From Chthoniobacterales bacterium (lineage in GTDB: Bacteria > Verrucomicrobiota > Verrucomicrobiia > Chthoniobacterales > UBA10450): 32,524 bases of DNA. Every line of letters starts with the position of its first letter. Position 1 is the stretch's first letter. Below are positions 1-32,524 of the stretch, in pieces. Both the position numbers and the translations under genes were made by a program. The stretch is from positions 2,980 through 35,503 of the forward strand of contig QHBM01000011.1 of assembly GCA_003244145.1 (NCBI GenBank), read 5' to 3'. The notes below the pieces were generated by a model that searched no databases, was not told where the DNA came from, and worked only from the letters and a program-made list of their open reading frames with translations.

Positions 1-1401
1 TTTTCCCGCCGCATCGCTACCGACGGCGACGCCTCTGCCTGGCGTCTCGCAAGCAAAGTCGCGACCCTTACATTGATTTTCATGAGCGCGCTGACCGTGC
101 TCGGGATCATCGGCGCGCCGGCTCTCATTCACATTCTCGCGCCCGGATTTCCGGCGGAAAAAGCGGCGCTCACCATCCAGCTCACGCGGATCATGTTCCC
201 GTTCATCCTGCTGGTGTCGCTCGCGGCGCTCGTGATGGGAATGTTGAACGCGAAAAACGTCTTCGGCCCCCCGGCAATGGCTTCGAGCTTTTTCAATCTC
301 GGCTCGATCGTTGGTGGCGTCGTTTTGTGTTACTGGCTCGACCCGCAGGCGGACTGGCGGCATCCGCATTTCGGTGAACGTGGTCTCATGGGTCTGGCCA
401 TCGCCACGCTCATCGGCGGATTGCTTCAGCTTCTCGTCCAATTGCCTTCGTTAGGCCGGGTTGGTTTCCGTTTCCGGCCGGATTTCAATTGGAGCGATCC
501 CGGCGTGCGCACCATTCTCGCGTTGATGGGCCCGGCCACCATCGCGGCCAGCGCGGTGCAGGTGAACGTGGCGGTGAACAGCGGTTTCGCTTCCGCGCTC
601 GGCGACGGCCCGATGACGTGGCTCAACATCGCGTTTCGGCTCATGCAATTGCCGCTGGGCATTTTTGGAGTCGCAATCGCGACCGTCACGCTGCCGCTCG
701 TTTCGCGCAGTGCGGCCCTCGGGAACACAGCGGAATTTCGGGGCGCTCTCGCGCATGCGATGCGGCTCGTCATGTTGCTGACGATTCCTTCGGCGATCGG
801 CCTCATCATTTTGGCGGAGCCGATCATCGGTTTGATTTACCAGCATGGCCGGTTCACCGCCGACGCCACCGTTCACACCGCCGAGGCGCTTCGGTTTTAT
901 GCGATCGGACTCGTCGGCTACTCAGCAGTCAAGGTTCTCGCCCCGGCGTTTTACGCGCTGGATAAACGGAATTTGCCGATGTTGGTCAGCCTTCTCTCCA
1001 TCGCTGTAAATTTCTGTCTGAACTGGTTCTTCACTTTTCATCTGCAACTCGGTCATCGTGGACTCGCGCTCTCCACGAGTCTGGTGGCGATCACGAACTT
1101 TCTGATCCTTTATGCGATGATGCGTCGCTATACCGGCCGGCTCGAAACCGGCGAGATGATCAAGACCTTGGCGAAGTTGCTGATCGCCGGCACACTCCTG
1201 GCTGCGATCTGTCTGCTCGCGCAGCACTTCATCTTGTTCGCGGAGATGGGTGCGAGTATCTGGCGAAGACTTTTCAGTGTGGTGCTCACGATCGCAGTGG
1301 GCGCCGCCGCCTTTTTCGGCGCCGCTTATCTCCTGCGCGTGGCCGAATTGCGCGACGTTGTTTTACTCGTCCGCGGCCGGCTCAGCCGCTTGCGCAGTTA
1401 G
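1..1401 (+). CDS. murJ: Lipid II flippase MurJ, 3' part (5' end outside window)
   Basis: Polytopic inner-membrane protein of the MVF/MurJ family, which flips lipid-linked peptidoglycan precursor across the cytoplasmic membrane. The reading frame is open from base 1, so the first methionine at base 73 is not the true start and the N-terminal part lies upstream. About 466 codons remain, including many hydrophobic helices. Typical MurJ segments are visible: the MGMLNAKNVFGPPA region, the AVQVNVAVNSGFAS helix with PLGIFGVAIATVTLP, and the IIGLIYQHGRF segment. The C-terminus carries the extra helices usual for MurJ and ends in a basic tail. It converges on the PLP enzyme downstream, with a cruciform repeat between them. 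Confidence 0.93.
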   Translation, partial: FSRRIATDGDASAWRLASKVATLTLIFMSALTVLGIIGAPALIHILAPGFPAEKAALTIQLTRIMFPFILLVSLAALVMGMLNAKNVFGPPAMASSFFNLGSIVGGVVLCYWLDPQADWRHPHFGERGLMGLAIATLIGGLLQLLVQLPSLGRVGFRFRPDFNWSDPGVRTILALMGPATIAASAVQVNVAVNSGFASALGDGPMTWLNIAFRLMQLPLGIFGVAIATVTLPLVSRSAALGNTAEFRGALAHAMRLVMLLTIPSAIGLIILAEPIIGLIYQHGRFTADATVHTAEALRFYAIGLVGYSAVKVLAPAFYALDKRNLPMLVSLLSIAVNFCLNWFFTFHLQLGHRGLALSTSLVAITNFLILYAMMRRYTGRLETGEMIKTLAKLLIAGTLLAAICLLAQHFILFAEMGASIWRRLFSVVLTIAVGAAAFFGAAYLLRVAELRDVVLLVRGRLSRLRS

Positions 1402-1417
1402 CGTCCTAATCATTACT

Positions 1418-1558
1418 CTGGGGAGCGCACGCTTGCAGCGTGCTGGCGATGGCGTTCCGCCGTCGCGAATTTTCTCCCTCTTAAGCACCTGGCGCTTAAA
1501 GGAAGTTCGTTTCGGCCAGGAGACCGAAACCAGCACGCTGCAAGCGTGCGCTCCCCAG
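1418..1558. repeat. Cruciform intergenic repeat, copy 1
   Basis: A 141-bp element bounded by a perfect 29-bp inverted repeat (1418-1446 against 1530-1558, starting CTGGGGAGCGCACG). Two smaller hairpins lie inside, near GCGATGGC and near TTTCGG...CCGAAA, giving a three-way folded structure. A second copy, inverted relative to this one, lies at 5094-5228. It sits between two convergent genes and could act as a bidirectional terminator. It encodes no protein. It resembles REP/MITE-like non-autonomous repeats, but no transposase is seen nearby. Confidence 0.85.
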
Positions 1559-1571
1559 AAATCAGAGTCGC

Positions 1572-2705
1572 TTACCCCAACGCCTCCGCCAAATCCTCGA
1601 TCAAATCATCCGGGTGCTCGAGCCCAATGGAAAGCCGGAGCAACCCTTGGGGCGTGCGCGGATCTTCGCCTTTGATCGTGGCGCGATGCTCGATCAGACT
1701 TTCCACTCCTCCCAAGCTCGTCGCGCGAATAAAAATTTCCGTCTTCGCCGTGACACCGAGCGCGGCTTCGCGGCCGCCGCGCACCTCGAACGACAGCATC
1801 CCGCTGAACGCGCTCATCTGCCGCGCCGCGATTTCATGGCCTGCATGCGAAGCAAGTCCGGGATAGTGCACCGCCTCCACACGCGAATGATCGGCGAGCC
1901 AGTTTGCTACCTGGAAGGCGTTCTCCGAGTGCGCGCGCATCCGCCACGGAAGTGAGCGCATCCCGCGCAGGATCAGCCAGCAATCGAAAGGCGAGGGGAC
2001 GGCGCCGCAGGTCGTTTGGATTTCGCGGACGCGCTCAAAAAGTCCGGCCGCTTTTCTCGCGATAATAGCGCCGCCGATTACATCGGAATGGCCGCCGAGA
2101 TATTTTGTGGTCGAATGCATCACAAAGTCCGCGCCGAAATCCAGCGGCCGCTGCACGATCGGCGCCAGCGTGTTGTCGCAAATGCAACTCGCGCCATTGG
2201 CATGAGCACCTTCGGCGACGGCGGCGAGGTCCGTGATTTTCATCAACGGGTTGGAGGGCGTCTCCATCCAGACCAATTTTGTTTTCGGCGTGAAGGCCTG
2301 CCTGACCTCGTCGATTTTCGTAAGATCGACGAAACTCACCGCGAGCCCCCACGGAAGATAAATCTCGCGCAGCAACTTCGTCACGCCGTGGTACACATCG
2401 GTCGGCGCGATGACATGATCGCCGGGCGCGAGCGCCTGCAGGATCGCGCTCGCAGCCGCCAAGCCGGAACCGAACGCGGCCGCATCCTCGCCTCCCTCCA
2501 GCGCCGCGAGCCCTTCTTCGAGCGCGTGACGATTGGGATTCGCGCTTCGTCCGTAAACGTAGCCGTGCGGATAATTGCCTTCTGCGTCGCGCTCGAAAGT
2601 CGTCGATAAATGGATCGGCGCCGCCACCGCGCCCGTCGCGGCGTCGACGGCATGGCCGGCGTGCACCGCCAGTGTTTCGATCCGCATTTTACGACCGGTT
2701 TTCAT
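1572..2705 (-). CDS. Cys/Met-metabolism PLP enzyme (cystathionine gamma-synthase/beta-lyase type)
   Basis: A 377-aa fold-type I PLP enzyme of the Cys/Met metabolism family, acting in the cytoplasm in transsulfuration (cystathionine formation or cleavage). Family signatures include TLAVHAGH at the N-terminus, the YGRSANPNRHALEE substrate/PLP-phosphate region, METPSNPLM, ICDNT with the PLP-binding Asp, and the Schiff-base lysine in MHSTTKYLGGH. The C-terminal SLGGVESLIEHRAT and LLRLSIGLEH motifs are present. The chosen ATG is preceded by AAAGGA at 5 nt, which favours it over the internal ATG at 2687. Synthase and lyase cannot be separated from sequence alone. It is a lone gene, convergent with murJ. 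Confidence 0.9.
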   Translation of the reverse strand: MKTGRKMRIETLAVHAGHAVDAATGAVAAPIHLSTTFERDAEGNYPHGYVYGRSANPNRHALEEGLAALEGGEDAAAFGSGLAAASAILQALAPGDHVIAPTDVYHGVTKLLREIYLPWGLAVSFVDLTKIDEVRQAFTPKTKLVWMETPSNPLMKITDLAAVAEGAHANGASCICDNTLAPIVQRPLDFGADFVMHSTTKYLGGHSDVIGGAIIARKAAGLFERVREIQTTCGAVPSPFDCWLILRGMRSLPWRMRAHSENAFQVANWLADHSRVEAVHYPGLASHAGHEIAARQMSAFSGMLSFEVRGGREAALGVTAKTEIFIRATSLGGVESLIEHRATIKGEDPRTPQGLLRLSIGLEHPDDLIEDLAEALG

Positions 2706-2722
2706 CGCGATCCTTTCTCTTA

Positions 2723-2783
2723 CTGTAGCCGCCTCGCTCAGTCGAGGCGAAGAGGGAACGGCGACGGAGCGCCGTTGCTACAG
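2723..2783. repeat. 61-bp double-hairpin intergenic repeat
   Basis: Outer arms CTGTAGC (2723-2729) and GCTACAG (2777-2783) enclose two hairpins: GCCTCG...CGAGGC, and AACGGCG...CGCCGTT. It lies in the divergent gap between the PLP enzyme and glutamate dehydrogenase. The second hairpin resembles the CACGGCG/CGCCGTG hairpin at 20595-20614, suggesting a dispersed family. It has no coding capacity. Confidence 0.65.
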
Positions 2784-2891
2784 CACCTGTTCGAACGGCA
2801 CGGCTGATAAAAATTTGACGGCCCCATTTCTCCGGCGCAAATAGCACCTGAATTTCATGCCGAGGCATTCTACCTTCCGGGTTCTGTTTTT

Positions 2892-4155
2892 ATGAGCATT
2901 TACAACGACGAAGTCTTCCAAATGGCCTGTGACCAGTTCCAAGTCATTGCCGACTATCTTCAGATTAATCCTAATGATCGCGATCGGCTCATGCTCCCGA
3001 AGCGCGCCATGGCGGTCACGTTGCCGGTGCACATGGACGATGGCAGCACCCAGACTTTCCAGGGTTACCGCGTCCAACATCACCTCACGCTCGGCCCCAC
3101 TAAAGGCGGCACTCGCTTCGCGCCGACTTTGTCCATGGGCGAAACCGCCGCGCTCGCGATGTGGATGAGCTGGAAATGCGCGCTCGCTAATTTGCCTTAC
3201 GGCGGCGCCAAAGGTGGCGTCGCGTGCGATCCGACCAAACTTTCGCGGAACGAGCTCGAAGCCGTCTCGCGCCGTTACATGCAGGAGATGATTCCGTTCG
3301 TCGGCCCGCACACCGACATCATGGGACCGGACATGGGCACGAACGAGCAGGTCATGGGTTGGTTCATGGACACCTATTCCGTTTATCAGGGCTACTGCTG
3401 TCAGCGAGATCGTTACCGGTAAACCCGTCTCCATCGGCGGCACCGAAGGCCGGCGCGAAGCGACTGGACGCGGCGTCGTTTATCTCATCGAGCGCGCCAT
3501 GGACGTGCTAAAAATCGATCCCGAAAAATGCACCGCGATTGTGCAAGGGTTTGGCAACGTCGGTTCTGTCGCTGCGTTATCGCTCGCCTACAAGAGCGGC
3601 GTGAAGGTGGTCGGCATCAGCGATGCGACCGTCGCGCTCTACAATCCAAAGGGCATCGATGTGGCGAAAGCGGAACAGCACGTGATCAAGAAGGGGAACC
3701 TGCGCGCTTTCGATGAAGCCGATCGGATCGATCCGAACGAGATGCTGACGATGCCGTGCGACGTGCTGGTGCCGTCGGCCGTCGATCGCGTGATCAATGC
3801 TGGCAATGCTGCGAAATTGAAATGCCGCATTCTCGCGGAAGGCGCGAATGGCCCGACGACACCGGAGGCCGATCTCATTCTCAATGAACGTTGGGACGAG
3901 CTCTTCGTCATTCCCGACATTCTCTGCAACGCCGGCGGTGTGATCGTTTCCTACTTCGAATGGGTGCAGGGTCTCCAGGCGTTCATGTGGAGCGAAACGG
4001 AAGTGACCGATAAACTCTTCCGCATCCTCGAGCATTCCTTTACGCAGGTGATCAAGCGCGCGAAGGCGCACAAGATTTCGCATCGGACGGCGGCGATGGC
4101 CATCGGAGTCGAACGCGTTATGAAAGCGAAACATGCGCGCGGTTTGTTCCCTTGA
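2892..4155 (+). pseudogene. gdhA: Glutamate dehydrogenase (Glu/Leu dehydrogenase family), one gene split by a frameshift
   Basis: Oxidative deamination of glutamate to 2-oxoglutarate (or the reverse) with NAD(P), cytoplasmic. The N-terminal part (2892-3422) has the substrate domain: VQHHLTLGPTKGGTRF, then LPYGGAKGGVACDP with the catalytic lysine region. The C-terminal part (readable from about 3397 to 4155) has the Rossmann motif QGFGNVGSVAA, then ILAEGANGPTTPEAD and the NAGGVIVSYFEW helix. The two parts are in different frames. Removing one base at 3394-3396 joins ...DTYSVYQGY to AVSEIVTGKPVSIGG, exactly the expected family sequence. All domains are otherwise intact (about 420 aa), so a sequencing error or very recent mutation is more likely than old decay. 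The aldose epimerase gene begins 3 nt after the stop. Confidence 0.9.
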
Positions 4156-4158
4156 TGC

Positions 4159-5091
4159 GTGAGCAAGTTTTCGCATCGCGAAGATAAACGAGATAACCGT
4201 CTCCTCGATGTTCTGACGGACGAAGAGAACGGGCTTCGTCTTATCGTTTCACGGCTCGGCGCCGAATTAATCAGCGTCGCGAAACAGGATGTCGAGGGCG
4301 GATGGATTGGCTTTCTCAATCGCGACAACGAGATCGCTCCGCCCGCGAAAGGCTGGGCGAATCACGCCACGGTGATGGGTTACTATCTGCACCGGATCAA
4401 GAATGAGCGCACGTTTTACCGCGGTCGGGAGATTCGCGGCAGCACCCACAGCTTTCTCCGCGGTAAAGTGTGGCATCGCGTGGAATCCGATCGGGATGAT
4501 TCATTGGTCTACCGCATCACGCCGGGGGATTTTTCCGCGACGGAATATCCGCTCAAGGTCTCGCTCGACTTGACCTACCGGATCGAAGGCCCGCGCCTTT
4601 CGGTCTCGTTCAAGTTCACAAACGACGAGCCGAAACTGATGGCGCATGTCGGCTTCGGTTTGCATCCCGGGTTTGCGGCGACTTCGTTCGAGTCGTTCCG
4701 GTTCCAAATGCCGGACGGGCTTTATCGCCGTCATTTTTCTCCAGATAACTATTTGAGCGGTGAGACCGAAGACATTCGCCTTGCCGGAGGCGAGATGCCG
4801 TTCGCGAAAGAAAAACTCCAAGGGTCTTACATTCTCGAATTGGTCGAAGTTCCGGATCGCACTTTTACCTATGTCGATCCACCGTCTGGTCGAACAGTTG
4901 TCATCGATCTGACCGGCGTTCCTTATCTGACTCTCTGGTCCGATGGCGGACCTTTCCTCTGCGTCGAGCCGTGCTGGGGCCTGACCGATCACCACGAGCA
5001 ACGCGCCTTCGAGAAAAAGGAAGGCATCCAGCAGATCGCAGCGGGCCGGGAGCTCGTTACCAGTTTCAGCATCGAACCGAGACTGATCTAA
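4159..5091 (+). CDS. Aldose 1-epimerase-like (galactose mutarotase superfamily) protein
   Basis: A 310-aa protein of the galactose mutarotase-like superfamily, closest to the LacX/hexose-6-phosphate epimerase-like branch. Such proteins interconvert sugar anomers in the cytoplasm. Supporting motifs are an N-terminal TDEENGLRLIVSRLGAEL strand pair, HVGFGLHPGF with the catalytic-type histidine, and CVEPCWGLTDHH followed by the EKKEGIQQIAAG tail that usually bears the active-site glutamate region. GTG at 4159 is the first usable start, 3 nt after the glutamate dehydrogenase stop, so the pair is probably co-transcribed. Substrate is unknown. Confidence 0.8.
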   Translation: MSKFSHREDKRDNRLLDVLTDEENGLRLIVSRLGAELISVAKQDVEGGWIGFLNRDNEIAPPAKGWANHATVMGYYLHRIKNERTFYRGREIRGSTHSFLRGKVWHRVESDRDDSLVYRITPGDFSATEYPLKVSLDLTYRIEGPRLSVSFKFTNDEPKLMAHVGFGLHPGFAATSFESFRFQMPDGLYRRHFSPDNYLSGETEDIRLAGGEMPFAKEKLQGSYILELVEVPDRTFTYVDPPSGRTVVIDLTGVPYLTLWSDGGPFLCVEPCWGLTDHHEQRAFEKKEGIQQIAAGRELVTSFSIEPRLI

Positions 5092-5093
5092 TT

Positions 5094-5228
5094 CTGGGGA
5101 GCGCAGGCGTTTCGCGTGCTGGTTTCCGCATTCTGCGGAAACGAACTTCAATTTGCGTCGCGCTCGAAGAAAAAGTTCGCGATGGCCGAGACGCCATCGC
5201 CAGCACGCGACACGCGTGCGCTCCCCAG
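5094..5228. repeat. Cruciform intergenic repeat, copy 2 (inverted relative to copy 1)
   Basis: A 135-bp element with 29-bp terminal arms (5094-5122 against 5200-5228) that pair with two mismatches. Internal hairpins are GTTTCCGC...GCGGAAAC and GATGGC...GCCATC. The order of internal hairpins is the reverse of copy 1 at 1418-1558, so this copy lies in the opposite orientation. Like copy 1 it separates convergent genes, here the epimerase and the aminotransferase. Confidence 0.83.
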
Positions 5229-5242
5229 ATCCTGAACTCGCG

Positions 5243-6583
5243 TTACAACGCTACAAACGCGCGATCCAAAACCTCGAGCAGGAAATCCGCGTCCGCTTTG
5301 GTCACGCACATCGGGGGGGAGAACCGAATGGTCTGACCTTGCAAACCGCCTTTGCCTAACAAGAGGCCCATCTCCTTGCACGTCTCCAAAATCTGAGCGC
5401 ACTCCGCTTTCGCGGGCTCTTTCGTCGCGCGATCTTTCACCAGCTCGATCCCGAGCATTAGACCTTTGCCGCGAACATCGCCGATAACGCTGTGCTTCTC
5501 CTTCAGACGATTCAACCCGGCGGAAAGATGACCGCCGATCTTAAGCGAATTTTCCTGCAGCTTTTCTTTGTCGATGATGTCCAGCACCGCCATGCCCTGA
5601 GCGCACACGATTGGGTTGCCACCGAAAGTGTTGAAGTGGATTCGTTGCGACAAGGCAGCTGCAATCTTCGGGGTGGTCACGACGGCTCCGAGCGGCGCGC
5701 CATTGCCGATGCCTTTCGCCATGCAGACGATATCGGGGATAACGTCCTGCGTTTCGAATCCCCAATAGTGTGTCCCGGTGCGTCCGAAACCGGCTTGCAC
5801 TTCATCGGCAATACAAACGCCGCCGGCGGCGCGGACATGTTCGTAAACATGTTTCAAATATCCATCCGGAAAAACCACGCAGCCGCCGACGCCTTGAATT
5901 GATTCGGCGATGAACGCTGCGATCTGACCGGGCGTGGCGTAGTCGATCAGGTTCTCAACATCCGCTGCATATTTCTTTCCCGCCTCCGCGTCGTCGCGGC
6001 CCCAGACTCCGCGATACGGATCGGGCGTGATCGCGTGATGCACGCCAAAACTGTGCGGGACATTGAACTTCCAGGTGTGATGCGCCGTGAGGCCCATGCC
6101 GGAGGCGTTGCCGCCGTGGTAGGCATTGCGAAGAGCGATGACGTCATAGTTGCCCGTGTAAGCGCGCGCCATCAGGATCGCGAGATCGTTCGCTTCCGAA
6201 CCGGAGTTAACGAAATAACAAACCTTCAAATCGCCCGGCATCTTCGCCGCCAGTTTCTCCGCGTAGGCTCCGATGTTCGGATGAAGATAGATGGTGGTGG
6301 AATGCTGGAGCAATTCGTTCTGCTTCCGCGCCACCTCGACCACTTCGGGATGACAATGCCCGACGCTGATGGTCACGATTCCGCCGAGCGCATCGAGATA
6401 GCGCTTTCCGGTTTCGTCCCAAACGTACTGCATTTTTCCCTCCACCAGCATGAGCGGCTTTTTGTAGTAGAGAAAAATCCCCGGATTCAGGAACTGTTTC
6501 CGCAATCGCAAGACCTCATCCGCCGACGGGCCGGCGTAGGGCTTGGGTTGATGATCAAATGGCGGCAGGTCTGGTGTTTTCAT
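5243..6583 (-). CDS. Class-III aminotransferase, alanine-glyoxylate aminotransferase 2-like (beta-alanine / beta-aminoisobutyrate)
   Basis: A 446-aa PLP-dependent omega-amino acid aminotransferase. Motifs: [33 protein letters not shown] (cofactor phosphate loop), [22 protein letters not shown] with the PLP-contacting Asp, and the Schiff-base lysine in [10 protein letters not shown]. The [10 protein letters not shown] motif is typical of AGXT2-like enzymes. Downstream of ureidopropionase its likely job is transamination of beta-alanine or beta-aminoisobutyrate to the semialdehyde, which MmsA then oxidises. The ATG at 6583 (MKTPDLPPF) is preferred over the one at 6640, since upstream residues are not family-like. 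It overlaps the permease 3' end by about 29 nt, implying translational coupling. Confidence 0.88.
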
Positions 6584-8042
6584 GTGGAGTAGTGGCGAAG
6601 CGCAAGGCGAGATATACGGCGAAGGCAATCGCGAAGCCAACGAACCACGCGTAATCGTAAAGCGCGACGAAAAAGTGGGGGACAGTGGACGCGTCCAGGA
6701 GTTTCACCTGTACCAAAAAACCCGGGAGATTTGGCAGCACGGCGAGGAGCAGCGCGATCATCGCCACGAAGCTAATGCCGTTGGTGTAGCGATAGCGGCC
6801 ATCCGCGCGATACAGATCTTCCACGTCGAGCTGGCGCCGGCGCCAGACAAAATAATCCGCGATCATGATTCCTCCGATCGGGCCGAGGAGCGCGCTGTAA
6901 CCAACCAGCCAGGTGAAAATGTAGCCGGACGGATCGGCCACGAGTTTCCACGGCATCATCACGATCCCGAGCAACCCGGTGATCAGGCCGCCGATCCGAA
7001 ACGAAATGCGGTGCGGCGCGAGATGCGCAAAATCATTCGCCGGACTCACGACGTTGGCCGCGATATTCGTCGCCAGCGTCGCGATGCAGAGCGCAAGCAT
7101 CGCCACCACGAGCACAACCGGGTTTTTGAAACGAGTCAACACATCGACCGGATCCCAGATCGTCTGACCGTAGATGATCGTGGTCGCCGACGTGACCGCG
7201 ACGCCGATGAACGCGTACAACGCCATAGTGAACGGAAGTCCGAGTGCCTGGCCGACAACCTGATCACGTTGCGAGCGGGCGTAGCGGGAAAAATCGGGAA
7301 TGTTGAGCGAGAGCGTGGCCCAGAAACCGATCATGCCGGTGAGTGCGGGAACGAAGAAGGCAAAGAACTGGCCGCTCTTTGGTTGACCCGGGTCGAAAGC
7401 GGACGGCTGCGAGAGAATCGGACCGAAGCCGCCGGCATTGCGATAGGCCCACCAAAGCAGGAGCAGCCCGAGCGCGATGAGCAGCGGTGCTTTGATGTTC
7501 AGCAGAATGCGGATCGAATCGATCCCTTTGTAAACGACAAACATGTTGATGCCCCAGAAAAAGAGGAAACAAAGAAACTGCGGCAGCGTGATGCCGAAGG
7601 CCGACGCCGCGCCCGCCGCCGCGATGGATGGAACGAAGACCGCGAGAATTTTGTAGATCGCGTTTCCACCGATCCACGTTTGAATGCCGAACCAGCCGCA
7701 CGCGACGAATGCTCGCATCAGCGCCGGAACGTTCGCGCCGAAAGTGCCGAACGAAGCGCGGCAAAAAACCGGAAACGGAATTCCGTATCGCGTACCGGCG
7801 TGCGCATTCAAAATCATCGGAACCAGTACGATGAGGTTGCCGAAAAAGATGGTTATGATGGCCTGCCACCAATTCATCCCGCCCCCGATGAGCGACGACG
7901 CGAGCATGTAAGTCGGGATGCAAGCCGACATGGAAATCCAGAGCGCCGCGTAACTCGCCACGCCCCATGTCCGCCGCTCCGGCGGCACCGGCGCGAGATC
8001 GGCATTGTAAAGCCGGCTCTCCTTATTCTCGATCGTGCTCAT
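6555..8042 (-). CDS. NCS1-family nucleobase/hydantoin/allantoin permease
   Basis: A 495-aa integral membrane transporter of the NCS1 nucleobase:cation symporter family (Mhp1/PucI/uracil-permease relatives) with about 12 predicted helices. The N-terminal [16 protein letters not shown] box and the following [17 protein letters not shown] helix are characteristic, as are [18 protein letters not shown] and [14 protein letters not shown], the region corresponding to Mhp1 helix 3. The motif [14 protein letters not shown] is also typical. From its place among pyrimidine-degradation enzymes it probably imports uracil, thymine, dihydropyrimidine or a hydantoin. The exact substrate cannot be read from sequence. 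Confidence 0.9.
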
Positions 8043-8063
8043 GCTCGTGCTCGAATTCTTCTC

Positions 8064-8825
8064 TTACCGACTACCAGCGAACCAGCGCAGCGATTCCTTA
8101 ACCAAATCCGGCCTCATTATGTGGCCGCCGGTGAACTCCTTGAACTCGACCGCGTAACCTGCGTCCTTCAATTTTCGCACGATCTGCTCGGTTAGATTGA
8201 CCGACAACACCTGGTCCTGGACGCCATGCGCGATGAAGATGGACGGCTTGCCGTACCGGAGGGGCGCGGAAACGAACTCCGGCGAGTAGGCGATCACGTG
8301 CGTGAAAAGATCGCCGTTGGATAGGCCCACGGAGAGCGAGTAGGAACCGCCATCCGAAAATCCTGCAATAGCGATTCGGTGTGGATCGACCGCAACGTGA
8401 TCGAAGGTGTAGGCAAGAGCGCGGTCGAGAAAATCGATGTCAGGCCCGAATGAACCTTTGATCCGATCCCAGGTGCGCCCGCGCGAATCTGGCACGGCGA
8501 CCGCGATTCCCTGGTTGGCGGCTGTTTCACAAAACTTCTCCAGGCCCGCGCTTCCATTAGCGCCATGCAACATGAGGATAAATGGCAAAGGTTTCTCCGG
8601 CGTGTATCCCGCCGGGATCGAAAGGTACCCATCCCGCCCCGTGGCCAGGCCGAAAGAATGCCGGCCTAGTGTTGCCCGCAATTTCGGTTTCGCAGGCCGT
8701 GCTCGCAGTCGCGCCCCGCGTTTGGTTTGCGCCTGCAGCGTCGTTCCGGTTTGCGCGCAGAGCATCGCGGCGGCGCTCCAAAGTCCGAGGTCAACGAACC
8801 GGCGTCGCGTGATCGGCCGGTGCAT
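8064..8825 (-). CDS. Exported alpha/beta hydrolase (phospholipase/carboxylesterase type)
   Basis: A 253-aa alpha/beta-hydrolase. The N-terminus ITRRRFVDLG followed by a hydrophobic stretch looks like a Tat signal, so periplasmic export is likely. The HGANGS loop forms the oxyanion region. The nucleophile serine is in GFSDGG, the acid in HGVQDQVL and the histidine in GGHIMRP, giving a complete triad in the usual order. It resembles the phospholipase/carboxylesterase and feruloyl-esterase-like groups. It lies between the permease and dihydropyrimidinase with short gaps. Its role in the pathway is unclear; it may simply be co-transcribed. Confidence 0.8.
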   Translation of the reverse strand: MHRPITRRRFVDLGLWSAAAMLCAQTGTTLQAQTKRGARLRARPAKPKLRATLGRHSFGLATGRDGYLSIPAGYTPEKPLPFILMLHGANGSAGLEKFCETAANQGIAVAVPDSRGRTWDRIKGSFGPDIDFLDRALAYTFDHVAVDPHRIAIAGFSDGGSYSLSVGLSNGDLFTHVIAYSPEFVSAPLRYGKPSIFIAHGVQDQVLSVNLTEQIVRKLKDAGYAVEFKEFTGGHIMRPDLVKESLRWFAGSR

Positions 8826-8827
8826 CT

Positions 8828-10210
8828 CTAGGAATGGGTCGCTTCGCGAGCCAGCAATTTCCCGCGACCAATCGTGCCGACGAACTTCCCTTCGCGCACC
8901 GCGACCTCCCCGCGCACAGTGACCACGCTGGGCCGTCCTTCGATCTCCCAGCCTTCGAACGCGCTGTAGTCCACATTCATCGTCTGCGTCTTCGCCGAAA
9001 TCGTGCCGCGATATTCCGGATCGTAGATGACGAGGTCGGCGTCCGCGCCGATCTGGATCGCGCCTTTGCGCGGGAAAAGTCCGAAGGTCTTTGCCGCGTT
9101 CGTGCTCGCGACGTTCACGAAGGTGTGCAGATCGAGCCGGCCAGCCTTCACGCCGTGCGTGTAGAGCAAGTTCACCCGATCCTCGAGAGATGGAATCCCA
9201 TTGGGGATCTTCGTGAAATCGTCGCGGCCCATGGGCTTCTGCGTTTTGAAATCGAATGGCGCGTGATCGGTCGCCACGGTTTGGATTTCGCCGCTGCTCA
9301 AACCATTCCAGAGAACCGGCTGATTGCTTTTGTCCCGCAGCGGCGGCGACATGACGAACTTCGATCCTTCAAACTCGGGCCGTTCCGTGTCCGTTTTGTC
9401 GAGCACCAGGTATTGAATCAGGGTTTCGATCCAAACGTTTACGCCGCGATGGCGGGCCGCGAGCGCTTCGCGCAGAGCTTCGTCGCAACTCAAGTGCACG
9501 ATGTAGACGTGTGCGCCGGTCAGTTCGGCGAATGTCATTAAATGATGGACGCCTTCGGCCTCCACGCGCGGCGGCCGGCTTTCGTGATGTTGCTCCGGTC
9601 CGGTTTTCCCGGTAGCCAGCAATTCTTTCTGGCGCTCGGCGACGAGTGTTTCGTTCTCGCAATGGGCCGTGACAATGACGCCGAGTTCCTTCGCGAGCTT
9701 CAGTGTTTGATAGAGCTCGGCATCGTCGATTCCAAACGCGCCCTTGTAAGCGAGGAAAATCTTAAACGAGCTAATCCCGGCAGCAACGATCTCGCGCAGT
9801 TGACTCGCGTTCTCGTCGTCGAAGCGGGTCACCCCCATGTGAAACGTGTAATCACACGCCGATTTTCCCGCGGCCTGCTCCTGCCAAAGACGGAACCCTT
9901 GCGCCGCGCTCATTTCGCGCGAAGGGCACACCATCTCGATCAACGTCGTCGTGCCGCCGACCAGCGCCGCTTTGCTCGCCGTTTCGTAGGTATCCTTTGA
10001 GAACGTCCCCATGAACGGGAGATAAATGTGCACATGCGGATCGATGAAACCGGGGAAGACATACTTCCCGCTCGCATTGATCACTTCGGCACCTGCCGGC
10101 GCCTCGATGTAGCGATCGATATGCGTGATGCGTTCATGCTCGCAGTAGATGTCTGCGATGTAGTGCTCCGTTCCGGTGACGATCTCGCCGCCTTTGATTA
10201 GAAGTGACAT
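8828..10210 (-). CDS. hydA: Dihydropyrimidinase / D-hydantoinase
   Basis: A 460-aa amidohydrolase that opens the ring of dihydrouracil or dihydrothymine to give N-carbamoyl-beta-amino acids. The binuclear metal ligands are visible in order: PGFIDPHVHIYLP (HxH), the carboxylated lysine in SFKIFLAYKG, VTAHCEN, VYIVHLSC and ATDHAPFDF with the catalytic Asp. A cytoplasmic homotetramer is expected for the family. The C-terminal strand region (GADADLVIYDPEYRGTISA) is typical. It ends 2 nt before the esterase start. No good Shine-Dalgarno precedes the ATG, but the frame has no better start. An inverted repeat lies directly upstream. Confidence 0.92.
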   Translation of the reverse strand: MSLLIKGGEIVTGTEHYIADIYCEHERITHIDRYIEAPAGAEVINASGKYVFPGFIDPHVHIYLPFMGTFSKDTYETASKAALVGGTTTLIEMVCPSREMSAAQGFRLWQEQAAGKSACDYTFHMGVTRFDDENASQLREIVAAGISSFKIFLAYKGAFGIDDAELYQTLKLAKELGVIVTAHCENETLVAERQKELLATGKTGPEQHHESRPPRVEAEGVHHLMTFAELTGAHVYIVHLSCDEALREALAARHRGVNVWIETLIQYLVLDKTDTERPEFEGSKFVMSPPLRDKSNQPVLWNGLSSGEIQTVATDHAPFDFKTQKPMGRDDFTKIPNGIPSLEDRVNLLYTHGVKAGRLDLHTFVNVASTNAAKTFGLFPRKGAIQIGADADLVIYDPEYRGTISAKTQTMNVDYSAFEGWEIEGRPSVVTVRGEVAVREGKFVGTIGRGKLLAREATHS

Positions 10211-10219
10211 GAAAATTTA

Positions 10220-10289
10220 GCCACGGATTAACACGGATGGGCACGGATGAAGAAAGCAAATCCGTGTTTCATCCGTGTTAATCCGTGGC
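10220..10289. repeat. Perfect 19-bp inverted repeat, ACACGGAT-type palindrome
   Basis: Arms GCCACGGATTAACACGGAT at 10220-10238 and its exact reverse complement at 10271-10289 enclose a loop with a further CACGGAT (10242-10248) / ATCCGTG (10260-10266) pair. It fills almost the whole gap between mmsA and dihydropyrimidinase, inside a presumed operon, so it may act as an attenuator or RNA-processing hairpin. This CCACGGATTAACACGGAT motif is, from memory, a common dispersed repeat in several environmental phyla. Confidence 0.75.
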
Positions 10290-10291
10290 CG

Positions 10292-11779
10292 TTACTTCTT
10301 CCAGACGTCGCCGACGCCTTCGCCGAACCAGCGCGTGGTCACAACTTTCTGCTGCGTATAAAACTGCACTCCTTCTTTGCCCTGAATGTGCAGGTCGCCG
10401 TAGAACGACTCGTCCCAACCGGTGAAGGGGAACATCGCCATCGTCGCGGGGACACCGACGTTGATCCCGACCATGCCGGCTTTGACGCGATTCTTGAACT
10501 CGCGCGCGGCTTTGCCGGAGTTCGTGAAAATGGCGGTGCCATTTCCGTAAGCGGATTTGTTCGCGACCTCGATCGCGTGATCGAGATCTTCCATCCGCAT
10601 TACATTCAGCACCGGGCCGAAAACTTCTTCGCGCGCCAGCGTCATGTCGTCCTGAATTTGGTCGACGATCGTCGCGCCCATGTAGAAACCATTCGGCGCC
10701 TCGGGCACGCGAACATCGCGGCCATCAGCAATGATTTTCGCGCCTTCCTTCTCTCCACTCGCGACGAGGCTGAACACGCGATCGCGATGCTGCGCGGTGA
10801 TGACCGGTCCCATGTCCGGTTGTGTCTTCGCATCGGTCGGGCCCACTTTGATCGCGCGCGCCGCGGCCACGAGTGAGGGCAAGACGTAATCGGCCGCCTT
10901 GCCGACCGTGATCGCGGTCGATCCCGCCATGCAGCGTTCGCCCGCGCAGCCGAACGCCGCCGTCGAAAGAGCTTCTACGGTTCGCATCACATCGGCGTCG
11001 GGCATGACGATGATGTAGTTTTTCGCGCCGCCATTTGCCTGGACGCGTTTGCCGTGGTGCGTGCCGGTTTCAAAAATGTACTTCGCCACCGGCGACGAGC
11101 CGACGAACGAGATCGCTTTCACTTTCGGATGCGTCAGCAATGCGTCCACGCATTCGCGGCCGCCGTGAACGACATTGAGCACGCCTTTGGGCAGGCCGGC
11201 TTTTTCGAGCAGTTCGATCAGGATCACGACTGTCAGCGGAACTTTCTCGCTCGGCTTCAGGACGAAGGTGTTTCCGCAAACGAGCGCGAGCGGAAACATC
11301 CACATCGGGACCATGGCGGGGAAGTTGAATGGCGTAATGCCGACGCAAACACCCAGCGGCTGGTGCATCGTCTCGCAATCCACTCCGCGGGCCAGGTTCT
11401 CAAGCGTGTCGCCCATAAGTAACGTCGGCGCAGCGCAGGCGTACTCCACGTTTTCGATCCCGCGATAGACACTGCCGCGCGCTTCCGCAAGCGTCTTGCC
11501 GTGTTCGCGCGACACGCTCTCGCAGATGCGATCGAAATTCTCTTCGATCAGTTGCCGGTAACGAAAGAAGAGGCGCGCCCGTTCAATCGCTGGCGTATCC
11601 CGCCAAGCCGGGAATGCCGCCGCAGCTGCCTCGACGGCGTTGTTCACGACATCGGCGCCGCACATCGGCACTTCGGCGATGGTGTCGCCGCGTGACGGAT
11701 TAAAAACAGGAGACGTGCCGACATCGCGAATGGCATCCCATTCGCCGTCGATGAAAACGGGGCAAGCGGTCAAAGGCAT
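10292..11779 (-). CDS. mmsA: CoA-acylating methylmalonate/malonate-semialdehyde dehydrogenase
   Basis: A 495-aa aldehyde dehydrogenase that converts methylmalonate or malonate semialdehyde, NAD and CoA to propionyl-CoA or acetyl-CoA. Seen: VGITPFNFPAMVPMWMFP and NTFVLKPSEKVP (NAD site), SFVGSSPVAKYIFETG, and the catalytic cysteine in FGCAGERCMAGS. That last motif, with ERCM, separates MmsA from ordinary aldehyde dehydrogenases. EEVFGPVL and PFTGWDESFYGDLHIQGKEG near the C-terminus are also MmsA signatures. It is the last enzymatic step for the semialdehydes made by the neighbouring aminotransferase. It starts 3 nt after the preA-like stop, so the two are almost certainly co-transcribed. Confidence 0.94.
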   Translation of the reverse strand: MPLTACPVFIDGEWDAIRDVGTSPVFNPSRGDTIAEVPMCGADVVNNAVEAAAAAFPAWRDTPAIERARLFFRYRQLIEENFDRICESVSREHGKTLAEARGSVYRGIENVEYACAAPTLLMGDTLENLARGVDCETMHQPLGVCVGITPFNFPAMVPMWMFPLALVCGNTFVLKPSEKVPLTVVILIELLEKAGLPKGVLNVVHGGRECVDALLTHPKVKAISFVGSSPVAKYIFETGTHHGKRVQANGGAKNYIIVMPDADVMRTVEALSTAAFGCAGERCMAGSTAITVGKAADYVLPSLVAAARAIKVGPTDAKTQPDMGPVITAQHRDRVFSLVASGEKEGAKIIADGRDVRVPEAPNGFYMGATIVDQIQDDMTLAREEVFGPVLNVMRMEDLDHAIEVANKSAYGNGTAIFTNSGKAAREFKNRVKAGMVGINVGVPATMAMFPFTGWDESFYGDLHIQGKEGVQFYTQQKVVTTRWFGEGVGDVWKK

Positions 11780-11782
11780 TGG

Positions 11783-12937
11783 CTACCCTCGCGCCAATGC
11801 GTCGGATTGTTTCACGAAATCGTCGCCGCTCCACTCGCCGTCGGCGGCCACCATCTTCTGCGGCGCTTCGGCGGCTGCGGCTTTCTCGGCGGCTGCCGCC
11901 TTTTCCTTCGCCTTGCGCTCGCCCTGCATGCGCACGAGCTCCGCGTGGGTGGTGAAATAATCGAGGCTCTTGCCTTTGAAATCGGCCAGGGTCTCGAACT
12001 TGTGTTTCTCCATGAAGGCGAGCAGCTCGTCGCACATTCGTTTCACCGACTCGTAGCCGAACTTCATCACGCCGGTGCAGACCTGGGTCGTGTCGGCGCC
12101 GAGCAGGATAAACTGGGCCGCATCGTCGCCGCTTTCGATTCCACCGATGCCGGACAGGCTGCGACCGGGAAACTCGCTCCGGATCATCGTCGCGATTTCC
12201 ATCACCATGCGCAACGCGATCGGCCGCACCGCTTTTCCGGAGTAACCGCCCGGGGTAGTGAATCCCTCGACCGTCGGCTCCGGCCGCAGCGTTTCGAGAT
12301 TCACGCTCATGATGCTGCGGATGGTGTTGATCGCGCTCACGCCCTGGCAGCCGCCGCGGAATGCCGCCCGACTCGGTTCGGCGATGCGAGTCACGTTCGG
12401 CGTCATCTTCGCCCAGACCGGTTTCTTCGCCACCGACATCACCCAGCCGCAGACCTCTTCGACGACCTCCGGATTTTCGCCCATGGCCGCGCCCATTTTT
12501 CGTTCGGGCAATCCGTGTGGGCAGGAGAAATTCAACTCGAACGAATCCACCCCGGCCCCTTCGCAGCGCTCGACGATCTCCGTCCACGCGTCACGATTGT
12601 ATTCTTCCATGATGGACGCGATCAGGACCCCGTCCGGGTGCTGATCCTTGCATTTTTTGAATTCGTCCAGCCAGATGTTAAACGGGCGATCGCTGATCAG
12701 CTCGATGTTTTCCCAGCCGACGATGTCCTTGCGATCGAGCGCATGAAACTTCGCGTAGCGCGGCGCGACGTTGACGACCTTTGAAGAATCGAGGCTGACG
12801 GTCTTCGCGATGACCGCGCCCCAGCCTTCGCGGAAAGCGCGGGTAATGACGTTGAGATTCGTTCCCGGCGGTCCCGATCCGATGACGAATGGATTCGGCA
12901 GGTTCAGGCCATCAACGGTAGTGGCGAGTGTCGGCAT
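11783..12937 (-). CDS. preA: Dihydropyrimidine dehydrogenase, PreA-like catalytic subunit lacking the Fe-S tail
   Basis: A 384-aa FMN enzyme of the dihydroorotate/dihydropyrimidine dehydrogenase family that interconverts uracil/thymine and their dihydro forms. The N-terminus GLNLPNPFVIGSGPPGTN, the active-site loop ELNFSCPHGLPERKMGAA with the catalytic-type cysteine, and the FMN-phosphate region SGIGGIESGDDAAQF are clear. E. coli PreA has two 4Fe-4S clusters at its C-terminus. Here the last ~45 residues are an Ala/Lys/Glu-rich stretch with no cysteine, ending ADGEWSGDDFVKQSD. The electron-supplying partner (PreT-like) is not in the window. GAGGAG upstream supports the ATG. It heads the mmsA-permease-aminotransferase run and is separated from hydC by the defence islet. 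Confidence 0.88.
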   Translation of the reverse strand: MPTLATTVDGLNLPNPFVIGSGPPGTNLNVITRAFREGWGAVIAKTVSLDSSKVVNVAPRYAKFHALDRKDIVGWENIELISDRPFNIWLDEFKKCKDQHPDGVLIASIMEEYNRDAWTEIVERCEGAGVDSFELNFSCPHGLPERKMGAAMGENPEVVEEVCGWVMSVAKKPVWAKMTPNVTRIAEPSRAAFRGGCQGVSAINTIRSIMSVNLETLRPEPTVEGFTTPGGYSGKAVRPIALRMVMEIATMIRSEFPGRSLSGIGGIESGDDAAQFILLGADTTQVCTGVMKFGYESVKRMCDELLAFMEKHKFETLADFKGKSLDYFTTHAELVRMQGERKAKEKAAAAEKAAAAEAPQKMVAADGEWSGDDFVKQSDALARG

Positions 12938-13277
12938 AGTGCTCCTCTTTCTAGTGAACCTTGTTGTTTATTCGATTTGCCCGAGAAACTCGATAAAATT
13001 TTATGGGGCTTCCGGCGCTGTGGGGGCAAGGTGGATCGCGTGCTCCGTCGCGCGATGTTTTTCATTTCGCCGCCGCCACCACTTCATCGAGCGGTCCCGC
13101 GGTCGCGGGACTCGATCCACCGGATCGCTTTGTCGGCCTCGGCATGAGTTTCCCTGTGGGCTATTGGCTCGGCATTGCGCTGCTGTGCGCGAAGGGAAGT
13201 TCCGTCCAGAATGGTCCTACTCTACGTGATCCTGGCCCAGCTTCGTGAACATGCGCCGCTCCGCAATCGCTTAGCGT
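12938..13277. other. Intergenic stretch spanning the islet junction
   Basis: This stretch holds no convincing gene. Bases 12938-13083 are the leader of the preA-like gene, with an AT-rich patch (ATAAAATTTTAT near 12992-13003) that could hold its promoter and an SD close to the gene. Bases 13084-13136 are the left copy of the 53-bp direct repeat. Bases 13137-13277 form the left end of the islet up to the AIPR stop. A plus-strand open frame (13003-13248) crosses the junction and matches nothing I recognise, so I treat it as non-coding. Confidence 0.6.
13084..13136. repeat. 53-bp direct repeat, left copy (duplicate of the hydC 3' end)
   Basis: Identical base for base to 17401-17453, offset 4317. 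The right copy is the last 53 nt of hydC including its stop codon. The repeat contains a near-perfect palindrome, GTCCCGCG-GT-CGCGGGAC (13094-13111). Flanking bases differ at both ends. It is interpreted as an attachment-site-like duplication bounding the defence islet. Confidence 0.85.
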
Positions 13278-14988
13278 TCAGACAGCAGCCGCTATTTGGT
13301 CTGCTGCCTTCTTCTGCTTGAAATAAAGTACGTCCGCGAAATCTGCTCCGGCGTTGCTCAGAGAATCCCGCTCCGCCTTTCGCGCTTTCCTGACAGCTGT
13401 GATCGCCTTGTCTAAAAGGCCGGAAATCTTCGCGCGATTGCCATACGTCAGACCGATTTTCTTCTTCTCCGCAACCTTCTTGAGTGCAAAGAGGATATGA
13501 TAGCTTGCGTACGCGAGCCAAGCTCGCTGCCCCGTGGCATTATGCGCGCGAAACGTTTCAATCTCGTCGAAAAGTTCGAATGGCAGCAATAACTTCTCCG
13601 CGTTCGTTGTTGAGCTAAAGATAGTGTCGTATTTTGCGCCGAAAATGATGCCTTTTCTGTTCTTCGCTTCTAAGGGCATGTCTTCATAAAATGCTAGATA
13701 GACTTGCCCGCACTTCTCCGCATCGACCCTCTTGTCTGCGGGCTTCCCAGCGTGTTGTGCTTTCTTTCGTTCATAGAACAGCCCGAGCGCCTCGAATTCT
13801 CGCTCGAGCGTAATTTGCTCAATATCTATCGAGTGAATATCGCGGGTAGCTACTGGGCTCTGGCTGTTAGTCCGTTCCGCGATTCGTGAACTGAGCTCGC
13901 GGTCCTTTGTCTCATAGATCCGGCAGAGGAGCTCAATCGGGGAAATAGCACCTTGATTCGTAGTGAATGCTTCGAACAGCGCGTGTAAAGTTTGTCCGCC
14001 GTTCACAACCTGAACGTTCTCCAAAGTTATGATGGGACCGCTAGTGTTTGTAGGGTAATCGAGTCGATCACACGTCATCGTCAGCCCATTGTTGAAGTAG
14101 AAGAATTTCGCATTCTCCGAAGAAAGGGCCGTAGCTTTAATGTTCTGATTAACCTTCGGCTTTTGCTTTAGGTAAATGCGAACGTTGTCATCAAAGGCGA
14201 TCTCTTCCAGCTTCGAGGCTGCTAACGCGGTGAGGTCGGTATTTGATGGCTCGCCGCGAAGAGCAGCGTCAGCACAAAGGAGCCGCAAAAATTTGGGACG
14301 CTTCTGCATGCACGATGAGAGCGCGAACGTTGCCGCCTGAAAGCTCGAATAGGTTCTTGTGAATCCCTTTAAATTTTCCATCAATTTTGAATCGGTTTTT
14401 GTCCGCTAGGCGTGCGGCAATACTTGCCTGCGTCTCAATGGTGTATGAGAACGTGCTGAACTCTGCCAGGGTGCTCTTCAGGCGAGCCTCTTCATCTGGG
14501 GCGAAGCCGTCCGTGAGATTCGAGCAAAAATGAACAACAAATTTTGTCGGTCGATCGGCGAGTTCCGCCCAGATTTCGTGCACTTTATCGGTCAGCGCTT
14601 GGTTGGTGTCCCCGAGAAGAGACACGTCTTTCGACAGGACGGCGCGGATGAAGGCCACCACCTTATCGATTTCGGTGGATGGAAAGAACTTTCCAGTCTT
14701 CTCGAACGTAGAGGAATACTTCAGGTTGAAGAAATGGATGGTGGATTGCGACCCATCTGTGTTGATCACAATCGCATCCGTGCCGCGATCATGCCCACCC
14801 GGCTTCCCGCGAGCTTTCTGAAATGAGTTGTCGGTGATCGAGTCCTCGACTTCATCTTCTCGTAAATCTAGAACGAGCGGCAGGAGCACGAATGGGAAGG
14901 CGTCACTAAATTCTGGTAGACCGAAGCTCGCCTTGACGCGCTTAACGTGCTGATGAATGACGGAGAATTTTTGGAAGTTCGCCGGCAT
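13278..14988 (-). pseudogene. AIPR-family abortive phage-resistance protein, one gene split by a frameshift
   Basis: Two overlapping frames together make one ~570-aa AIPR protein (family named for abortive infection phage resistance). The 5' frame (14988 down to 14269) holds the N-terminal domain: LPEFSDAFPFVLLPLVL, EVEDSITD, then GTDAIVIN and HFFNLKYS, which resemble a PD-(D/E)XK-like core. The 3' frame (to 13278) holds the AIPR core: FDDNVRIYL, KFFYFNNGLTMTCDRL and ENVQVVNGGQTLHALFEA. Deleting one base from the A5 run at 14287-14291 joins ALIVHAEASQI to LRLLCADAALRG and DDNVRIYL, giving the expected family sequence. The start overlaps the endonuclease stop as TAATG, so the genes are translationally coupled. 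Sequencing error, decay or phase variation are all possible. Confidence 0.85.
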
Positions 14989-15848
14989 TAGATTACTCGA
15001 GGTAGCCGCTCTCGATACGTCGCGAGAAGCTCCGGTGTTACGTCGTCAGGCTTAACAAGTGTGTAGTGCAATTCGCCGCCACTCGCCATCTTCGGCCCTG
15101 CGGGTGAATTCTCGAAAATGAAGATCGCGATCCGCTCGTCAGCCATGAATTGAGCAGCGATAGCTCGGCAAATCAGGTAGGGAAACTTGCTCGCGCACAG
15201 AGCGAAGTCTTGTTCGATCTGGACAATATTCAGCCGATCACGACCACCTTTCGCTTGCACGGGCAGAACGTAGTGACTGCCATTCTTATCAACACCGACA
15301 TAAAGCTCATCCGTTTCCACTTGTCCGATTTCTTTGATGAATGTGCGAAGGTGGTTCTGGATCGAGTAACACGTAATTCCCGTCGCGATATCAATTATGC
15401 GGTTATAGCGTAGTCTTGCGAGTAACGCCTGCTCGTCGGTCTGCGCGTATTTTTTTACGAGTCCGGGGGTCGAATCCGGGATCAGCGTTTCCGCAATCAG
15501 CGGATTCGGCGCGATGTCAACGCGCGGCGATAAACTGAAGCTGTAGAGTGCCTTTCCTTTCGGCCGGATCAGCCAATGAAAACCTTTCGGCGCCTTAGAA
15601 GCAATCGACGCGGGTAGAGCGACCCGATAACGGAAACTGTAGATAACGTCGCCAATGTTCTTCGGAAGGCGGATCTTCAGTTGTTTCGCAACGCGCTCGA
15701 TCTCGGAGCGATTGAAACCGATTTCCTTAGCGCCAGCGACATAGCGATCGGCGAATATTCGTTCGATGATCTGCACGTACCTATTCGGCACGTCGGCGGC
15801 GGGTTCAACAGTGGCCACAACTTTCGCTATTCCCTCGTTCCTGGCCAA
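14988..15848 (-). CDS. Putative type II restriction endonuclease (PD-(D/E)XK-type)
   Basis: A 286-aa protein encoded directly after a DNA methyltransferase, with a 22-nt overlap. Residues 178-200 read ETDELYVGVDKNGSHYVLPVQAK: acidic residues, then an Asp, then Q-A-K at the end of a strand. This is the pattern of a PD-(D/E)XK nuclease active site with E/Q-x-K in place of the usual ending. GGRDRLNIVQIEQD follows. The N-terminal half (NRYVQIIERIF, helical segments) may bind DNA. Function rests on this motif plus context, since I do not recognise a named enzyme. Cleavage of sites left unmodified by the upstream methyltransferase is the likely role. Confidence 0.72.
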   Translation of the reverse strand: MARNEGIAKVVATVEPAADVPNRYVQIIERIFADRYVAGAKEIGFNRSEIERVAKQLKIRLPKNIGDVIYSFRYRVALPASIASKAPKGFHWLIRPKGKALYSFSLSPRVDIAPNPLIAETLIPDSTPGLVKKYAQTDEQALLARLRYNRIIDIATGITCYSIQNHLRTFIKEIGQVETDELYVGVDKNGSHYVLPVQAKGGRDRLNIVQIEQDFALCASKFPYLICRAIAAQFMADERIAIFIFENSPAGPKMASGGELHYTLVKPDDVTPELLATYRERLPRVI

Positions 15849-17185
15849 CGTAAGACGACGACCTCTTCGCGAAGCTGTTCGCGGGTGGCGGTAGCCAACC
15901 GAGTTCTGAACAAATCAATACTCACGACTTCATAGCCTAACTGCCCAGCAAGCGACGCGAGAATCTGGCCCGTGCGGATCATGATGCGAAGGTACGAAGC
16001 TTGGTCGCCGACGACGTATGCGAGCTGTGCCCCGGGCCGGAGAACCGCACGCAAATCGGCAAAGTGCCGGGCCATACCGCCGAAATAAAGTTTGGTAACC
16101 TTCGCATACAGCCGCTCAAATCCACTGGTTTTCCCCATTTCGATTCGCCTCGCCTCAATCGCTGCGGCGATACGCTGAATCTCCGGGTGATCAGCGACGG
16201 AATGGTGGTCGGTGTCTTCCTTGTAAACGCCACGCGTGTTCGATCGAACCATCGTGCGCTTCAACGCTTGGAGTTCTTTCTTCGACGTGATGAAGCCGAG
16301 CAAGATCGTCTCAAGCCGCGTAGTGCGCGTGTAATCCTTCTCATTCGGATACGGCGGCGACGTAATCACCGTATCGATCGAATGCGGCTGTATGAGCTTC
16401 GCGATGTCTCGCGAATCCGCGTGGTGAACGTGGCTCGGCACATTCGCGCGAGGCTGGAGAAGACGAAGATCATCCGCCGTCTGGTTCACAAGACGCAACC
16501 ATGGAGAAATGACGGGAGCGTCAGCCTTGGCCGGGCCAACGCCCACTTCCGGACCAAAATGAAGATTGCCAATTGAGCTCACAAGCGCCTTCGCCAACGC
16601 AAGCAGAAGGTGAGACTGGCAACGGTCACCGCCGGTTAATCGAATCGCGTCTCGCAGCACCAACGCTTTGTGGAGCGGGAGTGGGCTGATCGAATTCCTC
16701 AGAATCAGATTCTCCAACTCCGGCTGCAACGTACGGAGCTTAGCGCGATCCGGCATTTCCGCGATCAGCGCAGGGGATGGATCGTCAACAATTCGATCCT
16801 TTTCGAGTTCGCGAAGCGCAGCCGCGGCGACACGGCGCCCCGAGTCTTCTAGCTCATTTGGATCGACGGCCCAGTCAATCTTGGTCGAACTCGCGAAATG
16901 CGAGAGCGGGTGCGCTTCGACGCCAACGCTGCTAATGCCCAGTTTCTTACACTCGACGACCGTTGTGCCGGTTCCGCAAAACGGATCGAGCACCTGTTGC
17001 CCAGCAGGCGCTGGGAGGCGTTTCAGGTAGTCGCGCACCAAGTGCGGCGGGTACGAAAGAACAAAGCGATACCAATCGTGTGCGGCACGATCGTCATTGC
17101 CCAGCTTGTTCGCATCTGCGGAAATTCTACGCTTCGGCGCCGCAGAGGAGGTCGCGATTTCTTCGGCTGGAAATGCGTGAGCCAT
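15827..17185 (-). CDS. DNA methyltransferase (amino-methyltransferase, probable N4-cytosine or N6-adenine)
   Basis: A 452-aa S-adenosylmethionine-dependent DNA methyltransferase. Motif I LDPFCGTGTTVVE is at residues 66-78, followed by GVEAHPLS (motif II). The catalytic motif IV VITSPPYPNEKDYTRT is at about 273-288. TSPPY is more usual in N4-cytosine than N6-adenine enzymes, but both use it. Motif I precedes motif IV, with a ~200-residue insert that probably recognises DNA. YVVGDQASY near the C-terminus is also common in this group. It is the first gene of the three-gene islet operon and should protect host DNA against the next gene. No clear Shine-Dalgarno is seen. Confidence 0.88.
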   Translation of the reverse strand: MAHAFPAEEIATSSAAPKRRISADANKLGNDDRAAHDWYRFVLSYPPHLVRDYLKRLPAPAGQQVLDPFCGTGTTVVECKKLGISSVGVEAHPLSHFASSTKIDWAVDPNELEDSGRRVAAAALRELEKDRIVDDPSPALIAEMPDRAKLRTLQPELENLILRNSISPLPLHKALVLRDAIRLTGGDRCQSHLLLALAKALVSSIGNLHFGPEVGVGPAKADAPVISPWLRLVNQTADDLRLLQPRANVPSHVHHADSRDIAKLIQPHSIDTVITSPPYPNEKDYTRTTRLETILLGFITSKKELQALKRTMVRSNTRGVYKEDTDHHSVADHPEIQRIAAAIEARRIEMGKTSGFERLYAKVTKLYFGGMARHFADLRAVLRPGAQLAYVVGDQASYLRIMIRTGQILASLAGQLGYEVVSIDLFRTRLATATREQLREEVVVLRWPGTRE

Positions 17186-17400
17186 TGCGAAGATGATTAC
17201 CAGAAGATCGGCTCAACGCGAACCGAAATGACGGCAGAAAGCGCTCGTCTCCGCATCTCTCTGCGTTCGGACGGCGACCGAACGTCTTCTGCAGCAGTCG
17301 CAGATCGCTCGGGTGCGCGAGTTTTTCTCGCGTCGAATCGGTCGATTTCTTCTTCAGCGCGCCGTGGCGAAGGTGGTCCGCACCGTCGTGGCGTAGCGCC
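17186..17400. other. Upstream region of the islet operon
   Basis: A 215-bp non-coding stretch between the methyltransferase start and the right 53-bp repeat. It must hold the islet promoter (minus strand), but no strong sigma-70-like boxes stand out. I see no convincing small gene or controller (C-protein) gene, which some type II systems carry here. Confidence 0.5.
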
Positions 17401-17453
17401 TCATCGAGCGGTCCCGCGGTCGCGGGACTCGATCCACCGGATCGCTTTGTCGG
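17401..17453. repeat. 53-bp direct repeat, right copy (hydC 3' end)
   Basis: The last 53 nt of hydC, coding AIRWIESRDRGTAR and stop on the minus strand. It is identical to 13084-13136 and carries the same palindrome at 17411-17428. Confidence 0.85.
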
Positions 17454-18657
17454 TCAATCGGTCGAATGCTGTTACGGCTATCTCGAGATGCTCCTCTTTC
17501 GTGTCCTCGATCTTGTTGTGGCTGATGCCGTGCAGGCTTTGCACGAACATCATAATTGTGGGAACGCCCGCCCGCGCGACTTCGGCGGCATCATGCAGCG
17601 GACCGGAGGGAAGCCGATGGGGGGCGGCGCCGGTGTCGGAGATCGCTTCATCGCAGAGCGCGATCAGGTCTTCGTTAAACAAGATCGGTTCGATTTGCCA
17701 GAGCCGGTCCCACGAAACGGCGACGTTTCCTTCCTTCGCGAAGCGCTCACTTGCTTCCTTGGCTTCCAGTAACATTCGGCCAAGCGCTTCGCCGTCGAGA
17801 TGGCGCTGATCGAGCGTGATGCGGCATTCTTCGACCACGCTGGTGACGATCCCGGGCTTGGTGGTGCAGGAGCCGATCGTGCAAACGCCGCCGTTCCGCT
17901 CCGTGATGCGATAAATTTCCGGACTCATTTTCGCCGCGGCGAGAAAAGCGTCCTTCCGTTTGTTCATCGGCGTGCTCCCTGAATGCGCGGCCTGGCCGCG
18001 GAAGGTAATCGCGTGACGCTCAACGCCGAAAGTTCCGAGCACCGTCCCGAGCGGCCGATCCAGATCGAGGAGCACGGGACCTTGTTCGATGTGCAGCTCG
18101 AGATAGGCCGCGGCGTTCGCCAGCTCTTTTCGGCATTCCTTCACTTTCTCGAAATCGATTCCGTTTTGCTTGAGGGCGGCGGGAAGAACGACGCCTTCTT
18201 TGTCTTTCAAGGCACGCGCTTCGTCCATGTCCAGATGACCCGAGCAAGCTGACGACCCGAAGAGGCTCTTGCCGAAACGCGCGCCTTCTTCATCCGCCCA
18301 ATCCACCAGGCGCACCGTCACCGGAGGTTTGCCGTGGTATTGGGCGTTGATGCGGCGAAGAATCTCGACGCCGGCGAGGGTATTCAAACAACCATCAAGC
18401 CAGCCGCCGTTCGGCACTGAATCAATGTGCCCGCCAAGCAGAAGCGCTCGGTCGGATTCACCGCACAGAGTCGCCCAAAGATTTCCGGCCTCGTCCGTGT
18501 GGATCTCCGAAGAAAATTCTTCCAGCTTCCGCCGCAGCCAGGCGCGCGCTCTGGCCCATGTTTGGGTGAAGGCCACTCGCTGAGCGCCATTCTCGTCCCC
18601 CGTCAATTCCCGAAGTTCCTTGAGTTCTGCAATAGTGCGCTTCGGTTGCGTCTTCAT
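17401..18657 (-). CDS. hydC: Beta-ureidopropionase / N-carbamoyl-amino-acid hydrolase (M20 family)
   Basis: A 418-aa dinuclear-zinc hydrolase of the M20 allantoate amidohydrolase/L-carbamoylase/ureidopropionase group. It would remove CO2 and NH3 from N-carbamoyl-beta-alanine. Metal and substrate motifs: LLGGHIDSVPNGGWLDG (His, Asp), VDWADEEGARFGKSLFGS (Glu-Glu), YLELHIEQGPVL, and a late FVQSLHGISHNKIEDT with the last metal histidine. GPLHDAAEVA is also typical. ATG 18657 (MKTQPKRT) is preferred over ATG 18687 because the extra ten residues are not family-like; neither has a strong SD. Its last 53 nt recur at 13084-13136, so before islet insertion it probably lay directly upstream of the preA-like gene. 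Confidence 0.87.
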   Translation of the reverse strand: MKTQPKRTIAELKELRELTGDENGAQRVAFTQTWARARAWLRRKLEEFSSEIHTDEAGNLWATLCGESDRALLLGGHIDSVPNGGWLDGCLNTLAGVEILRRINAQYHGKPPVTVRLVDWADEEGARFGKSLFGSSACSGHLDMDEARALKDKEGVVLPAALKQNGIDFEKVKECRKELANAAAYLELHIEQGPVLLDLDRPLGTVLGTFGVERHAITFRGQAAHSGSTPMNKRKDAFLAAAKMSPEIYRITERNGGVCTIGSCTTKPGIVTSVVEECRITLDQRHLDGEALGRMLLEAKEASERFAKEGNVAVSWDRLWQIEPILFNEDLIALCDEAISDTGAAPHRLPSGPLHDAAEVARAGVPTIMMFVQSLHGISHNKIEDTKEEHLEIAVTAFDRLTDKAIRWIESRDRGTAR

Positions 18658-18775
18658 TTGAAATCCGAGCTTATGCACCCGTTCCATAAATCACAATCGA
18701 CAACCGAAGGTGCGATTTGAATTTACCAACTCACGGCTCTGGTTTAGACGACTGTGACCAAGGAGAACCTTCTCG

Positions 18776-19015
18776 ATGACTGAGCGCAAACATGTGATGG
18801 GCAAGAAACCGGACCGCGTGATCCCCGCGGACCAGATTGGCAAGCTGGACCTGGCGCCGGACGAGGAGGCGGAAAAATCTCAGGAGGCGACCGGCCACGT
18901 GAGCCCATTCTGGGTGAAATGCTGGAACTGCCAAAAATTTCTGACCAGACCTTTGGCGCCCCCCAGTGAGCAAGCTTACACCTGCCCGAACTGCGGCGCG
19001 GTCAACATGCTCTAA
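18776..19015 (+). CDS. Small zinc-ribbon protein, hypothetical
   Basis: A 79-aa protein with a C-terminal zinc ribbon: CWNC (residues 49-52) and CPNC (72-75), a CxxC...CxxC metal knuckle pair. The N-terminal half is charged and probably unstructured. AAGGAG lies 10 nt upstream of the ATG, a good Shine-Dalgarno. It is divergent from hydC and 51 bp upstream of the GYF-protease gene, so the two may share a transcript. I do not recognise a function. Confidence 0.7.
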   Translation: MTERKHVMGKKPDRVIPADQIGKLDLAPDEEAEKSQEATGHVSPFWVKCWNCQKFLTRPLAPPSEQAYTCPNCGAVNML

Positions 19016-19066
19016 CGATCCGAGTATTTCGTTGCACGCGACCGGCTGCCTTCGTAGAAAGGCGGC

Positions 19067-20575
19067 ATGGAGATATGGATTCATCGGAATGGGGCATTTG
19101 CAGGACGGTTTTCCGAATCCGACATCCGGGAGAAAATCGCTGTCGGCAGCTTCAGCTCCACCGATCTCGCCTGGAACGAAGCGAAATCTGCCTGGCAACC
19201 AATCTCCGAATTCCTCGCGGCGTTACCCGCTGCGTCGAAACCGACTGCGAGCGAGACGGCTTCATCGGAAGCGGTAAAGGAGAGCGGGGGTAATCAGGAA
19301 CCGAAGACCGTTCCGCCGCGGTCGACACCGCCGCCTTTACCTTCGACGCCCGTTGCCGCCGCGGGCCCGCCTCCGCTGCCGACGGTTTCGCCATCCGGAG
19401 CTCCGATTTTACCCGGTCAGCCACCAGCAGGCGAAACGATCTGGAGCCCCTACATGGCTATTCTGGGCAGCCTCTTTCTTTCACCGACCTTCGGCGGATT
19501 CATCATTTGGAGAAACTGGCTCAAAATGAGGCGACGCCGTCGCGCCTTGATGGCGGCGCCGTGGTTCTGGCTCGGGTTCATCGTGGTGGGCCTGGTCTTC
19601 TATTCGCCGAACGGCCTCAGCTTTCTCATCTGGATGCTCTATACGGTTGCCTGGATAGCGTTCTCGGCCTTTCCGCAGATTCGTTACGTCGATACCACCT
19701 TTAAGAGAGAAAAGGCGCGGTGGGGCTTTCCGCTCCTGGCCGCGGTGGGTCTTTGGATATTGGGCTTCGTCGTCTTTCAAATCGTCACCCCGGGGACGAA
19801 GAAAACTTTGGAGCCCAGCCCGGAACAACCAACTACGACCACTACCACCCAGCTCTCTCAATCGCACGACCGCGTCTTCACCGCCGAGGAATTGCGCGAC
19901 GTCTACAAGTCGTCAGTGCTCGAAGTGCGGACGACCTGGACAGAAAAGAAATCGGCCTTTAACAAGAAGGAGAATGGTGCGAGCGGCACAGGCGTCTTGT
20001 TGTATAACGACAGTGAGTACGGACTCGTGGCCACCAACTGGCATGTCGTTGAGTCGTCCGAAGCAATGACGGGCGACTACAAGTGCGGGATAAGATTTTC
20101 CCATGATAAGGATTTTGCCGACTGCCTGGTTGTCGCCCGCGCGAAGAACGAAGTCGACCTGGCCCTTCTTCTCGTTAGGCTGGAAGGGAAATGGACGCCG
20201 AATCAATTTCCGATCCGCCCCCTCGATCAGATCAAGGAGGGCGAGGCGTGCATCGCTATCGGTAATGCGCTGGGCGAGGGTCTTAGCATCACGTCCGGAA
20301 TTATCTCGCGCTTCGACAAGATAAAAGAGGAAACGCTTATTCGCACGTCGACTCCGGTAAGTCCGGGGAATAGCGGCGGACCATTGATCCTGAACAGAGG
20401 TGGCGCCCTGGCCGGCATCGTCACTCTGCAATCCAGGATTACGAACGTGCAGAACGTGAACTTCGCCACGCCCGCCCAATACCTTCTCGACAAGGAGATC
20501 TGGGAATTCCAAGGCGATCAACCGCAGGCGGAACAGTTGCTCGACAAAGCCATCGCGCAGGCAACTAAGAAGTAG
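19067..20575 (+). CDS. Membrane-anchored trypsin-like serine protease with N-terminal GYF_2 domain
   Basis: 502 aa. Residues 1-50 form a GYF_2 (DUF4339) domain: WIHRNGAFAGRFSESDIREKI and DLAWNEAKSAWQPIS. A Pro-rich linker follows (~80-120), then about four hydrophobic helices between 125 and 240. A Thr-rich linker leads to a trypsin-like (S1/HtrA-type) protease domain with a complete triad: His326 in ATNWHVV, Asp364 in NEVDLALL and Ser436 in SPGNSGGPL. No PDZ domain follows. The GYF end and the protease may lie on opposite sides of the membrane, or the protease may be cytoplasmic; topology is not certain. AAGG precedes the ATG. Substrate is unknown. Confidence 0.85.
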   Translation: MEIWIHRNGAFAGRFSESDIREKIAVGSFSSTDLAWNEAKSAWQPISEFLAALPAASKPTASETASSEAVKESGGNQEPKTVPPRSTPPPLPSTPVAAAGPPPLPTVSPSGAPILPGQPPAGETIWSPYMAILGSLFLSPTFGGFIIWRNWLKMRRRRRALMAAPWFWLGFIVVGLVFYSPNGLSFLIWMLYTVAWIAFSAFPQIRYVDTTFKREKARWGFPLLAAVGLWILGFVVFQIVTPGTKKTLEPSPEQPTTTTTTQLSQSHDRVFTAEELRDVYKSSVLEVRTTWTEKKSAFNKKENGASGTGVLLYNDSEYGLVATNWHVVESSEAMTGDYKCGIRFSHDKDFADCLVVARAKNEVDLALLLVRLEGKWTPNQFPIRPLDQIKEGEACIAIGNALGEGLSITSGIISRFDKIKEETLIRTSTPVSPGNSGGPLILNRGGALAGIVTLQSRITNVQNVNFATPAQYLLDKEIWEFQGDQPQAEQLLDKAIAQATKK

Positions 20576-20594
20576 ATGCACCATTCGGTGTAGC

Positions 20595-20614
20595 CACGGC
20601 GCTCTGTCGCCGTG
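20595..20614. terminator. Hairpin between convergent genes
   Basis: CACGGCG (20595-20601) and CGCCGTG (20608-20614) form a 7-bp stem with a 6-nt loop in the 66-bp gap between the protease and the multi-pass membrane protein, which converge. There is no U-tract, so termination is plausible but not shown. It resembles one hairpin of the repeat at 2723-2783. Confidence 0.45.
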
Positions 20615-20641
20615 CCTTAGAAGTCCCGGTTTAGTATTGCG

Positions 20642-21373
20642 TCAGGCTGCCGGTGCCGGCGCGGGATAATCGCGCAGCTTGGGACTTAACGAGATGGGCT
20701 CACCACCACGGCTAAGATAGAGGCGGTAGAGCTGCTTGTGCAGGTGGATCCAGCAGAAGTAAGCTGGCACGATGGCAAAATACATGCCCACGCAAAGAGC
20801 CAGGGCGCCGATGCAGACGAGCACCATGCCTGCTACCAGTTGGAAAAGAGAACTGAGCAGGATCTCCTTCCACATCAGAGTTACGAATCGCTTTATAAAG
20901 GCGAAGTTAAAGGATTGCCCAAAATCCTGAGTGATAGTGGCGCGCAAGGTAAGTGGAGTTAGGAGAAACATAATGGCGACAATCATGGCAAGATAGAAAA
21001 CCACCATGAAGCCAAACATGAAAACCGCGGCGCACCCGCTTGCCTGGCTGTTATGGCCGGGGAGAGCCAGGCTGAATATCATCATCACCGGCACGATAAC
21101 CACAGCCATAACCAGTCCTAAGACCAGGCTGCTCACCAGGGTCACGAGAAAAGGCCATAGCCCGCGCTCGAGGTATTTCCCGAAGTTGTTAAAATCAAAG
21201 TCCGGGAAGGTTTCGGACCGCTCCTCCTCCCGGCCCCAGAAACCGGTGATAAGCCATCCTTTGATTACGATCTGGCCGACGAATGGAATGAACACACAAA
21301 CCCCGGCCAGGAGTGTATTCATCACCCATTTCGGGCTTTTGAAATAATCGGTGATGGAAGCGCTGTAGTTCAT
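20642..21373 (-). CDS. Multi-pass membrane protein, DUF4013-like
   Basis: A 243-aa integral membrane protein with about five to six hydrophobic helices. The N-terminus SITDYFKSPKWVMNTLLAGVC, IPFVGQIVIKGWLI and the FPDFDFNNFGKYLERGLWPFL segment match the pattern of DUF4013 proteins, whose function is unknown. FVTLMWKEILLSSLF and the C-terminal HKQLYRLYLSRGGEPI follow. It is separate from the subtilase gene upstream by about 100 bp on the same strand. No partner or activity can be inferred. Confidence 0.7.
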   Translation of the reverse strand: MNYSASITDYFKSPKWVMNTLLAGVCVFIPFVGQIVIKGWLITGFWGREEERSETFPDFDFNNFGKYLERGLWPFLVTLVSSLVLGLVMAVVIVPVMMIFSLALPGHNSQASGCAAVFMFGFMVVFYLAMIVAIMFLLTPLTLRATITQDFGQSFNFAFIKRFVTLMWKEILLSSLFQLVAGMVLVCIGALALCVGMYFAIVPAYFCWIHLHKQLYRLYLSRGGEPISLSPKLRDYPAPAPAA

Positions 21374-21469
21374 TTGACGAAACTCCGATCTGTTCTGCCG
21401 GGGATAAGCGGATGCTGGCCGCCCGAGATGCGGGTGTCAATCGCAAACAGTCAACCTATGGAGACGGCC

Positions 21470-24400
21470 TCACTGGAGGTTATAAACTTCGACCAGCGCG
21501 ACGCCAGTTGTGCCATGCGCGCCGCGAACGACAGCGGTGTAGGCGCCGGGATTAAGGGTGACCGCCAGGGCGCTTTCCACCTGATTATTAGGAGCAAGGC
21601 TAACGGTTTGGAGCTGGATCGCCTGGGAAGAATTCTCCTGCCAGTTGTCATCCGCCATGACAAGGTTGCCCTGACTGTCGTGAAGCTCGAGCGCGGGATC
21701 AGCCAGAACGCCGGTAACACCAAGCGCGGCGAGCGAAGGACCAATCGCGCGCACGACGATCCTGGACGGACCGTTCCACAAGATAAAGCCGGCGATCATG
21801 ACGTTATCTCCGGTTTGCACGCTGCCGCGCGTGGCGATGTTAGCCAAACGCGATGGCGCCGGCTGGTTATCGAGATCGTAAACCTCAACCAGGGCAATGC
21901 CGGTGCCGCTGCTGCTACCCGCGCCACGCACCAGGGCGGTGTAGTTACCCGGAGCGAGCGGTTCGACTAGCGCGCTTTCTCGTGGATCTTTGGGAGCAAG
22001 GCCGGTGGCTTGGATTTGCGCGGCCTGGCTGGCATCATCCTGCCAATTGTCGTCCGACGCCATTAGTTGTCCGTTCCCGTTGTATAACTCCAAGGCCGGA
22101 TCAGCGAGCGTGCCCGATATTCCAACCGATGGCCCAACCGCACGGATAATTACTTCCTTAACGCTAGGTCCCTGAACAATGAGACCGCCAATCAAAACAT
22201 TCTCGCCCCCGCCTACGATGCCGCGCGTGGCAAGATTCGCCGGAACGCCTGGGGAAGTGGACTTATGGCCGACAATGGATTCGACCGCGATTCTCGCGTC
22301 GAGGAGACCGTAACCATCCGTGGCAATAAAACCGCTGCCAAGGCGATTGCCGAAAGCTCCGTAGATAGCTTGGGTGGAATCGAGCGTCGCCCTCGCGCTC
22401 GCTCCGGCCAAAAGGTCGGCGGAGTTTCCGCTGGCCTTGGTGACGGCCAGGTCGCGATCGAGACCAAAGGAAATGCTTTTGCCTGACGTGAAGGTATTGC
22501 CGAAATCAAGAGTAAGTGTTCGAAGATCGGGCGAAAGCGTGGGCGAGATCGAAACGCCGCCATTGTTTCGTCCCACGGTAAAAGGAAAGCCCAAATCGGT
22601 TCGTGGATCGAAGATGAGCGGAGCGTTACTCAGGTCAATCGTTAGCTGATTAAGTGTCTCGCCACCCTGACCACTAAAGCCCGCGGTAAAGAAGGTAGGG
22701 CTGGTCGCACTCGCGTTGCTATCGTCTCCCGTGGCTGTCAGATCGATAGAAGCCGCTGCCGTCGTCATAAGGGCCCTGGAGTAATCCGGGTCCAGGTCGT
22801 GCGGATTGGTGGACTGTTGCAGGATGGCGCGCAATTGCGCGGGCGAGCGCGAGGCAGGTCCGCCCGCCGCTTCCAGGAGTAACGCGGCGAAGGCGCCGGC
22901 ATTAGGAGCCGCGGCGCTGGTGCCAAAAAAATTGGGATAGCCGTCGTTATCGTAATCCGACCCGGCGTCGATCGGAAAAAACGAAGTGTCTACTCCATCG
23001 GCCGCGGCAAACTCCGGTTTGAGCCGGATGTCTGGCGAAGCGAGGCGCTGGCCTTGGGCGTTGAAGTAAAACGGCAGGCTGCCGCCTCTGGCATTGAACG
23101 ACTCCAGCGCCGGTTCGTAAGGCCCGGGGGGCGGGTTACTCTTCCCGGGATTGTAGTTAGCTACGACATCGGGCTTGTTACTGTAAACATAAGCCGCCAC
23201 CGCATTCGCATTGGCGGCCGCGGGATGACCGAAAAGCGAAATGACATTGTTACTGAAGTAAGGGCTTGTGACCGATCCCGCGCCATAAGAGATAAGGCGC
23301 AGGTGACGCGCGTTCGCCGGCGCACCGGAGCGCAGGCTAATGACAACCTGGTAGCTTGTGTCAGGACTTAGATCAACAAGCTCGATTGGCTCGTCGGTGG
23401 AGAAGCTGTTGTCGGTGCCGCTAACGGTCGAGAGGTAGTTACCGCTTTCGTCGAAAACAAGGAGGTTGTAGTCGCTGGTAACCGAGCCGGAGAGAAACGG
23501 ATCGTCCCATTGGAAGATGATTTCGGAGGCCTGGCTATCTGTCGTGATAGGTATGACGATGACCGGTGTCTGATCCGAACTGAAGTTATGAAAGCCACCG
23601 GCATAGAGAGCGGATGGCACTGAGCCGAAGCGAAGGTTGCCGCGATAGGGTAGGGACGCGGCCGAGGAAATGATGTTAGCGTCGGCTGCATAGCCGCGAT
23701 TGGTGCTATTCCCGGCGGCGGAGAAGTACGCTACTTTTTTTCCGGGCAGCGAATTGCTGGTCGCAACGTCATCGACGGCCTGCGCGATGGCTCCATCGGA
23801 GAAAAAAGGTTCATCCGGAAAACCGATGTCATCCACGATGACGTCGCAAAGGGTCTGCGGGTTGGTGCGAAGGTTGCGGATGCTGGCTGCCATCATGGTG
23901 TGAGTGTTGCCCGCGGCGGAGAAACAAATTTTCGCCGCCGGCGCAATATCGTGCACGATCTCCGCCATGGCCCGGCCCTCATCGGTAGAGGACGAGCTCG
24001 GATCGTCTTTCAGAACGACAACCGGCTGCGTATAACCATCGGGGTTGCCAGGACCGGGGAGATCGCCCGATGCCACCCCGACGCTTGCCCGCGGAACTCC
24101 AGTCGCGCCGTCGTAAGAATCCGAGACCAGACCAACGCTAATACCACGACCCAGGATACCCTGCGCCGTGACTGTGCCGGGAGTGTTAACTTCCGCGGCG
24201 TGTTCCATCGCGCTGCTTTCGGCTGTTACTACTCCAAGACGGCGGACCGGCCTCGGTGCGAGCATGACGCTGCGCACACCTGGCAGGTTCGCGGCCGTAA
24301 TCGCCTGCGCCAGCGGCAGCCAGGCCGAAATGACTCCGCCGCGCCAATGCGGATCTACCGCCATTATCTCCAATCCCATCTCGGTCAGCTTCGAGACGAC

Positions 24401-24652
24401 ATCGGGCGTCGGAATTTCTCCAGTGAGATGAATGTTGACGATGATGCGACCGGAAGCGTCCGACATGATCGACCGCGGTGAAGCCATCCTGCTTTGGAGA
24501 CCGTTTTGGTCCTGTTGGAAAAGCTCGACGAGCTGCATCAATCCGAGCCCGAGATTCTCGGGAACCGCGCTGGGATCGTTCGCAACCAAATTCTGGGCCT
24601 GCGCCGCAATTGTCAGGAACAGGGCGCAGGCGCTAAGGATAAATCGGTTCAT
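21470..24652 (-). CDS. Secreted S8-type subtilase with two C-terminal repeat domains
   Basis: About 1060 aa with a Sec signal peptide (hydrophobic, ending AQAQ). The protease domain shows an Asp in VGLVSDSYDG (~178) and the nucleophile Ser in FFGTSAAAPNAG (~579). In place of the usual HGTHVAG it has DEGRAMAEIVHDIAP, so Glu ~225 occupies the histidine position. A beta-rich insert lies between, and YFSAAGNSTN holds the oxyanion-type Asn. The last ~260 residues are two copies of a ~125-aa module (ENVLIGGLIVQG / DNVMIAGFILWN, RAVGPS / RAIGPS, ADPALEL, DDNWQ, VEVYDL / VEVYNL). I know this module from secreted proteins of soil Verrucomicrobiota. ATG 24652 is favoured over GTG 24658 because AGG lies 5 nt upstream. 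Confidence 0.85.
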   Translation of the reverse strand: MNRFILSACALFLTIAAQAQNLVANDPSAVPENLGLGLMQLVELFQQDQNGLQSRMASPRSIMSDASGRIIVNIHLTGEIPTPDVVSKLTEMGLEIMAVDPHWRGGVISAWLPLAQAITAANLPGVRSVMLAPRPVRRLGVVTAESSAMEHAAEVNTPGTVTAQGILGRGISVGLVSDSYDGATGVPRASVGVASGDLPGPGNPDGYTQPVVVLKDDPSSSSTDEGRAMAEIVHDIAPAAKICFSAAGNTHTMMAASIRNLRTNPQTLCDVIVDDIGFPDEPFFSDGAIAQAVDDVATSNSLPGKKVAYFSAAGNSTNRGYAADANIISSAASLPYRGNLRFGSVPSALYAGGFHNFSSDQTPVIVIPITTDSQASEIIFQWDDPFLSGSVTSDYNLLVFDESGNYLSTVSGTDNSFSTDEPIELVDLSPDTSYQVVISLRSGAPANARHLRLISYGAGSVTSPYFSNNVISLFGHPAAANANAVAAYVYSNKPDVVANYNPGKSNPPPGPYEPALESFNARGGSLPFYFNAQGQRLASPDIRLKPEFAAADGVDTSFFPIDAGSDYDNDGYPNFFGTSAAAPNAGAFAALLLEAAGGPASRSPAQLRAILQQSTNPHDLDPDYSRALMTTAAASIDLTATGDDSNASATSPTFFTAGFSGQGGETLNQLTIDLSNAPLIFDPRTDLGFPFTVGRNNGGVSISPTLSPDLRTLTLDFGNTFTSGKSISFGLDRDLAVTKASGNSADLLAGASARATLDSTQAIYGAFGNRLGSGFIATDGYGLLDARIAVESIVGHKSTSPGVPANLATRGIVGGGENVLIGGLIVQGPSVKEVIIRAVGPSVGISGTLADPALELYNGNGQLMASDDNWQDDASQAAQIQATGLAPKDPRESALVEPLAPGNYTALVRGAGSSSGTGIALVEVYDLDNQPAPSRLANIATRGSVQTGDNVMIAGFILWNGPSRIVVRAIGPSLAALGVTGVLADPALELHDSQGNLVMADDNWQENSSQAIQLQTVSLAPNNQVESALAVTLNPGAYTAVVRGAHGTTGVALVEVYNLQ

Positions 24653-24658
24653 CGCCAC

Positions 24659-24982
24659 CTATAACTAAGCGCTTTCGGCGATTTCGCACGAACGGCGCGG
24701 GCGAAAGATTGAAGCTGACGAGCGAGCGGTTTGTGTTGTCTTGCGCGTCATGCATAAAGAGGTGCGCGCCGTTGGAAGCAGTGTGACGTGACAAAACCTG
24801 GCTTGCATTTTCATGCAGTACGGAGGATAACTCGTCCCGTGATCATATCTGCCGTTCGTTCGCCAATGAATGAGTCCCCGCGGCAGTTCCTACTTCGGAA
24901 GCTTTGATCCCGGTTGCGGTCGCAACCGCCGCCTGACCTCTGAAAAGCTCCCCGGAGCGAACTGTAAAATTAGAACTTATTT
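24659..24982. other. Divergent intergenic region (324 bp)
   Basis: No gene is seen between the subtilase and the small secreted protein, which are transcribed away from each other. One sigma-70-like pair for the plus strand is TTGCAT (24803-24808), 17 nt, then GATAAC (24826-24831), about 150 bp before the small gene. Direct evidence for its use is lacking. Confidence 0.45.
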
Positions 24983-25384
24983 ATGATGCGAAGCATTCTC
25001 CTTTTCCTCGTCGCGATGACATTTCCCGCTGCCATCGCGCTCAACGCGGCGCCGACTCCGACGCCCGGCCCCAAGACCAAGCGGGTTCGTAAGTCCAAAC
25101 CCCTGGTTACGCTCTCTCCCGCCACTCCGCTGACCGAAGGCTGGTCGAACGTCAATGGTGTCTGGGTTCACTCCGACGGTTACAAGTATGTGAACGGTCA
25201 AGTCATTCGGGTCGGCACTCAGACTCACAAACGGCCGCCAAAACCACCTTCGAAGGAGCTGTTGAGTTCGCTTAAGAACAAACCCAAGACGCCGAGCGCG
25301 GCGGATGCGGCTGCGGCTAAAGCGGCGGAGAAAGAACGGAACCTTAGGCCGAGACCCGCCCCGCAAACGGGCACGAATTTGTAA
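24983..25384 (+). CDS. Small secreted basic protein, hypothetical
   Basis: A 133-aa protein. Residues 1-23 are a signal peptide ending near LNAAP. Then comes a PTPTPGPKTKR linker, a central motif TEGWSNVNGVWVHSDGYKYVNGQVIR, and a low-complexity Lys/Ala/Pro-rich tail (SAADAAAAKAAEKE). The Trp/Tyr/Gly-rich central part looks like a small beta unit. No enzyme motif is seen. It converges on the glycosyltransferase gene 15 bp away. Function is unknown. Confidence 0.72.
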   Translation: MMRSILLFLVAMTFPAAIALNAAPTPTPGPKTKRVRKSKPLVTLSPATPLTEGWSNVNGVWVHSDGYKYVNGQVIRVGTQTHKRPPKPPSKELLSSLKNKPKTPSAADAAAAKAAEKERNLRPRPAPQTGTNL

Positions 25385-25399
25385 GAGTTTTCTTCGTTC

Positions 25400-26398
25400 C
25401 TAAGCTCGATTTGAGGCTTGGGCGGCGCGCCGTTTCCGCCGGGCCAATTCCCGAACGTGACGCCACCGAAGCTGAGCGAGGGCCCTGCGTTTTCGCCAGC
25501 GGAAACGTTTCGGCATTCGTTTGAGCTGGCGCCAGTTTGCGAGAAACGCCTCGCGATCGCCGACGAATCGCGAGCACTGTGCGAAAGCGGTTTCGTAAAC
25601 GCCTTCGTATAACTCGTGGCTGGCGATCCGCGTCGTCTCTGGTCCATCCCGGAGCGATGCGATGAGGCGCTCCAATTGTTCTAATCCTTCCGCCACATTC
25701 AGGCCGCTGCGAATCAAAGAGGAGCTGTGCCCCTCTTCCGAGACACGGTAGGCGGCCACGCAAGCGCGCGTGTAAACACATTGGCCGGTGCGCGTGAGTC
25801 GCCACCAATAGTTCCAATCGTTCACGTGCGAGAAGGTGCAGTCGAATTTGCCGGCGACTTCAGTCACGCGCCGGTTCAGGAGGACGCCGGCCGGATAAAT
25901 CGGGTTGCGCACCCACAGCCGTGGATCGTAGGAGAGGCGCCCGCGTTCGCCCGGTCCAAGAGGTTGCGATTCGCGAAGAAACTCATCATCCGACGTCCTG
26001 ATCTCGCAACGCGCAAAGACCGCGAGCGCATCCGGGAACTGATCGAGGCACAGGGAGAATTCCTCGTAGGCGCCCGACAACATGTAATCGTCGCCGTGGA
26101 GAATTTGGATCCACTCCCGCTCCGCGAGGTCGAGACAGGCGTTTAGATTTGCGCAGACGCCGAGATTCTTCGAATGCCGGTGAAATCCGACGCGGCCCGC
26201 CGTCACTCCGTGGACCACCGCCGCCGGATCGTCGCGGGTGGAGCAATCATCGACTACGACGATCTGAGCGCGCTCCGACGTACCGGCAGTCTGCGCCATC
26301 AAGGAGGCGAGTGTTTGTTTCAAATAGCCTGCGCAATTGAAGGTCGGGATCATGATCGAGAGATTGCTTCCCTGATCGCCAAGAGGTTTTGCGTTCAT
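25400..26398 (-). CDS. Family 2 glycosyltransferase
   Basis: A 332-aa GT-A-fold glycosyltransferase. The N-terminal LSIMIPTFNCAGYLKQTLASL and IVVVDDCSTRDD are the nucleotide-sugar site, and LHGDDYM carries the metal-binding Asp pair. WNYWWRLTRTG corresponds to the acceptor/base region (ED-like helix). The last ~40 residues are very Arg-rich and may bind membrane or be a disordered tail. It lies 15 bp downstream of the mutase gene on the same strand, so it may transfer galactofuranose to a surface glycan. The donor cannot be read from sequence. Confidence 0.85.
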   Translation of the reverse strand: MNAKPLGDQGSNLSIMIPTFNCAGYLKQTLASLMAQTAGTSERAQIVVVDDCSTRDDPAAVVHGVTAGRVGFHRHSKNLGVCANLNACLDLAEREWIQILHGDDYMLSGAYEEFSLCLDQFPDALAVFARCEIRTSDDEFLRESQPLGPGERGRLSYDPRLWVRNPIYPAGVLLNRRVTEVAGKFDCTFSHVNDWNYWWRLTRTGQCVYTRACVAAYRVSEEGHSSSLIRSGLNVAEGLEQLERLIASLRDGPETTRIASHELYEGVYETAFAQCSRFVGDREAFLANWRQLKRMPKRFRWRKRRALAQLRWRHVRELARRKRRAAQASNRA

Positions 26399-26413
26399 TC
26401 TGCGTGCGTGTAA

Positions 26414-27571
26414 TCAGGCAACCGTTGCGTCCCTGAGACGCTCGAATTCCGCCAGCGCCATGGCCACTGCCTGATCCATGTTGCAGTAACGATAAGTAGC
26501 GAGGCGGCCGATGAAGCTCACCTTTTTTTCGGCCTCGGCCAGTTCTCGATATCGTTGATAAAGCGCTGCGCTTTCCGGGGCCGGGATGGGATAGTAAGGT
26601 TCCGCGTCCGGTCCGCCCGGTCGCGGATACTCGCGCACAATCGTGGTGTTTTCCGTCTCCTGTCCGGTGGCGTGCTTGATCTCCACGATGCGGGTGAAAT
26701 CAAAATCGTTCGGATAATTCACCTGCATGGCCGGCTGCCAGAATCCCTTTTTCCCGGCGATCGATTCCCGGTCTTTCAACGCCTCCGGACTAAAGGACTC
26801 GGGCTGGAAACTCAGACTGCGATAGGGCAAGCGTCCCAGCCGGTAATCAAAGAACTCATCCACCGGGCCGGTGAAGATCATGTGTTTGAATTCCACCTGC
26901 GACAGGACCTCGCGGTAATTCGTGCGGAGCATTACGGAAACATTCGGAGTGGCCGCGAGCAGTTTTTGAAACAGCCGATGATAACCCGCCGCCGGTAGCG
27001 CTTGAAATTTTTCTGAGAGATAACGGTCGTCGCGATTCGTCCGGATGGGAATGCGGCCACATACACTCGCATCCAGCTCGGTCGCGGGCCGGCCCCATTG
27101 TTTGCGGGTATAATTCCGAAAAAATTTCTCATACAACTCCCGGCCCACCTGCGAGACGATGACTTCCTCCGAGTTCGAAGGATTCGAAATGGGCACGCGC
27201 CATTTCCGCAACGTCTGCTCCATTTCCTCCGTGGTGGATGGCCGTGCCAGAAGTTGTTCGAAGGTCTGGAGATTGATCGGGAACGACCAGTATTTGCCCT
27301 CGGTGAATGAGAGAATCCGGTAAGGAACCTGCCGCCATTCCGTGAACTGCGAGAGGTACTCGACGACCTTCGACGAATTGCTGCGAAAATAATGGGGACC
27401 GTAACTGTGGATAAGCACTCCGGCCGCGTCGTATTCGTCGTGGGAATTGCCGCCGATGTGAGCACGCTTCTCCACGATCAGGCAACGCTGGCCGAGCTGC
27501 GACGAAAGCCGCTCCGCCATAACCAGGCCACTGAAGCCGGCCCCCACGATCAGATAATCATATCGCTCCAT
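26414..27571 (-). CDS. glf: UDP-galactopyranose mutase
   Basis: A 385-aa flavoenzyme that converts UDP-galactopyranose to UDP-galactofuranose for surface polysaccharide. The FAD-binding Rossmann motif DYLIVGAGFSGLVMAERL is at the N-terminus, and the mutase signatures EKRAHIGGNSHDEYD, YGPHYFRS and KFFRNYTRKQWG follow. IPIRTNRDDRYL and the C-terminal FIGRLATYRYCNMDQAVAMAL (substrate and FAD contacts) complete it. Length is normal for bacterial Glf. It is the first gene of a two-gene unit with the glycosyltransferase. Confidence 0.95.
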   Translation of the reverse strand: MERYDYLIVGAGFSGLVMAERLSSQLGQRCLIVEKRAHIGGNSHDEYDAAGVLIHSYGPHYFRSNSSKVVEYLSQFTEWRQVPYRILSFTEGKYWSFPINLQTFEQLLARPSTTEEMEQTLRKWRVPISNPSNSEEVIVSQVGRELYEKFFRNYTRKQWGRPATELDASVCGRIPIRTNRDDRYLSEKFQALPAAGYHRLFQKLLAATPNVSVMLRTNYREVLSQVEFKHMIFTGPVDEFFDYRLGRLPYRSLSFQPESFSPEALKDRESIAGKKGFWQPAMQVNYPNDFDFTRIVEIKHATGQETENTTIVREYPRPGGPDAEPYYPIPAPESAALYQRYRELAEAEKKVSFIGRLATYRYCNMDQAVAMALAEFERLRDATVA

Positions 27572-27868
<297 letters not shown>

Positions 27869-28525
27869 TTACCCCTGAGGAGCTGTCGAAACTACGGGCT
27901 TCGTCAAATTCGAGTGAGTAACTCTTACGAAAATCTGATCGCAGCCCGCTTGTTCGAGAAGCTGACTGAAATCAGGAAGTTTTGGCGAGAAAAGTTGCTC
28001 CATCGTCGCAGCAATCTCGGTTTCAAGCTGACGATCAAGTTCAACACACAAATCGCGAACGTCCGGAATGACGATGCCGCGCAACCGCATTTCGTGGAGA
28101 TTATATCCGAACGTGAATAGATCGCGGTCTTCCATCGCGCCCCGCTGCCTTGTGACCACAACGTCTATTGGCTGGAGGGCTTCATTTCTGCCCGTTGTAG
28201 AGGTCGAGGCAACGGTTGCGTCACTATGGGCATAAAATCGTTTGCGGGATTCCCAAAGCAGATCATGCGTCCTCTGGAGTCGCTCGTCAGAATGCTGCCG
28301 AAACTTGCTCGAAATCATTCCGACGCCTTGGTTGTCTGTGAATGGTCGTGAATACATCACGCAGATCGACGCAATAAGCGGGACGTGCATCGGGTGATTG
28401 TCGTCATCACCGACGTTGTCGAGATAGAAATCGCACGTCGTGAGCGCGTGAAACACTGCACGCTTCGCATGTGCGAGTTTCCAAAACGTCTTTATTAAAC
28501 TTTCTTCGCGTTTTTCCGCTTTCAT
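27869..28525 (-). CDS. HEPN-like protein, candidate defence/toxin cargo
   Basis: A 218-aa mostly helical protein. Residues around 92-120 (DLLWESRKRFYAHSDA) contain R-x5-H, which fits the Rx4-6H active-site pattern of HEPN ribonucleases, preceded by a helical segment (ICVMYSRPFTDNQGVG). This is a motif-level inference, since HEPN domains vary widely. GGAGG lies 7 nt before the ATG, a strong Shine-Dalgarno. It is the leftmost gene of the tRNA element, divergent from the next small gene. No cognate antitoxin (for example MNT nucleotidyltransferase) is visible next to it, though the 79-aa neighbour is unassigned. Confidence 0.65.
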   Translation of the reverse strand: MKAEKREESLIKTFWKLAHAKRAVFHALTTCDFYLDNVGDDDNHPMHVPLIASICVMYSRPFTDNQGVGMISSKFRQHSDERLQRTHDLLWESRKRFYAHSDATVASTSTTGRNEALQPIDVVVTRQRGAMEDRDLFTFGYNLHEMRLRGIVIPDVRDLCVELDRQLETEIAATMEQLFSPKLPDFSQLLEQAGCDQIFVRVTHSNLTKPVVSTAPQG

Positions 28526-28625
28526 AAAGAAGCCTCCGACACCCTGTAGCCAGGCTCAAGAGGGGAAGGCTGGCATCAGGGCTGAGGCCTGAACGGGATT
28601 GACGCTGCCCATGGGACATGTTCAG

Positions 28626-28865
28626 ATGAACATTATGCGTGCAGATCCGCTTTATGATTCTTTCCCAACGCTGACTGAGGCGATCCGCGAAGTCGAAAAC
28701 GCTGTCGCGGCGATGAAAGCCGAGCACGACCCCCTCGCGTCGCACATCTTCGTTTCACGGCGCGACTACCGAACGGTGAACGACACGAAAAGCGGTAAGC
28801 GCCGCGAAGTGGCCGCACGCTTCAGCTACAGGACGGCCGAATTCCGAGCGGCGAAGGTTCGCTAG
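28626..28865 (+). CDS. Small hypothetical protein
   Basis: About 79 aa (MNIMRADPLYDSF...), charged and probably helical in its first half (TEAIREVENAVAAMKAEHD), with an Arg/Lys-rich C-terminus. Several ATGs are possible (28611, 28626, 28635); 28626 has GGGA upstream. It is divergent from the HEPN-like gene with a ~100-bp gap. Function is unknown. Confidence 0.45.
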   Translation: MNIMRADPLYDSFPTLTEAIREVENAVAAMKAEHDPLASHIFVSRRDYRTVNDTKSGKRREVAARFSYRTAEFRAAKVR

Positions 28866-29001
28866 TGGTGCGAATCGAAAGTGACGATTTTCCCAAGTTG
28901 AGGAAAATGTGGGCGGGCGATCTCGTGATTCTCAACTTCAGGCACGCCGAAGGGCGGGAATGTCGTTGCTTTCGGAGAATCGGCCGGATAAAAGAGAATA
29001 C

Positions 29002-29454
29002 ATGCTTTCGTTTTTCAAGCGGGGGTTCCCCTGCAGCGCGATCCTATTTGTTCTTTTCGGGTTCGTTGCTGGCTGTGTGCGTACCACGACCGACCTAACA
29101 CCGATTCAGGCCATTGTTGCCGCCGCCGAGCGGCCCGAAGGTGTGACGGCGACTTTTCAGATGGAAGTTCGACGGGGTGATCGCGAAGATGGTACGCTCT
29201 ACCTCAATTCGGAAGAGGACTACCGCGATCAGCGATGTTTGACGATCGCACTAACCGGAGATGTCGCCTCTGAGCTTGAGCGGAAGGTCGGGGGCGATCC
29301 GGCCCTCGCGCTGAAGGGAAAGAAGATCCGAGTTACAGGCACGGCAAAGCGCAAAACGGTTTGGTTTTACTTTATGAAGGTGAAGAGCGACAAGTACTAT
29401 TACCAGACGCACGTGCAGATCACGGACGCTTCGCAGATCAGCATCGTCCCGTAG
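29002..29454 (+). CDS. Putative lipoprotein with OB-fold-like C-terminus
   Basis: About 150 aa from ATG 29002. The N-terminus MLSFFKRGFPCSAILFVLFGFVAGC is a lipoprotein signal with lipobox FVAGC, so outer- or inner-membrane anchoring is likely. The C-terminal half (KGKKIRVTGTAKRKTVWFYF, then VQITDASQISIV) has the strand pattern and final 'D.sQI.i' of small OB-fold modules. The open frame extends upstream to 28909, but those residues are not signal-like. It is element cargo. No known partner. Confidence 0.6.
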   Translation: MLSFFKRGFPCSAILFVLFGFVAGCVRTTTDLTPIQAIVAAAERPEGVTATFQMEVRRGDREDGTLYLNSEEDYRDQRCLTIALTGDVASELERKVGGDPALALKGKKIRVTGTAKRKTVWFYFMKVKSDKYYYQTHVQITDASQISIVP

Positions 29455-29455
29455 T

Positions 29456-29674
29456 CATGATTCGATGAGCGATGCACCGCGCGTCGCCTGTTCCCGTTCC
29501 AGAAACGCCGTCAACAGCTCGTCAGAGCGCACGACGTAACGCCCGCGCAAATCTGCGCGGTGCGCGTCCACAACGAACAGCTTGGCCGTGTGCACGTCGC
29601 AAACAATCGTCATCCCCCCACGACCAGCCGGACGCGCTCAGTTTGTCGGCAATGATTTCCCAATACTTTTTCAC
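29456..29674 (-). pseudogene. Small WSWG-type hypothetical protein, frameshifted
   Basis: The minus strand from GTG 29674 reads VKKYWEIIADKLSASGWSWG, then after a one-base shift MTIVCDVHTAKLFVVDAHRAD, GRYVVRSDELLTAFLERE to stop at 29456. I recall a ~65-aa family of unknown function with the same order (YWxIIADxLS..GWSWG, DAHR, F/YVVRSDELLTAFLELE). The break lies in a G6 run on the minus strand (plus-strand C6 at 29614-29619); five G would restore the frame. GAGGA lies 9 nt before the GTG. An error or a real mutation is possible. Family function is unknown. Confidence 0.6.
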
Positions 29675-29743
29675 TGTAGCGGTTCCTCACGCACGCGCGC
29701 GCGCTGCCCTCGCGTGCGCGCGCATAATGCGCGCGAGAAGGGT

Positions 29744-29971
29744 ATGAACAGCATTCGTCTCAAAATCACTATCGACCTTAATCGTAATCATGTGCTTTCC
29801 TACGCAGATTTGAAGGCCCTAAAGCCCTTTGTAGAAAGAGGCGTTGCCGCCTCGTTGCCGGATAGCGTGGCTGTGGACACTATCAAGGTGACCAGCATTA
29901 AAGAAACGAGCACACGCAATCCGAGCGCGTCTGCCGAGCAAACGTTGAATCCGAAGGCTGCTGCACAATGA
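29744..29971 (+). CDS. Small hypothetical protein
   Basis: 75 aa (MNSIRLKITIDLNRN...). ATG 29744 has AGAAGGG directly upstream. The N-terminal IRLKITIDL strand suggests a small alpha-beta protein; the C-terminus is Ser/Ala/Thr-rich. It overlaps the next gene by 4 nt (ATGA), so the two are coupled. Function is unknown. Confidence 0.5.
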   Translation: MNSIRLKITIDLNRNHVLSYADLKALKPFVERGVAASLPDSVAVDTIKVTSIKETSTRNPSASAEQTLNPKAAAQ

Positions 29972-30231
29972 CACCTCCTGGCGATGACGGAATCGTGATC
30001 CGAGAAGGTGCGCCGAATGGCGGGATGCAGTGGGTTAGCGTCATCCCACGCGGACACTTTCAGTTCGATTCCACGGCCGAGATCGCCGCTTGGGGACGGG
30101 CGATCTATGGCGTGATGTGGTTGCAGGGCCACTTCGACAATGATTTGCGGTTCATTGTCATGACCGACATTCCTGTTGGCATTCCGCGCGTCAGACAGAG
30201 GCAGTTAAACTTAAGCGCCGAGGCGATCTAG
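29968..30231 (+). CDS. Small hypothetical protein
   Basis: 87 aa (MTPPGDDGIVIREG...), translationally coupled by an ATGA overlap to the previous gene. Contains aromatic and hydrophobic segments (WVSVIPRGHFQFD, AIYGVMWLQGHFD, RFIVMTDIPVGIPRVR) with no known motif. It is not predicted to be membrane-bound. Function is unknown. Confidence 0.5.
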   Translation: MTPPGDDGIVIREGAPNGGMQWVSVIPRGHFQFDSTAEIAAWGRAIYGVMWLQGHFDNDLRFIVMTDIPVGIPRVRQRQLNLSAEAI

Positions 30232-30293
30232 GGGCGACTTCATTATAAATACTAGACACAGTTCTCCGATTGTTGTTTCATCGGAAGCGAGAC

Positions 30294-30533
30294 ATGCAAC
30301 CTAAACGCACAAAGAAGCTACAGTTCAGGACGAAGTCTGACGTTCGCAATTATCTCCAAAAGCTCAAGCGGGAGACCGGTAGCATGTATTCGCCGCTTTA
30401 TAATCCAACGGGAAAGTCGCCCACTGTGTTCCTTCAGGAACGAGGTCTTTTGCCCATTCCACGGCCGGTGGCTGAATTCAACCGTCGCTGGACGCTTTGC
30501 GGTGCTCCTGGGCTACGGCAGACGCGGCGATAA
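30294..30533 (+). CDS. Small basic hypothetical protein
   Basis: 79 aa from ATG 30294 (MQPKRTKKLQFRTKSD...), with GGAAG 7-11 nt upstream. The Lys/Arg-rich N-terminus could bind nucleic acid. The middle part reads VRNYLQKLKRETGSMYSPLYNPTGK. No recognised domain. Confidence 0.45.
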   Translation: MQPKRTKKLQFRTKSDVRNYLQKLKRETGSMYSPLYNPTGKSPTVFLQERGLLPIPRPVAEFNRRWTLCGAPGLRQTRR

Positions 30534-30775
30534 TTCCTTTCCCCACGCACCGCGCTTCGCTGCCTTTCGCTTCCGATTCCAACTCGGCAAGGTGCGTCAG
30601 ATACGTGCGCGAATCGCGGCCATCGGGCAACGGTGTTCGCGTTCCGTAAATGCGCGCCAGTCCCGCAGCTGACAAGCAACTCGTTCAAATCGTGCCCGTC
30701 CGCAGGCGCAAGCGCTATGAAAGGTAATGCAAGGGCGACGACCAAAGAAACGCGCGGTCGAAACTGTCGTTGGCT
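30478..30775 (-). other. Possible degraded small secreted ORF, minus strand
   Basis: Within the ~290-bp gap at 30534-30820 the minus strand shows a signal-like stretch (VVALALPFIALAPADGHDL), then, in another frame, SAAGLARIYGTRTPLPDGRDS through CVGKGIIAASAVAQEHRK to a stop at 30478. It would be one secreted protein broken by a frameshift, but I do not recognise the product and its end overlaps the plus-strand gene at 30294-30533. Low support. Confidence 0.25.
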
Positions 30776-30820
30776 TTTCGCTCCGCCGCAAGTAAGAGAC
30801 CGTCTTGTAAAGCTGGGTCC

Positions 30821-31225
30821 TCATTTAACCATCTGCGATAAGGTGCTTGAGGAGACCGTGTCGCCGTGGCGTTTGTAGTAAGACCTCAAGAGCGACGCAT
30901 CAAAAGGCGGTGCGTCCTTTCGGTAGCAGCCCGCGCGACACAAGATTGCTCGGAATCGGCGAATACAAGCAGCATCCTCGCTGAGCATTCGGATAGGACG
31001 ACGAAGCGCCCGCTCTGCTTCAGCCAATTCCTCAAACGGGTTCTTACCCGCTTTCCGCCGCTGTTCCACAAATTCGGTTATTCGCGCTGCGAAAGTCTCA
31101 CGATCCAGGAGAATTTGCATTGCTTCTGAAGCTCCTGCTTCGCCATAGAGGGCAATTAAAAATCCCTCTAGGACCGTTCGCGGCACGGGGAATCCAGGTC
31201 GCCCCATTTTTCTCTTTGGTTTCAT
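30821..31225 (-). CDS. Hypothetical protein downstream of the integrase
   Basis: 134 aa from ATG 31225 (MKPKRKMGRPGFPV...), only 7 nt after the integrase stop, so co-transcribed with it. Helical: VLEGFLIALYGEAGASEAMQIL, then FVEQRRKAGKNPFEELAEAERAL. The basic MKPKRKMGRPG start is AT-hook-like. Position suggests a regulator or recombination accessory factor, but it has no excisionase signature. The upstream extension to 31318 overlaps the integrase and is unlikely. Confidence 0.5.
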   Translation of the reverse strand: MKPKRKMGRPGFPVPRTVLEGFLIALYGEAGASEAMQILLDRETFAARITEFVEQRRKAGKNPFEELAEAERALRRPIRMLSEDAACIRRFRAILCRAGCYRKDAPPFDASLLRSYYKRHGDTVSSSTLSQMVK

Positions 31226-31232
31226 TGTCCGT

Positions 31233-32378
31233 TTAAGCCGCAAGCTTCTGCGTCGCCGCCCGTCTAAAGCTGACCTTGAGCGCCGCTGCCGCGCTATGCT
31301 CGCGCCGCAAGTGCCCATAAGTCCGCATTGCCAAAGCGCCGCCGTCTTTGTGATTCAACCAGCGCGAGACGGTCGGAATGTCCACGCCTGATTCAATCGC
31401 GGTCGTGGCGAACAGATGCCGCAGGTCGTGGTGTGTGATGCGGGGCGTTCCGACTTTTTTGCAAGCATTGGCGAGCGCTTTTTGTGCTTCACGGACGCGG
31501 AAGACTTTTTCAGACTCTGATTCGTCGGCGCGCTCCGAACGCATCCGTGAAAATAGCTCCCGTGCGTCTGGTGTCATCGGGAGGCGGTGCACGCTCCAAT
31601 TTTTCGTCGCTGTCTCAGCGTCGCCCCGCACGATAATTTCGCCGCCCTCAAAATCCAGGTCGTGCCATTCGATCTCGTTCGCTTCGCCTTTCCGCATTCC
31701 TGTGAACGCGAGTCCCTCGACAAAATCCGCAACATCGCGGGAGCACCATGCGCCTGCGCTGCGAATGGCATTGACCACTTTTTCAAATTGCGCGGCGCTC
31801 GGCAGCACAAGTTGTTTTTGCCGGACGGGAACGCGCTCCAATTTCTCGGCTGGATTAGAATAAATCAGCGCCGCCTCTTTCGCCACTTCAAGCACATGTC
31901 GCAGTCCCGCAATCGTGTTGTTGTAGCGGGTCGGGGAGGCGATAACGGAAAATCCCTGTGCCCATTGCTTGCATTCATACACGGCAATTCGCCTCACATC
32001 GCGCTCTGGCAGGTCCGGCCAGTTTTTCAGGAGCGCCCTGAATACCTGTTTCCAATAGTGAACCGTGCTCGGCTTCGTCCGCTTTGCCTGAACGTCATTC
32101 GCCAGCTTTTCCAGGTGAACAGCGAGCGCATCGGCAAACGTCATTTTTCCGCGCAGGAGCGCGGCTGAATTTGCGTTGTGCTCACGCTGAGTTTTCTTGA
32201 AGTCGGCAAGCTTGGATTCCGCAACTTTGAAGTTGGCGGTCTTTAATGCCTGCCAAATCTGTTTCCCATCCCGAGTGATACGCGCATAATAGAGACCGGA
32301 TTTATGACGCAGGAGATTTGGAATGGGTGTTTTTCGCCACGTTTTCACAGCCTTGCCATCGCTTGCTTTTGCCTTCAT
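31233..32378 (-). CDS. Tyrosine recombinase / integrase of the tRNA element
   Basis: About 381 aa. The N-terminal part binds arm and core sites (SGLYYARITRDGKQIWQAL, a SAM-like segment at MTFADALAVHLEKL). The catalytic domain has Arg in FTGMRKGEANEIEW, a Lys in ATKNWSVHRLP, His-x-x-Arg in THHDLRHLFAT, a His in WLNHKDGG and the Tyr nucleophile in RTYGHLRREH. All catalytic residues are present, so it should be active. ATG 32378 (MKAKASDGK) is preferred; the frame extends to ATG 32444, seven bases before the tRNA, but those residues are not integrase-like. It lies at the right att site and reads into the element. Confidence 0.9.
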   Translation of the reverse strand: MKAKASDGKAVKTWRKTPIPNLLRHKSGLYYARITRDGKQIWQALKTANFKVAESKLADFKKTQREHNANSAALLRGKMTFADALAVHLEKLANDVQAKRTKPSTVHYWKQVFRALLKNWPDLPERDVRRIAVYECKQWAQGFSVIASPTRYNNTIAGLRHVLEVAKEAALIYSNPAEKLERVPVRQKQLVLPSAAQFEKVVNAIRSAGAWCSRDVADFVEGLAFTGMRKGEANEIEWHDLDFEGGEIIVRGDAETATKNWSVHRLPMTPDARELFSRMRSERADESESEKVFRVREAQKALANACKKVGTPRITHHDLRHLFATTAIESGVDIPTVSRWLNHKDGGALAMRTYGHLRREHSAAAALKVSFRRAATQKLAA

Positions 32379-32450
32379 TCCGCAAGTGTAGAACAGACAT
32401 GTGAAATTGGCAATGAATATCCTTTTTGCCGCGTCATTTACCATCGTAAT

Positions 32451-32524
<74 letters not shown>

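Follow-up and report, generated by a model that had tools for sequence, protein, structure and literature searches.

Integrative elements with a tyrosine recombinase are found at tRNA genes or at the 3′ ends of other genes. For restriction-modification (R-M) systems, genome comparisons treated in three reports (PMC3874152, PMC3031569, PMC1643837) describe insertions that duplicate a long target stretch of variable length, on the order of 100 bp. Papers citing the original work trace such movement of R-M clusters to Helicobacter pylori (Nobusato et al. 2000) and also to Furuta et al. 2010, and for one long-duplication insertion in Helicobacter a further report considers site-specificity possible (PMC4978471). 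In homology-facilitated illegitimate recombination, as described in PMC3240628, one end can be joined through homology and the other illegitimately during transformation or conjugation. This type of movement has been known since 2000, and what is new in the present work is a clear example with unusual scars at its edges.

The window, by which we mean the whole stretch of 32,524 nucleotides that was analysed, comes from a soil verrucomicrobial genome and carries a small anti-phage R-M cluster between two genes of pyrimidine breakdown, hydC and preA. This islet at the hydC-preA junction is a real, well-delimited insertion of the previously described type. The features of the locus, with their positions in the window, are the following.

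11783-12937, minus strand: preA, a dihydropyrimidine dehydrogenase subunit (NF006183, 2.9e-116)
13030-13121, no strand: REPIN-like pair of inverted palindromes, the first in the spacer (13030-13057) and the second inside the left repeat copy (13084-13121, corresponding to the final 38 nt of hydC)
13084-13136, minus strand: left repeat copy, an extra hydC 3′ end that runs on into the native hydC-preA spacer
13132-13217, plus strand: gene X relic, from the 3′ part of that gene and matching G033 at 91% over 87 nt, with its first 5 nt (GTCGG) inside the repeat
13278-14384, minus strand: C-terminal part of an AIPR/AbiU-like gene with the AIPR domain (Pfam PF10592, 2.2e-41; PADLOC AbiU, 4.7e-47)
14269-14988, minus strand: probably the N-terminal portion of the AIPR gene, read in a different frame, with no family match of its own
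14988-15848, minus strand: type II restriction endonuclease (PADLOC REase_II PDLC03404, 2e-102; no Pfam match)
15827-17185, minus strand: type II DNA methyltransferase of the N6/N4 type (PADLOC MTase_II, 3.3e-38; Pfam PF01555, 4.1e-11)
17274-17360, minus strand: relic of a korB-like 3′ end beside the right repeat copy, 29 codons at 76% amino-acid identity
17401-17453, minus strand: right repeat copy, the last 53 nt of hydC including the stop codon
17401-18687, minus strand: hydC, a hydantoinase/carbamoylase-family amidase, intact ORF (TIGR01879, 6e-85)

As originally predicted, a perfect 53-bp direct repeat (13084-13136 and 17401-17453) surrounds the islet; its right copy is exactly the end of hydC with the stop codon, and its left copy stands in front of preA, whose start (12937) lies 146 nt further downstream. 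By simple arithmetic, the chance of a perfect 53-mer in 32.5 kb is of the order of 1e-23. The bracketed 4.26 kb are lower in GC: their 1-kb bins range over 0.505-0.577 and the two bins to either side over 0.58-0.61, a difference to be read beside the fall of such bins to 0.53-0.55 elsewhere in the window. No inverted repeat of at least 18 nt joins the two islet ends. Beyond these two sites, the draft of the own genome (3.63 Mb, 173 contigs, 88% complete) has the 53-mer nowhere in full, so it is not a genome-wide dispersed repeat; the next-best match covers 33 nt at 88% identity in contig C65.

The four main ORFs of the islet share their direction with hydC and preA. The cluster had been described as a three-gene methyltransferase/endonuclease/AIPR operon, and the gene types hold, but the AIPR gene is split over two frames, so that the islet consists of four main ORFs and not of three intact genes. 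The ORF at 14269-14988 is probably the front of this gene, the split being either a true lesion or an error of the draft genome. The predicted lack of a recombinase was confirmed for the four main ORFs, the ones scanned, which gave no match to recombinase families in Pfam or PADLOC. The R-M unit is presumably active. At the contig end, about 14 kb from the islet, the window contains a tyrosine recombinase gene (31233-32444; Phage_integrase, 3.8e-19) and, 7 nt from it, a tRNA-Met that ends exactly where the contig ends (region 31233-32524); the two possibly form the border of a tRNA-borne element.

The endonuclease is present in 14 of the 387 sampled genomes of the phylum, the own genome included. 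In the stretches examined around the 13 other endonuclease loci, the methyltransferase was present in G220 only and no AIPR gene was detected at E 1e-3; the whole islet was not found elsewhere in the 387 genomes. At 12 of these 13 distant loci the surroundings were checked up to 4.5 kb on each side, and no exact flanking repeat of at least 15 nt was seen. Plasmid relatives of the endonuclease, all below 60% identity, occur in 64 of 72,556 records, and in one of these the relative adjoins a cytosine methyltransferase. A viral source was considered and discarded: the last 38 nt of hydC had no exact match in viral_contigs, and the endonuclease had none in phages. Among solved structures, there was no relative of the endonuclease, and only weak matches for the methyltransferase.

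We compared the locus with genomes of relatives, of which the named ones are Spartobacteria/Chthoniobacterales drafts. A search of 58 genomes returned hydC in 22, that is, in 21 besides the own genome. At 8 of these 21 loci (G007, G004, G032, G013, G055, G054, G017 and G051), preA lies directly 3′ of hydC (within 1.5 kb) in the same direction, and the remaining loci have other neighbours, contig ends, preA on the opposite side (G056) or other cargo (G006). Starting from preA, 7 among the best 80 of 97 loci have hydC directly upstream in the same direction and without cargo. Five of the seven were taken to be assemblies already counted; adding the other two, L186 and L184 (the latter probably a neighbouring contig of G020), gives ten cargo-free loci, in which the gap between hydC and preA measures about 46-201 nt. 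A direct check found a single hydC tail at all ten and never both copies; in the 400 nt following hydC, exact repeats of the hydC end reached at most 10 nt. More widely, 20 of 83 family genomes contain a hydC-tail match, and two at one locus occur in the own genome only; G020 was set aside, as its two matches sit on contig ends that have the same sequence. Beyond the hydC stop codon, the spacers of G007 and G004 align with the sequence that follows the left repeat copy of the window. Taken together, the single tail at the cargo-free loci and this spacer alignment show that the islet and one repeat copy were gained.

Both edges of the islet hold further DNA. A remnant of gene X of about 80 nt adjoins the left repeat copy, and whole ORFs of this gene (291 and 299 aa) are present in G033 and G009. 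In G005 (L051:9702-10585) a gene X relic lies 3.3 kb downstream of hydC together with the palindrome sub-type of the repeat; preA was not found in that genome. The relic beside the right repeat copy derives from a korB-like gene, which we take from its sequence to be the beta subunit of a 2-oxoacid oxidoreductase, and whose own copy is in contig C43. At its edges the islet therefore carries pieces of two unrelated chromosomal genes from the same bacterial family, which sets it apart from an element excised at fixed att sites. At the junction between gene X and the repeat, 5 bp (GTCGG) are common to hydC and both whole gene X homologues. Microhomology was read at this junction only, with the homologues standing in for the donor; a shared run of at least 5 is seen at randomly paired positions of the window with P 0.0066.

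We consider it probable that the R-M unit was inserted without a recombinase and with a long target duplication, by template switching or homology-facilitated illegitimate recombination. The insertion itself, its single-copy empty state, the exact duplication, the relics at both edges and the 5 bp shared at one junction can be read directly from the sequences compared, as can the lack of a recombinase among the four main ORFs of the islet. The route, whichever of the two it was, and linear incoming DNA would complete the picture as follows. The unit of methyltransferase, endonuclease and AIPR-like gene would have entered the hydC-preA junction without a dedicated recombinase; copying or joining would have left the target at the hydC stop codon, traversed the islet and re-entered the target at a point 53 bp upstream, in the 5-bp microhomology with the islet edge. 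An exit at the stop codon followed by a return 53 bp upstream would duplicate the hydC 3′ end and leave the gene intact. The edge relics and the microhomology, together with the absence of a recombinase from the four main ORFs, of a repeat around the other cargo at this junction (G006) and of exact flanking repeats of at least 15 nt at the 12 distant loci, fit an insertion of this kind better than an att-site crossover, and the unusual target, hydC, is accounted for without site-specific integration. Several points count against our explanation. Microhomology was read at one of the two junctions, with stand-ins for the donor; the repeat terminates exactly at the hydC stop codon, and att sites often coincide with gene ends; a donor locus carrying this islet did not turn up in the 387 sampled genomes of the phylum; and the distant endonuclease relatives likewise lack long duplications.

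The same junction holds a second cargo in G006, a genome of the same genus. There, a distance of 4.1 kb between hydC and preA is taken up by an unrelated R-M cargo (L049:1466-6574), in which a type IIG R-M gene (PADLOC PDLC03631; Pfam Type_ISP_C) is accompanied by a gene with a PIN domain. Different cargo at the same boundary had been proposed as a check of the repeat; such cargo exists, but it is not bracketed by the repeat, and no direct repeat of at least 16 nt joins the ends of the insert. The hydC of G006 is frame-disrupted. An R-M unit thus occupies 2 of the 12 co-directional hydC-preA junctions examined, and one of these two is the window from which the search set out. That one junction should hold two R-M cargoes unrelated to each other hints at a site preference and is a further point against our explanation, as is the Helicobacter insertion described as possibly site-specific (PMC4978471).

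The palindrome that had been predicted within the repeat is present. Its interpretation as a strong RNA hairpin was dropped, the value obtained (z -1.35) not being exceptional. A REP-like palindrome makes up the final 38 nt of hydC, and when the 53-mer was considered as a dispersed repeat, only the palindromic core was found again. The pairing of inverted palindromes formed by the spacer and the left repeat copy also exists in contigs C9 and C44. A pattern derived from G007 and the spacer, with up to 3 mismatches, has 6 matches in the own genome, the spacer of the window included, and its reversed control has 0; a looser core pattern matched at 14 places and its control at 5. The repeat itself holds a sub-type with a different centre, which occurs elsewhere only in C65 and G005 among 288 loci searched. 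At hydC of G007 and G004 the other sub-type is present, and the duplication therefore probably followed a change of sub-type.

Could another process have produced the same arrangement? Site-specific integration at the hydC 3′ end, as the original prediction had it, would make the 53-bp unit an att core and would call for a recombinase that acted in trans or has since been lost. The precise stop of the repeat at the stop codon, the intact hydC and the palindrome inside the repeat agree with this, and a tyrosine recombinase gene is available about 14 kb away. That recombinase, however, adjoins tRNA-Met, which would be a likelier att site; none of the four main ORFs of the islet matches one; the cargo of G006 lacks the repeat, and the 12 distant endonuclease loci lack exact flanking repeats of at least 15 nt; and, of the 83 family genomes, 20 have a hydC-tail match and only the own one a duplicated tail, G020 set aside. 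We accordingly regard this route as unlikely. Of the earlier claim the insertion and the intact hydC stand, and the site-specificity is not established. A somewhat better, still minor, chance goes to a donor of the same species that already carried hydC and the islet, one end then being joined by homology in hydC and the other illegitimately. This is a form of our preferred explanation, and its likelihood is contained in that of the latter. It gives an identical structure, such recombination has been described (PMC3240628), and the two copies are identical in a palindrome sub-type absent from hydC in G007 and G004; against it, no donor with hydC and the islet was found, and it merely moves the first insertion back.

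That a REP-associated (Y1) transposase mobilised the islet by way of the REP-like palindrome has some appeal because the hydC tail forms half of a REPIN-like pair, palindromes related to it recur (6 against 0 in the control) and Y1 transposases (Y1_Tnp) were present in all six genomes searched, in a family test that is blind to REP-associated versus other types. REP/REPIN-type elements measure about 100 bp and are not known to carry a 4-kb cargo, and the repeat extends beyond the palindrome by 15 nt of hydC sequence; this is the least probable of the readings considered. Hardly better is the chance of an assembly artefact, in which the repeat would falsely join an islet from elsewhere to the hydC-preA locus. 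The draft is fragmented (173 contigs, 88% complete), and a perfect repeat at a junction is a classic sign of such errors. Nevertheless, the islet edges hold further, non-repeat DNA of family origin, the main ORFs all point in the operon direction, and the 53-bp unit is at no other site of the draft that could cause a false join.

The korB relic led us to gene tails of this kind elsewhere. A korB-tail match occurs in 44 of 83 family genomes and more than one in 12; some of the extra tails adjoin R-M fragments and others, as judged by eye, small genes resembling toxin-antitoxin pairs. In G000 and G004, the korB 3′ end (62 codons) is duplicated about 40 nt after korB (L118:4667-4852 and L119:4023-4208); each extra tail has 92% amino-acid identity to the reference korB, and the two tails of G000 agree at 72% in nucleotides. 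G021, which has two korB genes, contains at L095:4985-8414 korB 3′ fragments away from korB, near fragments matching type II methyltransferase and endonuclease models, and between ilvA-like and ahcY-like genes by eye. In the same genome (L120:437-2378) a hydC end is followed after about 0.85 kb by a degraded korB with two 3′ ends and then by helicase-like genes, again by eye. The extra tails of G001 and G002 lie beyond the transporter gene adjoining korB, and in G031 a korB tail and that transporter are on a different contig from korB; given these positions, part of the extra tails may be relics of korAB relocation. One could speculate that in this bacterial family the 3′ ends of core metabolic genes (hydC, korB) serve as recurrent landing and take-off points for R-M, and perhaps toxin-antitoxin, modules that move without a recombinase, with stop-codon-anchored tails tagging their earlier homes. 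We hold this generalization to be doubtful; if it were true, the travel history of R-M modules would be legible from gene-tail relics.

It is a long-standing question how defence modules that lack a recombinase spread. At the hydC-preA junction one can read the empty site, the duplicated target, the relics of two genes and one microhomology junction, and these scars, together with the second, unrelated R-M unit at the same junction in a sister species (G006), make recombinase-free movement with long duplications testable outside Helicobacter. With the R-M insertions described there, the hydC-preA islet shares the R-M cargo, the long target repeat, the single-copy empty allele and the finding of no recombinase; it differs in its Chthoniobacterales/Spartobacteria-type host, in its target, a hydC 3′ end with a REP-like palindrome, and in its two relics of gene 3′ ends. 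Like the integrative elements with a tyrosine recombinase, it duplicates a gene 3′ end and leaves the target gene intact, whereas no integrase was found in the islet and other cargo occurs at the site without a repeat. With homology-facilitated illegitimate recombination it may share one homology-anchored side and one illegitimate joint.
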